From assembly GCA_947383215.1 (NCBI GenBank), contig CANDCP010000005.1, positions 1-64,000 on the forward strand: 64,000 nt of DNA. Direction: 5' to 3'. The position numbers and the translations under genes are program-made. Positions 1 to 64,000 of this stretch are shown here, in pieces. The stretch comes from an uncultured Roseburia sp. GTDB lineage: Bacteria; Bacillota; Clostridia; Lachnospirales; Lachnospiraceae. Positions within the stretch are counted from its first letter, which is position 1, and the number at the start of each line of letters is the position of its first letter. The notes beneath the pieces were generated by a model. That model was not told the DNA's origin. It saw only the letters and a program-made list of their open reading frames with translations, and made no database searches.

Positions 1-1317
1 GTCGGGTATTATATGGATCCGACGACCGGCGGAAAGACGCTGGATGTGGTAGAACCCGTCTATGACGACGCCGGAACTCTGGTCGGAGCGCTGGATATCG
101 GAATTCCGGTGGATGCGGAGACAATGAGCGGCATTATCCGGGGGTCGGTGATTAAGACTACGATATCGTCGGTTGTGTGCGGAATTCTTTTGATTACGCT
201 TTTGTGTATGGTGATTTTCGTTATGGTTTTAAAGCCGATACGTTTCTTAAGCGGATGTATCGACAGGCTGGCGAAATACGATTTGACGCCGGATGCGAGC
301 GGAAAGATGAAGCGTTACGAGAGGCGCGGAGATGAGATCGGAGTAATTAGCAAGGGATTTGAGGGCATGCGCCTTAGCATTGCCGGACTGGTAGAAGAGA
401 TTGCGAAAGTGACGATGGAGCTCTCCGGCCAATCCGAAGAATTGTCTAAAGTGTCGCAGCAGGTGTCTGAGACAGGGGTGCAGTTGTCGCAGACAGTCGG
501 CGAGGTGGCGAACGGAGCGACGGCGCAGGCGCAGCAGACAGTAGAGGGGGAGGAGCAGGTAGGCAGGTTAAGCAGCCTGATTGGGCTTGTTCAGCAGAAT
601 ATGAAGACGTTAAACGAGGCCACACGCCTGATCGAGCAGATCAAGGAGGAGGGAATCGAAGCGTTAGATCTTGTGGTGGATAACACAAAGCGCAGCAACG
701 AACAGTCGTCCCAGGTACATGAAGTGATTCTCGAGACAAGCCGCCAGACCGACCGCATCAAGGAGGCGAGCGCCCAGATCCGTGAGATTGCAAGCCAGAC
801 GAATCTTTTGGCGTTGAACGCCTCGATCGAGGCCGCAAGAGCCGGAGAAGCGGGAAGAGGGTTCGCGGTTGTCGCGACGGAAATCGGAAATCTTGCGGTG
901 CAGACGGATGAGCTGACGGAGCGGATCGAAGTGATTATCAAAGATTTGGTTGTAAAAATGGAGCAGGCGGTAGGAACGATAAGCAATATGGAAGAGACCG
1001 CGGGCGAACAGTCGAGAAGCGTTTCCTATACAAAAGAAAAATTTGATCTGATTGCCGAGAATCTGAAAAAAATAGAGCAGAATTGCAGGGAGCTTGGCTC
1101 TTCTACGCAGCAGATGGAAGAGAGCCGTGGAACGATTGTGGGGATTGTCAGCGATCTATCCGCAATTTCCCAGGAAAACGCCGCCTGTATGCAGGAGGCT
1201 GCGGCTTCGGTTGAAGAGCAGTCAAAGTCGATCGATACGGTGTCAAAATCAAGCGGTACGGTAGCCTCGCTTGCAGAGCAGCTTACAGGAAATATCGAAA
1301 AATTTCATGTGGGGTAA
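1..1317 (+). CDS. Methyl-accepting chemotaxis protein (5' end outside window)
   Basis: The reading frame is open from base 1, so the gene begins upstream and the ATG at 13 is not the true start. Visible order: the end of an extracellular Cache-like sensor domain (residues about 1-50), one membrane span (about 53-77), a HAMP linker, then a long coiled-coil signalling domain. The cytoplasmic hairpin tip that contacts CheA/CheW is clear ([18 protein letters not shown]) and is followed by GRGFAVVA. The protein should bind a small ligand outside and control the CheA kinase inside. No che genes lie nearby. The stop is one base from the convergent small gene. The family call is secure; the ligand is unknown. 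Confidence 0.95.
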
Positions 1318-1318
1318 A

Positions 1319-1537
1319 TTAAAGATCGTCCCGGTTTGAGTAGTGTTTTTTTAGCAGTTTGTATACCATGGAATATGCCCAGATTAAAACAGGTATAATT
1401 ACCGTTGCAACGATAGAGGTTATAAACAGATTGATTGTCCGGGCGCTTCCGAAGATGGCAAGAACTAATGTAGACAGATACAGGCCGACAAGCAGGACGA
1501 CGCCGATAATTGCTAACACTTGTTTTATTTTTTTCAT
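1319..1537 (-). CDS. Small two-span membrane protein, unknown function
   Basis: 72 residues with two hydrophobic segments (about 6-29 and 36-60) and a basic/polar C-terminus (KLLKKHYSNRDDL). An AGGAAA ribosome site lies a few bases before the ATG on the minus strand, which supports a real gene and not a shadow. It converges on the chemoreceptor gene and diverges from the HD-GYP gene. I recognise no family and offer no function. Confidence 0.6.
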   Translation of the reverse strand: MKKIKQVLAIIGVVLLVGLYLSTLVLAIFGSARTINLFITSIVATVIIPVLIWAYSMVYKLLKKHYSNRDDL

Positions 1538-1678
1538 AGTTTTCCTCGATTCTTTTTATTGGGGCCGGTCTGAGAGGGTATCATTTTCGTTCCGGTAGTT
1601 ATATTATAATGGAAACGGATGAATTTTCAAGCGAAACAAGGAAGAATAAAAAGAGAAACGTTTTATGTGGGGGATGAA

Positions 1679-3436
1679 ATGGATAAAATTCGGGAATTTG
1701 GGGATGCGATCGCGGCGATTGGTATCTATATTATCAAGAGGGAAGATTATTCGATTCTTTACTTTAATAAAAAGATTGCAGCCGTCTGTTCGGATATAAA
1801 GATCGGGATGAAGTGCAGCGAGTGTTTTCAGGGGGCGTGCGATCATTGTCCGATCGGAACGATTCATACGCAGGAAAATAATCTGTCCATTGCCTATGTA
1901 GAGGAGTGGAACGGGTTCGTAGAGATGTCGGCGGACGAGTATATGTGGGAAGGGAGCGTTCCGGCATATATTATCACGATGGTGCCGCAGATGCAGGCGG
2001 TAGCCGTCAAAGAGTCGGTTCGCTATAATAAAATGATGGAGAAGGCCGCGATTACGCTGAGTGAATCGTTGGCGTACGGCAATTTTACAAAAAATACTTA
2101 TACAAAATACGTTCCGTCGAATGCGAGGGAGGTAAGCCGCGGGAAAGTGGAGCCGTTAGAAGGCAGTTATTTGCGTTTTCTCTCCGAAATCCATCCGGAT
2201 GACAAAGCGGAGTTTGAAGCGGGATTTTCCGTGGAGCGCCTCAGAGAGCGCATTCGGGAATCCGACGGCGAGATATATGGCGAGTTTCGAAAAGGCAGAG
2301 ACGGAAAATACAGATGGATTTCATTCCGGTGCATTCCGATTATGAATCCGTTTGACGAGGACGAGCTTTGCGTATTTATCGTGCGCGATATCCATGTTCG
2401 AAAGCAGATGCAGCAGCAGCTCGCCATTCAGCTGAACGCGACATATCAGTCGATTCCGGGGGGCGTGGCGGTGATGCGCATGGACGAGCAGTTGAGCCTT
2501 GTCAACGCGAGCGACGGATTTTACGAGATGATGCATAAGACAAGAGAGGATTACGGAGAAGGATATTTAAGCCACATTTTCAGGGAAGACAGAAAACAGG
2601 TGAAAAAGAGGATAAGAGCGCTTGCAAATCTTGGGGAACCGTTCGATATCATATATCGGGAGGCGGACTCGAAACAGATCGTGCACTGGGTGCAGGCGAG
2701 GGGGAGCAAAATCGGGGAAGAAGACGGGACGGCAGTCTATCTGATCATCCGAATGGACGTTTCGGAGCTCAAAAGCGTACAGCAGCAGCTGATGAAGGAA
2801 CAGAGGCAGTATCGCGTCTATACGGAGGGGATTATCGATACGTTAAGCAATCTTGTGGAATTTCGCGATCTCGATTCCGGCGAGCATGTAAAGCGGACGC
2901 GCATTCTGACCAAGATTTTGCTTGAAAATTTGCATAGAAAACACCCGGAACTGGGCATTACGGAGGATTCGATTGCGAAAATTTCAGAGGCGGCGGCGCT
3001 CCACGATATCGGCAAGATCGCGATATCCGATACGATCCTGAATAAGCCGGGAAGGCTGACGACAGAAGAATTTGAGGAGATGAAGAAGCATACGGTGAAG
3101 GGATATGAAATTTTAAAAACGTTAAACCTTGCGCAGGATGAAGAACAGCTCCGTTACAGCCTCGATATCAGCAGACACCATCACGAGCGCTGGGATGGGA
3201 ACGGTTATCCGGATCGTTTAAAGGGAGGCGAAATTCCGATATGGAGTCAGGTGGTCAGCGTTGTGGACGTGTATGATGCGCTCGTAAGCCCACGGATTTA
3301 TAAGAAGGCGTATTCTCATAAGGAAGCGATTCAGATGATCCTAAACGGAGAGTGCGGCAGCTTTAATCCGGAGATTTTGGAGTGCCTGAGAGAGAGCATG
3401 GAGCTTTTGGAAAGGGAATACATGAGGATCGCATAA
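1679..3436 (+). CDS. PAS-domain HD-GYP phosphodiesterase with N-terminal four-cysteine motif
   Basis: Predicted cytosolic sensor of 585 residues. Start chosen at ATG 1679 because GGGGGA lies just upstream; the in-frame ATG at 1619 is poorer. Order: an N-terminal PAS-like domain with C46, C49, C54 and C57 (CxxC-x4-CxxC), a PAS segment ending in KYRWISFRCIPI, another PAS segment (LNATYQSIPGG onward), then an HD-GYP domain with GEHVKR, LHDIGKI, HHHERWDGNGYP and DVYDALVSPR. The family hydrolyses cyclic-di-GMP, and the metal-ligand residues look intact. The cysteine set could hold an Fe-S cluster or zinc and make this a redox or metal sensor; that is inference. No obvious membrane span. Confidence 0.9.
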   Translation: MDKIREFGDAIAAIGIYIIKREDYSILYFNKKIAAVCSDIKIGMKCSECFQGACDHCPIGTIHTQENNLSIAYVEEWNGFVEMSADEYMWEGSVPAYIITMVPQMQAVAVKESVRYNKMMEKAAITLSESLAYGNFTKNTYTKYVPSNAREVSRGKVEPLEGSYLRFLSEIHPDDKAEFEAGFSVERLRERIRESDGEIYGEFRKGRDGKYRWISFRCIPIMNPFDEDELCVFIVRDIHVRKQMQQQLAIQLNATYQSIPGGVAVMRMDEQLSLVNASDGFYEMMHKTREDYGEGYLSHIFREDRKQVKKRIRALANLGEPFDIIYREADSKQIVHWVQARGSKIGEEDGTAVYLIIRMDVSELKSVQQQLMKEQRQYRVYTEGIIDTLSNLVEFRDLDSGEHVKRTRILTKILLENLHRKHPELGITEDSIAKISEAAALHDIGKIAISDTILNKPGRLTTEEFEEMKKHTVKGYEILKTLNLAQDEEQLRYSLDISRHHHERWDGNGYPDRLKGGEIPIWSQVVSVVDVYDALVSPRIYKKAYSHKEAIQMILNGECGSFNPEILECLRESMELLEREYMRIA

Positions 3437-3442
3437 AAAACT

Positions 3443-3470
3443 TTGAAAAAATGACAAGATGTGCTATACT
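3443..3470 (+). promoter_or_regulatory. Candidate sigma-A promoter for the SEC-C gene and thrS
   Basis: TTGAAA (3443-3448) and TATACT (3465-3470) are separated by 16 bases. The predicted start would be about 40 bases before the SEC-C start codon and leaves no room for a T-box leader. Confidence 0.55.
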
Positions 3471-3517
3471 GTTACAGGCATGTGGAAAGACATGTAAAAT
3501 GTAATAAAAGGATGGAA

Positions 3518-4030
3518 ATGAAAATGGCGTTATTAGAAGAGTGGCAGAAGATTGCCTATGATCAGGATAAGGATAAGGGACAGCTTCAAAAGTTTTGGCA
3601 GAGATATTTTATGCTGGAAAAGGGTGTCTATGAGAAGCTGCTTTCGAATCCTGACGAGAAGGTAGAGGGAACGGTAAAAGAGCTGGCAGACAGATTTGAA
3701 CTGAGCATTATGGATATGACAGGGTTCTTAGACGGCATCAACGACAGTCTGGTAGAGCCGAATCCGATTGAGACAATGGAGGAGGATACGAGCGTCAGCC
3801 TTGCATTTGATAACGAGAAATTGTATAAAAATATGGTAGACGCCAAGGCGGACTGGCTTTATGAGCTGCCGCAGTGGGAAGAAATTTTTGACGCGGAGAC
3901 GAGGAAGAGACTGTACCTGGAGCAAAAGAAGTCCGGTACGGTGATCGTCGGAAAAAAGGTTGGAAGAAATGATCCGTGTCCGTGCGGAAGCGGTAAAAAA
4001 TACAAGCATTGTTGTTTGAATAAGCGTTAG
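3518..4030 (+). CDS. SEC-C motif protein
   Basis: About 170 residues; the start among ATG 3512, 3518 and 3524 is uncertain, with AAAGGATGG placed best for 3518. The body is mostly helical and acidic with no family I can name. The last 22 residues form a SEC-C zinc motif ([16 protein letters not shown]), as found at the SecA C-terminus, where it binds zinc and contacts SecB or the ribosome. It lies 34 bases before thrS and is probably co-transcribed, which hints at a translation-linked role. That link is inferred from position only. Confidence 0.85.
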
Positions 4031-4064
4031 GATTTTTTGCGGACAGAAAGAGGTAGGGAAAAGT

Positions 4065-6032
4065 ATGAAAATCACATTGAAAGACGGTTCCGTAAAAGAG
4101 TACAAGGAGGCCAGAACCGTTTTTGAGATCGCTTCGGATATCAGCGAAGGGCTTGCGCGCGCGGCTTGTGCGGGCGAGGTGGACGGTGAGACGGTCGATC
4201 TGCGTACGGTTTTGGACAGGGACTGTAATTTGAATATATTGACGGCTGAGGACGCGGCCGGGCTTGCGGCGCTTCGCCATACGACCTCGCATGTGCTTGC
4301 GGAGGCTGTCAAGCGCCTTTATCCGGATGCAAAAGTGGCCATTGGGCCGTCTATTGAGAATGGGTTTTACTATGATTTCGATTGCGAGCCGTTTTCCAGA
4401 GAGGATCTTGACCGGCTAGAGGCGGAAATGAAAAAAATTATAAAAGAAGGCCATCGTCTGGAGCGCTTTACTCTTCCGAGGGAAGAGGCGATCAAGTATA
4501 TGGAGCAGCGCGAGGAGCCTTATAAGGTAGAGCTGATTTGCGATCTTCCAAAAGATGCCGAGATTTCTTTTTACAGTCAGGGGGACGGGTTTACGGATCT
4601 GTGTGCAGGTCCCCATTTGATGAGCACGAAGAATATCAAGGCGTTCAAGCTGATTTCCTCTTCGGGCGCCTACTGGAGAGGAAGTGAGAAAAATCCGATG
4701 CTTCAGAGAATCTACGGAACGGCGTTTGCAAAGAAAGACGAGCTGAAGTCCTATCTGGAGCATTTAGAGGATATCAAAAAGCGCGACCACAATAAGCTTG
4801 GCCGTGAGATGGAATTGTTTACCACGGTGGACGTGATTGGACAGGGACTTCCGCTGATGCTTCCGAAAGGGACCAAAATGATTATGAAGCTGCAGCGCTG
4901 GATTGAGGATTTGGAAGACCGGGAGTGGGGGTATGTGCGCACCAAAACGCCGCTAATGGCCAAAAGCGATCTGTATAAGATTTCAGGGCATTGGGATCAT
5001 TACAAAGACGGGATGTTTGTGCTGGGGGATGAGGAGACGGACAGGGACGTCTTTGCCCTTCGCCCGATGACGTGTCCGTTTCAGTATTATGTTTACAAAA
5101 ATGCGCAGAGATCTTACCGCGATTTGCCGTTCCGTATGGGCGAGACTTCTACGCTGTTTCGAAATGAGGATTCCGGAGAGATGCACGGACTGACGAGGGT
5201 CCGCCAGTTTACAATTTCGGAGGGACACAATGTGATACGTCCCGATCAGACGGAGGAAGAGCTGAAAAACTGTTTTGACCTGAATTATTTTATCTTAAAG
5301 ACACTGGGACTTGAAAATGAAGTGACCTATCGCCTCTCAAAGTGGGATCCGTCAAATAAGGAGAAGTATCTGGGAGACGAGGAGTACTGGGAGAGCGCGC
5401 AGTCGGCGCTTCGGAATATTCTTGTGGAGAAAAAGGTGCCGTTTGTGGAAGAAGAGGGGGAGGCCGCTTTTTACGGGCCGAAGATTGATATTCAGGCGAA
5501 GAATGTGTATGGCAAAGAGGACACGATGGTGACAATTCAGCTGGATTGCGCGATTGCGGAAAATTTTGACATGTACTATATCGATCAAAACGGAGATAAG
5601 ATCCGCCCGTATATTATTCACAGAACTTCTCTGGGCTGCTATGAGCGTACGCTGGCCTGGCTGATTGAAAAGTATGCCGGAAAGTTTCCGACGTGGCTGT
5701 GCCCGGAGCAGGTGAGAGTGCTTCCGATTTCGGAAAAGTATGAAGAATATGCCGGTCAGGTTTTAAATGAGCTTAAAAAGAACGGCGTGGACGCGACCAT
5801 TGATAACCGCTCGGAAAAAATCGGGTTTAAAATCCGTGAAACCCGGCTTGCGAAAGTTCCTTACATGCTTGTAGTGGGACAAAAAGAGGCGGAGGAAGGC
5901 GCCGTGTCGGTGAGAAGCCGTTTTGCGGGAGATGAGGGAAGCAAAAGGCTAGAAGTGTTTGTGGAAGAGATTTGCAGAGAGATCCGCACAAAAGAAATCC
6001 GCAAAGAGGAGCCGCAGGAAGAACATAAATAA
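4065..6032 (+). CDS. thrS: Threonyl-tRNA synthetase
   Basis: 655 residues, normal for the family. It charges tRNA-Thr. Order: N-terminal TGS domain, editing domain (HTTSHVLAEAVKRLYP with HxxxH), class II core with MTCPFQ and the motif-2 region RMGETSTLFRNEDSGEMHGLTR, zinc ligands in MTCPF, ISEGH and IIHRTSLGCYER, then the anticodon-binding domain from about residue 545. A purine-rich site (AAAGAGGTAGGGA) precedes ATG 4065. Many Firmicute thrS genes carry a T-box leader; here only 34 bases separate it from the SEC-C gene, so none is present directly upstream. A hairpin terminator follows. Confidence 0.98.
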   Translation: MKITLKDGSVKEYKEARTVFEIASDISEGLARAACAGEVDGETVDLRTVLDRDCNLNILTAEDAAGLAALRHTTSHVLAEAVKRLYPDAKVAIGPSIENGFYYDFDCEPFSREDLDRLEAEMKKIIKEGHRLERFTLPREEAIKYMEQREEPYKVELICDLPKDAEISFYSQGDGFTDLCAGPHLMSTKNIKAFKLISSSGAYWRGSEKNPMLQRIYGTAFAKKDELKSYLEHLEDIKKRDHNKLGREMELFTTVDVIGQGLPLMLPKGTKMIMKLQRWIEDLEDREWGYVRTKTPLMAKSDLYKISGHWDHYKDGMFVLGDEETDRDVFALRPMTCPFQYYVYKNAQRSYRDLPFRMGETSTLFRNEDSGEMHGLTRVRQFTISEGHNVIRPDQTEEELKNCFDLNYFILKTLGLENEVTYRLSKWDPSNKEKYLGDEEYWESAQSALRNILVEKKVPFVEEEGEAAFYGPKIDIQAKNVYGKEDTMVTIQLDCAIAENFDMYYIDQNGDKIRPYIIHRTSLGCYERTLAWLIEKYAGKFPTWLCPEQVRVLPISEKYEEYAGQVLNELKKNGVDATIDNRSEKIGFKIRETRLAKVPYMLVVGQKEAEEGAVSVRSRFAGDEGSKRLEVFVEEICREIRTKEIRKEEPQEEHK

Positions 6033-6080
6033 TAAAGCTTCGGTCGTCAAGATTTTTTGACGCCAGAATCATAAATAGAG

Positions 6081-6123
6081 AGCTTGTCTGTCGGAAATAT
6101 ATTCCGGGACAAGTTCTTTTTTT
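6081..6123 (+). terminator. Rho-independent terminator after thrS
   Basis: The arms CTTGTC (6083-6088) and GACAAG (6108-6113), extended by TCGGAA/TTCCGG, are followed by a run of seven T. Confidence 0.85.
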
Positions 6124-6217
6124 GGCTTTTTTTACATTTATAAATCGTCTGACATGCGGAGAGACTATAAAAGTATAGATAAACAGAAAACTGTTTGAAC
6201 TTAGAAAGGAGAAAAAG

Positions 6218-6532
6218 ATGACAAATTTAGATTGTTCCGTAAAAAATTGCAGGTATAATGAGAATAATTGCTGTTGCAAAGAGAACATTCAGATTGACGG
6301 CAGAAGCGCAAGATGCAGCGACGAGACATGCTGCGGAAGCTTTGTCGAGAGATCGGAGGAGTATGCGACAAATTCCGTGTATGAGCCGACCAAAGAGACA
6401 AACGTTTCGTGCAAGGCAGAGGAATGTAAGTACAATAAAGACTGTGAATGTCATGCGTCCGACATCGATATAGCCGGAAGTAAGGCATGCTGCTGCGGCG
6501 AGACGGAATGTAAGACTTTTTGCTGTAAATAA
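6218..6532 (+). CDS. DUF1540 cysteine-rich protein, duplicated domain
   Basis: 104 residues with 19 cysteines in two related halves. Each half begins with a CxxxxCxYN-type pattern (CSVKNCRYN, then CKAEECKYN) and ends with clustered cysteines (ETCCGSF, ETECKTFCC). This matches DUF1540, small presumed metal-binding proteins common in Clostridia. AGAAAGGAG precedes the ATG. It is monocistronic, between the thrS terminator and a GC-rich hairpin. The ligand (zinc, copper or Fe-S) cannot be read from the sequence. Confidence 0.85.
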   Translation: MTNLDCSVKNCRYNENNCCCKENIQIDGRSARCSDETCCGSFVERSEEYATNSVYEPTKETNVSCKAEECKYNKDCECHASDIDIAGSKACCCGETECKTFCCK

Positions 6533-6556
6533 CGCCGGCAAAATTGCCCGGGGTTT

Positions 6557-6631
6557 GGCCGCGCGAGGGGCGGACATCGGATTTGAAAGAGATTTTATAG
6601 TCCGTAATCTGTCCGCCCCTGCGCTGTGGCC
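6557..6631. repeat. Long GC-rich inverted repeat (hairpin)
   Basis: GGGGCGGACA (6567-6576) pairs perfectly with TGTCCGCCCC (6610-6619), and the outer GGCC ends (6557-6560 and 6628-6631) extend the stem. No T run follows on either strand, so it is not a standard intrinsic terminator. It sits between the DUF1540 gene and the promoter of the next gene and could be an mRNA 3'-end stabiliser or a repeat of the REP type. Confidence 0.6.
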
Positions 6632-6663
6632 GGAGGGATACAGTAATTGTAATAGTTTACATA

Positions 6664-6700
6664 AATTTCACTTGAAATTCGGAATCATCTAAAGTACAAT
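6664..6700 (+). promoter_or_regulatory. Sigma-A promoter with overlapping palindrome
   Basis: TTGAAA (6672-6677) and TACAAT (6695-6700) are 17 bases apart. The perfect palindrome AATTTCA-CT-TGAAATT (6664-6679) covers the -35 box and looks like a repressor site. The mRNA leader would be only about ten bases long. Confidence 0.6.
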
Positions 6701-6717
6701 GGGCTTGGAGGTGTGAT

Positions 6718-7284
6718 ATGAGAAAAAAATCGCATATTTCATTGGCGAGATACATTGTGGAAAGTACAACGGATGAGGCGTTGAAAAAGCACAGAATGTC
6801 GTTTTATATCGGAAGCATTCTTCCGGACTGCAAACCGTCGTTTCTTTATAAAAAGCACGAGATAACGGGGACATTTCCGGAGGTGAGAAGATCCATAGAT
6901 GCGCTTGTGTACGGTAAAAAGAACAAGCCCGTCAAGAATAAGCGCATGTATTATCTCGATCTGGGCCAGGTGACGCATTACATTGCGGATTATTTTACGT
7001 TCCCTCACAACAAGCTGTATCCGGGCGGACTGAAGGAACACTGTGCGTATGAGGAAGAGCTGAAGCACAGCCTGAGAAGTTATCTGAAGAGCCCGGTGCA
7101 TCCGCAAAGAGAGATTGAATTTGCGACGCCGGAGGCGCTCTGTGATTTTATTGAGGAGAAACATGGAGATTACCTCACGGGAAAGAAAAGTATTGATGAG
7201 GATATTCAGCATATCGTCTCGGTAAATCACCAGATTGTAGAGGGGATTTCTCATTTATGTAAGTCCGCAAATTGTATTTTTTGA
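6718..7284 (+). CDS. Zinc-dependent phospholipase C-like protein
   Basis: 188 residues. It shows the helical signature I associate with the zinc-dependent phospholipase C family of Clostridia: an N-terminal histidine (KSHISLARY), GSILPD, a central THYIADYFTFPHN and a downstream EHCAYEEELKH, giving His/Asp residues suited to a di- or trinuclear metal site. There is no signal peptide, so it is predicted cytosolic, unlike secreted toxins of the superfamily. A GGAGG site precedes the ATG. Its substrate is unknown; the family name does not prove lipase activity. Confidence 0.75.
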   Translation: MRKKSHISLARYIVESTTDEALKKHRMSFYIGSILPDCKPSFLYKKHEITGTFPEVRRSIDALVYGKKNKPVKNKRMYYLDLGQVTHYIADYFTFPHNKLYPGGLKEHCAYEEELKHSLRSYLKSPVHPQREIEFATPEALCDFIEEKHGDYLTGKKSIDEDIQHIVSVNHQIVEGISHLCKSANCIF

Positions 7285-7320
7285 AAAACAATGTTGAATT
7301 TTTGCGTGTTTCGCTGATTT

Positions 7321-7383
7321 TGTCGAACTCTCAAACCCTTATAAACAGAGGGGTTCATCCGGGCCTTGTCGAATAATGCCGAA
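7321..7383 (+). promoter_or_regulatory. Three candidate Spo0A boxes upstream of the Spo0E-like gene
   Basis: TGTCGAA at 7321-7327 (preceded by TTTT), TGTCGAA at 7367-7373 (TTGTCGAATAA) and TGCCGAA at 7377-7383 match the TGNCGAA core of the Spo0A box on one strand. The last two are exactly ten bases apart, on the same DNA face. The 270-base gap 7285-7554 holds nothing else I can support. Confidence 0.5.
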
Positions 7384-7554
7384 AAAAGGGGGAGCTTTAT
7401 GTTTGATTTTTTCGAAAAATGAGGTTAGAATATGGTTTAAGAGGATGAGATGAGAGGGGGATAGCGTGATTAAAGGTACCATAAGAGAAAGAGTTGTTTT
7501 GGGCGGTGAGGATAATGGTTTGTAAATTTACACAGGATTGTGGGAGAAGGATAG

Positions 7555-7758
7555 ATGAAAAATAACATGTTTGAATTGCAAAAGGAAATTGAAGCTGCCA
7601 GAGCGGATTTGGATCGTACGCTTGAGCAGGGAATAAATATCGGGGATTGTTATGAGAAGAGCGTGAAATTAGATCTTCTGATAGAAAAATATATTGACTT
7701 GTGCGAAAGTAATGTAAATGAGTTGGGAGTAAGTGGCGATGGAGCGCGGCAGGCATAA
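7555..7758 (+). CDS. Spo0E-like aspartyl-phosphate phosphatase
   Basis: 67 residues forming a predicted two-helix hairpin. The Spo0E-family signature, a S-x-x-LD motif on the second helix, is seen as SVKLDLLIEKYIDL after LQKEIEAARADLD. Family members remove phosphate from Spo0A~P and delay sporulation. GGGAGAAGG lies five bases before ATG 7555. Candidate Spo0A boxes 170-235 bases upstream suggest feedback control. The C-terminal tail is short and unconserved-looking. Confidence 0.75.
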   Translation: MKNNMFELQKEIEAARADLDRTLEQGINIGDCYEKSVKLDLLIEKYIDLCESNVNELGVSGDGARQA

Positions 7759-7849
7759 TCAAAGGATTTGTGAGTGGGCGTAAGCATTGGATTTTGAGGA
7801 ATCTGGTGTTTACGTCTATTTTTTATTGGCAAAATTAAGGATGTTTGTA

Positions 7850-7878
7850 TTGCATTTTTGGTCAAAGTGGGGTAATAT
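7850..7878 (+). promoter_or_regulatory. Sigma-A promoter of the dcw cluster
   Basis: TTGCAT (7850-7855), a 17-base spacer and TAATAT (7873-7878). Transcription would start near 7885, directly at the MraZ repeats. Confidence 0.65.
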
Positions 7879-7925
7879 TGAACTACGAGTGGAGGAAAGT
7901 GGTGAATAATGGTTCAAAGTGGTGG
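7864..7925 (+). promoter_or_regulatory. MraZ operator: ten-base-period direct repeats
   Basis: CGAGTGG (7886), AAAGTGG (7896), ATAATGG (7906) and AAAGTGG (7916) begin exactly ten bases apart, each followed by a three-base spacer. A further AAAGTGG (7864-7870) sits between the -35 and -10 boxes. MraZ is known to repress its own cluster through such repeats. Confidence 0.75.
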
Positions 7926-7997
7926 ATAAGTGGATAACTTTGTGGATAAAGTATCGTTTCACCGGAACCGAGTAGGCCGGATTGAAGGTGATAAGCG

Positions 7998-8429
7998 ATG
8001 TTCATGGGAGAGTACAATCATACAGTTGACGCCAAGGGCAGGTTGATCGTCCCATCCAAGTTCAGAGAACAGTTGGGCGACGAATTTGTCGTGACAAAGG
8101 GATTAGACGGATGTCTGTTTGTGTACCCGAATGAAGAATGGAGCAACATCGAAGAAAAATTCCGGAACATACCGCTCACCACAAAAGACGCAAGAAAATT
8201 TTCCAGATTCTTCTTTGCGGGCGCCGCGAGCTGCGAGGTGGACAAGCAGGGGCGGATTTTAATACCGCCTACGCTGCGTGAGTTTGCTGAGATTCAAAAG
8301 GATGTCGTATCTGTCGGCGTTTTAAACCGCATTGAGATATGGAGCAAAGAACGGTGGCTGGATACCAATACATATGAAGATATGGATGAAATAGCAGAAC
8401 ATATGGCAGATCTGGGACTTAGTATATAG
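7998..8429 (+). CDS. mraZ: Transcriptional regulator MraZ
   Basis: 143 residues, usual length. Two AbrB-like swapped-hairpin halves are visible: [24 protein letters not shown] and, later, [20 protein letters not shown], each with the D-x-x-GR-I-P core. The protein forms a ring that binds the repeats upstream and represses the dcw operon. GAAGGTGAT lies before ATG 7998. First gene of the division cluster, with rsmH following. Confidence 0.97.
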
Positions 8430-8477
8430 TTCCCTGCGAAACGGTTTGTCTGATGGCCTATCATGGCAGGAGAACAG

Positions 8478-9413
8478 ATGGAATTTAAACACAGGTCCGT
8501 ATTGTTGGAGGAGACAATTGAAAATTTAAAGATCCGGCCTGAGGGGGTCTATGTAGACGGAACTCTGGGCGGAGGAGGCCATTCGTTTGAAATTGCAAAG
8601 AGACTTACGACGGGCAGACTGATTGGGATCGACCAGGATGCGGACGCGATCGATGCCGCGACGAAGCGTCTTAGCCCTTATGCCGATAAGGTTACCGTGG
8701 TTCGCAGCAATTACCGCGATATGGGAGACGAGCTGCTTCATCTTGGGATTTGCAAGGTAGACGGGATACTGTTGGATTTGGGCGTTTCTTCGTTTCAGCT
8801 TGATACGCCGGAACGGGGATTTACTTACCGTGAGAAAGATGCGCCTCTCGATATGAGGATGGATCAAAGACAGCCGTTGACTGCGGAGGATATCGTAAAC
8901 GAGTACGGCGAGATGGAGCTGTATCGGATGATCCGCGATTTTGGGGAGGATCGGTTTGCGAAAAATATTGCCAGGCATATTGTGGCGGCAAGAGAGAAAA
9001 AAAGGATAAAAACGGCGGGAGAGCTGACGGACATTGTCCGCGCTGCGATACCGGGAAAGGCGTTGAAGACCGGAGGGCATCCGGCGAAACGAACCTTTCA
9101 GGCAATACGGATTGAGTTAAACCATGAACTTGAGGTTTTACAGGATACACTGGATGAGATGATCGGGCTTTTAAATCCGGGAGGAAGAATTTGTGTAATA
9201 ACCTTTCACTCTTTAGAAGACCGAATCGTAAAAAATATTTTTCGAAAAAACGAAAACCCGTGTACCTGTCCCAGTCATTTTCCGATATGCGTATGCAAAA
9301 ATATTTCAAAAGGCAGAGTTGTGACGAGAAAGCCGATCCTGCCTAAGGAGGAGGAATTAGGGGAGAACAGCAGATCAAAGAGTGCCAAGCTTCGGGTTTT
9401 TGAGCGAGAGTAG
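8478..9413 (+). CDS. rsmH: 16S rRNA m4C1402 methyltransferase RsmH
   Basis: 311 residues. It uses SAM to N4-methylate C1402 in the ribosomal P site. The motif GTLGGGGHS near residue 33 and [12 protein letters not shown] are diagnostic, and PLDMRMD and [11 protein letters not shown] follow. Start placed at ATG 8478, which has AGGAGA six bases upstream; the ATG at 8463 lacks a site. Old name mraW. Conserved second gene of dcw clusters. Confidence 0.97.
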
Positions 9414-9502
9414 GGGATTTGAAAAATACAAAGGGAAGAATGTTGTGAGACGAGAAAGATAGGGTTTGGTGGAAGAATCCCTGACAGTAAGGAGAGAGGC
9501 AG

Positions 9503-9988
9503 ATGGCAGAAAAAAGAAAGTATTCCAGAGTAGAATATATTGACGGGAACGTCGTAAGGAAATTAGAGGCGGCGCCGGATTATCGGAGAGAGGAAGAAGA
9601 AAAGAGAAGACGCGCCCTTCGGCGGAGGAATCAGCATGTAGCGAGAAGGAACCGTGAGCGCGCGCTCAAAATGAACCGTGGATATGTGGCATTCCTGTCG
9701 TTTGCGGCAATGGTGACGGCGTTCGTCTCCGTTGTATACATACAGCTTCAGTCGGATTTGACGGGCCGGCTTCGCAATATTTCCGCGCTTGAAAGCCAGA
9801 TATCGGATTTGAGGGCGGACAATGACGCGCTGTTGAAGCGGATTGACACGTCGGTTAATCTCGAGGCGGTAAAAGAGGCGGCGATTCATCAGCTGGGCAT
9901 GGTATATGCGGGCGCGGATCAGATCATATATTATAGTGTGGAAAACGACGATTATATGAGTCAGTATAAAGATATTCCGCGGAATTAA
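9503..9988 (+). CDS. ftsL: FtsL-like cell division protein
   Basis: 161 residues: a long very basic cytoplasmic N-terminus (to about 57), one span (about 60-82) and an extracellular coiled coil (ISALESQISDLRADNDALLKR). This bitopic layout and the position between rsmH and the PBP gene identify FtsL, partner of DivIB and DivIC in septal synthesis. Sequence identity in this family is low, so the call rests on topology and synteny. AAGGAGAGAG precedes the ATG. Confidence 0.85.
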   Translation: MAEKRKYSRVEYIDGNVVRKLEAAPDYRREEEEKRRRALRRRNQHVARRNRERALKMNRGYVAFLSFAAMVTAFVSVVYIQLQSDLTGRLRNISALESQISDLRADNDALLKRIDTSVNLEAVKEAAIHQLGMVYAGADQIIYYSVENDDYMSQYKDIPRN

Positions 9989-10015
9989 TTTTGATTGAAG
10001 CAGACAGGTGGAAGT

Positions 10016-12016
10016 GTGAAGAGCAGAAAGAAAAGGACAAGGCCGCCGAAACGGTTTTCAAAAAAAATGCAGAAAAAACTGCTGGTTGTTTTTGCGATAA
10101 TCGTGATTTTGCTTGTCGCCTTGATAATAAGGTTAATGTACATTAAGCAGACCAGCGGCAAAAAATACGAGAAAATCGTATTATCCCAGCAGGGGTACGA
10201 CAGTACGCTGATTCCATATCAGCGCGGAAGCATTACGGACAGCAAGGGTACGATTCTTGCGACGAGCGTAGACGTTTATAATGTGATACTCGACTGTAAG
10301 GTGCTAAACAGTGATGAAAAAAATGTGGAGCCGACAATTGAGGCGCTGATGCAGTGTTTTCCCGATACGCTTGAGGAGGGGACCATACGCGAGCTGATTG
10401 TGAAAAAGCCGGAAAGCCAGTACAATGTTTTGGCAAAGCGCCTTCCTTATGAGCAGATACACCAGTTTGTGGAGCTGCAGAATGATGAAAAGAATCATCC
10501 GTTTATCAAGGGAGTTTGGTTTGAAAAGGAGTATATCCGCAAATATCCGTATGATTCCCTTGCCAGCGCCGTGGTGGGATTTACGACCAGCGGAAACCTG
10601 GGGATGAACGGGGTGGAATATTTTTATAACAGCGAGCTCAACGGGATAAACGGGAGAGAATACGGCTATTTAAATTCCGACAGCAATTATGAGAAGAACG
10701 TCAGGCCGGCGGTTAACGGAAATAATCTTGTGCTGACGATCGACGCCAATATTCAAACCGTTGTGGAGAAGAAAATCTCTGACTTTTTGAAGGAAAATGA
10801 AAATAAATTTACGCAGAGGGCAGGGGCGGAGCATATCGGCGTGATTGTGATGGATCCGAATAACGCGGAGGTGCTTGCCATGGCCAATTATCCGAATTAC
10901 GACCTGACGAATCCGTGGGACTTGAGCGCATATTATACGGAGGAAGAGATCTCCGCCATGGATGAGGATACAAAATTAAAGGCGCTGTACAAGGTGTGGA
11001 TGAATTTCTGCACGACATATACGTATGAGCCGGGATCTACCGTAAAACCGTTTACGGTTGCGGCGGGGCTTGAGACAGGAACGTTAGACGACAGTATGAC
11101 GTTTCTGTGCGACGGAGTGGAACAGATTGCAACGCATGATATTCACTGCGTGAAGAGGGCCGGACACGGCCTCGAAACGATGAAAAAGGCGATTATGGAT
11201 TCCTGTAACGACGCCTTGATGCAGATGTCCTATAAAATCGGACCTGCCAATTTTGCGAAGTATCAGAAAATTTTCGGTTTTGGGTATAAGACAAATATTG
11301 ACCTTCCGGGGGAGGCCAGGACGGACGGACTGATCTACAAGGAGAGCGATCTTACCACGCTGAATCTGGCTACGAACGCGTTTGGACAGAATTTTAATAC
11401 AACAATGATACAGCTGGCGAGCGCGTTTTGCTCGATTGTAAACGGCGGTTCTTATTATCAGCCTCATGTTGTAAAGAAGATTACGGATGAGAGCGGAAAT
11501 ATCATCGCGGAAAATAAGGGGACGCTGCTGAAGGAAACGATTTCCAAACAGACCAGCGATCTTTTGAAGCAATATCTCTACGGGACGGTGAGCGAGGAGG
11601 GGACCGGACAGTACGCAAAGGTGCCGGGCTATTCTATGGGCGGAAAGACGGGGACGGCGCAAAAGCTTCCAAGAGGACAGGACAATTACCTTGTGTCCTT
11701 TATCGGTTATGCGCCGCAGGAGAATCCGCAGCTTGTTATTTATTGTGTCGTGGACGAACCCAACGCCGAAGAACAGGCGAACAGCGCGTTTGCGCAGGGC
11801 ATTGTAAAAGAAATTCTGACAGAGATCTTTCCGTATATGAATATATATCCCGATGAAGAGGTCAGGGACGACAAGGAAGGCGAACAGCAGGAGATTTCGC
11901 CGGACGGAACGACGGATGTGCCGGAACAGATGCCGGAGGGCGCGCAGGAAGCCATGGAAGAAAATGACAGAGAAGGCCGGATCGATGCGCCGGCAGATAA
12001 TCCGGATGCGAATTAG
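10016..12016 (+). CDS. Class B penicillin-binding protein (septal transpeptidase, FtsI/PbpB type)
   Basis: 666 residues from GTG 10016, which has AGGTGG just upstream; TTG 9995 is possible. Basic N-terminus, one span (about 20-42), PBP-dimer domain starting near RGSITDSKGTILATS, then the transpeptidase domain with S341-TVK (YEPGSTVKPF), S396-CN and K544-TGT. All active-site motifs are intact. The C-terminus is a long acidic, proline-containing tail of about 60 residues with no PASTA domain. Probably the essential septal enzyme working with FtsW. A hairpin separates it from the next PBP gene. Confidence 0.93.
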   Translation: MKSRKKRTRPPKRFSKKMQKKLLVVFAIIVILLVALIIRLMYIKQTSGKKYEKIVLSQQGYDSTLIPYQRGSITDSKGTILATSVDVYNVILDCKVLNSDEKNVEPTIEALMQCFPDTLEEGTIRELIVKKPESQYNVLAKRLPYEQIHQFVELQNDEKNHPFIKGVWFEKEYIRKYPYDSLASAVVGFTTSGNLGMNGVEYFYNSELNGINGREYGYLNSDSNYEKNVRPAVNGNNLVLTIDANIQTVVEKKISDFLKENENKFTQRAGAEHIGVIVMDPNNAEVLAMANYPNYDLTNPWDLSAYYTEEEISAMDEDTKLKALYKVWMNFCTTYTYEPGSTVKPFTVAAGLETGTLDDSMTFLCDGVEQIATHDIHCVKRAGHGLETMKKAIMDSCNDALMQMSYKIGPANFAKYQKIFGFGYKTNIDLPGEARTDGLIYKESDLTTLNLATNAFGQNFNTTMIQLASAFCSIVNGGSYYQPHVVKKITDESGNIIAENKGTLLKETISKQTSDLLKQYLYGTVSEEGTGQYAKVPGYSMGGKTGTAQKLPRGQDNYLVSFIGYAPQENPQLVIYCVVDEPNAEEQANSAFAQGIVKEILTEIFPYMNIYPDEEVRDDKEGEQQEISPDGTTDVPEQMPEGAQEAMEENDREGRIDAPADNPDAN

Positions 12017-12029
12017 ATAATGGCAACAT

Positions 12030-12077
12030 AACCTCATAAAAGTTGTAATAGATTATAACAACTGCTTTTATGAGGTT
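12030..12077 (+). promoter_or_regulatory. Hairpin pairing the ribosome site of the second PBP gene
   Basis: AACCTCATAAAA (12030-12041) pairs with TTTTATGAGGTT (12066-12077); GTTGT (12042-12046) pairs with ACAAC (12058-12062) across a three-base bulge. The right arm contains TGAGG (12071-12075), the likely ribosome site for ATG 12084, so the fold would hide it. Only four T follow, so terminator action would be weak. Confidence 0.6.
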
Positions 12078-12083
12078 TTGCTT

Positions 12084-13844
12084 ATGTACCGCAATAAAAC
12101 GCCGAATAGAAAGAAAATCATGATTATATTTGTTGCAATATGCCTTGTATCTTTTGTTCTTATGGGGAGGCTCGTGTATTTGATGATATTTTGCTCCGAG
12201 TATTACGGACAGAAGGCTGAAAATCTGCACGAGAGGGAGCGCGATATTAAGGCGGCGCGGGGGAAAATTTATGATGCAAACGGCGTGCTTTTGGCTTCCA
12301 ACCGTACGGTATGTACGGTCTCAGTTATTCACAGCCAGATAGAGGAACCGCAGAAGGTCATAGAGGTTCTCTCGAGAGAACTCGAAATATCGGAGGAGAC
12401 GGCGAGGAAGCGCGTAGAGAAGGTAAGCTCCATTGAACGCGTAAAGACGAACGTTCCGAAAGAAACCGGGGATAAAATCAGGGAATACGGGCTTGCGGGC
12501 GTTAAAGTGGATGAGGACTATAAGCGCTATTATCCATATAATTCCCTGGCCTCGAAGGTGCTGGGGTTTACAGGGGGAGATAATCAGGGAATTGTGGGCC
12601 TGGAAGTAATTTATGACAAGTACCTTCAGGGGACAAACGGAAAAATACTGACGCTTACCGATGCGAAGGGCGTAGAGATTGAAAACGCCGGGGAGACGAG
12701 ATTGGAACCGATAGACGGAAATAACCTGACGATCAGTCTGGATTATAATATTCAAATGTACGCCGAGCAGGCGGCGCTTAAGGTTATGCAGGAAAAACAG
12801 GCGGACAGCGTCAGCATGATTGTCATGAATCCGAAAAACGGTGAAATCATGGCGATGGTCAACGTGCCCGAATTTGATTTAAACAGTCCGTACGATCTAA
12901 ATTTTCAGACGGAGACCGAATATACCGGGGAAGAGAAACAAAATTTGCTGAATCAGATGTGGCGAAATCCCTGCCTGAATGATACATATGAGCCGGGCTC
13001 CACATTTAAAATTATCACGGCGAGCGCGGCATTGGAGGAGGGGGTAGTAAAGCTTACCGATAATTTCAGTTGTCCGGGGTATAAAATTGTGGAGGACCGG
13101 AAAATCCGATGTCACAAAACGGCGGGGCACGGTGCGGAAACTTTTGTCGACGGGATAAAAAATTCCTGCAATCCTGTATTTATAGAGGTTGGACTTCGGT
13201 TGGGAGCAGATCGGTTTTACGATTATTTTAAGCAGTTCGGACTCTTGTCGAAGACGAATATTGATCTTCCGGGGGAGGCGGCGACTATTATGCACGCAAA
13301 GGAGAATATCGGGCAAGTCGAGCTTGCGACAATCTCCTTCGGGCAGTCGTTTCAGATTACTCCGATACAGCTTGCGACGACGGTTTCCTCGCTGATTAAC
13401 GGGGGAACGCGCGTAACGCCTCATTTTGGCGTGGAGGTGAAAACCCCGGAGGGAACGGTTGTTAAGAAATTTACTTACGATCAGAAAGAAGGCACGGTGA
13501 GCAAGGAAACCTCAGAGACGCTTCGGGGTCTGTTGGAGAAGGTGGTCTCGGAAGGGAGCGGGAATAAAGCGTCCATAGCCGGTTTTCGCATCGGGGGGAA
13601 GACGGCGACTTCCCAGACGCTTCCGCGCAGCGACCACAAATATATTTCCTCATTTCTGGGCTTTTCGCCGGCGGACGATCCGCAGGTTCTGGCGCTTGTG
13701 GTAATCCGCAACCCTCAGGGAATCTATTACGGGGGAACTATCGCGGCGCCGGTTGTCAAGAGCGTTTTTGAAAATATCCTTCCGTATCTTGGGATAGAGC
13801 GCGAGGAGATTGAAGAAGATAAGGAGGGGGAGGATCAAAATTAA
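12084..13844 (+). CDS. Second class B penicillin-binding protein (SpoVD-like)
   Basis: 586 residues from ATG 12084 (TGAGG eight bases upstream). One N-terminal span (about 11-33), dimer domain from RGKIYDANGVLLASN, transpeptidase motifs S306-TFK, S361-CN and, in place of KTG, K506-T-A-T. Paired class B PBPs at this locus recall pbpB-spoVD of Bacillus, where SpoVD makes spore cortex; the parallel suggests but does not prove a sporulation role. No PASTA domain. The KTG-to-KTA change is unusual and may lower beta-lactam or substrate affinity. Confidence 0.88.
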   Translation: MYRNKTPNRKKIMIIFVAICLVSFVLMGRLVYLMIFCSEYYGQKAENLHERERDIKAARGKIYDANGVLLASNRTVCTVSVIHSQIEEPQKVIEVLSRELEISEETARKRVEKVSSIERVKTNVPKETGDKIREYGLAGVKVDEDYKRYYPYNSLASKVLGFTGGDNQGIVGLEVIYDKYLQGTNGKILTLTDAKGVEIENAGETRLEPIDGNNLTISLDYNIQMYAEQAALKVMQEKQADSVSMIVMNPKNGEIMAMVNVPEFDLNSPYDLNFQTETEYTGEEKQNLLNQMWRNPCLNDTYEPGSTFKIITASAALEEGVVKLTDNFSCPGYKIVEDRKIRCHKTAGHGAETFVDGIKNSCNPVFIEVGLRLGADRFYDYFKQFGLLSKTNIDLPGEAATIMHAKENIGQVELATISFGQSFQITPIQLATTVSSLINGGTRVTPHFGVEVKTPEGTVVKKFTYDQKEGTVSKETSETLRGLLEKVVSEGSGNKASIAGFRIGGKTATSQTLPRSDHKYISSFLGFSPADDPQVLALVVIRNPQGIYYGGTIAAPVVKSVFENILPYLGIEREEIEEDKEGEDQN

Positions 13845-13859
13845 ATTCCTAAGGAAACC

Positions 13860-13888
13860 TTGCGTGTTTGTAGAAAATAACGTATACT
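13860..13888 (+). promoter_or_regulatory. Candidate promoter for mraY-ftsQ
   Basis: TTGCGT (13860-13865), 17 bases, TATACT (13883-13888) in the 90-base gap before mraY. Confidence 0.5.
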
Positions 13889-13934
13889 GGATAAGTTAGG
13901 AAATGTACAGGATATTGTACGATTGGAGGAAATT

Positions 13935-14888
13935 ATGGCATATCAAATTGCAATACCGGTAATCATATCATTTGTAATCAGCGCGTTACTTGGACCGGTA
14001 GTCATACCGTTTTTGAGAAAATTAAAGGTGGGTCAGACGGAAAGAAAAGAGCTGGAATCGCACCAGAAAAAGACGGGAACGCCTACAATGGGCGGTCTTA
14101 TGATACTTGCAAGTATTATTGTGACGAGTATTTTTTATATCGAGGATTATCCAAAAATCGCACCGATTTTGTTTTTAACCGTAGCGTTTGGGCTGATCGG
14201 TTTTTTGGACGACTATCTGAAAGTCGTATTAAAGCGGACGGACGGATTGCTCCCGAAGCAAAAGATGCTGCTTCAGATTGTCGTGACCGCGGTTTTTGCC
14301 GCGTATATGTGGAAGTATTCCGGGGTCTCTCTTGCGATGCTCGTGCCGTTTTCGGGCGGAATGTACTGGGATATCGGCTGGATGGCGATACCGGTCTTGT
14401 TTGTTGCCGTGATCGGGACGGTAAACGGAACGAATTTCACAGACGGGCTTGACGGTCTGGCGTCAAGCGTGACAATCATGGTTGCGACGTTTTTCACGGT
14501 CGTGGCTGTGGGAATGGACAGCGGCATTGAGCCGATCACATGCGCGGTTGTGGGGGCGTTGCTGGGATTCCTCTTGTTTAACGTATATCCGGCCAGCGTT
14601 TTTATGGGGGATACCGGTTCCCTTGCGCTGGGAGGGTTCGTTGCGGGTACGGCGTATATGCTGCAAATGCCGATTTTTATTCTGATTGTGGGACTTATAT
14701 ATCTGACCGAAGTATTGTCGGTAATGATACAGGTGACATATTTTAAGAAGACCGGCGGTAAGCGTATTTTCCGTATGGCTCCGATTCATCATCATTTTGA
14801 GTTGGGCGGCTGGTCCGAGACAAGGGTTGTGGCGGTTTTTTCTATTGTGACGGCAATTCTTTGTCTGATAGCGCTTCTTGCAATTTAA
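13935..14888 (+). CDS. mraY: Phospho-MurNAc-pentapeptide transferase MraY
   Basis: 317 residues with about ten membrane spans. It transfers phospho-MurNAc-pentapeptide to undecaprenyl phosphate to make lipid I. Signature pieces: TPTMGGLM, FLDDYLK with the catalytic aspartates, NFTDGLDGLA and APIHHHFELGGW. Start at ATG 13935 with GGAGG (13925-13929) at good spacing. Confidence 0.98.
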   Translation: MAYQIAIPVIISFVISALLGPVVIPFLRKLKVGQTERKELESHQKKTGTPTMGGLMILASIIVTSIFYIEDYPKIAPILFLTVAFGLIGFLDDYLKVVLKRTDGLLPKQKMLLQIVVTAVFAAYMWKYSGVSLAMLVPFSGGMYWDIGWMAIPVLFVAVIGTVNGTNFTDGLDGLASSVTIMVATFFTVVAVGMDSGIEPITCAVVGALLGFLLFNVYPASVFMGDTGSLALGGFVAGTAYMLQMPIFILIVGLIYLTEVLSVMIQVTYFKKTGGKRIFRMAPIHHHFELGGWSETRVVAVFSIVTAILCLIALLAI

Positions 14889-14915
14889 AGGTTTGGCGAA
14901 AGGCAGGGAAATAAG

Positions 14916-16277
14916 ATGGTTTTGAAGGGAAAAAATGTTCTGGTAGTCGGTACGGGAATCAGCGGCGTTGCGGCGTGTGAGCTGTTAAGGGCGCAGGGAG
15001 CCAATGTGATATTGTTTGACGGGAACAAAGCGGCGGATACGGAGGAAATTCGCAGAAAGTCAAAAGCTTTTGAAAATATTGAGATTATTTTGGGAGACCT
15101 TCCGGAGGTGATTAGCGGCGTTTTGGATATGGCAGTGTTAAGTCCCGGCGTACCGACGGATCTTCCGATGGTGCGCGCGCTCAGGGAGCGCGGCGTAATT
15201 GTCCTGGGAGAGATAGAGCTTGCATATCAGACCGGCAAAGGCAGCATCGTCGCAATTACGGGTACAAACGGAAAGACAACGACAACCGCGCTTGTGGGCG
15301 AAATAATGAAGAACTGCTACGAGGATGTAAAAGTGGTCGGAAATATCGGGATTCCTTATACGGGCGTCGCGATGGAGACGACAGAAGAGACGGTGGTCGT
15401 GGCGGAAATCAGCAGCTTTCAGCTGGAAACAATTCTGGAATTTAAGCCGAAGGTGTCGGCGATTTTAAATATTACGCCGGATCATTTGGACCGCCATCAC
15501 ACGATGGAGGCATACATTCAGGCGAAAGAGAGCATCACAAAGAATCAGACCAAAGACCAGATCTGCGTATTAAATTATGAGGACGACGTTTTGCGGGAAT
15601 TTGGAGAGCAGCTCTTTGCCAGAGTCGTTTACTTCAGCAGTAAAAGAAGGTTGAAGCAGGGGATTTATCTGGAGGGAGATACGATCTACTGTTCAGGCAG
15701 AGAGCAGGTATCGGAGGTCGTAAATGTAAACAAATTAAATCTCCTTGGGGTTCACAATTATGAAAATGTCATGGCGGCGGTCGCGATCTGTTTAAGCTTT
15801 GGAGTTCCGCTTGAAAAAATTCAGGAAATACTGGTTCGCTTCCAGGCGGTAGAGCATAGAATAGAATATGTGACAGAAAAGCGCGGCGTCAAATTTTACA
15901 ATGATTCCAAGGGGACAAATCCGGATGCGGCTATCCAGGGGATTCGCGCGATGACGGGAAAAACGTTTTTGATCGGCGGCGGATACGACAAGGATTCCCA
16001 GTACGACGAATGGATTGAGGCCTTTGACGGCAAAGTAAAAAAACTGGTTTTGATCGGAGCTACAAGGGAGAAAATTGCGGAGTGCGCCAGACGTCACGGC
16101 TTTACGGAGACGGTTTTTGCCGACAGCCTGCAAGAGGCGGTGGAGCTTTGCTATGCGCAGGCGCAGGAAGGCGAGGCCGTGCTGCTTTCACCGGCGTGTG
16201 CAAGCTGGGGAATGTTCAAAAATTATGAAGAGCGGGGGCGTGTGTTTAAAGATATCGTCCATGCTCTGAAGGAGTGA
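14916..16277 (+). CDS. murD: UDP-MurNAc-L-alanine:D-glutamate ligase MurD
   Basis: 453 residues. ATP-dependent addition of D-Glu to UDP-MurNAc-L-Ala. N-terminal Rossmann domain (VVGTGISGVAACELL), ATP loop AITGTNGKTTTTAL, LNITPDHLDRH, and C-terminal domain with FYNDSKGTNPDA and LLSPACASWGMF. Only Mur ligase in the window; murC, murE and murF must lie elsewhere. Confidence 0.98.
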   Translation: MVLKGKNVLVVGTGISGVAACELLRAQGANVILFDGNKAADTEEIRRKSKAFENIEIILGDLPEVISGVLDMAVLSPGVPTDLPMVRALRERGVIVLGEIELAYQTGKGSIVAITGTNGKTTTTALVGEIMKNCYEDVKVVGNIGIPYTGVAMETTEETVVVAEISSFQLETILEFKPKVSAILNITPDHLDRHHTMEAYIQAKESITKNQTKDQICVLNYEDDVLREFGEQLFARVVYFSSKRRLKQGIYLEGDTIYCSGREQVSEVVNVNKLNLLGVHNYENVMAAVAICLSFGVPLEKIQEILVRFQAVEHRIEYVTEKRGVKFYNDSKGTNPDAAIQGIRAMTGKTFLIGGGYDKDSQYDEWIEAFDGKVKKLVLIGATREKIAECARRHGFTETVFADSLQEAVELCYAQAQEGEAVLLSPACASWGMFKNYEERGRVFKDIVHALKE

Positions 16278-16281
16278 GTGA

Positions 16282-17394
16282 ATGCGAAATAAGCCGGCGA
16301 AGAGACAGGAGAAGACAAACAGATATTTTGATTACACGCTGCTGTTTATTATCATATTTCTTGTTTGCTTCGGCCTCGTTATGCTGTATTCTACCAGTGC
16401 CTATAAAGCCCAGGCCACATATGGGGACGGAACCTATTATTTAAAAAAGCAGGCGTTTGCGACTGCTTTGGGATTTTCGGCAATGTTTATTATTTCCCGC
16501 ATCGACTACCATTTTTGGATGCGTTTTGCGGGGCTTGCCTACATAGCGGCGTTTGGCCTGTGTGTGTTCGTTATCTTTAAGGGGACGGAGTCCCACGGAC
16601 AGTCGAGATGGATTCAGATTGGGCCGTTGTCATTTCAGCCCTCTGAGTTTGCGAAAATTGCGGTTATCCTGTTTCTTGCGACAATGATAAGCAAAATGCC
16701 GAAAAAGATGGCGAAATTCAGAAATATTATCCGGGTATTCGTGACGCTGGTGCCGATTCTGGTTCCGGTCGCTTATACGAATTTAAGCACCGCCGTTATC
16801 ATAGCGGGGATTGCGATTGCGCTTACATTTGTGGCAAGTCCGAAATACAAGCATTTTGTTGCGCTTGCAGGGTTTGCCGTTGCCGGAGGCGCGCTGTTTA
16901 TTATGACGGCGGGATATCGCGCGGAACGGATTAAGATCTGGCTGAATCCGGAAGAGCATGAAAAAGGGTTTCAGACGATGCAGGGACTGTATGCGATTGG
17001 TTCCGGCGGTTTTTTCGGAAAAGGCCTGGGGGAGAGTATGCAAAAGCTTGGGTTTGTTCCGGAAGCCCAAAACGATATGATTTTTTCCATTATCTGTGAG
17101 GAATTGGGATTGTTTGGGGCAATCTGCACGATATTACTGTTTTTATTGATGATTTGGAGATTTATGGTGATCGCAAACAATGCGTCAGACCTTTTTGGGG
17201 CGTTGATCGTAGTGGGAATTATGGCCCATATTGCGATACAGGTGATACTGAATATTGCCGTTGTGACGAATTCGATTCCGAATACCGGTATCACGCTTCC
17301 GCTCATCAGCTATGGAGGCACTTCGGCGTCGTTCCTTTTGGCGGAGCTCGGATTGGCGTTTTCCGTTTCCCGGGGAATTAAATTAGAGGGTTAG
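16282..17394 (+). CDS. ftsW: FtsW/SpoVE-type SEDS lipid II polymerase
   Basis: 370 residues, about ten spans. SEDS glycosyltransferase that polymerises lipid II together with a class B PBP. Motifs: GLVMLYSTSAY, QPSEFAKIAVILFLA, the catalytic-loop region NPEEHEKGFQTMQGLYAIGSGG, GLGES and TGITLPLISYGGTS. Four bases after murD. FtsW and SpoVE cannot be told apart by sequence here; with two class B PBPs nearby it may serve division, sporulation or both. Confidence 0.95.
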   Translation: MRNKPAKRQEKTNRYFDYTLLFIIIFLVCFGLVMLYSTSAYKAQATYGDGTYYLKKQAFATALGFSAMFIISRIDYHFWMRFAGLAYIAAFGLCVFVIFKGTESHGQSRWIQIGPLSFQPSEFAKIAVILFLATMISKMPKKMAKFRNIIRVFVTLVPILVPVAYTNLSTAVIIAGIAIALTFVASPKYKHFVALAGFAVAGGALFIMTAGYRAERIKIWLNPEEHEKGFQTMQGLYAIGSGGFFGKGLGESMQKLGFVPEAQNDMIFSIICEELGLFGAICTILLFLLMIWRFMVIANNASDLFGALIVVGIMAHIAIQVILNIAVVTNSIPNTGITLPLISYGGTSASFLLAELGLAFSVSRGIKLEG

Positions 17395-17397
17395 CTT

Positions 17398-18150
17398 ATG
17401 ATAAGAGATAATCGAAGAAAGAAAAAACGGGTAAAAAAGGTTTTGATAACACTGCTTGCGTTTGCCGCGTTTTTGGGGGTGTCTGCGCTCGTCGTAGTAA
17501 AAGTATTTACCGTAAAGCAGGTGGAAGTAAAGGGAAACAAACTTTATAACGGCGATCAGATTGAAGAATGGGTATTGAATGACGAGTATTCGTGGAATTC
17601 GCTCTATGTCTATTTAAAATACCGCTTTTTTGACATGCAGGAGGTTCCGTTTATTGATACCATAGAGGTCGGGCTTAAGATCCCGCATACGTTGACAATC
17701 CAGGTGTATGAGAAGGGCCTTTTGGGATATATATACATGGATTCGCTCGGACAGAACGTTTATTTTGATAAGGACGGCTTTGTGGTGGAGACGTCGTCGG
17801 AAATTATCGAGGGAGTTCCTAAGATCAGCGGCCTGAAATGTAACCAGGTGGTACTTTATGAGAAGCTGGATCTGGAAAATAAAAAGGCGCTCACAGAGCT
17901 TCTCGATGTAACGCAGACTCTGAAGAAGTATACGCTGGCTCCGGATACAATCACATACAAAAAGGCGGATTCCATAAAGCTTTCTTACGGTTCTGTCAAC
18001 GTAAATCTTGGTTCGGCCGACAACCTTATCGATAAGGTAAAGCGTTTAAAAGAGATTATGCCGAATTTGGAGGGGCTGAAGGGAACGCTCCACATGGAAA
18101 AATGGTCGCCGGAGACGTCGGATATTACATTTTTGAAAGAAGAGTCATGA
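17398..18150 (+). CDS. ftsQ: Cell division protein FtsQ/DivIB
   Basis: 250 residues: basic N-terminus, one span (about 15-37), then a POTRA domain opening with FTVKQVEVKGNKLYNGDQI and a beta domain. It scaffolds FtsL and DivIC at the septum. Three bases after ftsW; in many Firmicutes murG lies between these two genes, but it does not here. Also called DivIB. Confidence 0.92.
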   Translation: MIRDNRRKKKRVKKVLITLLAFAAFLGVSALVVVKVFTVKQVEVKGNKLYNGDQIEEWVLNDEYSWNSLYVYLKYRFFDMQEVPFIDTIEVGLKIPHTLTIQVYEKGLLGYIYMDSLGQNVYFDKDGFVVETSSEIIEGVPKISGLKCNQVVLYEKLDLENKKALTELLDVTQTLKKYTLAPDTITYKKADSIKLSYGSVNVNLGSADNLIDKVKRLKEIMPNLEGLKGTLHMEKWSPETSDITFLKEES

Positions 18151-18176
18151 AGAATTGCAATTTTTCAAATTAAAGG

Positions 18177-18205
18177 TTGATTATTTGGACAAAAAATTAT
18201 ATTAT
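18177..18205 (+). promoter_or_regulatory. Candidate promoter for ftsZ
   Basis: TTGATT (18177-18182), 17 bases, TATTAT (18200-18205) in the AT-rich gap before ftsZ; implies extra ftsZ transcription besides read-through. Confidence 0.6.
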
Positions 18206-18272
18206 AGAGTATATGATTAGGTCTAGGATTTAATTTACATATATTTTAAGAGGGAGAGAAGGAGGAACTACC

Positions 18273-19508
18273 TTGCTTGAAATTAAAACAACAGACGCGG
18301 ATTCGAACGCTAAGATTATTGTCATTGGTGTTGGGGGCGCCGGAAATAACGCTGTAAATAGAATGATTGAGGAGAATATTGGCGGTGTAGAGTTTGTCGG
18401 GGTAAATACGGACAAGCAGGCGCTGCTTTTATGTAAAGCACCTACGTTAATTCAGATTGGGGAGAAACTTACAAAAGGACTCGGGGCAGGAGCGCAGCCG
18501 GAGATTGGGGCGAAGGCCGCGGAGGAGAGCTCAGAGGAGCTTGCGTCCGCGATTAAGGGCGCGGATATGGTATTTGTTACCTGCGGTATGGGCGGCGGAA
18601 CGGGAACCGGAGCGGCGCCTGTTGTCGCTAAGATTGCGAAGGATCAGGGGATTCTCACGGTCGGCGTTGTGACAAAGCCGTTTAAATTTGAAGCCAAGGC
18701 GCGTATGATCAATGCGCTTTCGGGGATAGAGCGCTTAAAAGAGTGCGTGGATACGCTGATTGTAATTCCGAATGACAAGCTTCTTGAGATTGTGGACCGG
18801 AGAACTACGTTTCCGGACGCCCTTAAGAAGGCGGACGAGGTGTTACAGCAGTCCGTGCAGGGAATTACGGATTTGATTAACCTGCCTGCTCTAATCAATC
18901 TTGATTTTGCGGATGTGCAGACGGTTATGAAGGACAAAGGACTTGCGCATATCGGTATCGGTATGGCCAAGGGCGATGAGAAGGCGATTGAAGCCGTGAA
19001 GCTTGCGGTGGCCAGTCCGCTGCTTGAGACGACGATCACGGGAGCAAGCCATATTATCATTAATGTCTCCGGTGACATTTCTCTGATGGATGCCAACGAT
19101 GCGGCAAGTTATGTGCAGGATCTTGCGGGAGAGAATGCAAATATTATTTTCGGTGCGATGTATGACGAAAATCGTACGGATGAGGCCACAATTACGGTAA
19201 TTGCCACAGGTTTAGAGGAGGCGAGAGGACAGCAGCCCGGCAAAATTGTGCCGAATATGAAATATCAGCAGCCGGTACAGACCAGGACGACAGCCGGCGC
19301 GGGGGCGATCGGCCGCCCGCTTTCCGGAGGGGGGAATGCCCTCAATCAGGCCGCTGCGCGCGCAACTGTGTCTCCGTCGAATTCACAGTCGATAGGGCAG
19401 CAGGCGCCGCCGTCATTTATGGGGATACAAAGGCCGAAGAGACCGGAGAGCAGTGTGCCGGAGAAAGATATCAAGATTCCGGAATTTTTAAAGAGCACAA
19501 GAAAATAG
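18273..19508 (+). CDS. ftsZ: Cell division GTPase FtsZ
   Basis: 411 residues. Tubulin-like GTPase that forms the Z ring. N-terminal [13 protein letters not shown], the GTP signature [15 protein letters not shown], synergy-loop region with [11 protein letters not shown], a variable linker rich in Gln/Pro and a conserved C-terminal peptide ([12 protein letters not shown]) for SepF/EzrA/FtsA-type partners. The start is TTG at 18273, with a full AAGGAGG (18259-18265) seven bases upstream and no better ATG. No ftsA precedes it. A strong terminator follows. Confidence 0.98.
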
Positions 19509-19527
19509 AGAGATACATATGTATGTG

Positions 19528-19567
19528 GAGCGGTAGCGCTGAGTATTTTGGCGCTGCCGCTCTTTTT
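19528..19567 (+). terminator. Rho-independent terminator after ftsZ
   Basis: GAGCGGTAGCGC (19528-19539) pairs with GCGCTGCCGCTC (19551-19562), one wobble, then five T. Confidence 0.92.
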
Positions 19568-19621
19568 ATCGTATAAAATTGATACGCGCACTTTGTTCTT
19601 TCCGGCCCGGCCGGATTTTTT

Positions 19622-19697
19622 TGTCGAAACTTTGCGATGATTTGCGGGAAAGTAGAACGTTATTTTGACAAAAAAAGCGGATAAATTCTTATATAAT
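19622..19697 (+). promoter_or_regulatory. spoIIG-type promoter with Spo0A box and 21-base spacer
   Basis: Consensus TTGACA (19665-19670) and TATAAT (19692-19697) are 21 bases apart, too far for ordinary sigma-A binding. A Spo0A box (TTTGTCGAAAC, core 19622-19628) lies about 80 bases before the predicted start; a degenerate AGTAGAA (19651-19657) sits just before the -35. The Bacillus spoIIG promoter has the same layout: consensus boxes, 22-base spacer, activation by Spo0A~P. Confidence 0.75.
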
Positions 19698-19775
19698 GAA
19701 GCCTGTGAAAGACATCCGCGTTTTGCGCTTAGGGGAAAGCAGATTAGGGCTTTGCGCCGTGACGGGAGGTGGAAT

Positions 19776-20549
19776 GTGCAGTATGAATTATACATAGATG
19801 TGTTTGCAATTTCTAATTTCTGCATGGATTTTCTTGCGCTGTTTTTGACGAATGCGTTTCTGGGAAGGAACTGTCCGGTAAAAACGCTGTTTTTTCCCTC
19901 TCTGATTGGAACGGTGTCCGCAATTCTTTTGTTCCTTTTTTTACCGGATTACAGTCTGTATACGTTGATTATACATTTTCTGGTAAATCCCGCCATGGTT
20001 TATTTTTCTTTCAGGGAAAATAACAGGCGGCGTTTTCTGGAAGATTGGGGCGTCGCTTATCTGGTCGTGTTGCTGGCGGGGGGAGCGATGCAGTGGATTT
20101 GCCAGACGTTATTTGCGGGAAAATATTTTTTGCTGTCCGTATTTTTGACGCTGGTCATTGGGTTTTGCGCTGTTTTTGTCTGGGAGAGAAAAGCGACGGT
20201 CGGAAAGAGAATATATGAGGTAAAGCTGTTTCTCGCGGGCAGGGAATATCCGATGCGCGCATATTATGATACGGGAAATCTGTTGATGGATCCGTATTTT
20301 CATGAGCCGGTCAGCATTACGGCGTCTCCTAAAATTCGTGAAGCGGTCAGGGAGCTGCCGGGGCGTCTGATCGTATATTCCAGCCTTGGAGAGCAAAACG
20401 GTCTGATTTGGGTCTATACGATGGAGAGAATGCTGATATACAAAAAGAAAAGTGTGGTTATGGTGGAACCGGCAGTAATCGGGATTGCGGATGAGAAGCT
20501 GTCCCTGCAGGGCGATTATCAGATGATACTAAACGGTAAGCTGCTCTGA
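19776..20549 (+). CDS. spoIIGA: Pro-sigma-E processing peptidase SpoIIGA
   Basis: 257 residues from GTG 19776, which follows GGGAGGTG; upstream in-frame codons run into the promoter. Five hydrophobic segments (about residues 1-150) lead into an aspartic-protease-like domain with DTGN ([11 protein letters not shown]). In the mother cell SpoIIGA dimerises on receiving the SpoIIR signal and cleaves pro-sigma-E, the product of the next gene 35 bases downstream. Confidence 0.93.
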
Positions 20550-20584
20550 AAAAAGCGATGCTTGAAAAGGAAAGGAAGAGAACT

Positions 20585-21325
20585 ATGTATATAAAAGTAA
20601 ACGTGCCCCGGCATTTTCAGTTTCGAATGATACCAAATATTGTTCAGATGATGTTTCATAATCCAAGAGAGGTACATTATATTGGCGGCGCGGAGGTACT
20701 TCCGCCCCCGCTGACTGTGGAGGAGGAGGCGGAATGTATCAGACAGCTTGCGGGCGAGGAGAAAGAGGAAGGCAAAAAACGGTTGATTGAACATAACCTG
20801 CGGCTTGTCGTTTACATAGCCAAAAAGTTTGACAATACGGGAGTCGGCGTGGAAGATCTGATCTCAATCGGGACGATCGGGTTAATCAAAGCGATTAACA
20901 CGTTTAATCCCGAGAAAAAAATTAAGCTTGCCACGTATGCGTCGCGCTGTATAGAAAATGAAATTTTAATGTATCTGCGAAGAAACAGCAAGACAAGGCT
21001 TGAGGTGTCGATCGACGAACCGCTAAACGTCGATTGGGACGGAAACGAGCTGCTGCTCTCTGATATTCTCGGGACCGACGAGGATGTGATATATCGCGAT
21101 ATTGAAAGCGAGGTTGAAAAGAAGCTTTTGAATAAGGCGATCGAGCATCTCTCCGGACGGGAGAAAACGATTGTCGAGCTTCGGTTTGGGCTTAATTCCG
21201 GCGACGGCAATGAGCTGACGCAGAAAGAAGTGGCAGATTTGCTGGGGATTTCCCAATCCTACATATCGAGATTGGAAAAAAAGATTATGAAACGGCTGAA
21301 AAAAGAGATTGTGCGTTTTGAATAA
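20585..21325 (+). CDS. sigE: Pro-sigma-E, mother-cell sporulation sigma factor
   Basis: 246 residues from ATG 20585. Residues 1 to about 31 form the hydrophobic/basic pro-sequence; the following [13 protein letters not shown] matches the SpoIIGA cleavage neighbourhood. Region 2 is seen in [31 protein letters not shown] and [20 protein letters not shown], and the region 4 helix-turn-helix in [23 protein letters not shown]. Paired with spoIIGA as usual. Confidence 0.97.
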
Positions 21326-21463
21326 ATTTTTTTCTGAAAATAAGAAATATATAGTGATATTGTCTCTCATATAAGATATAATGAAAATATGTACAGCAGA
21401 AACTGCTGGAATAAAAAACGACAGAAAAAGCGAAGGCTTGTGATGTCAGAGGGAGATGGTATT

Positions 21464-23065
21464 ATGCTATTAGAATTTTTAGGGGCAGCACATGAGGTGA
21501 CCGGAAGCTGTCATTTCCTGCAATTTGGCAAGCATCATTTGCTGGTGGACTGCGGGATGGAACAGGGGCCGGATCTGTATGTGAATCAGGAGATACCTGT
21601 GAACGCGGCGGATATCGATTACGTTTTCATCACGCATGCGCATATTGATCACTCGGGGCTTCTTCCGCTGCTTTATTCCAGGGGCTTTCGCGGACAGATC
21701 TTCGCGACGACTGCGACAAGTGAGTTGTGTAATATTATGTTAAAGGATAGCGCGCACATTCAGATGTTTGAGGCGGAATGGCGGAACCGTAAAGCGAAGC
21801 GCGCCGGCAAACCGGAAGTTGTGCCGCTCTATGATATGGAGGACGCGGAAGGCGTACTGCGGTATTTTATTCCCTGCGATTATAATTGTATTGTGGAGGT
21901 CTGCGAGGGGCTTAAGGTGCGGTTTGTGGACGCCGGGCATCTGCTCGGCTCTTCAAGTATTGAATTTTGGATAAAAGAAGAGGAAGAGGAAATAAAGGTT
22001 GTATTTTCCGGTGATATCGGGAACGGAAACAGGCCGTTAATCAGAGATCCGCAGTTTATTGAGGAAGCCGATTATGTGGTGATGGAATCTACCTACGGCG
22101 ACAAGCTCCATGCGGCGGCGCCGGACTATGCGATTGAACTTGCGAAGGTAATTAAGAGCACGTTTATACGGGGCGGAAACCTTGTGATTCCTGCGTTTTC
22201 CGTCGGCAGAACCCAGGAAATGCTTTTTTTCCTAAGAAGGATCAAAACGGAACGTCTTTTGCCGGAGTTCCAAAATTTTGAGGTGTATATCGACAGTCCG
22301 CTTTCTGTGGAGGCGACGAGTATTTTCCACAAAAATGTAGAAGACTGTTTTAAAGAGAAAGCCAAAGAGATGGTGCGGCAGGGAATGAATCCGATCTCGT
22401 TTCCGGGTCTGAAAAAAGCCGTCAGCAGCGATGAGTCGAAGATGATCAATTTTGTAAAAAATCCGATTGTCATTATTTCGGCTTCTGGTATGTGTGAGGC
22501 CGGGCGTATCAGACACCATCTGAAGCATAATTTGTGGCGTCCGGAGTCTACGATCTTATTTGTGGGTTACCAGGTGCCGGGGACGCTTGGAAATGCGCTT
22601 TTAAACGGGGTAAAAACAGTCAAATTGTTTGGCGAGACGATTGAAGTGCGTGCACAGATTGAAAATCTGCCCGGCATCAGCGGCCACGCGGACCGGGATA
22701 AGCTGACGGAGTGGGCTGCGGCGTTTAAAAAGAAGCCGAAGAGAATTTTTGTGGTGCACGGCGACGACAAGGTGTGCGATGACTTTGCGGCGCATTTGAA
22801 AGAGGAGCTTGGCGTGGAGGCGATTGCTCCGTATAGCGGGGATATCTATGATTTGGCTGAGAACGTCTGCATCAAGGAGGGAAGCAGAGAGGTTGTCAAA
22901 AAGCGGGATAAGATTACAAGAGCGGCTACGAATGTATTTGCAAGGCTGGTGGCTGCGGGGCAGAGGCTGCTTAGCGTTATCAATAAAAACGAGGGGATAC
23001 CGAATAAGGAGCTTGCCAGGTTCGCAGACCAGATTAATGCGCTCTGTGACAAATGGGAGAGATAG
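21464..23065 (+). CDS. Beta-CASP metallo-beta-lactamase-fold RNase-like protein
   Basis: 533 residues from ATG 21464; ATG 21443 with AAGG upstream is an equal alternative. Metallo-beta-lactamase motif THAHIDHSG, later GHLLGSSS and FSGDIG, then a beta-CASP cap (YVVMESTYGD; PAFSVGRTQEMLF) and a C-terminal RMMBL segment (ISGHADRDKL, VVHGDD). The family contains CPSF/YSH1-like endoribonucleases, so zinc-dependent RNA cleavage is likely. About 70 extra residues follow the RMMBL part. It ends one base before sigG, tail to tail. Confidence 0.88.
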   Translation: MLLEFLGAAHEVTGSCHFLQFGKHHLLVDCGMEQGPDLYVNQEIPVNAADIDYVFITHAHIDHSGLLPLLYSRGFRGQIFATTATSELCNIMLKDSAHIQMFEAEWRNRKAKRAGKPEVVPLYDMEDAEGVLRYFIPCDYNCIVEVCEGLKVRFVDAGHLLGSSSIEFWIKEEEEEIKVVFSGDIGNGNRPLIRDPQFIEEADYVVMESTYGDKLHAAAPDYAIELAKVIKSTFIRGGNLVIPAFSVGRTQEMLFFLRRIKTERLLPEFQNFEVYIDSPLSVEATSIFHKNVEDCFKEKAKEMVRQGMNPISFPGLKKAVSSDESKMINFVKNPIVIISASGMCEAGRIRHHLKHNLWRPESTILFVGYQVPGTLGNALLNGVKTVKLFGETIEVRAQIENLPGISGHADRDKLTEWAAAFKKKPKRIFVVHGDDKVCDDFAAHLKEELGVEAIAPYSGDIYDLAENVCIKEGSREVVKKRDKITRAATNVFARLVAAGQRLLSVINKNEGIPNKELARFADQINALCDKWER

Positions 23066-23066
23066 C

Positions 23067-23852
23067 TTATTTTTTCAGAGAGAGATAGTTGCGCATATTT
23101 TTTAGCGCGGATTTTTCCAGACGACTCACCTGCGCCTGGGAGATATGAATTTCATCGGCGACCTCCATCTGAGTTTTGCCCTGAAAAAAACGAAGTTTGA
23201 TAATGTAATTTTCCCGCTCATTCAGGCGGTCCATTGCGTCGGAGAGGGAGAGTTCCTCAATCCAGGTATCTTCTTTGTTCTTTTTGTCGCTGATTTGATC
23301 CATAACGTAGAGCGTATCGCCGCCGTCGGTATAAATGGGGTCATACAGACTGACCGGGCTTTGGATTGCGTCGAGGGCATAGACGATTTCTTCTTTCGGG
23401 ATGCCGGCTTCGGCGGCGATTTCGTCCAGGGTCGGCTCCTGAAGGGAATTTTTCTGTAAAATTTCTCTGGTGTGTATCGCTTTGTAAGCAATGTCGCGCA
23501 GAGAGCGGCTTACGCGGATGCTGTTGTTGTCGCGCAGATAGCGCCGGATTTCCCCGATAATCATTGGAACGGCATAGGTGGAAAATTTTACGCCGAGGGT
23601 ATTGTCAAAGTTGTCGATGGATTTGATCAATCCGATGCATCCGATTTGGAATAAATCGTCGATGTTTTCATGATTGCCCGCAAATCGTTTTATGACGCTT
23701 AGCACAAGGCGCAGATTTCCCTTGATGTATGCTTCTCTGGCGGCGACATCGCCCTGTTTTATCCTGCAGAATAGTTCTTCTTTTTCTTCTTCTTTCAGTA
23801 TAGGAAGCTTCGCAGTATTTACACCGCAGATTTCTACTTTGTAAACAGACAT
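23067..23852 (-). CDS. sigG: Forespore sigma factor sigma-G
   Basis: 261 residues. The N-terminus KVEICGVNTAKLPILK is the hallmark of sigma-G. Regions: NLRLVLSVIKRFAGNHENIDDLFQIG and KFSTYAVPMIIGEIRRYLRDNN (2), EPTLDEIAAEAGIPKEEIVYAL (3), and TQMEVADEIHISQAQVSRLEK (4). It directs late forespore genes after engulfment. GGAGG precedes the ATG. In many relatives sigG follows spoIIGA-sigE in the same direction; here it is inverted behind the beta-CASP gene. Confidence 0.97.
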   Translation of the reverse strand: MSVYKVEICGVNTAKLPILKEEEKEELFCRIKQGDVAAREAYIKGNLRLVLSVIKRFAGNHENIDDLFQIGCIGLIKSIDNFDNTLGVKFSTYAVPMIIGEIRRYLRDNNSIRVSRSLRDIAYKAIHTREILQKNSLQEPTLDEIAAEAGIPKEEIVYALDAIQSPVSLYDPIYTDGGDTLYVMDQISDKKNKEDTWIEELSLSDAMDRLNERENYIIKLRFFQGKTQMEVADEIHISQAQVSRLEKSALKNMRNYLSLKK

Positions 23853-23881
23853 GATGCCTACCTCCGGGATGTTGATATTAT

Positions 23882-23911
23882 CATCATGCGCAAAAGAAGA
23901 GTGTTTTATGC
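23882..23911 (-). promoter_or_regulatory. Candidate sigma-G/sigma-F promoter of sigG
   Basis: On the minus strand GCATA (23911-23907) and CATGATG (23888-23882) are 18 bases apart. This resembles the sigma-G consensus (GNATR, about 18, CATNNTA) except for the last base. Confidence 0.4.
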
Positions 23912-23985
23912 AGATGAATTGTTGATTTTTGGTTTGTAACTATCTATAATAGGAAGTATATAAAATACGCGTGCAGAGGTGCGAA

Positions 23986-24309
23986 ATGAAGGATAAAATA
24001 GATGAGAGAAATTTTAAGGAAAAGGTGGCAAGAAGCATTATCAAAAGGTATAATGTACATTATATTTCTCAGGAAGAATTAGATAGACAGCGCGTTCAGG
24101 AGGAACGTGAGAAGGCGCAGGAGATTGTAAAAAAGCTTCAGGCAGAGAAGGCCGCAAAGGAGTCGGAGAAATTGCGGGAAATAGAGCGCATGCGTCTTGA
24201 GGTAGAGAGAAGGCAGCGTGAGGAAGAGGCGCTTTTGGGGCGGGAGGAGGATTTTGTGGCAGGTGTGACAAAGGGGCAGGTAGAGCAGCTTCTGTCTGAT
24301 AAGGAGTGA
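23986..24309 (+). CDS. Small coiled-coil protein, unknown function
   Basis: 107 residues from ATG 23986 (AGAGGT upstream). Nearly all is a charged helix rich in Glu, Arg and Lys (about residues 35-90) with heptad character; no cysteine motif, signal or membrane span. An N-terminal block (RSIIKRYNVHYISQEEL) looks less repetitive. I recognise no family. It stands alone between divergent sigG and an inverted repeat. Confidence 0.6.
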   Translation: MKDKIDERNFKEKVARSIIKRYNVHYISQEELDRQRVQEEREKAQEIVKKLQAEKAAKESEKLREIERMRLEVERRQREEEALLGREEDFVAGVTKGQVEQLLSDKE

Positions 24310-24380
24310 TAGGGGGCTTATTTTTGTATGAAGTCGTGTTGAAGGCACGGCTGTTTTAGGAGAAGATATTTATGGATATG

Positions 24381-24417
24381 GATTAGGGTGTCAAATAAAG
24401 CCTTTGACACCCTAATC
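24381..24417 (+). terminator. Perfect 15-base inverted repeat, terminator-like
   Basis: GATTAGGGTGTCAAA (24381-24395) and TTTGACACCCTAATC (24403-24417) enclose a seven-base loop. The following CTTTTG is a short T run, so it is either a weak terminator of the coiled-coil gene or a protein-binding site. Confidence 0.55.
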
Positions 24418-24493
24418 TAATCTTTTGAAGATTACAGCTCTTAGATTTCATGACGGCGGCGCGTATATTTTGTCACAAATTATCGAATAAGCA

Positions 24494-24522
24494 TTGAATT
24501 TTTCATAGCTTTCCGTTATGAT
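24494..24522 (+). promoter_or_regulatory. Promoter of nfnAB
   Basis: TTGAAT (24494-24499), 17 bases, TATGAT (24517-24522). The leader can form nested pairs TTAGC/GCTAA (24530-24534, 24561-24565) and GGCG/CGCC (24537-24540, 24552-24555). Confidence 0.65.
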
Positions 24523-24588
24523 AAAAGAGTTAGCTAGGCGGGTTCGATTGACGCCGTTGGGCTAAACTAGAAGATTTGGAGGTAAGGT

Positions 24589-25476
24589 ATGTATCCTATT
24601 GTAAAAAAGGAGAAACTGGCAGATAAAATTTATCTCATGGATGTAAAAGCGCCGCGTGTCGCAAAATCCTGCGAGCCGGGACAGTTTATTATTGTAAGAA
24701 TCGACGAGGAAGGGGAGCGTATTCCGCTTACAATCTGTGATTATGACAGAGAGGAAGGGACGATTACGATTGTGCTTCAGACAGTCGGCGCTTCTACGGA
24801 GCGCATGGCGGGACTGAAGGAGGGCGATGTGTTCCGCGATTTCGTAGGGCCGTTAGGATGTGCTTCCGAGCTGATTACAACGGATATAGAAGAATTAAAG
24901 AAAAAAAGGATTGTGTTTGTGGCCGGGGGCGTTGGAACGGCTCCGGTGTATCCGCAGGTGAAGTGGCTTCATGAGCGCGGCGTATCCTGTGATGTTATTA
25001 TGGGTTCGAAGACGAAGGATTTACTGATTTTGGAAGAAGAGATGCGCAAAGTAGCGGGAAATCTTTACGTCACGACGGATGACGGTTCCTATGGCTTCCA
25101 TGGAATGGGAACGGATCAGTTAAAGGAGCTTGTAGCAAAGGGCAATACATACGACCTGTGTATTGCGATCGGACCGATGATTATGATGAAATTTGTCTGT
25201 CTTTTGACAAAGGAACTGGGAATTCCTACGGTTGTTTCGATGAACCCGGTTATGGTGGACGGAACGGGAATGTGCGGCGCATGTCGTTTGACGGTTGGAG
25301 ACGAAGTAAAATTTGCATGTGTGGACGGTCCGGAGTTTGACGGACATCTGGTGGATTTTGACCAGGCAATGAAGCGTCAGCAGATTTATAAGACGCAAGA
25401 AGGACGCGCGATGTTAAGGGAATTAGAAGGCTCTACCCATCATGGCGGGTGCGGGCACTGCGGAGGTGACAAATAA
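24589..25476 (+). CDS. nfnA: NfnA: NADH-dependent reduced ferredoxin:NADP+ oxidoreductase, alpha subunit
   Basis: 295 residues. Ferredoxin-NADP reductase-like fold: FAD part (RIDEEGERIPLTICDYDRE), NAD-binding part (VAGGVGTAPVYPQ), and C-terminal cysteines (GMCGACRLTVGDEVKFACVDGPEF) for a [2Fe-2S] cluster. With NfnB it bifurcates electrons between NADPH, NAD+ and ferredoxin in the cytosol. GGAGG precedes ATG 24589. Its TAA overlaps the NfnB ATG, so the subunits are translationally coupled. SudB-type naming is also used. Confidence 0.9.
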   Translation: MYPIVKKEKLADKIYLMDVKAPRVAKSCEPGQFIIVRIDEEGERIPLTICDYDREEGTITIVLQTVGASTERMAGLKEGDVFRDFVGPLGCASELITTDIEELKKKRIVFVAGGVGTAPVYPQVKWLHERGVSCDVIMGSKTKDLLILEEEMRKVAGNLYVTTDDGSYGFHGMGTDQLKELVAKGNTYDLCIAIGPMIMMKFVCLLTKELGIPTVVSMNPVMVDGTGMCGACRLTVGDEVKFACVDGPEFDGHLVDFDQAMKRQQIYKTQEGRAMLRELEGSTHHGGCGHCGGDK

Positions 25477-26861
25477 TGGATGTAATGAAAAAAGTACCGG
25501 TTCGCGAGCAGGATCCGAAGGTTCGCGCCACGAATTTTGAAGAGGTATGTCTGGGATATAATGAGAAAGAGGCGATGGAGGAAGCAGAGCGCTGCTTAAA
25601 CTGCAAAAATGCGCAGTGTGTCAAGGGATGTCCGGTATCAATTGATATTCCGGGATTTATTGCGCAGGTGAAGGAAGGGAATTTTGAGGAGGCGTATCAG
25701 GTTATCAGCAAATCGTCTGCGCTCCCGGCAGTCTGCGGCCGCGTATGTCCGCAGGAAAGCCAGTGCGAGGGCAAATGTATCCGCGGAATAAAGGGAGAAC
25801 CGGTTTCCATCGGCAAGCTGGAGCGTTTTGCGGCCGACTGGGCGAGAGAGAACGGGGTGAAGCCGAATAAAGCGGAGAATAAAAACGGGCATAAGGTTGC
25901 GGTGATCGGTTCCGGTCCGGCGGGTCTTACCTGCGCGGGGGATCTCGCGAAGATGGGGTATGACGTTACGATTTTCGAGGCGCTGCACGAGGCGGGCGGC
26001 GTGTTGAGTTACGGCATACCGGAATTTCGACTTCCGAAGCAGGCGGTTGTCGCCGCCGAGGTAGAGAATGTAAAAGCGCTTGGCGTTAAGATCGAGACGA
26101 ACGTTGTGATCGGCAAATCGACGACGATTGACGAGCTGATTGAGGAGGAAGGATTTGAAGCCGTCTTTATCGGTTCCGGCGCCGGACTCCCTAGGTTTAT
26201 GGGAATTCCGGGCGAACAGGCGAACGGCGTGTTTTCCGCGAATGAATTTTTGACGAGAAACAATCTGATGAAAGCGTTTGAGGATGAATACGATACGCCG
26301 ATTATGAAGGGAAAAAAAGTGGCGGTCGTGGGCGGCGGAAATGTTGCGATGGACGCCGCAAGAACGGCGCTTCGGCTTGGAGCCGAGGTGCACATTGTGT
26401 ACAGAAGAAGCGAGGCGGAGCTTCCTGCGCGTGTGGAGGAAGTACACCACGCAAAGGAGGAGGGGATTATTTTTGACCTTCTGACGAATCCGAAAGAAAT
26501 TCTTGTGGATGAGAACGGCTGGGTAAAAGGCATGACCTGTATCCGCATGGAGCTTGGCGAGCCGGATGAATCGGGAAGAAGAAGCCCGGTGGAGATTGCG
26601 GGTTCCGAGTTTGATTTAGAGCTCGATACGGTCATAATGTCTCTTGGAACGTCGCCGAATCCGTTGATTTCCTCCACGACAAAAGGATTGGAAACGAACC
26701 GTCGCAAATGTATCGTGGCGAGCGAGGAGAATGGGGCGACCAGCAAGGACGGCGTGTATGCCGGCGGCGACGCCGTGACAGGAGCGGCGACGGTGATTCT
26801 TGCAATGGGAGCGGGAAAAGCGGCTGCAAAGGGAATTGATGAATATTTGAGAGAAAAGTAA
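25476..26861 (+). CDS. nfnB: NfnB: NADPH-binding beta subunit (GltD-like)
   Basis: 461 residues. An N-terminal eight-cysteine region (CLNCKNAQCVKGCPVSIDIP; AVCGRVCPQESQCEGKC) binds two [4Fe-4S] clusters. The FAD loop VIGSGPAGLTCAGDLAKMGYDV and NADPH loop VVGGGNVAMDAARTALRLGA follow, and the end is GGDAVTGAATVILAMGAG. Homologous to the glutamate synthase small subunit, but coupling to NfnA favours the bifurcating enzyme. A hairpin follows the stop. Confidence 0.93.
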   Translation: MDVMKKVPVREQDPKVRATNFEEVCLGYNEKEAMEEAERCLNCKNAQCVKGCPVSIDIPGFIAQVKEGNFEEAYQVISKSSALPAVCGRVCPQESQCEGKCIRGIKGEPVSIGKLERFAADWARENGVKPNKAENKNGHKVAVIGSGPAGLTCAGDLAKMGYDVTIFEALHEAGGVLSYGIPEFRLPKQAVVAAEVENVKALGVKIETNVVIGKSTTIDELIEEEGFEAVFIGSGAGLPRFMGIPGEQANGVFSANEFLTRNNLMKAFEDEYDTPIMKGKKVAVVGGGNVAMDAARTALRLGAEVHIVYRRSEAELPARVEEVHHAKEEGIIFDLLTNPKEILVDENGWVKGMTCIRMELGEPDESGRRSPVEIAGSEFDLELDTVIMSLGTSPNPLISSTTKGLETNRRKCIVASEENGATSKDGVYAGGDAVTGAATVILAMGAGKAAAKGIDEYLREK

Positions 26862-26874
26862 GAGAAAATATGGA

Positions 26875-26905
26875 GGGAGCTGTGGCCATACAGGTCGCAG
26901 CTCCC
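26875..26905 (+). terminator. Terminator hairpin after nfnB
   Basis: GGGAGCTG (26875-26882) pairs with CAGCTCCC (26898-26905); TTAAATTT follows. Located between convergent transcripts. Confidence 0.7.
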
Positions 26906-26972
26906 TTAAATTTAGGACAAATTATTTCCCGACAGTCGTCTGTCTGCTAAATCATAGGAAAAACGTTATTCT

Positions 26973-27512
26973 TTATTCAAGATTGTCATTGATGCGTGAA
27001 ATATTGACATCCCCAACCTCAAGATTTAGTATGTTCATGGCTCTTATTGCCTTCCGGGCATTTATCTCCATGTTCGATGCGCCCGGAAACGAGAAATCGA
27101 ATTCGCTTAAAGCCCTTAAGTGTGCTGCCAGAGATGGAAAACCTGCCTTTTCTGTGAAATACAGAAAATATTTCGGTTCATCCTTGACGGCATCGATCTC
27201 AATAAGACAAAACAGAGAGTCGGCGGTGTCGTAGTTTTGCATTGCCTGTAACGCGTCAATATCTTCATCCGATAAGGGGTCTGTGTTCTTAATCCCGGAA
27301 ATATCGTAAAATTTGACATTTTTTACTTTTATGGCGTTTTCTTTAAATATAGTTTGGCGCAGATTGCTGACATATGGGTAAACCTTTTCCTCCCATTTTA
27401 ATTGTCTGGGTTTTACAACGGCCTGTGTATAAATGGCGAATCCCGCGCCGGCCACGGCAAGGAAAAGGACGATAATGCCTGCAATAAGCGGCGTTTTTTT
27501 TCTGTTTTTCAT
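26973..27512 (-). CDS. Membrane-anchored protein, tandem paralogue A
   Basis: 179 residues: a basic start, one hydrophobic segment (about 8-30), then an outside domain of mixed alpha/beta character. Residues 10-46 (GIIVLFLAVAGAGFAIYTQA, KPRQLKWEEKVYPYV) are almost identical to the neighbour at 27533-28081, and the C-terminal GDVNISRIN is shared. No lipobox cysteine. Last gene of the GntR-ABC operon; function unknown, perhaps a sensor or immunity partner of the transporter. CTCCTGATG-type ribosome regions of the two copies also match. Confidence 0.75.
   Translation of the reverse strand: MKNRKKTPLIAGIIVLFLAVAGAGFAIYTQAVVKPRQLKWEEKVYPYVSNLRQTIFKENAIKVKNVKFYDISGIKNTDPLSDEDIDALQAMQNYDTADSLFCLIEIDAVKDEPKYFLYFTEKAGFPSLAAHLRALSEFDFSFPGASNMEINARKAIRAMNILNLEVGDVNISRINDNLE
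27369..27479 (-). repeat. 111-base near-identical segment, copy 1
   Basis: Differs from 27935-28045 at one base only (27457 versus 28023). It covers the membrane anchor and juxtamembrane part of paralogue A. Confidence 0.9.
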
Positions 27513-27532
27513 TAAAAATTCTCCTGATGTTT

Positions 27533-28081
27533 TTAAGTCTGGTTCAGTTTTTTATTGATGCGTGAAATACTGACGTCCCCGGTTTTATGTCCGCACATTT
27601 TCATAACCTTTATTTTTCCGACGCATGCCAGTTCCCATTGCTCTGCCTTTACCTTTGACTGAGTATTACATTCTCCTATTTGGATCGGCTGCGGATCATC
27701 ACCGAAATTGCTGTCGCATAACAAATAGTATTTTGAATAATCCGGTATTTCATCTGTTTCAATAAGGCATAACAAAGAATTATGCGCAAGCGTTTGTAGT
27801 TCTTTTAGGGTCTGAATATCTTGTTCGTCTGTTAGGACATCCGTATTATCAGAATTTGAAATATCGTAAAATTCAACGTTTTTTATATGAATGGGTTCAG
27901 TCGACGAAAGTTGTGCCTGAGAATGAATCTGGTCGACATATGGGTAAACCTTTTCCTCCCATTTTAATTGTCTGGGTTTTACAACGGCCTGTGTATAAAT
28001 GGCGAATCCCGCGCCGGCCACGACAAGGAAAAGGACGATAATGCCAAGGATAAGCGTTTTTTTGTTTTTCGTGTCTTTCAT
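27533..28081 (-). CDS. Membrane-anchored protein, tandem paralogue B
   Basis: 182 residues from the ATG at 28081 (AGGAG upstream); the longer in-frame extension lacks a ribosome site. Same layout as paralogue A: single N-terminal span (about 9-30), shared VVKPRQLKWEEKVYPYV stretch, then a diverged outside domain with several cysteines, ending GDVSISRINKKLNQT. The contrast between an almost invariant anchor and a diverged outer domain suggests gene conversion or selection on the anchor. Function unknown. Confidence 0.75.
   Translation of the reverse strand: MKDTKNKKTLILGIIVLFLVVAGAGFAIYTQAVVKPRQLKWEEKVYPYVDQIHSQAQLSSTEPIHIKNVEFYDISNSDNTDVLTDEQDIQTLKELQTLAHNSLLCLIETDEIPDYSKYYLLCDSNFGDDPQPIQIGECNTQSKVKAEQWELACVGKIKVMKMCGHKTGDVSISRINKKLNQT
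27935..28045 (-). repeat. 111-base near-identical segment, copy 2
   Basis: Partner of 27369-27479, in the same orientation 566 bases away. Confidence 0.9.
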
Positions 28082-28128
28082 GTTAAAATCTCCTGATGTT
28101 ATCTGATGTACCGTTGAGCCAGGGCACA

Positions 28129-28953
28129 TCAGGTAAGATTTAATTTTTTGCCGCTGATGTAAACGCATGTAATATAGTAAATAACAATCAGTATCGCGCC
28201 CTGGATTAAGCTGCTTCCAAATATATCGCCGATAATTGAAACATCGTCATAGGCGCTCTGATAGGAATAGTACATGGAGTTCGTCATAAGCTGCATACTC
28301 CGATGTATATTGAGGATTAGATTTATAATCTGCAGTACAATGTAAATGATGACATAAGTTATGATGGAGGCAACTACTTTGTATTTGTTGAACAGCTGTC
28401 CGATAGATATACTGCAGTAAATCATCAGCAAACCGGAAAAACAGGATACCAGCATGTAGAGCAGGAATTTTCCGATTAAAGCCGACATGGGTTTGCCGAA
28501 GAACGTTTCCAGTTCATACAGGAAATAATTCCAGTCGGCGGAGGCGAATTCGCCGGTACTTTGGAGCGCGGTGCCAAATAGCGAGAGGACAGAGACTGCC
28601 GTAAGCGCCATCGTCAAAAAAGCCCAAAAAGCCGAAACCAGAAGCTTAACGTTAAAAGTTGAAAACGTCGATACCGGAAGCGTATGGGTCAGATACGCTT
28701 CGTCGGCGTACATAGTACGGTAAAAGCGAATCATAAGATAGATATAAGTTATGATAAACAATGCAATTATGGCGAGGATGTAGAAGAATACCATAGAGAT
28801 GGCAAGAAATCCCATAGCGATGTTTTCGGAATCAAAAATTTTAAGTCCGAGTACAATCATGCCGATAATTGTTACGCCAATGAGCGCAAGATTTAGGGGC
28901 AGCAGAACCTTTGCCGTATCTTTAAATTCGTGTTTGAATAATTTGCCTAACAT
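28129..28953 (-). CDS. ABC-2 type transporter permease
   Basis: 274 residues with six hydrophobic segments and an N-terminal amphipathic MLGKLFKHEFKDTAK typical of this permease group. Its coding region overlaps the ATPase gene by seven bases, so they are coupled. Predicted to pair with the ATPase as a YtrBC/BcrAB-like exporter or sensor system. Substrate unknown; GntR-linked members often answer cell-envelope antibiotics. Confidence 0.85.
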   Translation of the reverse strand: MLGKLFKHEFKDTAKVLLPLNLALIGVTIIGMIVLGLKIFDSENIAMGFLAISMVFFYILAIIALFIITYIYLMIRFYRTMYADEAYLTHTLPVSTFSTFNVKLLVSAFWAFLTMALTAVSVLSLFGTALQSTGEFASADWNYFLYELETFFGKPMSALIGKFLLYMLVSCFSGLLMIYCSISIGQLFNKYKVVASIITYVIIYIVLQIINLILNIHRSMQLMTNSMYYSYQSAYDDVSIIGDIFGSSLIQGAILIVIYYITCVYISGKKLNLT

Positions 28954-29645
28954 TTAAATACCTCCCTGAATAAAGCGTCGACGGATTTGCCGTTTTCTTT
29001 CCTGATTTCCTCTACGGTGGAAGAGAGCCGTATATGTCCGTTGTGGATGAAAATTACCTGATCCAGAATGTTTTCAATATCTGTAATCAGATGCGTGGAG
29101 ATTAATATCGTTGCGTTTTCATCGTAATTAGAAAGAATCGTATTTAGGATGTAATCTCTTGCGGCGGGGTCAACGCCTGCAATCGGTTCGTCGAGGACAT
29201 ATAAATCTGCATGGCGGCTCATCACAAGAATTAAGTGCACCTTCTCTTTCGTTCCTTTGGACATGGTTTTTAGCTTGTCGCATGGATTGATGGAGAGTTT
29301 TGCCAGCATATCGTAAGCCCGCTTCGTATCGAAATCGGAGTAGAAATCTTCAAAATAGCTGATAATATCGCGAATTTTCATATTCTTATTCAGATAAGTA
29401 TGATCCGGCAGATACGAGATTACTTTTTTGCTTTCTACGCCGATCGGTTTTCCGTGTACCGTGATTTCTCCGGAAGTCGGCGTTAAAAGTCCGTTGATAA
29501 TTTTAATCAGCGTGGTTTTTCCACTGCCGTTTGGACCAAGGAGCCCTACGATGTGCCCTCCTTCCAGCGAAAGATTGATCTGGTCGAGGGCGGCGAAATT
29601 ACCATAACGCTTTGTTAAATTTTTACATTCTAAAATCGTGCTCAT
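28947..29645 (-). CDS. ABC transporter ATP-binding protein
   Basis: 232 residues from the ATG at 29645, which overlaps the regulator stop (ATGA) and has AAGGAG upstream. Walker A GPNGSGKTT, a Q-loop region weakly seen, signature region MSKGTKEKVHL (SKGTK in place of SGGQ), Walker B LYVLDEPIAGVD and switch His in ISTHL. The degenerate signature is typical of the YtrB/BcrA-like group. Coupled to the permease. Confidence 0.92.
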   Translation of the reverse strand: MSTILECKNLTKRYGNFAALDQINLSLEGGHIVGLLGPNGSGKTTLIKIINGLLTPTSGEITVHGKPIGVESKKVISYLPDHTYLNKNMKIRDIISYFEDFYSDFDTKRAYDMLAKLSINPCDKLKTMSKGTKEKVHLILVMSRHADLYVLDEPIAGVDPAARDYILNTILSNYDENATILISTHLITDIENILDQVIFIHNGHIRLSSTVEEIRKENGKSVDALFREVFKC

Positions 29646-30013
29646 TCCTGCTCTCCTTTGATACATTTTTTAATCATAGCAAGGATTTCTGTTTTTTGAA
29701 ATCCCAGTTTTGTCATACTCTCAAAAAATTCGGAAATCTTTTCTTCTGCGAGAGAAGTCTTTAAATTTTCAATCATTTCGGTATCCTCCGTTATAAATCT
29801 TCCGCTTGTTCTGTGGGAATAGACAAGACCGGAGCGTTCTAATTCCGATAAAGCTTTCTGCATTGTGTTTGGGTTGACGGCGGCAATGCCCGCAAGCTCC
29901 CGAACGGACGGAAGCTTATCTCCGGGACGGTAGGCGCCGGAAATAATATCCAGCTGTATCCGTTCTACAATTTGTATAAAAATCGGTCGGTCAGAATCCA
30001 GGTTCCATGGCAT
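29642..30013 (-). CDS. GntR-family regulator, YtrA type
   Basis: 123 residues: winged helix (PIFIQIVERIQLDIISGAY, GDKLPSVRELAGIAAVNPNTMQKAL, YSHRTSGRFI) and only a short helical C-terminal part, as in the YtrA subfamily that controls ABC exporter operons. First gene of the operon. A perfect palindrome 40-60 bases before the start codon is its probable operator, implying autoregulation. Confidence 0.92.
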   Translation of the reverse strand: MPWNLDSDRPIFIQIVERIQLDIISGAYRPGDKLPSVRELAGIAAVNPNTMQKALSELERSGLVYSHRTSGRFITEDTEMIENLKTSLAEEKISEFFESMTKLGFQKTEILAMIKKCIKGEQE

Positions 30014-30051
30014 GAAATCACCTCTTTCTTTTTCAACATAATTGTGTTTCT

Positions 30052-30073
30052 TTGTATTAACATATTAATACAA
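30052..30073 (-). promoter_or_regulatory. Probable operator of the GntR regulator
   Basis: TTGTATTAA (30052-30060), CATA, TTAATACAA (30065-30073): perfect nine-base arms with a four-base spacer. It overlaps the region where the minus-strand -10 box would lie (upstream TTGATT/TTGCAT at about 30076-30086). Confidence 0.7.
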
Positions 30074-30105
30074 TAATGCAATCAAAAGAAAAAGTCAAGA
30101 AGAAT

Positions 30106-31191
30106 TTAAAAAAGGCAATTTATTAGCCTGTCATTGTCTTTCGGATTCATAAAACAGAAGCGGATGTATTTGTTGTCAAGAAACGGGAAAGTAGAGCAGT
30201 CCCGTATCATCATGCCCTGTCTGATAGCGATATCGAACATGTCCTGTGAGGTGATATCCTCCTTGAGCAGACGGACCAGAAGAAAGTTGCCGGAAGGGGG
30301 ATAGACTCTAAGGTCGGCAAGACCGGAGAGATGACGGTAAATGCGGTTTCGTTCGCCGGCAATGAGTTCTTTTGTCTGTGCAATATAATCCGCGTCGCGG
30401 AACATAATCTCGCCTGCAATTACGGCGAGAGAATTGATAGTCCAGGGATTTTTGCGCGTATTGATCGCTTTGATGAGATCACGGTTGCCGGTGATGGCGT
30501 AGCCTAAGCGCAGGCCGGGCGCGGCAAAAAATTTGGAGGTGCCTCGTAAAATAATAATATTATTGTAGTAATTTGTCAGAGGAACAGAAGTAATCGTTTC
30601 CATATAATCTGCAAATTCCACATAGGTTTCGTCTACCATAACAAAAATATCATGCTGCTTGCAGACGTCCAGGATGCGGCGCATTTCTTTGTTGGTGATA
30701 CACGAAGACGTCGGATTATTGGGATTGCAGATTACGACGAGGTCAATGTTTTCATTGAGCCGTCCGGTGAAATCTTCTACGTTAAGCTTAAAGTTTTGAT
30801 TTTCCTGCAGCGGGTAGTAAAGCGTCGTGCCGCCGCCGAGGGAAATCTCGCGTTCATATTCCGAGTAGGTCGGACCGACAATCAAGGCTTTTTTTGGATG
30901 CTCCAATTGGATAAACAGAGAAATTAATTCTGTCGAACCGTTTCCGACAATAATATTTTCTGCCTCTGTGTGGGCGTAGTCCGCCATGCAGCGGCGAAGG
31001 GCGTTGTATTCGCGGTCGGGATACGCGGTGATCGCGTCGATATGGCTGGCGAGCGTCGCCTTTAGTTTTGGAGATACGCCCAATGGATTGACATTTGCGG
31101 AAAAGCTGATGATATCCTCTTTTTTGACGCCATAGATTTGTTCGATTTTTTCCAAATCGCTTCCATGAAAATGGTCACTGTGTTTTATCAT
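30106..31191 (-). CDS. PLP-dependent class II aminotransferase (HisC/CobD-like)
   Basis: 361 residues from the ATG at 31191, which has GGAGG upstream; the longer frame has none. Fold type I signatures: FSANVNPLG, VGNGSTELI, VICNPNNPTS, VDETYVEF and the PLP lysine in GTSKFFAAPGLRLGYA. It resembles histidinol-phosphate aminotransferase and threonine-phosphate decarboxylase. No histidine or cobalamin genes are nearby, so the substrate is open. Diverges from the 31.3 kb operon. Confidence 0.85.
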   Translation of the reverse strand: MIKHSDHFHGSDLEKIEQIYGVKKEDIISFSANVNPLGVSPKLKATLASHIDAITAYPDREYNALRRCMADYAHTEAENIIVGNGSTELISLFIQLEHPKKALIVGPTYSEYEREISLGGGTTLYYPLQENQNFKLNVEDFTGRLNENIDLVVICNPNNPTSSCITNKEMRRILDVCKQHDIFVMVDETYVEFADYMETITSVPLTNYYNNIIILRGTSKFFAAPGLRLGYAITGNRDLIKAINTRKNPWTINSLAVIAGEIMFRDADYIAQTKELIAGERNRIYRHLSGLADLRVYPPSGNFLLVRLLKEDITSQDMFDIAIRQGMMIRDCSTFPFLDNKYIRFCFMNPKDNDRLINCLF

Positions 31192-31257
31192 AATTAAGAC
31201 CTCCAATATTTTGGGGTTGCGATTTCTGCACAATAAAAACGTGTGTGAAGACAAAAG

Positions 31258-31286
31258 TTGCAGGAATCTTTTAAATAGTTTATAAT
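31258..31286 (+). promoter_or_regulatory. Promoter of the 31.3-38.7 kb operon
   Basis: TTGCAG (31258-31263), 17 bases, TATAAT (31281-31286), about 70 bases before the first gene. Confidence 0.7.
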
Positions 31287-31355
31287 CTATTATAACTGTA
31301 ATGAAAGAAAAAGCAACCGGTGGAATTAAAATATCGGTTGGAAGCAGGTGTGATT

Positions 31356-34300
31356 TTGCGTAAACGGATTCAAAAACTGGCACGTGGACAATTTGAACAC
31401 AAGGAGCCTGTTCTCACATTTTCTACGGATAAAATAGAAATTGCGGTATCGGAGGGACGGGATTATACGGGAGACTTTGTCATAAGCAGCCCTGATTTTG
31501 CTACGATAAAAGGTCTTGTGTATTCTTCGAATCCTCATATGGAATGTCTGACGCCGCAGTTTCAGGGAGAGGAGATCAGGATTCGGTATCAATTTCATAG
31601 CGAAGGATTTGTGGAAGGCGATATTCAGAAAGGAGAATTTTTTGTTATCTGTAACCAGGGAGAATATAACCTTTCTTTTGTTGTGTCCGTCTGCCGGCAT
31701 TATGCGGACTCCTCGATCGGCAAGATAAAGACGCTGTATGATTTTACGAAACTGGCGGGCCAGGATTATGAGGAGGCGTTTAAGCTGTTTACATCGGCGG
31801 GCTTCCCGTATCTGTTTCAGGAAAATGAAAACCTGGAGCGTCTCTATTATGAGGCGTTTTCCATGCCGCCGGTCTCCATGACGAATATGGAAGAGTTTCT
31901 CGTTACGATTCATAAAAAAGAGGCCGTCCGGTTTAGCCTTAAGGATACGTCGTACGAGTTTCGCGATATAACCGCGAGTCTGCTGGAGAGCGTTGAGATA
32001 CGAAAAAATCACTGGGGATTTCTTGAATTAAGCGTAACGTCCGGGGATGCGTTTTTGATACCGGAAAAGGAGCGCCTTACGACGGAAGATTTCGTGGGGA
32101 GTATCTGTCAGGCCCGGTATCGGATCGATGCGAAACAGCTTCACGCGGGAAAGAATTTCGGCAAACTGGTTTTTGAAAATTCATATCAGAGAGAAGAAGT
32201 AAGGATTGTCGTTGTGAAGAGCCGCACGGTCCAAACGGCGCAGGATTACCTGAAAATACAGAATGCGAAAAAAGAATTGACCAGGCTTTATATAGATTAC
32301 CGGTTAAAAAAGATCGGAAACGCGATGTGGGCCGCGGACACGGTCGGATGTTTAAACCGCCTCTCATCGCTCGAGGGCGGAAACGATTGGTACAAGCTAA
32401 TGAAGGCACAGGCGTATCTGGCCGGAAAACAACGGCAGGAGGCAGAGTGGATTTTATCCGAGTATAAGAGAGCGGGAAAAGATAAGACGACGCCGGAATA
32501 CGGTTATTATCTTTATCTGTGTACGCTGTATGAGAGAGAATCCTCCTATGTAAACCGGCTTGCGGGGGAGATAGAGGAAATCTATCATAGGCATGAGGAG
32601 AGCGATCTGCTCTTTTGGATTCGCTTGTTTGTAAAGGAAGAATATTGCAAGGACGCGGCGTTGAAGCTGCGGATAATCGAGCAGAGAATGGCGGAAGGGA
32701 GCAGCAGCCCGTTTTTGTTTCTGGAAGCGTATTATATTTTCTGGCAGAATCCGTATCTTTTGACGAAGCTGAAAGAATTTGAGATCAAGGTACTGCACTG
32801 GGCCGCAAAGGAGGATGTGCTTACCGGGGACCTGGCGGTAAATATCGTGGGGCTTTCCGGCAGTGTGCGGACGTATCAGCCGCTGTTTTACCGGGTGCTT
32901 GCGTCTTTTTACGAGAAATATAAGCTCACAGAGCTTTTGTCCGCGATTTGTTCTTATCTGGTACGGTCCCAAAGATTTTCCCCGAAATACCACGAGTGGT
33001 ATGAGCTCGGGATTGAGGAAGATCTGCGGATTACGGGCTTAAATGAAGCGTATTTGATGTCGATGGATCTTTTGAACACGAAAAAGCTTCCGAAAACGGT
33101 GCAGATGTATTTTCGGTATAATACGTCTGTTCCCTACAAACAAAAGGCGGCGCTCCTTGTAAATATTATTGCGGGCAAAGAGAAAGAGCCGTCCGTTTAC
33201 CAGAGCTATCATAAAGTGATGGAAGAGTTCGCGATCGAGCAGATTATGGAAGGGCATATGGATGATAATCTGGCGGTTATCTACGGTGAAATGCTTGAGC
33301 GGGGTATGATTGAAAAGTCAATGGTTCCGGCGCTCTCTAAGATTCTCTATACGCATAAGCTGACCGTATTTTCCGGTGCGTCCACGGTCTATGTGATTCA
33401 CCGCCAGCTGAAGGAGGTCCAGGTGGTTCCGGTAGTCCGCGGCGTGGCGTATTTTCAGCTTTATACAAAGGATTATGCGATTGTTCTTGAGGATACCATG
33501 GGAAGGAAATATGCGGCGGGCATGGCTTACCAGCTGGAGCGTCTGTTGAATCCCGGGATGTACCTGCGCAAATGCCTGGAGTATACGCCGTATGAAACCC
33601 CGTTTCTCTTACATTATTTTTCCGGAAGGGAAAAGAGCACCATGTTTATGCCGGAAGAGAAAAACTATTTGATCGGGCTGTTTGACGATCAGAGCCTTCG
33701 GGAGACCTACCGGGCGAGGCTCTATCCGGAGATGATACGTTTTTTGGAGCGGATGGAAGAGAGGGAGCTTGTAGAGGCGTATTTAAGGCAGGCGCCCATC
33801 CGGCTTTGTACAAGAGAGGCGAGAACATACCTGATGGAAGAGCTGATTGCGTACCGCGAGTACGACAAGGCATATGAGTATGTGAAAGAGTACGGCGTCG
33901 GCCAGCTCTCCCCTGCAAAGCTGGCGAGCCTGTGCAGTTATGAGATAGAGGCCTATGAGATGGAGGAGGACGACTTTTTAATCAATCTGGCGTCCTATGT
34001 CTTTTTGCACGGCAAGTACGATAACGCTGTGCTGGCCTATCTGGAAAAGTATTACGGCGGGACCACGAAGAATTTAAAAAGGCTCTGGCGCGCCTGCTAT
34101 GCGTTTGAAATTGACAGTTTTGAATTAGAAGAGCGGCTTTTGGTGCAGATGCTTTATACGACGGAATTTGTAGATAACGTTGAGCAGGTGTATGAGAGTT
34201 ATTGCGCGCACGGCGGCATTTCTCTTGTGCGGGAAGCGTATCTGTGCTATTTCTCCTATATTTATCTTGTAAAACAGACTGTTGTCCCCAATCATATTTT

Positions 34301-34886
34301 CCCGGAGATCATGCAGCGAATTTGTGAAGAGAAGGAAGTGCCGGATGTCTGCTGCCTTGCTCTGCTGAATTATTTTGCCGAGGAAAATGAATGGTCCGAA
34401 GAGAAAATAAAGGTTACGATGGGGATTCTGGAAAATTATGTGAATCGTGGGATGTATTTTGCCTTTTATCGCAGGTTTCCGGAAAAAATCAAACATTATT
34501 TCCAGATATACGACAAGATCTTTTTGGAGTACCGCACATTTTCGGACCGGCGCGTGCTGCTGCATTATCGCACGGATAATGAAGAGCAGTTTGTGACGGA
34601 GGAGATGCCGGAGGTGTTTGGGGGAATTTATGTGAAGACGTTTACCGTTTTTTTCGGAGAGAGTATCGAATACTACATTACCGAAGAGGGGGAAGACGGA
34701 CTTAAAGTTGTGGAGAGCGAGCAGATTGTGGGAAGAGAGGCGGGCGGCAGAGACGATAGCCGCTACGAACTGCTGAATACCATGCTGTTTGTGCGTACTC
34801 TCGGAGATAATGAGCGCTTAAGGGAGCTTATGATTTCCTATGAGAGACGGGAGAAAGAAAACGAGCTGTTATTCCGTATGATCTAA
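31356..34886 (+). CDS. Large DUF5717-like protein: beta-sandwich plus helical repeats, unknown function
   Basis: 1176 residues from TTG 31356, with GCAGGTG upstream; GTG 31320 is the alternative. No signal peptide or membrane span, so predicted cytosolic. Residues about 20-130 and 210-310 look like beta-sandwich domains (FSTDKIEIAVSEGRDYTGDF; VRFSLKDTSYEF). From about 310 to 1090 the chain is a series of helix pairs with TPR-like spacing (LYYEAF, AYLAGKQRQEAEWILSEYKR, EYDKAYEYVKEYG). I associate it with DUF5717, a Lachnospiraceae family without a known role. The shape suggests a scaffold that receives partner proteins, probably those encoded next. Confidence 0.75.
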   Translation: MRKRIQKLARGQFEHKEPVLTFSTDKIEIAVSEGRDYTGDFVISSPDFATIKGLVYSSNPHMECLTPQFQGEEIRIRYQFHSEGFVEGDIQKGEFFVICNQGEYNLSFVVSVCRHYADSSIGKIKTLYDFTKLAGQDYEEAFKLFTSAGFPYLFQENENLERLYYEAFSMPPVSMTNMEEFLVTIHKKEAVRFSLKDTSYEFRDITASLLESVEIRKNHWGFLELSVTSGDAFLIPEKERLTTEDFVGSICQARYRIDAKQLHAGKNFGKLVFENSYQREEVRIVVVKSRTVQTAQDYLKIQNAKKELTRLYIDYRLKKIGNAMWAADTVGCLNRLSSLEGGNDWYKLMKAQAYLAGKQRQEAEWILSEYKRAGKDKTTPEYGYYLYLCTLYERESSYVNRLAGEIEEIYHRHEESDLLFWIRLFVKEEYCKDAALKLRIIEQRMAEGSSSPFLFLEAYYIFWQNPYLLTKLKEFEIKVLHWAAKEDVLTGDLAVNIVGLSGSVRTYQPLFYRVLASFYEKYKLTELLSAICSYLVRSQRFSPKYHEWYELGIEEDLRITGLNEAYLMSMDLLNTKKLPKTVQMYFRYNTSVPYKQKAALLVNIIAGKEKEPSVYQSYHKVMEEFAIEQIMEGHMDDNLAVIYGEMLERGMIEKSMVPALSKILYTHKLTVFSGASTVYVIHRQLKEVQVVPVVRGVAYFQLYTKDYAIVLEDTMGRKYAAGMAYQLERLLNPGMYLRKCLEYTPYETPFLLHYFSGREKSTMFMPEEKNYLIGLFDDQSLRETYRARLYPEMIRFLERMEERELVEAYLRQAPIRLCTREARTYLMEELIAYREYDKAYEYVKEYGVGQLSPAKLASLCSYEIEAYEMEEDDFLINLASYVFLHGKYDNAVLAYLEKYYGGTTKNLKRLWRACYAFEIDSFELEERLLVQMLYTTEFVDNVEQVYESYCAHGGISLVREAYLCYFSYIYLVKQTVVPNHIFPEIMQRICEEKEVPDVCCLALLNYFAEENEWSEEKIKVTMGILENYVNRGMYFAFYRRFPEKIKHYFQIYDKIFLEYRTFSDRRVLLHYRTDNEEQFVTEEMPEVFGGIYVKTFTVFFGESIEYYITEEGEDGLKVVESEQIVGREAGGRDDSRYELLNTMLFVRTLGDNERLRELMISYERREKENELLFRMI

Positions 34887-34916
34887 GGCAGCCCGGGAGT
34901 GAGAGGAAGGTGAAGC

Positions 34917-36146
34917 ATGGAAAAAAGAAAGCTATATGCAGGTTTGGATATCGGAACCAGATATGCGATGATCAGTTATTATATGCTTGGAATGAGCGAG
35001 CCGGAGACGGTAAGCCGCATCGCGGGGGGCGAGGTCTATCAGATTCCGCAGCTTCTCTACAAAAGAGAGGGGATCGGGCAATGGTTTTACGGGGAAGAAG
35101 CGGCGAAGACGGCAAAAAAGTATTCGGATGTTCCACTGGACAAGCTTTATCTGCGCGCCAGGGATCAGGAGAGCGTGGTGTTGGACGGACAGAGCTATAC
35201 GTATGTGGAGTTGTTTGCGCTTTTTATCCGAAAAATGCTGATGCTGGCGGCAAAGCTGAACCCGAATGTGCAAATTGAGCAGCTTGTATTGACAACGGAT
35301 TCCTTAAACCGGGAAAATATGAAGCTGTTTGCGGCAGTGATGGAAAAACTGGATATTGCGCCGGGGCATTTTACGGTGATCGATTATCCGGAGAGCTTCT
35401 ATTACTACGCGCTTAGTCAGAAGAGGGAATTGTGGCTTCATGATACGGCGATGTTTGATTACGGAAAGAGCGGGCTTTTATATTTTTATATGGAGCGGAA
35501 AACGAAGACAACGCCGCAGCTTGTATCTGTGATGGAAAGAAATTTAGGGCAGCTTGAGGGCGATAAGGATGAGGCGTTCTTGTCGGTATTGCCCGAGGCG
35601 TTTGGAAAACGGATTTTTTCCTCCGTATATCTGACGGGAGACGGATTCGACGGGGAGTGGATGCGGCAGTCGCTGAAGTATCTTTGCCGGAACAGGCGGG
35701 TATTTCTTGGGAAAAACCTTTATACCAAGGGGGCCTGTTATGCGGCAATGGCGGCCGGAGAGGTTAAGCCCTGGAATTTTGTCTATATCGGTGAAAATGA
35801 GATGAAATTCAATGTCAGTCTGAAGGTGCGGGGGGCGAAAGGGCTGGCGTTTTATTCTCTGATTTCGGCCGGAGATAACTGGTATGAGGCTGCGGGGGAG
35901 TGCGAAATCCTCTTGTCGGGGACGCGCGAGGTTGATTTCTGGCTGCAGGCGGCGGACAGCAGGGAGGCGAAGATTCATACCCTGGAATTGACGGATTTGC
36001 CTAAGCGGCCCGATAAGATGACGAGACTTCGGATTACGGCAAAGCCGTTATCGGATTCCTCGGTGAAGATTGTGATAAGAGATCTGGGATTTGGGGAACT
36101 CGTAAAAAGTTCGGATAAGAGCTGGGAGTATACGATGGAATTTTAA
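34917..36146 (+). CDS. DUF5716-like protein with degenerate Hsp70/actin ATPase fold
   Basis: 409 residues, cytosolic. The order of elements copies the Hsp70 nucleotide-binding domain: phosphate-1 loop AGLDIGTRYAMISYY (D11), helix plus strand VQIEQLVLTTDSLN, VIDYPESFYYYAL (compare EPTAAAL), phosphate-2 loop MFDYGKSGLLYFYM (D181), adenosine region VYLTGDGFDGEWM (from about 238) and KGACYAAMAAG. The GGGT of phosphate-2 and GGSS of the adenosine loop are changed, so ATP binding may be weak or lost. Residues 285-409 form a beta-rich domain, the position of the Hsp70 substrate domain. I associate it with DUF5716. 30 bases after the large protein. Confidence 0.72.
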   Translation: MEKRKLYAGLDIGTRYAMISYYMLGMSEPETVSRIAGGEVYQIPQLLYKREGIGQWFYGEEAAKTAKKYSDVPLDKLYLRARDQESVVLDGQSYTYVELFALFIRKMLMLAAKLNPNVQIEQLVLTTDSLNRENMKLFAAVMEKLDIAPGHFTVIDYPESFYYYALSQKRELWLHDTAMFDYGKSGLLYFYMERKTKTTPQLVSVMERNLGQLEGDKDEAFLSVLPEAFGKRIFSSVYLTGDGFDGEWMRQSLKYLCRNRRVFLGKNLYTKGACYAAMAAGEVKPWNFVYIGENEMKFNVSLKVRGAKGLAFYSLISAGDNWYEAAGECEILLSGTREVDFWLQAADSREAKIHTLELTDLPKRPDKMTRLRITAKPLSDSSVKIVIRDLGFGELVKSSDKSWEYTMEF

Positions 36147-36158
36147 GGAAGTGAAGCG

Positions 36159-36914
36159 ATGGGAGAATTGATTTTGTGCTGCGGAGGTATCGCCGCATTG
36201 CCGTATTATATTGAAGACGCTGATTTAAATATTTATTCTCTGGAAGAGCTTTGTTATTATATAGAGAATTTTCCCGACAGGCTGGATATGGATTTTTGGA
36301 ATGAGGAGCTTTGTCAGTGGCTTGCCAGGGAGCTTTCTTTAAGCGGGCTCGCCGCAAAAATCCGAACGGCGAAGCAGGAATTTGCCGAGACGGCCGAGGT
36401 TGTCCGCGTTGTTCTGGAGGAGAGCGCTTATTTTGAGCCGGAGGGACGGCGGGAGATTGTCAGACAGTTGTCGGAGATTGAACACAAAGATGAGTTTGAG
36501 CGCGGCAGGTTAAAGGCCGACCGTTTTCTGAAAAACCATCGGTATGCGGAAAGCATTTTAGAGTACAGAAAGCTTTTGCAGCAGTCTTTGAACCAGTCGT
36601 TTCGCGCGGCAGAGATTGGAAATATCTGGCATAATATGGGCGTTGCGGCGGCGCGGATGTTTCTGTACGAGCAGGCTATGGAATGTTTTGAACGGGCGTA
36701 CGAGTATAACAATAATCCCGAGTCTATGCGGGAAATGTATTTTGCCAGGCAGTATGTTTTTCGGGAGGATGACGAGAAACTGCCGGAGGAGTGGAAGGAC
36801 CAGGTGAGAGAGGCGCTGCGGCAGGCCGGGGAGGCGACAAAACACATCGCCGCGCCAAGAGAAGAACAGATTGAAGAGTGGAAAAAGCGTTATCGGGTAT
36901 ACAGCAGGCAGTAA
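36159..36914 (+). CDS. TPR-like helical protein, unknown function
   Basis: 251 residues. The N-terminus (MGELILCCGGIAALPYYIED) is not a clear signal peptide. Residues 110-190 carry a TPR pair (ERGRLKADRFLKNHRYAESILEYRKL and GNIWHNMGVAAARMFLYEQAMECFERAYEYN). The C-terminus is charged. It lies 12 bases after the actin-like gene and 29 bases before the coiled-coil gene, so it is part of the same system. Likely a protein-contact module. Confidence 0.7.
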   Translation: MGELILCCGGIAALPYYIEDADLNIYSLEELCYYIENFPDRLDMDFWNEELCQWLARELSLSGLAAKIRTAKQEFAETAEVVRVVLEESAYFEPEGRREIVRQLSEIEHKDEFERGRLKADRFLKNHRYAESILEYRKLLQQSLNQSFRAAEIGNIWHNMGVAAARMFLYEQAMECFERAYEYNNNPESMREMYFARQYVFREDDEKLPEEWKDQVREALRQAGEATKHIAAPREEQIEEWKKRYRVYSRQ

Positions 36915-36943
36915 GCTTTGAATGCGCAGTAATGGAGAAGAAA

Positions 36944-38122
36944 ATGAAATTATTCAGGCGAAGAAGAAAAAAAGAGAAAAAAAGTATTGACGATATTTTG
37001 GAACAGGTGTCGGAGGATCTGCTTTCACCGGAGGATATGCAGGACGACAGGAAGGTGCATCACTATGTATTAAATCATTGCGAGCTTCTGATTGATACGG
37101 CGAAAGAATTGGAGGAGCAGAAATCGGAATATCGCGTAGTCACCTCGTATCTGAAAGATATACAGATGATCGAGGAGATGCCGGAAAAAGAGACCGGTAT
37201 TTTAAGAGACGCGGCTTCTAATATCGTCGCGCTCAATGAGTCGAGGGACTCGTATTTACAGACGACGAAAAAGATTAACGACCTTCAGTATGCACAGATG
37301 GAACAGGATGAGGAAGAAGTGATACGGGCCATACAGACGCTGCAGTCGAACGAAATGTATCAGGCGGCAGTCAAACGCGATATGCAGTATCTGGAGGGGG
37401 AAAAGACCGAATGGATCTATTACAGACAGGAGCTTTTGAATGAGCAGAAGCTGATGCGCCGCCTCGCGTATATTTTGTTTGGCGTGTTTTTGATGCTGAT
37501 GTCCGTTATTCTTGTGCTTCGGATGGGCTTTATTATGGATGTCACATACCTGTTCATTCTTCTCGTGGCGTCAGGCGCGCTTGGCGGGGCGTCCATTTTT
37601 GTGCGGATGCAGAATAACCGGGTAGATATCAAAAAGGCGGAGGCAAATACAAACCGGGCGATTATTCTGCTGAATAAGGCGAAAATTAAGTATGTAAATT
37701 CTACAAATGCAATTGATTATACATGTGAGAAATATCATGTAAAAAATTCCTACGAGCTGAATTATATTTGGGAGCAGTATATGGAAGCGAAGCGTGAGAA
37801 AGAGAAATTTGAGCGGGCGAGCGACGATCTTGATTATTTCAACGGCAGGCTTGTGCATTTGCTGAAGCAGTTTCAGCTCTACGATGCCAAAGTCTGGGTA
37901 AGTCAGCCGCAGGCGATTGTGGATAAGCGCGAGATGGTGGAAATCAAGCATAATCTTTTGGAGAGAAGGAAGAAGCTGCGCGGGCGGATTGAATATAATA
38001 TGGACGTGGTACTGGAGCAGAAAGAAGAGATTGAGAAGCTGATGAAGGAAGTGGGAGCCGATATTCCGGAGGTAAAAGAAATCATCGCTTCCGTAAATAA
38101 GCTGTGCGGGCTTGAAAATTAG
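36944..38122 (+). CDS. Coiled-coil protein with central pair of membrane spans
   Basis: 392 residues from ATG 36944 (GGAGAAG upstream). A very basic start (KLFRRRRKKEKK) is followed by a helical region, two adjacent spans (about 174-195 and 199-220, with LFGVFLMLMSVILVL and YLFILLVASGALGGASIF), then a long coiled coil to the end. Both long arms are predicted cytosolic. It could anchor the cytosolic proteins of the operon to the membrane. No family recognised. Confidence 0.7.
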   Translation: MKLFRRRRKKEKKSIDDILEQVSEDLLSPEDMQDDRKVHHYVLNHCELLIDTAKELEEQKSEYRVVTSYLKDIQMIEEMPEKETGILRDAASNIVALNESRDSYLQTTKKINDLQYAQMEQDEEEVIRAIQTLQSNEMYQAAVKRDMQYLEGEKTEWIYYRQELLNEQKLMRRLAYILFGVFLMLMSVILVLRMGFIMDVTYLFILLVASGALGGASIFVRMQNNRVDIKKAEANTNRAIILLNKAKIKYVNSTNAIDYTCEKYHVKNSYELNYIWEQYMEAKREKEKFERASDDLDYFNGRLVHLLKQFQLYDAKVWVSQPQAIVDKREMVEIKHNLLERRKKLRGRIEYNMDVVLEQKEEIEKLMKEVGADIPEVKEIIASVNKLCGLEN

Positions 38123-38134
38123 AAGGAGATTTTT

Positions 38135-38674
38135 GTGGACGGGTCGATATTGTTGTGGATTCAGGAGCATATCAGGAATCCGTATTTAGATGAGATTGTG
38201 ATTTTTATTACCCATCTGGGCGACGCAGGGTGGTTTTGGATTGCGTTGACGTTTATCATGTTGTTGTTTGGAAAGACAAGGAGGGCGGGCATTGTTTCTG
38301 CGCTTGCCCTTTTTTGTTCCCTTGTGGTCAATAATGGGATTCTAAAAAATGTTGTGGCCCGTATACGGCCTTATGAGCAGATAGACAGCCTGGTGTTAAT
38401 GATAGAAAAGCAGGTGGATTTTTCTTTTCCGTCGGGGCATTCCGCAGCTTCGTTTGCGGCGGCGACGGCAATCTGCTTAAATCTGCCGAAACGCTTCGGA
38501 ATACCGGCGCTGATTCTTGCCGCTCTCATCGCCCTTTCGAGGCTTTACGTCGGCGTCCATTATCCGACGGACGTTCTGTCTGGCGCGGTGAGCGGGATTG
38601 CCTGCGCATGGCTGGCGCAGCTTATCTTTGGTACCGTTCGAAGAAAGCGTCAAGAAAAAATACTTGACACATGA
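38135..38674 (+). CDS. PAP2-family membrane phosphatase
   Basis: 179 residues from GTG 38135 (AAGGAG upstream), five or six spans. Phosphatase motifs: K-x6-RP (KNVVARIRP), PSGH ([11 protein letters not shown]) and SR-x5-H-x3-D ([12 protein letters not shown]). Acts on lipid phosphates, possibly undecaprenyl pyrophosphate in cell-wall recycling. Twelve bases after the coiled-coil gene, suggesting it is the last gene of that operon. Its 3' end contains the next operon's promoter. Confidence 0.9.
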
Positions 38675-38729
38675 TTTCTTTTGCGGTATGATACAATCTG
38701 TTGATGTCAAGAAGAAATACTTGACATCA
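38649..38729 (+). promoter_or_regulatory. Two dyad repeats 57 bases apart around the ylxM promoter
   Basis: Copy 1: GTCAAG-N8-CTTGACA (38649-38669). Copy 2: GTCAAG-N8-CTTGACA (38706-38726), same 21 bases but for one; its arms extend to ten perfect pairs (TGATGTCAAG 38702-38711, CTTGACATCA 38720-38729). Copy 1 covers the -35 box; copy 2 lies at the transcript start. Confidence 0.6.
38664..38692 (+). promoter_or_regulatory. Sigma-A promoter of ylxM-ffh operon
   Basis: Consensus TTGACA (38664-38669), 17 bases, TATGAT (38687-38692), within the 3' end of the PAP2 gene. Confidence 0.8.
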
Positions 38730-38739
38730 CGGATTTTAT

Positions 38740-38759
38740 GTTACAGGGGTGAATGTAAC
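38740..38759 (+). promoter_or_regulatory. Hairpin with ribosome site in its loop, before ylxM
   Basis: GTTACA (38740-38745) pairs with TGTAAC (38754-38759); the loop GGGGTGAA is the ribosome site and the GTG start abuts the stem. Confidence 0.5.
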
Positions 38760-39104
38760 GTGGAAGAAAAGGTAGAGCAGGCATATCTGTACGACTTTTA
38801 TGGAGAACTGCTGAACGAGCATCAGAGAAGGATTTATGAAGATTTTATATTTCAGGATTTGTCTCTCGGCGAGATCGCTTCCTGCGAGGGAATCAGCAGG
38901 CAGGGAGTCCATGATCTGATTAAGCGCTGCAATAAGCTGTTGGCGGGATATGAGGCGAAGCTGCATCTGGTAAAAAAGTTTTTGGATGCGAGACAGAAGG
39001 TTGAGAAGATACATTTCCTGATTAAAGAGTTTAAAGAAAGTCAAAATGAAGCTTTGATCGAGGAGATAGAACAGATTTCGAATCGGATGATAGAGGAGTT
39101 ATAG
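38760..39104 (+). CDS. ylxM: YlxM family DNA-binding-like protein, SRP operon
   Basis: 114 residues from GTG 38760. Sigma-region-4-like helix-turn-helix ([32 protein letters not shown]) after [19 protein letters not shown], then a helical tail. YlxM is conserved just upstream of ffh in Firmicutes and has been linked to signal recognition particle activity. Its stop is one base from the ffh start, so the two are coupled. Confidence 0.92.
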
Positions 39105-39105
39105 C

Positions 39106-40461
39106 ATGGCATTTGACAGTTTATCGGAAAAACTTCAAAATGTATTCAAAAGCTTAAGAAGTAAGGGACGTTTGACGGAGGACGACGTCAAGGCCGCGCT
39201 AAAGGAAGTGAAGATGGCGCTGCTCGAGGCGGACGTCAATTTTAAAGTTGTAAAGCAGTTTGTGAAGTCGGTGCAGGAGCGTGCGATTGGCCAGAACGTT
39301 ATGACAGGGCTGAACCCGGGACAGATGGTAATTAAGATTGTCAACGAAGAGATGGTTGCGCTCATGGGTTCGGAGACGACAGAGATTGCGCTGCGTCCGG
39401 GGCAGGAGACGACCGTTATTATGATGGCCGGGCTTCAGGGGGCCGGTAAGACGACCACCACGGCGAAGATTGCGGGGAAACTGAAGCAAAAAGGCAAAAA
39501 ACCATTGCTGGTGGCGTGCGATATTTATCGCCCCGCGGCGATCGAGCAGTTAAAGATCAACGGCAAAAAGCAGGACGTAGAGGTCTTTGCGATGGGCGAT
39601 AAGCATAAGCCGGTGAATATTGCAAAAGCGTCTTTGGAGTATGCGGCAAAAAACGGGTTTAACGCGGTTATCTTTGATACGGCCGGGCGTCTTCATATCG
39701 ATGAAGAGATGATGCGGGAATTGACGGAAATAAAAGAAAATACGGACGTGTCGCAGACGATTCTTGTGGTGGATGCCATGACCGGACAGGATGCGGTAAA
39801 TGTGGCGAAGAGCTTTGACGAAAAGATCGGGATCGACGGCGTTGTATTGACGAAGCTGGACGGCGACACGAGGGGCGGAGCGGCGCTCTCCATACGCGCG
39901 GTGACCGGCAAGCCGATTCTCTATGTAGGTATGGGCGAGAAGCTTTCGGATTTGGAGCAGTTTTATCCGGATCGTATGGCGTCGAGGATTCTCGGCATGG
40001 GAGACGTCCTGACTTTGATTGAAAAAGCGCAGGAGGAGATCGATGAGGATGCGGCGCGGGAGATGGAACAGCGCCTGAGAAAGGCAGAGTTCAATTTTAA
40101 TGATTATCTTGAATCCATGAGCCAGGTGAAAAAGCTTGGCGGACTGGGAAATATCCTTGGCATGATGCCGGGGATGGGGATGGGCGTCGGCAAGCTGCCC
40201 GAAATCGACGAGGATGCGGCGGAGAAGAATATGGCGAGAACCGAAGCGATTATCTATTCCATGACGCCGAAGGAGAGAAGTAACCCCGCGCTGTTAAATC
40301 CGGGAAGAAAGCGCAGAATTGCAAATGGCGCCGGCGTGGATATCAGCGAAGTGAACCGTCTGGTCAAGTCTTTTGAACAGATGAAGAAAATGATGAAACA
40401 GATGCCCGGAATGATGGGCGGTAAAGCTGGTAAAAGAGGGAGATTTAAGCTTCCTTTTTAA
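39106..40461 (+). CDS. ffh: Signal recognition particle protein Ffh
   Basis: 451 residues. N domain, GTPase domain with GLQGAGKTTTTAKIAGKL, DTAGRLHIDEEMM, TKLDGDTRGGAALS and the methionine-rich M domain (GMMPGMGMG, QMKKMMKQMPGMM) that binds SRP RNA and signal peptides. Targets membrane proteins co-translationally with FtsY. A normal member. Confidence 0.98.
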   Translation: MAFDSLSEKLQNVFKSLRSKGRLTEDDVKAALKEVKMALLEADVNFKVVKQFVKSVQERAIGQNVMTGLNPGQMVIKIVNEEMVALMGSETTEIALRPGQETTVIMMAGLQGAGKTTTTAKIAGKLKQKGKKPLLVACDIYRPAAIEQLKINGKKQDVEVFAMGDKHKPVNIAKASLEYAAKNGFNAVIFDTAGRLHIDEEMMRELTEIKENTDVSQTILVVDAMTGQDAVNVAKSFDEKIGIDGVVLTKLDGDTRGGAALSIRAVTGKPILYVGMGEKLSDLEQFYPDRMASRILGMGDVLTLIEKAQEEIDEDAAREMEQRLRKAEFNFNDYLESMSQVKKLGGLGNILGMMPGMGMGVGKLPEIDEDAAEKNMARTEAIIYSMTPKERSNPALLNPGRKRRIANGAGVDISEVNRLVKSFEQMKKMMKQMPGMMGGKAGKRGRFKLPF

Positions 40462-40495
40462 CATAAAACAAAAATAAGAAAAAGAGGTGAAAGAG

Positions 40496-40741
40496 ATGGC
40501 AGTAAAAATCAGATTGAGAAGATTAGGACAGAAGAAGGCTCCTTTTTATAGAATCGTCGTAGCAGATTCCAGATCCCCGAGAGACGGAAAATGCATCGAG
40601 GAAATTGGAACCTATGATCCGACAAGAGATCCAAGCGAGTACCATGTAAATGAAGAGTTAGCAAAGAAGTGGCTGGCAAACGGAGCGCAGCCGACAGAGA
40701 CTGTTAACAGAATTTTCAAGGCGACCGGAATTGTAAAATAA
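40496..40741 (+). CDS. rpsP: 30S ribosomal protein S16
   Basis: 81 residues from ATG 40496 (GAGGTGA upstream; GTG 40487 rejected). [20 protein letters not shown] and the [14 protein letters not shown] segment are typical of S16. Placed in the conserved ffh-rpsP-khpA-rimM-trmD order. Confidence 0.98.
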
Positions 40742-40778
40742 GTTTTGCGGGTTGCAATTGAAGAAGTAAGGTGGGCGT

Positions 40779-41009
40779 ATGAAGGAATTAGTGGAAGTAA
40801 TTGCGAAATCGCTTGTAGATTATCCGGATGAAGTCAGTGTGACAGAGTCTGAAAACGAGAAAGCCGTAGTTTTGGAGCTGCGCGTAGCGCAGTCCGATAT
40901 GGGCAAGGTGATCGGCAAGCAGGGAAGAATTGCAAAAGCAATTCGTTCCGTAGTAAAAGCGGCAGCCTCAAAAGAAAACAAAAAAGTGATCGTAGACATT
41001 TTGCAGTAA
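40779..41009 (+). CDS. khpA: KH-domain RNA-binding protein KhpA
   Basis: 76 residues, a single KH domain with the GxxG loop in VIGKQGRIAKAIRSVVKAA. KhpA pairs with KhpB to bind RNA and affects cell growth and division in Gram-positive bacteria. AAGGTGG precedes the ATG. Usual place between rpsP and rimM; a terminator hairpin follows. Confidence 0.95.
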   Translation: MKELVEVIAKSLVDYPDEVSVTESENEKAVVLELRVAQSDMGKVIGKQGRIAKAIRSVVKAAASKENKKVIVDILQ

Positions 41010-41035
41010 GCGCTACGGGCAGTGAAAGAGAAGGA

Positions 41036-41067
41036 CAGCACCATATCGATATGTGGTGCTGTTTTTA
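41036..41067 (+). terminator. Terminator hairpin inside the operon, between khpA and rimM
   Basis: CAGCACCA (41036-41043) pairs with TGGTGCTG (41054-41061), then TTTTTAT. Being inside a co-directional operon, it should reduce or control rimM-trmD expression. Confidence 0.8.
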
Positions 41068-41087
41068 TACCGAAGGAGCATATTTTT

Positions 41088-41645
41088 ATGGAAGAGTTAT
41101 TGCAGGTGGGAATTATTACAACGACGCACGGAATCAGAGGAGAGGTAAAGGTGTACCCTACGACGGACGATGCGGCGCGCTTTAAGGATTTAAAGCGCGT
41201 TCTGTTAGATACCGGAAAAGAGAAGATAAATCTTACTGTTGCACAGGTGAGATTTTTTAAGAACCTTGTGATTTTAAAATTTGAGGGAATCGACAATATC
41301 AACGACGTCGAGAAGTACAAGGGAAAAGGTCTTTACGTGACAAGGGAGAATGCCGTCAAGTTAAAAGAGAACGAATATTTTATTGCCGATTTGATCGGCC
41401 TTGCCGTGAGAACGGAAGAGGGAGAGGAGTTGGGGCAAATCTTCGATGTTTTGCAGACCGGGGCAAACGATGTCTATGTTGTGAAGAAAGACGGAGAGCC
41501 GGAGCTTTTGATACCGGCAATCAGGGAGTGCGTTTTAAAGGTAGATACAGAGGAAGGATTTGTAACGGTACGCCTTTTGGACGGGCTTCGGGAGCTTAAC
41601 ACGGGAAACAAAAAAGCGCGGCAGGGAATGGAGAACGGAGAATGA
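41088..41645 (+). CDS. rimM: Ribosome maturation factor RimM
   Basis: 185 residues from ATG 41088 (AAGGAG upstream; the longer frame crosses the terminator). N-terminal beta-barrel ([21 protein letters not shown]) and PRC-barrel domain ([27 protein letters not shown]). Binds S19 during 30S head assembly. Overlaps trmD by four bases. Confidence 0.96.
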
Positions 41646-42382
41646 AATTTCATATACTGACCCTGTTTCCGGAGATGGTCATGCAGGGGCTTACCACAAG
41701 TATTATCGGGAGAGCCGTGGAGAGAGGGCTGCTTGAAATAGAGACGGTCAATATTCGGGATTACTCGGCGGAAAAACATAAAAAGGTAGACGATTATCCG
41801 TATGGCGGCGGGGCGGGCATGGTGATGCAGGCGCAGCCGGTCTATGACGCGTGGAAGTCTGTTGTGGACAAGATCGGTTACAGGCCAAGGACCGTATATC
41901 TGACCCCGCAGGGGGGTGTGTTTCATCAGGAGGCGGCAAAGGAGTTTGCGCTTGAAAAAGATTTGATTTTGCTTTGCGGCCATTATGAGGGAATTGACGA
42001 GCGTGTGCTGGAGGAGATTACGACGGACTATGTGTCGATTGGGGATTATGTGCTTACGGGCGGGGAGCTTGCCGCGATGGTTGTGGCGGACGCGGTTTCG
42101 CGGATGGTTCCGGGCGTGCTTTCGAATCAGGAGTCGGGGACGGCGGAGTCCTTTGAGGGAAATCTTTTGGAGTATCCGCAGTACAGCAGGCCGCGGGAAT
42201 GGAACGGAAGGGAAGTTCCGGCTGTGCTTCTCTCCGGCGATCACGCGAAAGTGGACGAATGGAGGAGGGAGCAGTCTATTTTGCGCACAAAGGAGCGCAG
42301 GCCGGATTTGCTGGAGCGCGCGGATTTGACAGAAAAAGAAAAAATCAGATTTCAAATCGGAAAAAGTGAAAAGCTATTTTGA
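41642..42382 (+). CDS. trmD: tRNA m1G37 methyltransferase TrmD
   Basis: 246 residues. SPOUT trefoil-knot enzyme that prevents frameshifting. [34 protein letters not shown] and [15 protein letters not shown] are diagnostic. Coupled to rimM through an ATGA overlap. rplS, the usual next gene, does not follow. Confidence 0.98.
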
Positions 42383-42472
42383 TAATTGTAGACAAAAGGG
42401 GAGGAAGATGATAGAATAAGGTCTGACAGATTTCGGTGCAGCAGACCGGGGTCGCACAGGGAGGACATACAG

Positions 42473-43180
42473 GTGGCAGGCTTATTGGATAGAATGTTTG
42501 GAAGAGTTTCCTATCAGGAGCATAAAAAAAATGCGCCGCAGATAAAAGAGGGAAAGAGGGAAACAGGGGAACCGGAAAGGACGTCAGCGCAGGTGGATAA
42601 GGAAGATTTCTTATTAAAACAGATCGATGAATTTCGGGAGAAAGCAAAGCAGCTTCAGCTTTTGCTGCTGACTAAAGAGAATAAAGTTGCACAGCTGCAG
42701 CATATTGTAAATGAACGGGAGGTAGAGGCAAGACAGCTTGAGAACGTACTGAACGAGAGAAAAGAGGCCGCGGAAGTGCTTTTGACCGGCGTGGAATCTC
42801 AGATGAATGTGATGATATCTGAGGTGGAGGACAAGCTGAATCACCTTGCGGAAAAAATTGCGAGCGATGTGAACAGTTCCAACGAGCGGACGGCGGAGCA
42901 GACGGCGGAGATGAAGCAGACGCTGGAGGAGATCTCAAAGCAGTTGGACACGATGAAACTGGAGCTTGCGGAGAAGATACATACCGAGGACGTCAAATGT
43001 TATCGGAATATGGCGGATTTGATGGAAGAGCTTGTAAAGAGGGTGGAAGAGAACGATAAGCTTGAGAAGGGGATGCAGTCGGTAAAGGGATATGTGAGAT
43101 TCCTGTCATGCTTTGCGGTTCTTAATTTTATTGCATTGTTGGGACTGATTTTGTACTGCCTGGGTATATTTGATTTTTAA
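42473..43180 (+). CDS. Coiled-coil protein with C-terminal membrane anchor
   Basis: 235 residues from GTG 42473 (GGGAGGAC upstream). Residues 40-200 form a long, charged coiled coil; a single span (about 207-230) at the very C-terminus makes it a tail-anchored protein. The first 15 residues (MAGLLDRMFGRVSYQ) may be amphipathic. A short hairpin (GGTCTG 42420-42425, CAGACC 42442-42447) lies upstream. No family recognised. Confidence 0.7.
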   Translation: MAGLLDRMFGRVSYQEHKKNAPQIKEGKRETGEPERTSAQVDKEDFLLKQIDEFREKAKQLQLLLLTKENKVAQLQHIVNEREVEARQLENVLNERKEAAEVLLTGVESQMNVMISEVEDKLNHLAEKIASDVNSSNERTAEQTAEMKQTLEEISKQLDTMKLELAEKIHTEDVKCYRNMADLMEELVKRVEENDKLEKGMQSVKGYVRFLSCFAVLNFIALLGLILYCLGIFDF

Positions 43181-43202
43181 GAGCATAAGATATGATAGAA
43201 CG

Positions 43203-43240
43203 ACGGCGTCTGGTGGAAGCGATTTCATAGACGCCGTTTG
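43203..43240 (+). terminator. Probable terminator after the tail-anchored gene
   Basis: ACGGCGTCT (43203-43211) pairs perfectly with AGACGCCGT (43229-43237); only TTT follows, so efficiency is uncertain. Confidence 0.55.
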
Positions 43241-43266
43241 AGATAAATGGGAATAGAGGAGAGTAT

Positions 43267-44937
43267 ATGGTAGAAGAACAGGAAAGAAAAAAAGTGTGGG
43301 TTCTCGGACACAAAAATCCGGATACGGATTCTATTTGTGCGGCTATCGCGTATGCCGATTTGAAAAGACAGACGGAGCCGGATACAATCTTTGAGGCAAA
43401 ACGGGCGGGACATATCAATGAGGAGACATCCTTTGTCTTAGAGCATTTTGGGGTGGAGGCGCCAAAGCTTGTGACGGATGTCGGAGCGCAGATTAAGGAT
43501 ATCGCGTACAGGAAGACGGAAGGAGTCAGCAGCCATATATCGATCAAGCGCGCGTGGGAGATGATGAAAAGCCTGGATGTTGTTTCTCTGCCGATTACAA
43601 GAGAGGATCACACGTTAGAGGGGCTGATTGTCACGGGAGATATCGCGAAATCTTATATGGATGTTTTGGACAACCATATTCTCGCGACAGCCAGAACACA
43701 GTTTAAAAATATTATCGAGACGTTAAACGGCTGTCTGGTGACGGGCAACGAGCACGGATATTTTGTGCGGGGGAAGGTGGTCGTCGCCGCGGCGTCGCCG
43801 GATGCGATGGAAGAATATATTGAAGATAATGATCTGGTGATACTCGGGGACCGGTATGAATCCCAGTTTTGCGCGTTGGAGATGAACGCGAGCTGTATTA
43901 TCGTCTGCTCCGGCGCGAAGGTTACGAAGACGATGATACAGCTTGCAAAGGAAAAAGACTGTATGATTATCAGTACGCCGTACGATACGTTTACGGTGGC
44001 GAGGCTGATCAATCAGAGTATGCCGATTAAGTATATTATGAAGAAAGAGCATCTGATTACATTCCAGCTGGATGATTTTGTGGATGACGTAAAAGAGGTC
44101 ATGTCCAAGGTGCGTCATCGGGATTTTCCGGTTCTTACGGAGGACGGGCATTATGCGGGAATGATTTCGCGCCGGAATCTGCTCAGTATGCAGAAAAAGC
44201 AGGTGATTTTGGTGGATCACAATGAAAAATCGCAGGCCATAAACGGAATTGACGGTGCAGAAATACTGGAAATCATCGATCATCACAGGCTGGGGAGTTT
44301 AGAGACAATGTCGCCTGTTTTTTTCAGGAACCAGCCGTTGGGCTGTACGTCGACCATTGTCTACCAGATGTATCGGGAAAAAGGGGCGACGATTTCAGAG
44401 AAGATTGCGGGACTATTGTTGGCCGCGATAATATCGGATACGCTGATGTTTCGCTCTCCGACCTGTACGGATATTGACGTTCAGGCGGCGAGTGAGCTTG
44501 CAGAGATTGCGGGGGAAGAAATCGAAACGTTTGCAAAGGCAATGTTTGAGGCTGGGAGCGATTTTAAGAACAAGACGGTTCAGGAGATTTTCTATCAGGA
44601 TTTTAAGATTTTCCATGTAGATAAGCTAAACTTCGGCGTGGCGCAGCTTAGCTCTATGAGTCAGCCGGAGTTAAGGCAGATCAAAGAAAAGCTGGGCGGT
44701 TATTTGGACACGGCGCTAAACGAACAGAAGCTGGATATGGTTTTTGTGCTCTTGACGGATATCCTCGAGGAGGCGTCGGAAATCATTTTCGCGGGAGAAG
44801 AGGCGGAAGAGATTCTAAAGATATGCTTTGAGGGCGCGGGGGAAGACGGGCGGTTTTATCTGCCGGGCGTAGTATCCAGGAAAAAACAGTTGATTCCTAC
44901 GCTGATTGCGGGAATTCAGCAGAAGAATAACGAGTAG
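43267..44937 (+). CDS. Manganese-dependent inorganic pyrophosphatase with CBS and DRTGG domains
   Basis: 556 residues. Family II (DHH) pyrophosphatase: GHKNPDTDSICAA, a CBS-DRTGG-CBS insert (about 70-305), DHNEKSQAI, IIDHHRLG and, in the DHHA2 part, LLAAIISDTLMFRSPT. The insert in other members binds adenine nucleotides, often diadenosine polyphosphates, and controls activity. Removes PPi from biosynthesis in the cytosol. AGAGGAG precedes the ATG. Confidence 0.93.
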   Translation: MVEEQERKKVWVLGHKNPDTDSICAAIAYADLKRQTEPDTIFEAKRAGHINEETSFVLEHFGVEAPKLVTDVGAQIKDIAYRKTEGVSSHISIKRAWEMMKSLDVVSLPITREDHTLEGLIVTGDIAKSYMDVLDNHILATARTQFKNIIETLNGCLVTGNEHGYFVRGKVVVAAASPDAMEEYIEDNDLVILGDRYESQFCALEMNASCIIVCSGAKVTKTMIQLAKEKDCMIISTPYDTFTVARLINQSMPIKYIMKKEHLITFQLDDFVDDVKEVMSKVRHRDFPVLTEDGHYAGMISRRNLLSMQKKQVILVDHNEKSQAINGIDGAEILEIIDHHRLGSLETMSPVFFRNQPLGCTSTIVYQMYREKGATISEKIAGLLLAAIISDTLMFRSPTCTDIDVQAASELAEIAGEEIETFAKAMFEAGSDFKNKTVQEIFYQDFKIFHVDKLNFGVAQLSSMSQPELRQIKEKLGGYLDTALNEQKLDMVFVLLTDILEEASEIIFAGEEAEEILKICFEGAGEDGRFYLPGVVSRKKQLIPTLIAGIQQKNNE

Positions 44938-44948
44938 GAGGAAGAGAA

Positions 44949-45533
44949 ATGGCAAAGCAGCGCTGGAAACCCGGAAACATGCTCTATCCCCTGCCGGCGG
45001 TGATGGTAAGCTGTCAGAGGAAGGGGGAGCGGCCAAATATTATAACGGTCGCCTGGGCGGGAACGATTTGTTCCGACCCTGTAATGCTGTCGATTTCTGT
45101 CCGCAAAGAGCGCTATTCCCATGCGATAATCCGGGAGACAGGGGAATTTGTGGTCAATCTTGTCACAAAGGAGCTTGCGTATGCCACGGATTTCTGCGGC
45201 GTGCGCTCCGGAAGGGATGTGGACAAATTTAAAGAGATGGGGCTGACGCCGCTTGCGATGCAGCGGGTAAATGCACCGGGAATTGCGCAGAGTCCGCTTA
45301 ACATTGAATGTATCGTCACAGAGGTAAAAGAGCTTGGCAGCCACGATATGTTTTTGGCGAAGGCCGTGGGCGTTACCGCGGATGAGAAATATATGGATGA
45401 CACCGGCAAATTCTGCCTGAATCAGGCGGGCCTGATCACCTATTCTCATGGAGAATACTTTGAATTGGGGAAGAAAATTGGGAAATTCGGATATTCGGTG
45501 AAAAAGAAGGGGAACAGGAAAAAAGGAAAGTAA
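44949..45533 (+). CDS. Flavin reductase family (flavoredoxin-like) protein
   Basis: 194 residues. FMN-binding split barrel: PLPAVMVSCQRKGERPNIITVAWAGTICSDPVMLSISVR, YSHAIIRETGEFVVNL, and DFCGVRSGRDVDKF. Likely an FMN-dependent reductase or electron carrier. 11 bases after the pyrophosphatase and probably co-transcribed. Lysine-rich C-terminus. Physiological partner unknown. Confidence 0.9.
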   Translation: MAKQRWKPGNMLYPLPAVMVSCQRKGERPNIITVAWAGTICSDPVMLSISVRKERYSHAIIRETGEFVVNLVTKELAYATDFCGVRSGRDVDKFKEMGLTPLAMQRVNAPGIAQSPLNIECIVTEVKELGSHDMFLAKAVGVTADEKYMDDTGKFCLNQAGLITYSHGEYFELGKKIGKFGYSVKKKGNRKKGK

Positions 45534-45557
45534 GCAGGTTTGTTTCGACACGCAAAG

Positions 45558-45584
45558 GAATCCGGTGAAACCGGATTCTTTTTT
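45558..45584 (+). terminator. Terminator between convergent genes
   Basis: GAATCCGGT (45558-45566) and ACCGGATTC (45570-45578), triloop GAA, then six T. Serves the flavin reductase transcript. Confidence 0.92.
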
Positions 45585-45587
45585 CTG

Positions 45588-46103
45588 TTATTTTAGGAGG
45601 CTGTCCATCAGGAGGGCATAGACGTCTTCGCTTGCGGATTTCCAGTTGCGGCAGATAGCCTCTGCCTGTTCTCTTGTCTTGACAGTCAGCGTCAGATCAA
45701 TGCGGGAAATTCCGTTTTCTTTGATCTGGCATTGAGCCGCGTATTTTTGATCCGAGGTCTTGTAAAAATCGGCGAGAATGGAATTCGTATTTTTGAATTT
45801 TATTTTATTCTCCAAAAAATAAACGGAAATATCCTCGCGGATGGAATCGGATATTTTGTCTTTAAAGTATTCTAACGTTTTGCTGCCTCCCGGGGTGATT
45901 CGGTATTGCGTATTGCTGTGCGTGGATTGGGCGCCAATCAGCTCGGAATCGAGCAGATCGTGGATGACTTGCTGAATTGTAAAGTAATCCGTATATTCTT
46001 TCTCTAAAAAAAAGTCCGATATCTGTGTGTTGGTAAGAGGAAAATCAATATTTTCCAGCATATACAGGATGATTAATTTATAGAGCGTATTTGGTTCTGC
46101 CAT
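45588..46103 (-). CDS. DUF4364 winged-helix protein
   Basis: 171 residues. The N-terminal half is a winged helix (LYKLIILYMLENIDFPLTNTQISDFFLEK, TIQQVIHDLLDSELIGA, YRITPGGSKTLEYF). The C-terminal half is alpha/beta. It matches my memory of DUF4364, presumed transcription regulators of Clostridia. Downstream of the radical SAM gene on the same strand, 21 bases away. Confidence 0.85.
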   Translation of the reverse strand: MAEPNTLYKLIILYMLENIDFPLTNTQISDFFLEKEYTDYFTIQQVIHDLLDSELIGAQSTHSNTQYRITPGGSKTLEYFKDKISDSIREDISVYFLENKIKFKNTNSILADFYKTSDQKYAAQCQIKENGISRIDLTLTVKTREQAEAICRNWKSASEDVYALLMDSLLK

Positions 46104-46124
46104 ATAGCTCCTCCTTTCTGTCTG

Positions 46125-47078
46125 TCAGGGAGACTGCGGCGGATAAAATTTTCCCTGCCATAAATCGAAAAGTTCCATGTTTTTGTGAATCCGGTTAAGA
46201 ACGCGTTTTTTATCGGCGCTCCACATCGGAGCAATTAACAGTTGTCTTGGCCCGTCTCCCGTTATACGGTGAACGACCATGCTTCTGGGCAGACGCGCCA
46301 GGCATTGCGGAATAAACGCGCAGTATTCTTCCATGGTAAACAGAGGAAACGCATGCCTCGCATAATAGTCCGCAAGATCCGTGTTTTTTAGGATATGCAA
46401 AAGCTGAAGCTTAATGCCTGAAACGGGGAGAGAGGCGACCATATCAACAGAGGACAGCATCATTTCTTTTGTCTCATTGGGAAGTCCAAGAATCAGATGG
46501 ACGATTACGGGAAGACCGGCGGAATGTAAACGGGACACCGTATTGAAAAAGCAGTCCAGGGTGAAGCCGCTTCGGATAAACGCGGCGGTGGCAGCGTGGA
46601 TTGTCTGAAGACCAAGTTCAACCCAAACAGGTTTTATGCGGGAGAGTTCGGACAAAAGCGCAAGGACGTCTGTGCCGATACAGTCCGGTCTGGTGGCGAT
46701 GGAAAGGGCGACGATATCCGGGTGGGAGAGCGCTTCGAGATAGATGTTGCGTAGATAGGAAATATCCCCGTAAGTGTTTGTATACGCCTGAAAATAGGCA
46801 ATGAACTTTTTGCAGCCCGTCTTGCCCGAAATTCTTGATTTCTCCCGGTCTATCTGCTGTGTGACGGTAAGAGAGGGATCTCCGGCAAAATCGCCGGAGC
46901 CTCCCGCGGAACAGAAAATACAGCCCCGGCTCCCGAGCGTCCCGTCGCGGTTCGGGCAGGTCATACCGCCGTTTAGCGAAAGACGGTAGACCTTTTCTTT
47001 GTAGGTTTGTTTCAGGTAGCAATTTAAAGAGTAATAGCGTTTTCCGTCCTCGAAAAACCGGTAATCTGTCGTATTCAT
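46125..47078 (-). CDS. Radical SAM protein, TIGR01212/YhcC family
   Basis: 317 residues. Cluster-binding cysteines occur in TCPNRDGTLGSRGCIFCSAGG, a wider spacing before the final CxxC than in canonical CxxxCxxC, which is characteristic of this family. Other conserved pieces: FIAYFQAYTNTY, SIATRPDC, WVELGLQT and HLILGLPNET. Related to Elp3 radical SAM enzymes, but substrate unknown. One base separates it from the malic enzyme gene. Confidence 0.9.
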   Translation of the reverse strand: MNTTDYRFFEDGKRYYSLNCYLKQTYKEKVYRLSLNGGMTCPNRDGTLGSRGCIFCSAGGSGDFAGDPSLTVTQQIDREKSRISGKTGCKKFIAYFQAYTNTYGDISYLRNIYLEALSHPDIVALSIATRPDCIGTDVLALLSELSRIKPVWVELGLQTIHAATAAFIRSGFTLDCFFNTVSRLHSAGLPVIVHLILGLPNETKEMMLSSVDMVASLPVSGIKLQLLHILKNTDLADYYARHAFPLFTMEEYCAFIPQCLARLPRSMVVHRITGDGPRQLLIAPMWSADKKRVLNRIHKNMELFDLWQGKFYPPQSP

Positions 47079-47079
47079 G

Positions 47080-48237
47080 TCAATTCGAACAGATGTGGCT
47101 TTTTACGGCTTCGCTGACGGCTTTCGCGACGCGCGGGTCAAACGGTTCCGGCATAATGTAATCTTCATGTAATTCCTCATCCGATACAAGGCCGGCGATT
47201 GCTTTTGCGGCGGCGAGCTTCATTTCCTCGGTAATGCGGGCCGCATGCCCTTCCAGAGCGCCTTTAAAAATGCCGGGGAAAGCGACGACGTTGTTAATCT
47301 GATTCGGAAAGTCGCTTCTTCCCGTACCGATGATTCGTGCTCCGGCCGCCTTGGCGTCGTCCGGCATTATTTCGGGAACAGGGTTCGCCATGGCAAACAC
47401 AATCGCGTCCTTATTCATAGTGGCTACCATTTCCGCGGTCAGGACGTTCGGGGCGGATACGCCGATAAAAATGTCCGTATTTTTTACGGCGTCGGCGAGG
47501 GTTCCGGTCTTGTTTTCAAGATTTGTGACCTCGGCCATTTTCTTTTGCATCCAGTTCAAAGTCGGGTAATCCTTTCCGATAATCCCCTTGCTTGCGCACA
47601 TTGTGATGTGGCGGAACCCGTAAGATAAAAGCAGCTTGGCGATCGCTACGCCGGCCGCGCCCGCGCCGTTTACTACGACACGGCAGTCTTCTTTTTTCTT
47701 GCCGGTTATTTTAAGGGCGTTGATTGTGGCGGCAAGGACTACGATGGCCGTGCCGTGCTGATCGTCGTGAAAAACCGGGATATCTAAGAGTTCTTTTAAG
47801 CGTTCTTCAATTTCGAAGCAGCGCGGCGCTGAGATGTCTTCCAGATTAATGCCGCCAAAGCCCGGGGCAATATTTTTTACGGTATTTATAATCTCATCCG
47901 TATCCTGCGTGTCAAGGCAGATGGGGAATGCGTTTACGTCTCCGAATTCTTTGAATAAGACGCATTTCCCTTCCATAACCGGCATAGCGGCGTATGGGCC
48001 GATATTGCCAAGGCCTAACACGGCGCTTCCGTCTGAGACGACGGCTACGGTATTGGACTTAATCGTGTATGTATAAGCTTCTTCCTTATTTTGATGAATG
48101 ATTTCGCAGGGCGCTGCGACGCCCGGCGTATATGCGATGGCAAGGTCTTCTCTGGTTTTCACCGAAGCTTTGGAAGTCGTTTCCAATTTGCCGTTCCATT
48201 CTCTGTGCATTAAAATTGCTTTTTCGTTCGCGTCCAT
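47080..48237 (-). CDS. Malic enzyme (NAD(P)-dependent)
   Basis: 385 residues from the ATG at 48237 (GAGGAG upstream), the short bacterial type without a phosphotransacetylase domain. Oxidative decarboxylation of malate to pyruvate. Motifs: YTPGVAAPCEII, SDGSAVLGLGNIGPYAAMPVMEGK, FHDDQHGTAIV, NGAGAAGVAIAKLL and ANPVPEI. Its own promoter diverges from rho across a palindrome. Confidence 0.95.
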   Translation of the reverse strand: MDANEKAILMHREWNGKLETTSKASVKTREDLAIAYTPGVAAPCEIIHQNKEEAYTYTIKSNTVAVVSDGSAVLGLGNIGPYAAMPVMEGKCVLFKEFGDVNAFPICLDTQDTDEIINTVKNIAPGFGGINLEDISAPRCFEIEERLKELLDIPVFHDDQHGTAIVVLAATINALKITGKKKEDCRVVVNGAGAAGVAIAKLLLSYGFRHITMCASKGIIGKDYPTLNWMQKKMAEVTNLENKTGTLADAVKNTDIFIGVSAPNVLTAEMVATMNKDAIVFAMANPVPEIMPDDAKAAGARIIGTGRSDFPNQINNVVAFPGIFKGALEGHAARITEEMKLAAAKAIAGLVSDEELHEDYIMPEPFDPRVAKAVSEAVKSHICSN

Positions 48238-48277
48238 AAATTCTCTCCTCTTGTCGTTTGTTTCCTGCAACACTGTT

Positions 48278-48306
48278 ATCATAGCATTAAAAAAATAACA
48301 AATCAA
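48278..48306 (-). promoter_or_regulatory. Promoter of the malic enzyme gene
   Basis: On the minus strand TTGATT (48306-48301), 17 bases, TATGAT (48283-48278). Confidence 0.7.
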
Positions 48307-48308
48307 GA

Positions 48309-48347
48309 AAAATAGGACTTCCTATTTTAAAACAAGTAGTGTATAAT
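48309..48347 (+). promoter_or_regulatory. Palindrome and -10 box between malic enzyme and rho
   Basis: AAAATAGGA-CT-TCCTATTTT (48309-48328) is a perfect palindrome just upstream of the malic enzyme -35 box and covering the -35 position of a rightward TATAAT (48342-48347) for rho. Confidence 0.55.
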
Positions 48348-48470
48348 ACATAATGAATCAAGTCTTAAGAATCACTGCGAGTCGGACGATATTTCATCGA
48401 AAGAATTCCTGTAAACAAGAGAATGATAATAGATAGAAGTATTTGTGTAGAGGTATTGAAGGAGAACTTT

Positions 48471-49796
48471 ATGAGAGAAAAATATGAAAGCCTTTCTGTG
48501 TCTGTTTTACGTGACGTGGCGAAAACAAGAGGAATCAAGAACACATCATCAATGAAAAAGGCGCAGTTGGTGGATGCGATGCTGGCTGAGGACGATAAGA
48601 ACGCTGCGGCAAATGAAAAGCAGCCGGAAAAACCGGAGGAGAAGCCGGAACAGAAATATGAAGATTTAGACAGCGGGCAGGTTGCAAACGGGATTTTGGA
48701 GGTTATGCCGGACGGCTATGGGTTTATCCGCTGTGAGAATTATCTGCCGGGTGAAAACGACGTCTATGTATCGCCGTCTCAGATTCGCCGTTTTAATTTG
48801 AAGACGGGCGATATTATCCGGGGAAATACAAGGATAAAGACACAGTCAGAAAAGTTTTCCGCGTTGCTGTATATCACGACGATCAACGGAATACATCCGG
48901 CGGAAGCCGCAAAGCGTAAAAATTTCGAGGATTTGACGCCGATTTTCCCGAATGAGCGCGTTCGGTTGGAGAATGGGAGCGGAAATATGGCGATGCGTAT
49001 TGTCGACATTGTATCTCCGATCGGGAAAGGGCAGCGCGGTATGATTGTATCGCCGCCGAAGGCCGGTAAGACAACATTGCTGAAAGAGATTGCAAAATCC
49101 GTTACCAGCAATAATCCGGATATGCATTTGATTATTCTTTTGATTGATGAGCGCCCGGAGGAGGTTACGGATATCAGAGAGGCGATCGAGGGCAGGAATG
49201 TCGAGGTTATCTATTCAACCTTTGACGAGCTTCCGGATCATCATAAGCGGGTATCTGAAATGGTGATTGAGCGGGCAAAGCGTCTGGTAGAGCATAAAAA
49301 AGACGTAATGATACTGCTCGACAGTATTACAAGGCTGGCGAGAGCCTATAACCTGACGGTTCCGCCGAGCGGGAGAACGCTTTCAGGCGGTCTGGATCCC
49401 GCCGCGCTTCATATGCCGAAGCGTTTTTTTGGCGCGGCCAGAAATATGCGGGAGGGCGGCAGCCTTACCGTTCTTGCGACGGCTCTTGTAGATACCGGAA
49501 GTAAAATGGATGACGTCGTATATGAAGAGTTTAAGGGGACCGGCAATATGGAGCTTGTCTTAGACCGCAGGCTTTCCGAAAAACGCGTATTTCCGGCGCT
49601 TGATATTGTAAAGTCGGGAACGCGGCGTGAGGATTTGCTTTTAGATAAGGATGAGCAGGACGCGGTAATGATTATGCGCCGGGCGATCAACGGCATGAAG
49701 ACGGAGGATGCGGTAGAGAGTATTCTGAACCTCTTCGTGCGCACAAGAACAAACCGCGATTTCTGTCAGATGATAAAAAGAACGAAATTTATTTAA
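48471..49796 (+). CDS. rho: Transcription termination factor Rho
   Basis: 441 residues from ATG 48471 (AAGGAG upstream; the earlier ATG is unsupported). N-terminal helix domain, a short Pro/Glu/Lys insert (about 40-62), RNA-binding cold-shock-like domain ([14 protein letters not shown]), then the ATPase with Walker [35 protein letters not shown] and Q/R loops (PSGRTLSGG). Hexameric helicase that ends untranslated transcripts. Leader of about 115 bases. Confidence 0.98.
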
Positions 49797-49802
49797 AAGT
49801 GC

Positions 49803-49831
49803 TTGCATAAAAGAATTGGCTATGTTACAAT
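49803..49831 (+). promoter_or_regulatory. Promoter of rpmE
   Basis: TTGCAT (49803-49808), 17 bases, TACAAT (49826-49831), just after the rho stop. Confidence 0.7.
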
Positions 49832-49916
49832 AAGTAAGCTGTTTATTCGGAAATTAAGCAGTGCTGTGTTTTGTCAGAAAAACATGCGATATGAATATAT
49901 ATGAGAGGTGAGAGAC

Positions 49917-50120
49917 ATGAGAGAAGGAATCCATCCAGATTACCATCAGGCAACGGTAACCTGCAACTGTGGTAACACGTTTGTAACCGGTTCTACCAAG
50001 GACAATATTCACGTAGAAATCTGTTCGAAATGCCATCCGTTTTATACCGGACAGCAGAAGGCGGCACAGGCACGTGGACGTATCGAGCAGTTCAACAGAA
50101 AATATGGCATGAACAAATAA
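49917..50120 (+). CDS. rpmE: 50S ribosomal protein L31, zinc-binding form
   Basis: 67 residues from ATG 49917 (GAGAGGTGAG upstream). Cysteines in TCNCGNTF and [11 protein letters not shown] mark the zinc-containing (C+) form, whose expression falls in zinc shortage in other Firmicutes. Downstream of rho, as is common. Followed by a strong terminator. Confidence 0.97.
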
Positions 50121-50140
50121 GAGAATGCAACGTGTGGGCG

Positions 50141-50174
50141 AAGGTTGAGGTTAATGTAATCTCAACCTTTTTTT
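50141..50174 (+). terminator. Rho-independent terminator after rpmE
   Basis: AAGGTTGAG (50141-50149) pairs with CTCAACCTT (50161-50169), then seven T. Confidence 0.92.
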
Positions 50175-50187
50175 GAAGAGGTTTTGT

Positions 50188-51099
50188 ATGGGATATTCAG
50201 GGATCGGCGGGCAGGCTGTGATGGAGGGGGTCATGATGAAAAATCAGGACCGCTATGCCATTGCCGTGCGCAAGCCGGATAAGGAAATCGCGGTGGAGAT
50301 CAGGGAGTACCGTTCGCCGATGAAAAATAAAAAATGGAGACAGGCTCCGATTGTTCGGGGGATATTAAATTTTGTGGAATCGCTGACTCTGGGGATTTCT
50401 ACTTTGACGTTTTCCGCCTCCTTTTTTGAGGAAGAACAGGAGGGACAGACCGATAAGGCTGCGGGAAATAAAAAAGAGAATGTCCGGATGGGGCTTACCG
50501 TAGCGCTGGCTTTGGCGCTTGCAGTCGGAATATTTATGGTGCTTCCCTATTATCTGTCGCTCTTTTTTGACAGATACATCTCTTCGCCGACACTTCTGGC
50601 GTTTGTAGAGGGAATGATCCGGCTATTGATTTTCGTGGGCTATGTGCTTTTGATTTCCGGCATGGAGGATATCCGGCGCGTATTTATGTACCACGGTGCG
50701 GAGCATAAATGCATTAACTGTATTGAGCACGGAATGGAGCTGACGGTTGAAAACGTGAGAAAGAGTTCCAGACGGCATAAGCGTTGCGGCACCAGTTTTT
50801 TGTTGTTTGTCCTGATCTTAAGCATTGTTTTCTTTGCGTTTATCCGTGTGGATCATCGTTTGTTAAAGCTTTTGCTGCGGTTGCTGCTGGTTCCTCTGAT
50901 TGCCGGAATATCTTATGAGTTTATCCGGCTTGCGGGGCGCAGCGAGAGTAAAGTGATAGATATTTTAAGTAAACCGGGACTGTGGCTTCAGGGTTTGACG
51001 ACAAGAGAGCCGGATGATTCTATGATTGAAGTGGGGATTGCCTCCGTGGAGGCTGTATTTGACTGGAAGACATATTTACAGGAAAATGATTTTAAATAG
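50188..51099 (+). CDS. DUF1385 (YqhQ-like) membrane protein
   Basis: 303 residues from ATG 50188 (AGAGG upstream). Conserved start YSGIGGQAVMEGVMMK, four hydrophobic segments, and a central YHGAEHKCINCIEHG, rich in His/Cys and suggestive of metal binding. This is the DUF1385/YqhQ family, always near prfA and prmC in Firmicutes but without a settled function. Integral inner-membrane protein. Confidence 0.9.
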   Translation: MGYSGIGGQAVMEGVMMKNQDRYAIAVRKPDKEIAVEIREYRSPMKNKKWRQAPIVRGILNFVESLTLGISTLTFSASFFEEEQEGQTDKAAGNKKENVRMGLTVALALALAVGIFMVLPYYLSLFFDRYISSPTLLAFVEGMIRLLIFVGYVLLISGMEDIRRVFMYHGAEHKCINCIEHGMELTVENVRKSSRRHKRCGTSFLLFVLILSIVFFAFIRVDHRLLKLLLRLLLVPLIAGISYEFIRLAGRSESKVIDILSKPGLWLQGLTTREPDDSMIEVGIASVEAVFDWKTYLQENDFK

Positions 51100-51116
51100 A
51101 AAGTCAGGATTGGCGT

Positions 51117-51950
51117 ATGACGTATCGAGAGGCGGTTGAATTGGGGGCCGACATTTTGTCGGAAGCAAAGATTGATAATCCGGATCTGGACGCATGGTAT
51201 CTTTTGCAGATGGTGTGTAAAATAGAGAGGAGCTTTTTTTATCTTCACGAGGAAGAAGAATTGAAAGCGGAGGAGCAGAGGGAATATGAGATTGCGTTAA
51301 AAAAGCGGGCGGAGCATGTTCCGTTACAGTATATTGTCGGAGCGCAGGAATTTATGGGGCTTTCGTTTAAGGTAAATTCAAATGTGCTGATTCCAAGACA
51401 GGATACGGAGACGCTTGTCGGGGAGGCGCTGAAAGTCTGTGAAAGCGGAATGAGGGTGCTCGATCTTTGCACCGGTTCCGGCTGCGTCATCATAAGTCTG
51501 CAAAAAAACGCTCCCGGAATTGTTGCGACGGCGAGCGATATATCGAAGCAGGCTCTCTTGGTGGCAAAGGAAAACGGAAAAATGCATGAAGCGGACGTTG
51601 AGTGGGTGCGCAGCGATTTGTTTGACAATATTGCGGGTACTTATGATTTGATTGTTTCAAATCCGCCGTATATTCCGACGTCAACGATTTCCGAATTAAT
51701 GCCGGAGGTGCGGGATTTTGAGCCGTTTGACGCTTTGGACGGCCGCGAGGACGGTCTGTATTTTTATCGGGAAATTGTTGAGAAAAGCCGGGAATATCTG
51801 AATCAGGGAGGATATCTTTTTTTTGAGATAGGATGCGATCAGGGGGAGGCCGTGTCTTCTCTGATGGAGGAAAACGGGTTTGCGGAGGTAGAAATTATAA
51901 AGGATCTGTCCCATCTGGACAGGGTAGTGAAAGGAAAGAAATATGTTTGA
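51117..51950 (+). CDS. prmC: Release factor glutamine methyltransferase PrmC
   Basis: 277 residues. Methylates the GGQ glutamine of release factors. N-terminal helical domain, SAM loop [14 protein letters not shown] and catalytic NPPYIP. Stop overlaps the prfA start by eight bases, so enzyme and substrate are co-translated. Also called HemK. Confidence 0.97.
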
Positions 51951-53019
51951 TAAATTAGAGGACTTGCTGATTCGTTATGAGGAGCTTATGAGCGAGCTGA
52001 GCGAGCCGGAAGTGGCGAATGACCCGAACCGATTCCGCAGGCTCATGAAAGAGCAGAGCGATTTGACGCCGATTGTTGAGGCTTATAAAGAATATAAGCA
52101 GAACAGACAAAATATTGAGGATTCCCTTGCGCTTTTAGAGGAAGAGACGGACGAGGAGATGCGGGAGCTTGCAAAAGAAGAGTTGAACGATTCCAAGGCG
52201 AAGGTGGAAGAGCTTCAGGAGCGGCTGAAAATTTTGTTGCTCCCGAAGGATCCAAATGACGATAAAAATGTGATTGTGGAGATTCGCGCCGGCGCGGGCG
52301 GGGACGAGGCCGCTTTATTTGCCGCCGAAATTTACCGCATGTATGTGCATTACGCCGACAACAGGCGCTGGAAGGTTGAGCTGATGGAGTGCGAAGAAAT
52401 CGGGATCGGCGGTATGAAAAGCGTTACGTTTATGATTACCGGACAGGGAGCCTATTCGGTGATGAAATATGAATCCGGTGTGCACCGCGTGCAGCGCGTT
52501 CCGGAGACGGAGTCCGGCGGCCGTATCCATACATCTACCATCACGGTTGCAGTGATGCCGGAGGCGGAGGATGTCGATATTCAGATTGATGAGAAGGATA
52601 TTCGCATTGATGTTATGCGCGCGTCCGGAAACGGCGGCCAGTGCGTCAATACAACGGATTCCGCGGTTCGCCTGACGCATTATCCGACCGGTATCGTCAT
52701 TTACAGCCAGACCGAGAAATCACAGCTTCAAAATAAGGAGAAGGCGTTTGCATTGCTGCGCGCAAAGCTTTACGATATGGAGTGCCAGAAGCAGCATGAC
52801 GCGGAGGCGGAGGCGAGAAGAAGCCAGATCGGAACGGGGGATCGCTCCGAGAAAATCCGCACCTACAATTTTCCGCAGGGACGCGTTACGGATCACAGAA
52901 TTAAATTGACTTTGTATAAAATTGATGAAATTATGAACGGGGCGATTCAGGAAATTTTAGATGCGCTGATTGCAGCCGACCAGGCGGCGAAGCTGGCGAA
53001 TATGAGCGAGAGCGCTTGA
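51943..53019 (+). CDS. prfA: Peptide chain release factor 1
   Basis: 358 residues, normal. Recognises UAG/UAA through the PxT tripeptide (seen as PET in [12 protein letters not shown]) and releases peptide through GGQ ([18 protein letters not shown]). Both sites are intact. Ends the yqhQ-prmC-prfA group and is followed by a terminator. Confidence 0.98.
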
Positions 53020-53080
53020 GAATCATGTTTTAAGTGGGGATTTGGAAAATTTAGAATGAGTGAGAATGAAATAAAAACGG

Positions 53081-53126
53081 AAAAAGACGGTCATGGACAG
53101 ATTCATCGACTGTCTTTTTTGTTTTT
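53081..53126 (+). terminator. Rho-independent terminator after prfA
   Basis: AAAAAGACGGTC (53081-53092) pairs with GACTGTCTTTTT (53108-53119), one G-T pair, followed by further T. The rest of the 257-base gap holds only a weak -10 (TATACT near 53234). Confidence 0.85.
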
Positions 53127-53276
53127 AGGGTTTTATGGTGGCACTGTACTCCCTGTTTGGGCAACATGGTTGTATGCATAGCCCCTGCCGAAAGTGTTTG
53201 ATTTTTTTGTTGTGGGGATATTGGGCGGTGTGGTATACTTACTGTAAAATATAAAAAAATACAGGGAAGTTTTTGT

Positions 53277-53513
53277 ATGTTTGAAAGGTTAACATGGGAG
53301 GAGATTCAGGAAAAATACCAAGACCAATGGGTTGGGCTTGTTGATGTAAAATATGTAGATGATGATGGTATATCTATTGAGTCAGCAGTTATAAAATATT
53401 TGGATAAAACAAAAAGTGAATTAACGGTGAAGGCATTAAATGGAGAAATTGTTTCGAGGTATACAACGCCTGATCATATTTTTCAATTGGGAATGTTGGG
53501 GGTATTGCGATGA
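53277..53513 (+). CDS. Small acidic protein, unknown function
   Basis: 78 residues, probably a small beta-rich domain: LTWEEIQEKYQDQWVGLVDVKYVDDDGISIESAVI and ALNGEIVSRYTTPDH. I have seen similar short proteins in Lachnospiraceae genomes but know no function. Codon use is more AT-rich than in its neighbours, which suggests mobile or accessory origin. Its TGA overlaps the ATG of a truncated downstream frame. Ribosome site CAGGGAAG. Confidence 0.6.
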   Translation: MFERLTWEEIQEKYQDQWVGLVDVKYVDDDGISIESAVIKYLDKTKSELTVKALNGEIVSRYTTPDHIFQLGMLGVLR

Positions 53514-53566
53514 AACAATTTACGTTAAGACTTGATAAAAAACTGAAGCGGTTGTTAGAACAATGA
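53510..53566 (+). pseudogene. Truncated 18-residue frame, possible ribbon-helix-helix remnant
   Basis: ATGA overlap with the preceding stop gives MKQFTLRLDKKLKRLLEQ, then a stop. The start looks like the first strand and helix of a ribbon-helix-helix protein, but the second helix is missing. The following 180 bases (53567-53748) hold no other gene or clear structure. Confidence 0.4.
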
Positions 53567-53748
53567 AATTATGACAATATTTGGAGAAAATGATTGAGAT
53601 TATTCTGCGCCGTGTGTATTTTATATAAGCTCTGATGCATAAACAGAGGTTTGTTATGTATACGAAATGGGGTATGGCTGTGTTTAAAATGAAAAAACAT
53701 AGTCGAAGACGGTTTTACCGATAGAACGCTAGGAAGGCAGGGTGTGTA

Positions 53749-54741
53749 ATGAAAAAGAATAAAAAATACTTTTGGCTTGCCGGTCTTTTTGCAATGGCGC
53801 TGGCCGCCGTATGGAGCGCGTCGCCCGTTTATGCAAAAAAGCTTCCGGCATTGAAGGTGAAGGGGACCAAGCTTGTGAATTCCAAGGGGAAGCCGGTGCA
53901 GTTGAAGGGCGTCAGTACGCACGGGCTTTCCTGGTTTCCGGAATATGTAAATCAGGATGCGTTTACCCATATGAAGAAAAAATGGAAAATCAACGCGGTG
54001 CGTCTTGCGCTTTATACCGGCGAGTACAACGGTTATTGTACGGGGGATGAAGAAAACCGCAAGGCGTTGGAGAAGCGGATCGACGACGGCGTGCGCTATG
54101 CAACGAAGGCAGGGCTTTACGTTATCATAGACTGGCATATTTTAAGCGACGGCAATCCCGAAACATATGAAAAACAATCGCTCGCCTTTTTTAAGAAGAT
54201 TGCGTCAAAATATAAAAAGCATACGAATGTGCTCTATGAGATCTGCAATGAACCAAACGGAGGAACGTCCTGGGATACGATAAAAAAATACGCCAAAAAG
54301 GTGATAAAGGCAATTCGGGCGCGGGATAAGAACGCCGTTATCTTAATCGGCACGCCAAATTGGTCGCAGGATGTCGACATTGCGGCCGAAAGCCCGATAA
54401 AAGGCTATAAGAATCTGATGTATGTCCTGCATTTTTATGCGGGAACTCACGGGGAATGGATGCGTGAAAAGGCTCGGGCGGCTCTGGAAAAGGGGCTTCC
54501 GCTCTTTGTCTCGGAATTTGGAATCTCGGATGCGTCCGGCAATGGGGGCCTGAATAAAAAAGAGGGAACGGAATGGCTCAAATTTCTGCGGAATAATAAG
54601 ATCAGCTATATCGGATGGAACCTTTCCAATAAGGACGAGAGCTCTGCTTTGATAAAGAGCTCCTGTAAGAAGACTTCAGGGTGGAAGAGCAAACATCTTA
54701 CGCCTTGGGGAAAGTGGCTTTTAAAGCAATTTAAAAAATAA
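53749..54741 (+). CDS. Secreted glycoside hydrolase family 5 endoglucanase-like enzyme
   Basis: 330 residues. Signal peptide of about 29 (basic start, hydrophobic core, SPVYA cleavage). (beta/alpha)8 catalytic domain: LKGVSTHGLSWFPE, AVRLALYTGEYNGY, VIIDWHIL, acid/base E168 in YEICNEPNGG and nucleophile E256 in FVSEFGISD. Closest to GH5 cellulases. No binding module; a Lys-rich C-terminus. AGGCAGGG precedes the ATG. Likely degrades beta-glucans outside the cell. Confidence 0.92.
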   Translation: MKKNKKYFWLAGLFAMALAAVWSASPVYAKKLPALKVKGTKLVNSKGKPVQLKGVSTHGLSWFPEYVNQDAFTHMKKKWKINAVRLALYTGEYNGYCTGDEENRKALEKRIDDGVRYATKAGLYVIIDWHILSDGNPETYEKQSLAFFKKIASKYKKHTNVLYEICNEPNGGTSWDTIKKYAKKVIKAIRARDKNAVILIGTPNWSQDVDIAAESPIKGYKNLMYVLHFYAGTHGEWMREKARAALEKGLPLFVSEFGISDASGNGGLNKKEGTEWLKFLRNNKISYIGWNLSNKDESSALIKSSCKKTSGWKSKHLTPWGKWLLKQFKK

Positions 54742-54779
54742 AATATACTGGCTCGATGGCGTCATTGAGCTAAGATTCC

Positions 54780-54841
54780 GGGCGGGATTGTCATGCGGCG
54801 GACGGAAAGCGCCGCATGGCGATCCTGCCCGCTTTATTTTT
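54780..54841. terminator. Long hairpin terminator between convergent genes
   Basis: The arms 54780-54800 and 54810-54830 pair over about 20 bases around TGCGGCG/CGCCGCA, followed by TTTATTTTT. It lies between GH5 and the DUF305 gene and may act both ways. Confidence 0.8.
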
Positions 54842-55413
54842 CATGAGCAGTCCATGTATTGCAGGAGATGCTGCATTTTTATTACGCCGCGCTGCTGTGA
54901 AATAATAATCGCGTTCAGAATCGGTTTCAGGTTGGGACAGATCGGGTATTGCAGGGCGGTTTCCGACATTTCTATGGCGCCCATATGGTGCGGAATCATT
55001 TCCCACATAAAATCGCAGTTGATATTATTTGCGGCGCGGGCGCATTTCATGTTAGAAAACATATCCTGCATAATTTCGTTGATACTGTGCTGATACAGCC
55101 ATAGATCCTGGTCTGAGTTTTGAAAATTTTCACATGAGAGTTCGATCTCGCGCATATTTTTGATGCTTTTCGTCTGTTCTTCGACAATGCCGGAAGCAAT
55201 GATTTCAATCGGCTTGCTGTTTGTATATTTTAGAATGTTCTGCGACATCTCAATTGCCGCCTGATGATGCGGGATCATCTGTGTTATAAAATTGTGAGAG
55301 ATGCTGTCTGTCAGGTCGGCGCTTCTCATGTTTTGAATCATTTTTTCTAAGATAGAGCCGTAATAATCGAGATAAATTCGTGCGGAATTATGAAGTTTAT
55401 TTTGTCTGTGCAT
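54841..55413 (-). CDS. DUF305 domain protein
   Basis: 190 residues, two ferritin-like halves each with a paired-histidine motif: ITQMIPHHQAAIEM and MWEMIPHHMGAIEM. DUF305 proteins of other bacteria are often exported and tied to metal handling; this one has no signal peptide. The two HH helices could form a metal site. GGAGG precedes the ATG. Confidence 0.88.
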   Translation of the reverse strand: MHRQNKLHNSARIYLDYYGSILEKMIQNMRSADLTDSISHNFITQMIPHHQAAIEMSQNILKYTNSKPIEIIASGIVEEQTKSIKNMREIELSCENFQNSDQDLWLYQHSINEIMQDMFSNMKCARAANNINCDFMWEMIPHHMGAIEMSETALQYPICPNLKPILNAIIISQQRGVIKMQHLLQYMDCS

Positions 55414-55539
55414 AATACGCCTCCTTTATTTTATTATATGGCGCAAAGAACAAAAGGGTGCGGTGCGTCCGGTTGTTGGAAGAGCACAAAAAAAGTCTAA
55501 AAAAACCAAAGAAATTCAAACGGAGGCGATAAATTAATG

Positions 55540-55545
55540 ATATAA
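55540..55545 (+). promoter_or_regulatory. Extended -10 promoter of the GH18 gene
   Basis: TGATATAAT (55537-55545) is an extended -10 element; no good -35 box lies 17 bases upstream. Confidence 0.5.
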
Positions 55546-55613
55546 TGGAAAAGGCAAATTGAAGACGCTGAAATGAAATCAGGAGAGGGATAAACGAAGA
55601 AAGGATGTTTGGG

Positions 55614-58600
55614 ATGGTGAAGCATAAGTGGAAGAAGTTATTGGCAGGTCTGCTTGCGGCAGCAATTACAGTCGGAGGAAATCATGTTGTTTTTCCGGCG
55701 CATGCAAAAGATGCCGGGACGCAGGATAGAAAAGCGCAGACGTTACAGGCGAACGAAACGTCAAAGGGCGCGGCGGTCGCAAGACCGGGAGAAAATGTAT
55801 CGGGGATCAAGCTTCCGGACGGATATTACAATCGAAAAGTGGTGGGTTATTTTCCGAACTACGCAATTAATTCGGACGCGCACGATCACTTTTCAATTGT
55901 GGATTTGCAGTGGGACAAACTGACGCACGTACAGTATGCGTTTGTAGTTGCGGACGAGAATACATTTGAGATGAAGGCCAGCGATCAGGAAAATGATCTG
56001 GAGAATAAATTTGAGGACAGAGAATTTTATCATAAGGGCGAGAAGATTGAAATGGACGAAAGTCTTGGCTATTACGGACAGTTTAATCTGATGCACACAA
56101 TGATGGAAAAGTATCCAGACGTGACGGTTCTGGCGTCGACAGGCGGATGGGCGGCTTCACGTTCTCTGTGGCTGGTGACGGATTCCGAGGCAAATATGCG
56201 TAAATTTGCGTCTTCGGCGGTGGAATTTGTCCGAAAATACGGATTTGACGGAATTGATATTGACTTTGAATTTCCTTCAGAGACATCCGGTTCGGGAAAT
56301 CCCGGGGATTTTGATTTGTCGGAAAGCAGAAGGAGCGGCATATCGGACCGCTATACGCAGCTGATCAGGATCCTTCGGGAGACCTTTGATGCCGCGGCAA
56401 AAGAGGACGGTAAATATTACTGGGTAACGTCGGCAGTATCGGCGTCTTCCTGGGTTCTTGGCGGACAGACAAATTCTGATTTCCTGGATTATCTGGATTT
56501 TGTTTCGATCATGTCCTACGACTATCACGGCGGATGGAACGCGTATGTGGAAAATCAGGCGAATCTCTATCCGGATCCGGCAGATACCGAGACGAAACAG
56601 ATGGCGCTTCCGACATTGGGGTTTGACTGGTCCTATAAATATTACAGAGGAAAGATTCATTCGGAAAAGATTTTGATGGGCGTTCCGTACTATACCCGGG
56701 GATGGTCGAATGTCTCCGGCGGCGACGGAACGGGACTGCACGGTACGTCGAACACGCCTGCGACCGGAAATGAAAACATCTGGTGCGACCTTGATACCAA
56801 TGAAAAGGAAGTCCCGGCGGGCGCAAACCCTCTGTGGCACGTGATGAATCTGATGAAAGAAGACGCAAACTACGAGGAAGTCTGGGACGACGTCGGAAAG
56901 GTGCCGCATATCTGGAACAGCGCGACAAAGACGTTTTTAACTTACGAAAATACGCGCTCCGTTCAGGAGAGGATTCATTATGTAGAGGAAAATAATCTTG
57001 GAGGCGTGCTGATCTGGGTTATGCACGGGGATTATGACTATGATGAAGCGGCAGGGAAATACGTGGTCGGCGACACCTTGACAACGATGTTCCATGATCA
57101 GTTTGCGTCTATGGACGCGGCGCAGATTACCTCCGATATTGATCTGAATGGAACGCCGCTCGATTTTAGCGTTGATTTCGGGGGGAAATATGACCACCCG
57201 AATTATACATACTTGATTAAAGTGACAAATAATACGAAGGAAGAGATACCGGCCGGCTGGACACTGACCTTTGATCTGCCGAATTCGGCCGTATTTACAA
57301 GCTCCTGGGGCGGAACGTATTCGGTAGAACAGAGCGCGAAGCGCGAGTTTTCGACGGTCAGCCTCAGCGCGGGCGAGTGGCAGGCGCTTGGCGCAGGCGA
57401 GAGCGTCGAGCTGCAGGGGATGATAAAACTGAATTTTGCGGGAGCCAAGAATTTTAAGCTAAACGGACAGCCGATGAAATCCGCGGTAGAGGCGGAAAAG
57501 ATTCGTCTGGGCCTTGGGGACGGGGAGGTTCCGGTAGTTTCCGTGACGGGGGTCAGCCTGAATAAAAACATTCTGGAATTAGAAGAGGGGCAGACGGAGC
57601 GTCTGACCGCTGTTGTGGCACCGTCAAATGCGAGTAATAAGGGTTTGACGTGGTCCAGCAGCGAGCCGTCGGTTGCGGCGGTATCTTCCGGCGGAATGGT
57701 AACGGCCCAAAAAGAGGGGACGGCGACGATAACGGTAAAGACCGCAGACGGGGGAAAGAGCGCGTCGTGCGAGGTTACCGTTTCGAAAAAGACACAGGGC
57801 GCCGTTGCCGTGGATTCCGTGACAATAGATCCGTCCGAGCTGTCTTTAAAGGTGGGAGCGGTTGTCACTCTGACGCCGTCCGTTTCTCCGTCGAATGCAA
57901 GCAATAAAAAAGTGACATGGACTTCTTCGGACAGGACAGTGGCGTCGGTGGTAGACGGAACCGTGATAGCGGAGGCGGCGGGAATCGCGGTCATTACGGT
58001 TACGACAGAGGACGGAAACAAGACCGCGGAATGTAAGGTGACCGTGTCGGAAGAGACGTCGTCATCCGTTGCGGTGACAGGGATCACGTTAAATAAATCC
58101 GATTTTACCTTGGAGAAGGGCGTATCCGAGAAAATAGAGGCGGTAATTGCGCCTTTTAACGCGACGAATCAGGAAGTAACCTGGAATTCTTCCGATCTTT
58201 CTGTGGCCGTTGTCTCAAAGGACGGCATTGTGACGGCAGTTTCGGTTGGGACGGCCGTTATCAGCGCCAAAACGGCTGATGGAGGAAAAGAGGCGTCATG
58301 TAAGGTGACCGTGACGGAGAGAGACGCCCAAGCGGTGGCGGTGACGGGAGTGCGCTTAAATGCGCTGAATTCGAACCTGTCCTGTGGGGAGACAGGTTCA
58401 CTGACCGCGGTTATTGAGCCGTCGGACGCGACAATTCAAAATGTGTTCTGGAAGTCTTCCGATCCGGAAACCGTATTTGTATCCTCGGAAGGGTCGCTGC
58501 TTGCGAGAAAAGAGGGGACAGTGACAATTACCGTGACGACGGCGGACGGAAGCTATAAGGCGGATTGCACGGTTACGGTTGTTCCGCAGGCGGTGACGGG

Positions 58601-59894
58601 GGTGAGATTAAGCCAGACGCATCTAAGCCTTGCGGAGGGGATTTCCGCAAAACTGGCCGCGACGGTTGAGCCGGAAAACGCCAAAAATAAGAGCGTGATT
58701 TGGACTTCCACAGATGAAGAGGTGGCAAGCGTGTCTTCGGACGGAATGGTAACGGCGCATAAAGCAGGAACGGCGACGATAAAGGCAGTGACAGCGGACG
58801 GCGGTAAGGAGGCGGCGTGTCAGGTTGACGTGACGGAGCGGATGCCGGGCAGCATCGCAGTGACGGGCGTAAGTCTGGATCAAAGCTTTTTGGAACTTAA
58901 GGTCGGCGAGCAGGACAAGAAGCTGACGGCGGCGGTGACGCCGGATAACGCGACATACAGTGAAGTTCTATGGGAAAGCTCCGATAAAAGCGTTGTGTTC
59001 GTGAGCGCGCAGGGGCAGTTGATCGCGAGAAAAGCAGGGACGGCGGAAATTACGGCGATTACAGCGGACGGCGGAAAGCGGGCTGTCTGTACGGTGACAG
59101 TGAGAGAGAAAGAATCTCCGGCGATTAACTATACCGTAAGCTTTGATTCGGCGGGAGGAAGCGCCGTGGAGTCCCAGACTGTGGCGGCAGGAGCGCGCGT
59201 AATTGTTCCGAAGGCTCCGACAAAGGCGGGATATGTATTTGACGGCTGGTATTTTGGCACGGCGCCGTACAGTTTTGATACGGCCGTCAGCGGCGATATG
59301 GTATTGACGGCAAAATGGAAACTGATACAGACGCAAAAGCAGCCGGTAAAAGTGAGCGGGATTGCGATCACAGGGCTGTCGAAAAAGATTGCGGCGGGGA
59401 AGGCGATTTCGCTGGCCGCGACTGTGGCGCCGGCAAACGCGGCGGATTCTTCCGTGACATGGGCGGTTAAGAACGTGAAAGATGCGAAATATGTAACCGT
59501 AGACGCAAAGAGCGGCCTTGTAAAGACAAAGAAGGCCGGAAAAAATAAAACGGTAACCATAACTGCGACGGCAAACGACGGCAGCGGCGTTAAGGCGGAA
59601 TATAAGATTAAGCTTATGCCAAAGGCCGTGAAAAAGATTACGTTAAAAGCGTCGGCGAGCGCGGTTAAGGCGGGAAAGAAGGTAAAGATAAAGGCTGTCG
59701 TCGCACCGTCCGTCTCTTCCAAAAAGATAAATAAAAAATTAAAATGGACCAGCAGCAATCCGGATTATGCGGTTGTCAGCGCGAAGGGAATCGTAAAAAC
59801 AAAAAAGGCGGGAAAAGGAAAAAGCGTAAAGATTACGGCGGCGGCTACGGATGGCAGTAATAAGAAAAAAGTTATAAAGATAAAAATAAAATAG
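55614..59894 (+). CDS. Secreted multidomain glycoside hydrolase family 18 chitinase-like protein
   Basis: 1426 residues from ATG 55614, where AAAGGATG has proper spacing; ATG 55605 touches its site. Signal peptide of about 31 (PAHA). GH18 domain about 70-500 with the catalytic DGIDIDFE (D212-E219). Then a cellulose/chitin-binding beta domain (about 515-625), six Ig-like Big_2 repeats (about 635-1170; VTGVSL starts, SDxSVA middles, GTATIT, CxVTV ends), one InlB/Flg_new repeat (ending GYVFDGWYFG) and two Lys-rich Big_2-like repeats to the C-terminus. No LPxTG or SLH anchor; the basic tail may hold it to the wall. Substrate chitin or peptidoglycan-like glycan. Confidence 0.92.
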   Translation: MVKHKWKKLLAGLLAAAITVGGNHVVFPAHAKDAGTQDRKAQTLQANETSKGAAVARPGENVSGIKLPDGYYNRKVVGYFPNYAINSDAHDHFSIVDLQWDKLTHVQYAFVVADENTFEMKASDQENDLENKFEDREFYHKGEKIEMDESLGYYGQFNLMHTMMEKYPDVTVLASTGGWAASRSLWLVTDSEANMRKFASSAVEFVRKYGFDGIDIDFEFPSETSGSGNPGDFDLSESRRSGISDRYTQLIRILRETFDAAAKEDGKYYWVTSAVSASSWVLGGQTNSDFLDYLDFVSIMSYDYHGGWNAYVENQANLYPDPADTETKQMALPTLGFDWSYKYYRGKIHSEKILMGVPYYTRGWSNVSGGDGTGLHGTSNTPATGNENIWCDLDTNEKEVPAGANPLWHVMNLMKEDANYEEVWDDVGKVPHIWNSATKTFLTYENTRSVQERIHYVEENNLGGVLIWVMHGDYDYDEAAGKYVVGDTLTTMFHDQFASMDAAQITSDIDLNGTPLDFSVDFGGKYDHPNYTYLIKVTNNTKEEIPAGWTLTFDLPNSAVFTSSWGGTYSVEQSAKREFSTVSLSAGEWQALGAGESVELQGMIKLNFAGAKNFKLNGQPMKSAVEAEKIRLGLGDGEVPVVSVTGVSLNKNILELEEGQTERLTAVVAPSNASNKGLTWSSSEPSVAAVSSGGMVTAQKEGTATITVKTADGGKSASCEVTVSKKTQGAVAVDSVTIDPSELSLKVGAVVTLTPSVSPSNASNKKVTWTSSDRTVASVVDGTVIAEAAGIAVITVTTEDGNKTAECKVTVSEETSSSVAVTGITLNKSDFTLEKGVSEKIEAVIAPFNATNQEVTWNSSDLSVAVVSKDGIVTAVSVGTAVISAKTADGGKEASCKVTVTERDAQAVAVTGVRLNALNSNLSCGETGSLTAVIEPSDATIQNVFWKSSDPETVFVSSEGSLLARKEGTVTITVTTADGSYKADCTVTVVPQAVTGVRLSQTHLSLAEGISAKLAATVEPENAKNKSVIWTSTDEEVASVSSDGMVTAHKAGTATIKAVTADGGKEAACQVDVTERMPGSIAVTGVSLDQSFLELKVGEQDKKLTAAVTPDNATYSEVLWESSDKSVVFVSAQGQLIARKAGTAEITAITADGGKRAVCTVTVREKESPAINYTVSFDSAGGSAVESQTVAAGARVIVPKAPTKAGYVFDGWYFGTAPYSFDTAVSGDMVLTAKWKLIQTQKQPVKVSGIAITGLSKKIAAGKAISLAATVAPANAADSSVTWAVKNVKDAKYVTVDAKSGLVKTKKAGKNKTVTITATANDGSGVKAEYKIKLMPKAVKKITLKASASAVKAGKKVKIKAVVAPSVSSKKINKKLKWTSSNPDYAVVSAKGIVKTKKAGKGKSVKITAAATDGSNKKKVIKIKIK

Positions 59895-59941
59895 GCAAAA
59901 TACAGCGGGAAAACGAACCGTCCTAACAATTGTTTTTACAA

Positions 59942-59970
59942 TGGACAAAAACGTATTTATCTATTATAAT
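59942..59970 (+). promoter_or_regulatory. Promoter of the phosphorelay cluster
   Basis: TGGACA (59942-59947), 17 bases, TATAAT (59965-59970), 45 bases before the Hpt gene. Confidence 0.65.
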
Positions 59971-60015
59971 AAAAATGTTCATGTGAATAAAAACAATTAG
60001 AAAGAAGGGCAGGAT

Positions 60016-60390
60016 ATGAGCCAGGATTTAAAAAAGCAGTTGGAAGAAAACGGGGCGGACGTTAACGGAACCCTAAAGCGCTTTATGAATAATGACGCAA
60101 TCTATATGAAGTTTATTATGAAATTTTTGGAAGATAAAAATTTCGACGGCGTAAACGAGAATCTGCAAAAGGGTGATTACGAGGCGCTTTTTCACAGCGT
60201 TCACACGTTAAAAGGCGTTACGGCAAATCTGGGGCTTGATCCAATCAGCGCGGTTGCCGCGCAGATGTCGGATTTGCTGCGGAATAAACAGCCGCAGGAA
60301 ATAGACGTCGAAAAGCTGGAGGAGCTTAGAGATCAGCTGGAGGAAGCGTATACCCGTTTTGTCAATATCCTGAGAGAAAATAAGCAGTAA
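60016..60390 (+). CDS. Free-standing histidine phosphotransfer (Hpt) protein
   Basis: 124 residues, all helical. Phospho-accepting H63 in FHSVHTLKGVTANLGL fits the Hpt HxxKG pattern. It would pass phosphate between response regulator domains. The next genes encode a regulator, a kinase and a second regulator, so a phosphorelay is likely. AAAGAAGGGC precedes the ATG. Confidence 0.9.
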   Translation: MSQDLKKQLEENGADVNGTLKRFMNNDAIYMKFIMKFLEDKNFDGVNENLQKGDYEALFHSVHTLKGVTANLGLDPISAVAAQMSDLLRNKQPQEIDVEKLEELRDQLEEAYTRFVNILRENKQ

Positions 60391-60473
60391 TCAATTGACA
60401 TTTTTATTGAAAAATGGTAAGTTAGATGATGAGAAATATGAATGATCGGACGAAGAAATGTTGAGGAGATGCC

Positions 60474-61556
60474 ATGGATAAGCAGCAGATATTGATTGTT
60501 GACGATGAAGAAGTAAACCGCGTGATACTTAAAGGCGTATTTCAGGATGAATATGAGATTCTTGAGGCTCCAAATGGTCAGGAGGCGACCGTTCAGATTG
60601 AGAATCATCAGAATATTGTCTTGATTTTATTGGATGTGGTCATGCCCGTTATGGACGGCTTCGGCGTATTGGAGTATATGAAGAAGCATGATCTGTTGGA
60701 GAAGATCCCTGTTATCCTGATTACGGGAGAGACGGTTCAGGACAGCGACGACCAGGCGTATACATACGGTGTGGCGGATGTCATGCATAAGCCGTTTTAT
60801 CCTCATATTGTCAGGCGAAGAGGAAAAAACATTATTGAACTGTACCAGAACAAGCACAACATGGAGCGCCGCCTGAAAGAGCAGGAAGAGGCCATCATGG
60901 CGAAGGAGAAGAAGATTCGCGAGAGCAACGAATTTATGATCGACGCGCTCAGCTCAGTTGTGGAATTCCGAAGCCTGGAGACGGGGGAGCATGTAAGGCG
61001 TATTAAGTATTTTACCAGAATTATGTTGAAATATCTGATGAAGTATTTCCCGAAATACGGGCTGACGGAGGCGCAGGTCGATGCGATTGCAAGAGCGTCT
61101 GCCCTGCATGATATCGGAAAAATCGGAATACCGGACGCTATTTTGTTAAAGCCGGGAAGATTGACGGCAGATGAATTTGAGGTCATGAAAACCCACACGA
61201 CAATCGGATGCGAGGTGCTGGAGAAGTTTCATGCGGATCAGACGGATGAGTTTTATCGATATTGCTATGAGATTTGTCGTTATCACCATGAGAGATGGGA
61301 CGGAAACGGATATCCGGATCATTTGGTAGGGGAGGAGATACCTATCAGTGCACAGATCGTTGCCATTGCAGATGTTTATGATGCGCTGGTGAGCCCTAGA
61401 GTATATAAGAGCGCGTATGCAAATAATATTGCGTATGAAATGATCATGAAGGGTGAGTGCGGTGAGTTTTCGCCGGACGTGTTAGAGTGCTTCGGGCTTG
61501 CCAAGGAGGATTTTTTCAACATTGTAGAAGTGATAAAGATGTTTGACTTTTCGTAA
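60474..61556 (+). CDS. Response regulator with HD-GYP output
   Basis: 360 residues. Receiver domain (D10/D11, phospho-acceptor D54 in LLDVVMP, VMHKPF lysine), a coiled-coil linker (about 120-160), then HD-GYP with TGEHVRRI, LHDIGKIGIPDAI, KTHTTIGCEVL, YHHERWDGNGYP and DVYDALVSPR. The metal ligands appear complete, so active cyclic-di-GMP hydrolysis set by phosphorylation is expected. A terminator follows. Confidence 0.95.
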   Translation: MDKQQILIVDDEEVNRVILKGVFQDEYEILEAPNGQEATVQIENHQNIVLILLDVVMPVMDGFGVLEYMKKHDLLEKIPVILITGETVQDSDDQAYTYGVADVMHKPFYPHIVRRRGKNIIELYQNKHNMERRLKEQEEAIMAKEKKIRESNEFMIDALSSVVEFRSLETGEHVRRIKYFTRIMLKYLMKYFPKYGLTEAQVDAIARASALHDIGKIGIPDAILLKPGRLTADEFEVMKTHTTIGCEVLEKFHADQTDEFYRYCYEICRYHHERWDGNGYPDHLVGEEIPISAQIVAIADVYDALVSPRVYKSAYANNIAYEMIMKGECGEFSPDVLECFGLAKEDFFNIVEVIKMFDFS

Positions 61557-61573
61557 TGTTTGTGACATATGGC

Positions 61574-61616
61574 GGGCAGCAAAAAAAATGTGGAGTTTTT
61601 GTTGCCCTTCTTTTTG
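61574..61616 (+). terminator. Rho-independent terminator inside the phosphorelay cluster
   Basis: GGGCAGCAAAAA (61574-61585) pairs with TTTTTGTTGCCC (61596-61607), one wobble, then TTCTTTTTG. Confidence 0.88.
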
Positions 61617-61668
61617 TTAAATTCTGTAAAACAGGAAGCGTTTTTGCCTGTATCAGAGGAGGGGTATT

Positions 61669-63099
61669 GTGGAGCGGGATGATGGCGGTCTGTTTTTAGT
61701 CAACGATGCGCTGGAGATGATTCTGATATTTGACCGGATGGGGAAGATATCGTATGCCAACACTGCGGCGGAGACAAAATTGGAATATGGAAGCGAGCTG
61801 TGCGGAAAAAATATATGCGATATTTTCCCGAATGATTTTCGGAAGGATGGGGAAAGCTTTGAGACAAATTATCGGTTTGGCGGCGAGATACAAAACCTTA
61901 TGGCATACCGCAAAAATCTGACCTGTTTTCCGGTTGAAGTCAAGATGGACAGCAGGACGGATAACGGAACATACGTCTGTATGGCGAACGATGCGCTTGA
62001 GAAGGAGCATCTCGGAAGGGAAATTGCGCAGGTAAAGAAAGAAGCGCAACAGGCGCTGAAGGTAAAGTCGGAGTTTGTCGCAAACGTGACGCACGAGTTG
62101 CGGACGCCGGTAAACGGGGTGCTCGGCAATGTCAGAGAATTGCTCGACGTGGAGACGGACGGACAAAAAATGAAGACGCTGCGGACCATAGAGCGCTGTT
62201 GCGGCGATATGAATAAGATTATCAATAATATTTTGGATTTTTCCAAGCTGGAAGCGGGGAAGTTTGCGTTAGAGCCGCGGAAGTTTCATGTTCGGGATAT
62301 GCTAGATTATGTGAAGGCAAACCATATGGGCAAAATTACCGAAAAAGGGCTGGAATTTTTTATGACGGTGTCGCCGCAGGTGCCGGAATATATTATCGGC
62401 GACGAGCTGCGGATTGTGCAGATTCTCAATAACCTGTTATCGAATGCGCTAAAATTTACCGCGGTCGGAAAAGTTACGGTCGAGGTGCTTAAGACGGCGC
62501 AGGTGAATGACCGGATTGAGCTGTTTTTTATCGTAATCGATTCCGGAATCGGCATTGATAAGGCCGATCAGGATAAGCTGTTTCAGAGCTTTTCACAGGT
62601 GGATGCGTCCATTTCCAGGAAATATGGCGGGACGGGGCTCGGATTGAATATCTGTAAGCAGCTGGTCGAGCTGATGGGCGGAAGGATTGAGGTAGACAGT
62701 GAGAAGGGCCGGGGAAGTATTTTTTCCTTTTCCATATGGGTTTCCGTCACGGAGGAGGAGGCAAAGGCTTCATCGGAGACAGACGCTGTCAGAACGTATT
62801 CTTTTGTCGGCGACAGAGCGGAGCTTTCGTCAGACGCGCAGGAGGAAGACGCCAAAAAATATGGAACGCCGAAAAATCAGGAAGCGCTTTCCAAAAATTT
62901 ATCAAAGCTGATATTATGCGTCGAAATGGAAAACTGGGAAAAAGCCGAAATGTTTATGGATATGATAAGGCAGTTGACACAGGGAGCGCCGCGCGAGGTG
63001 GGCCGTGTGATCCTGAAGCTAAAGATGGCGGTTCAGAAGGAAAATTACGAAAAGGTGACGGCGGGATTTGAGGAGCTAAAAACGCTTTTGCAGGGGTAA
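61669..63099 (+). CDS. PAS-domain sensor histidine kinase
   Basis: 476 residues from GTG 61669 (GAGGAGGGG upstream). No membrane span: cytosolic. PAS domain (about 8-110), HisKA with H142 in THELRTPVNGVLGN, HATPase with N box LNNLLSNALKFT, G1 DSGIGID and G2 GGTGLGLNICKQL. A C-terminal helical extension of about 100 residues resembles an Hpt bundle but lacks an evident HxxKG. Twelve bases before the second regulator gene. Confidence 0.93.
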   Translation: MERDDGGLFLVNDALEMILIFDRMGKISYANTAAETKLEYGSELCGKNICDIFPNDFRKDGESFETNYRFGGEIQNLMAYRKNLTCFPVEVKMDSRTDNGTYVCMANDALEKEHLGREIAQVKKEAQQALKVKSEFVANVTHELRTPVNGVLGNVRELLDVETDGQKMKTLRTIERCCGDMNKIINNILDFSKLEAGKFALEPRKFHVRDMLDYVKANHMGKITEKGLEFFMTVSPQVPEYIIGDELRIVQILNNLLSNALKFTAVGKVTVEVLKTAQVNDRIELFFIVIDSGIGIDKADQDKLFQSFSQVDASISRKYGGTGLGLNICKQLVELMGGRIEVDSEKGRGSIFSFSIWVSVTEEEAKASSETDAVRTYSFVGDRAELSSDAQEEDAKKYGTPKNQEALSKNLSKLILCVEMENWEKAEMFMDMIRQLTQGAPREVGRVILKLKMAVQKENYEKVTAGFEELKTLLQG

Positions 63100-63111
63100 G
63101 GAGGTATACGG

Positions 63112-64000
63112 ATGGATCACAGTAAGGTGAGCGCGGACGGTAAGACGATTCTTATTGTAGATGACGTGGAAGTAAACAGGGTGATTCTCGAGGAGATCAT
63201 AAAAGATATGAATTGCAGTCCCGTTTTGGCAAAGGACGGGGAGGAAGCGCTTGAAAAGGTCAAAGCCTGTCTGCCGCAGCTGATTTTGACGGATATTTCT
63301 ATGCCGGGCATGAACGGATATGAACTCTGCAAAAGTTTAAAGGAGAGCGAGAAGACAAGAAATATTCCGGTGATTTTTATTTCCGCGTTTGACGCCCCGC
63401 AGGATATCGTTGAGGGATTTTCCATCGGAGGCGCGGATTATATTACGAAGCCGTTTATACCGGAAGAGATCCAGGCGCGCGTGGGCGTTCATCTTCGGCT
63501 TTATGAGATGCACAGAGAGCTTATGGAGATGAACAGGAGACTTCAGATTTCTGTCAGCGAGCAGTTAAAGCAGATGGAGCAGGAGAAAAAGAATATATTG
63601 TATGCGCTTGCGGATATTGCGGCGCAGAATTCTCTGTATGACAAAGCGTATGTCAAGCGTGTGGGGGACAACTGCAGAATACTGGCGACCGGAATGCAGC
63701 TGTCTTTGGCATTTGAAGAGAAAGTTTCGGACACTTATATCGACACGATAGAGCTGGCGGCCCCCCTTTGCGATATCGGAAATATCGGGGTTTCCAAAGA
63801 AATTCTGCAAAAGGAGGGGGAGCTTACGGAGGAGGAAACTCTGGCGATGCAAAGCCATACCAGTATCGGCGCCAAGCTGTTGAGCGATCTTCACGGAAGC
63901 AGTGATTACAATGATTTTATCAGAATCTCTATCGAGATTGCCAATTATCACCATGAAAACTGGGACGGAAGCGGCTATCCGAAGGGGTTAAAGCGGGATG
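63112..64000 (+). CDS. Response regulator with degenerate HD-GYP domain (3' end outside window)
   Basis: Open from ATG 63112 (AAGGAGG upstream) to the window end, 296 residues so far. Receiver with D17/D18, D61 in LTDISMP and K113 in ITKPF; coiled linker (about 130-165); HD-GYP-like domain. The usual GxHxxR His is Y180, and the HD motif reads LCDIGNIG (C220-D221, N224). H249, H280-H281 and DGSGYP (285-290) remain. Two or more metal ligands are therefore missing, so it may bind rather than cut cyclic-di-GMP. Paired with the kinase upstream. Confidence 0.88.
   Translation, partial: MDHSKVSADGKTILIVDDVEVNRVILEEIIKDMNCSPVLAKDGEEALEKVKACLPQLILTDISMPGMNGYELCKSLKESEKTRNIPVIFISAFDAPQDIVEGFSIGGADYITKPFIPEEIQARVGVHLRLYEMHRELMEMNRRLQISVSEQLKQMEQEKKNILYALADIAAQNSLYDKAYVKRVGDNCRILATGMQLSLAFEEKVSDTYIDTIELAAPLCDIGNIGVSKEILQKEGELTEEETLAMQSHTSIGAKLLSDLHGSSDYNDFIRISIEIANYHHENWDGSGYPKGLKRD

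What the first reader, a model, noticed from the sequence alone, without database searches (positions are those of the whole stretch)
31356..38122. Uncharacterised four-gene system: giant helical scaffold, actin/Hsp70-like protein, TPR protein, coiled-coil membrane anchor
Seen: four tightly spaced genes behind one promoter (TTGCAG-17-TATAAT), with gaps of 12-30 bases. The products are a 1176-residue beta-sandwich plus helical-repeat protein, an Hsp70/actin-fold protein, a TPR-like protein and a protein with two spans and long cytosolic coiled coils; a PAP2 lipid phosphatase ends the operon. Known: actin-like proteins with membrane coiled-coil partners often form cytoskeletal or envelope-assembly machines. 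Inferred: a membrane-tethered scaffold, perhaps linked to lipid-carrier recycling. I recall DUF5717/DUF5716 labels but no function. Best candidate for an undescribed system.
Basis: partly seen in the sequence, partly recalled or inferred. Interest (0 to 1): 0.8.

Follow-up and report, generated by a model that had tools for sequence, protein, structure and literature searches.

The report
Motorless relic of an Hsp70 machine
Nearly all sampled members of a major gut-bacterial family carry this undescribed gene cluster, and related families suggest it is the cut-down remnant of a larger chaperone machine that kept its scaffold and one inactive-looking Hsp70 but lost its ATP-driven parts.

Summary
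The giant protein (A) is DUF5717; the Hsp70-like protein (B) is DUF5716. Of 299 genomes of the window's family (Lachnospiraceae), 292 have both, 5 neither, 2 one. A-B-C order held in 41 of 41 loci, but C was not found in 3 of 15 loci with the weakest A. D is optional; PAP2 is no member.

In sister families of the order the cluster is larger: A in two parts, Hsp70 (H1), a GrpE fusion (X), the DUF5716 protein (H2), Hsp70 (H3), Hsp70-vWA (H4), C and sometimes D. Outside the family A and X co-occur in 59 of 61 genomes that have either (adjacent in 43); X is in 0 of 15 family genomes. B falls inside H2 in a tree and lacks key Hsp70 phosphate-binding residues; H1, H3 and H4 keep them, and all lack the Hsp70 lid.

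So the window's operon is most likely the reduced form of a dedicated, lidless Hsp70/GrpE machine. I think it is a scaffold around a pseudo-Hsp70, membrane-tethered where D exists. I found no description in the papers searched.

The parts
31258..31286 (+). possible promoter TTGCAG-17-TATAAT before A
   Evidence: read; weak -35, scan not above shuffles
31356..34886 (+). A: 1176-aa DUF5717 protein; N-terminal part (about 300 aa, probably beta-sandwiches, inferred) = A1 of sister families; the rest a TPR-like helical solenoid = A2
34917..36146 (+). B: 409-aa DUF5716 pseudo-Hsp70 (degenerate nucleotide-binding region plus a DUF5716_C end that overlaps the Hsp70 match in H3; no lid), falls with H2
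36159..36914 (+). C: 251-aa TPR protein with a conserved N-terminal motif (YSLEELCYYI); one open frame with B in two other genomes
36932..38122 (+). D: 396-aa two-span membrane protein with long charged, helical-looking flanks; optional member
38135..38674 (+). PAP2 phosphatase: neighbour, not a member
   Evidence: PAP2 E 3e-24; not conserved next to the operon

Best explanation
The operon is most likely a reduced descendant of a dedicated Hsp70/GrpE machine found, as far as sampled, in one bacterial order only. In sister families the machine has three lidless Hsp70s with intact ATPase motifs (H1, H3, H4; in H4 a vWA domain sits where the lid would be), a GrpE-domain protein (X), a degenerate Hsp70 (H2), a probable beta-sandwich protein and a TPR-like solenoid (A1, A2), a TPR protein (C) and in some families a membrane coiled-coil protein (D). 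In Lachnospiraceae A1 and A2 are fused in nearly every locus seen, H2 is B, and H1, X, H3 and H4 are gone from every locus examined. Shown: gene content, order, co-occurrence, loss of motifs, missing lids, grouping of B with H2, natural B-C fusions. Inferred: that the long form is ancestral; that A, B and C form one complex, with B as a non-hydrolysing structural or regulatory subunit touching C; that A's solenoid holds clients or other subunits; that D ties the complex to the inner membrane where present; that in sister families H1/H3/H4 with X drive ATP-dependent loading or remodelling on this scaffold. In Lachnospiraceae that step is either lost or done by housekeeping DnaK.
For: Cluster maps (19 of the 60 A-positive sister genomes fetched, picked by hand, many on long contigs): H1 in 18 of 19 loci; H4 in 15 of 15 downstream stretches (one frame-disrupted); C in 14 of 15 at E 4e-20 or better (one of them frame-disrupted), the 15th at E 0.1; D in 4 of 15. 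Domains (locus L171): H1 HSP70 5e-71, H3 HSP70 8e-58, H4 HSP70 5e-94 + VWA 1e-11, X GrpE 1e-08; X profile hits PDB GrpE 4ani (1.5e-06). Co-occurrence in 146 genomes of the order: own family A 15 of 15, X 0 of 15; other 131: both 59, A only 1, X only 1, neither 70. Family: 292 both A and B, 5 neither, 2 single of 299. Motifs: K70, E171, T12, G198, T199 kept in 18/18 H1, 16/16 H3, 14/14 H4; 0 of 18 sister H2 at each; in 121 family B proteins 0, 0, 1, 8, 4. Lid: medians of 15 and 22 residues after the substrate-binding beta domain in H1 and H3 against 145 in the genome's DnaK; 181 in H4, where the vWA lies. Tree: one branch (99/95) holds all 12 B and 11 of 12 H2 rows, B inside. B-C fusions in L077 and L216. 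Over the same 28 genome pairs H1/H3/H4 are 71-75% identical, A1, A2, X, H2, C 24-37%.
Against: No structure, interface, localisation or ATP-binding result. Phosphate-1 Asp (112/121) and an adenosine-loop Gly (120/121) persist in B, and a Glu two columns from E171 is conserved (111/121), so nucleotide binding is not excluded. A and X are close (within 5 kb) in 43 of the 59 genomes that have both, on different contigs in 15 and about 45 kb apart in 1 (my reading of the places); in family f77 they are apart in 11 of 14, so the long cluster is broken up there or the assemblies are. D was found in 18 of 41 loci and 2 of 15 weak-A loci, so tethering through D cannot be universal. C was not found in 3 of those 15. 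In G264 B stands without A or C beside it. The beta-sandwich reading of A1 rests on sequence pattern; Pfam gave no convincing known fold. H2 and B rows have long branches; one H2 row (L164) fell outside the group.
Confidence: 0.6

Rival explanations
1. A cytoskeletal or envelope-assembly machine in which B polymerises like MreB or ParM and D anchors the filament.
For: Actin-Hsp70 superfamily relationship; D is a two-span membrane protein with long charged flanks.
Against: B's profile hits DnaK, not actins, and it groups with an Hsp70 paralogue. Nucleotide-loop residues are lost. D is often absent.
Confidence: 0.12
2. A biological-conflict (anti-invader) system related to the HSP70/GrpE theme of GAP1-N2 GTPase systems (PMC7159879).
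For: Same kinds of parts: HSP70, GrpE, a second HSP70 without its peptide-binding domain, a beta-rich protein fused to TPR (section 29 of that paper; vWA occurs in its other themes); fast divergence of A, B, C, X.
Against: GAP1-N2 found in 0 of 14 genomes tested; no PADLOC hit for A-D; near-universal, mostly single-copy presence in the family instead of patchy.
Confidence: 0.16
3. A chaperone-independent scaffold: Lachnospiraceae kept A-B-C for a role that has nothing to do with protein folding.
For: X is missing from 15 of 15 family genomes and from sister genome G551, and H1, H3, H4 from the loci examined, while A and B persist.
Against: Two family loci lie next to an HSP90 gene and one sister locus near hrcA, a weak hint of a chaperone link.
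Confidence: 0.12

Closest known systems
Pfam DUF5717_N/DUF5717 (PF18984, PF18983) and DUF5716_C (PF18980)
   Same: A and B match them over the modelled length
   Different: their descriptions give no function and no link to Hsp70 or GrpE; here DUF5716_C overlaps the end of the HSP70 match in H3
DnaK-DnaJ-GrpE chaperone system
   Same: H1, H3, H4 are Hsp70s with intact ATPase residues; X has a GrpE domain
   Different: no lid, no J-domain in the cluster proteins scanned, several Hsp70 paralogues plus a degenerate one, giant scaffold, vWA in the lid position; in Lachnospiraceae no intact Hsp70 left in the operon
GAP1-N2 GTPase-centric systems, HSP70/GrpE theme (Kaur et al. 2020, PMC7159879; section 29 and keyword passages read)
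   Same: HSP70 + GrpE + second HSP70 without peptide-binding domain + FNIII protein fused to DnaJ or TPR
   Different: GAP1-N2 in 0 of 14 genomes; near-universal in the family; 'Lachnospir' occurs 0 times in its main text and the DUF5716/5717 search did not list it

Membership tests
Hsp70 family (for B) | sequence homology to Hsp70 | tested here: met
   profile hits DnaK chains, E 4e-05; groups with H2 among Hsp70 paralogues; single B proteins do not reach Pfam HSP70 (1 of 16, E 0.12)
Hsp70 family (for B) | ATPase motifs (phosphate 1 and 2, K70, E171; numbering and roles recalled from DnaK literature) | tested here: not met
   K70 0/121, E171 0/121, T12 1/121, G198 8/121, T199 4/121; D8 112/121 kept
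DnaK-DnaJ-GrpE system (long cluster) | Hsp70 with intact ATPase motifs | tested here: met
   H1 18/18, H3 16/16, H4 14/14 at the sites tabulated
DnaK-DnaJ-GrpE system (long cluster) | GrpE-type exchange factor | tested here: met
   GrpE in the X of L161, L162, L165, L171, the four scanned (E 1e-08 to 3e-13); PDB GrpE 1.5e-06 for the profile of 16
DnaK-DnaJ-GrpE system (long cluster) | alpha-helical lid | tested here: not met
   Pfam HSP70 match stops at 485-492 of 599 in L171; medians of 15 and 22 residues remain in H1/H3, vWA in H4
DnaK-DnaJ-GrpE system (long cluster) | J-domain partner | tested here: inconclusive
   none in the cluster proteins scanned; the rest of the genomes not searched
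GAP1-N2 HSP70-theme conflict system | GAP1-N2 protein | tested here: not met
   0 of 14 genomes (13 sister, 1 own); control rings in 1 of 14 well-known genomes
actin-like filament former (MreB, ParM, FtsA) | closest homology to actin-like families | tested here: not met
   no such Pfam hit at E 1 for 16 B proteins; only DnaK among 5 PDB hits
actin-like filament former (MreB, ParM, FtsA) | polymerisation | not testable with these tools
   needs protein
known anti-phage defence | match to PADLOC models | tested here: not met
   0 families for A, B, C, D; H1-H4 and X not scanned

The most novel reading that the evidence does not exclude
A new class of membrane-associated scaffold or coat in bacteria: a beta-sandwich plus alpha-solenoid protein whose assembly is run by a private set of lidless Hsp70s in much of the order (with a vWA domain taking the place of one lid), and which in Lachnospiraceae became a permanent, ATP-independent structure held by a dead Hsp70.
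Probability: 0.2. Interest if true: 0.93.

Novelty: new variant of a known kind. Interest (0 to 1): 0.75.

Why it matters
Lachnospiraceae are among the most abundant bacteria of the mammalian gut (general knowledge). A near-universal, fast-diverging core operon of unknown function there is a gap in basic biology. The sister-family cluster turns two 'unknown function' families into parts of a testable Hsp70 machine, shows a vWA domain where an Hsp70 lid would be, and gives a natural case of a chaperone machine that seems to have lost its motors and kept its scaffold, in Lachnospiraceae and apparently again in the sister genome G551.

Tried and rejected
PAP2 as a member: rejected. Defence library: no hit for A-D. 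GAP1-N2 system: no GAP1-N2 in 14 genomes. Heat-shock control by CIRCE: none in the window; three of the loci held carry one (L051 before an HSP90 gene, L174 beside hrcA, L196 the genome's dnaK region), none directly before A. A1 against Pfam and PDB: only weak, scattered hits, ubiquitin included; not used. Literature searches: DUF5717/DUF5716 (one irrelevant paper listed), Lachnospiraceae signature proteins (42, none), Hsp70+GrpE+vWA+conflict systems (48, PMC7159879), Hsp70+GrpE+von Willebrand+operon+Clostridia (67, none), Lachnospiraceae + Hsp70-like + hypothetical protein + essential genes (76), pseudo/DnaK paralog/GrpE-like (82, top 12 of 577 listed), Lachnospirales+Hsp70+operon (87, none), Hsp70+GrpE+gene neighborhood+vWA (88, 10 of 15 listed), lidless or pseudo Hsp70 (89). 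Only PMC7159879 was opened; the others were seen as listings. Mistakes found: one row labelled HscC was a wrong ORF, so the table was redone without it (same picture); that set counted L180, an own-family gene, as H2, corrected but still labelled H2 in the tree; the 880-aa control labelled AlaRS is a valyl-tRNA synthetase.
Full report
Observation. A is DUF5717_N + DUF5717 over its whole length, B is DUF5716_C, C has a weak TPR match, D no family above cut-off. The promoter is plausible but weak. PAP2 follows D by 12 bases here, but the same-genus genome G299 has A-B-C-D without it; it is labelled beside the operon in no other map and has one distant hit in the 80 named loci.

Spread and synteny in the family. 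The DUF5717 model matches 293 of 299 family genomes, 243 of 246 of good quality. DUF5716_C also matches 293 of the same 299: both 292, neither 5 (G272, G334, G341, G371, G467), DUF5716 alone 1 (G264, 67% complete), DUF5717 alone 1 (G389, 68% complete). In G264 the genes beside B do not match A or C although the contig continues. In the 80 named loci, chosen by a B match, A is found in 80, C in 77 (the three misses have at most 569 bases of contig after B) and D in 72; of the eight D misses seven lack room on the contig and one, L158, has room. In 15 own-family loci picked for weak A matches (of 20 such genomes searched), B follows A or is fused to C in 15, C was detected in 12 (not in L219, L221, L224) and D in 2. 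B and C are one open frame in L077 and L216.

The long form in sister families. In 146 genomes of the order the DUF5717 model matches 75 (74 over its cut-off): 15 own family and 60 of other families. I fetched 19 of those 60 (the twentieth locus, L180, is own family), picked by hand from the listed matches, so they are not a random sample. A1 is a separate gene in 13 of 19, fused to A2 in L162, and in the five f92 loci A is one frame of 931-1006 aa in which the A1 model matches only in part (four) or not at all (L164). Behind them lie H1, X, H2, H3, and further downstream H4, C and sometimes D. H1 is seen in 18 of 19; L179/L223 (G551) has only A1-A2-H2, and X is absent from that genome, which looks like a separate reduction. 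In 15 downstream stretches H4 is found in 15 (in two frames in L186), C in 14 at E 4e-20 or better (in two frames in L186) and at E 0.1 in L185, D in 4 (L184, L185, L186, L192). Pfam on L171: H1 HSP70 5e-71; X GrpE 1e-08 at its C-terminus; H2 DUF5716_C 6e-14 and HSP70 1e-05; H3 HSP70 8e-58 with DUF5716_C 2e-10 on its last part; H4 HSP70 5e-94 followed by VWA 1e-11. X's profile hits the GrpE of PDB 4ani. A2's profile hits designed TPR solenoids, and the sister C scanned has strong TPRs.

Co-occurrence of the new parts. X was sought in the same 146 genomes: 62 matches, of which G568 and G595 cover only the GrpE end in 202- and 207-aa frames and are ordinary GrpE by size. With those two set aside, outside the family A and X are both present in 59 genomes, A alone in 1 (G551), X alone in 1 (G646, 67% complete), neither in 70; inside the family A is in 15 of 15 and X in 0 of 15. 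By the places listed, X lies within 5 kb of A in 43 of the 59, on another contig in 15 and about 45 kb away in G602. Some of these are contig ends, but in family f77 the two are apart in 11 of 14 genomes, so the cluster is probably split there. HSP70 searches in 14 genomes: the eight own-family genomes show DnaK, at most one or two further Hsp70 hits and MreB-type hits, none at the operon; the five sister genomes with the cluster show three or four more at it, and the sister genome without A (G556) does not.

Outside the order nothing was found. A2's profile in 245 genomes of the class gave the 9 own-family genomes plus one weak TPR-type hit (G149, 338 aa, E 2e-10); in 299 genomes of the phylum only the 4 own-family genomes. 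The two other-family order members in the class sample had none. Other phyla were not searched.

B is a pseudo-Hsp70. With E. coli numbering (recalled), K70, E171, T12, G198 and T199 are kept in 18/18 H1, 16/16 H3 and 14/14 H4, in 0 of 18 sister H2 at each site, and in 0, 0, 1, 8 and 4 of 121 family B proteins. D8 (112/121) and one adenosine-loop Gly (120/121) persist, and a Glu two columns from E171 is conserved (111/121), so binding of a nucleotide is not excluded. A maximum-likelihood tree of 62 sequences has one branch (99/95) with all 12 B rows and 11 of 12 H2 rows; B lies inside, next to the H2 of G540 and of an f92 genome; H1, H3 and H4 are each one clade; the twelfth H2 row (L164), with a very long branch, falls outside (L180, an own-family row, is labelled H2 there). 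The tree is unrooted and B and H2 branches are long.

Lidless Hsp70s. After the substrate-binding beta domain the genome's DnaK has 145 residues; the medians are H1 15, H3 22, H2 13, B 14; H4 has 181, which is where its vWA domain lies.

Two speeds. Over the same 28 pairs of sister genomes H1, H3 and H4 are 75, 71 and 74% identical, A1, A2, X, H2 and C 24, 26, 25, 37 and 33%. In the family, over shared pairs, adenylosuccinate lyase is 83% identical (20 loci), PurF 65% (12), valyl-tRNA synthetase 80% (5) and the neighbouring aminotransferase 52% (18), while A, B and C are 33-36% on the first, second and fourth sets (39-49% on the third). A widely kept but fast-diverging scaffold around a slow engine fits a machine whose motors are constrained and whose scaffold follows changing partners; that is inference.

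Mechanism. I commit to a scaffold with a structural pseudo-Hsp70, linked to the membrane where D is present, once served by its own Hsp70s and exchange factor. The B-C fusions make direct B-C contact likely. In four sister loci a gene just before A1 codes for N-terminal membrane spans and a probable coiled coil, which may be another anchor. What the scaffold builds or holds is unknown.

Comparison. The nearest described arrangement I found is the HSP70/GrpE theme of GAP1-N2 systems (PMC7159879; section 29 and keyword passages read). The parts are alike, but GAP1-N2 is absent from all 14 genomes tested and the spread is housekeeping-like. I file this as a new variant: Hsp70 machines are a known kind; this lidless, multi-paralogue one and its motorless descendant were not found in the papers searched (open-licence library only).

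Noticed in passing
window 30106-31383 (-): Divergent aminotransferase-like gene next to A; a reverse 360-400 aa gene sits at this place in many family loci, and the one scanned (L049) is Aminotran_1_2, so the site looks vertically inherited.
   Followed up: partly
window 38640-38730: A strong promoter-like site (TTGACA-17-TATGAT at 38664) at the end of the PAP2 gene, beside an inverted repeat at 38702-38729, ahead of ylxM-ffh.
   Followed up: no
L051:2304-4256, L041:2231-4279: An HSP90 gene lies 126-127 bases before A on the same strand in two genera; in L051 a CIRCE-like element precedes it.
   Followed up: partly
L063, L055, L216, L219, L220, L222: A gene of about 442 aa lies before A in six family loci; the one scanned (L063) is a rarA/mgsA-type AAA+ ATPase. 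Meaning unknown.
   Followed up: partly
L161:12828-14150, L166:13027-14247, L174:4709-5650, L176:4419-5483: Just before A1 in four sister loci: proteins with N-terminal membrane spans and only weak hits to coiled-coil-type models; possible stand-in for D.
   Followed up: partly
L165/L186 (G540): The sister genome whose H2 is closest to B has a short X (279 aa, GrpE) and H4 and C in broken frames, as if caught losing the chaperone genes, or an assembly error.
   Followed up: no
family f77 genomes (G541, G561, G573, G602, G611, G620, G628, G635, G642, G649, G664): A and X lie on different contigs or far apart in 11 of 14 f77 genomes with both: the long cluster may be split in this family.
   Followed up: no
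G272, G334, G341: Three good-quality family genomes lack both A and B; what else they lack was not examined.
   Followed up: no
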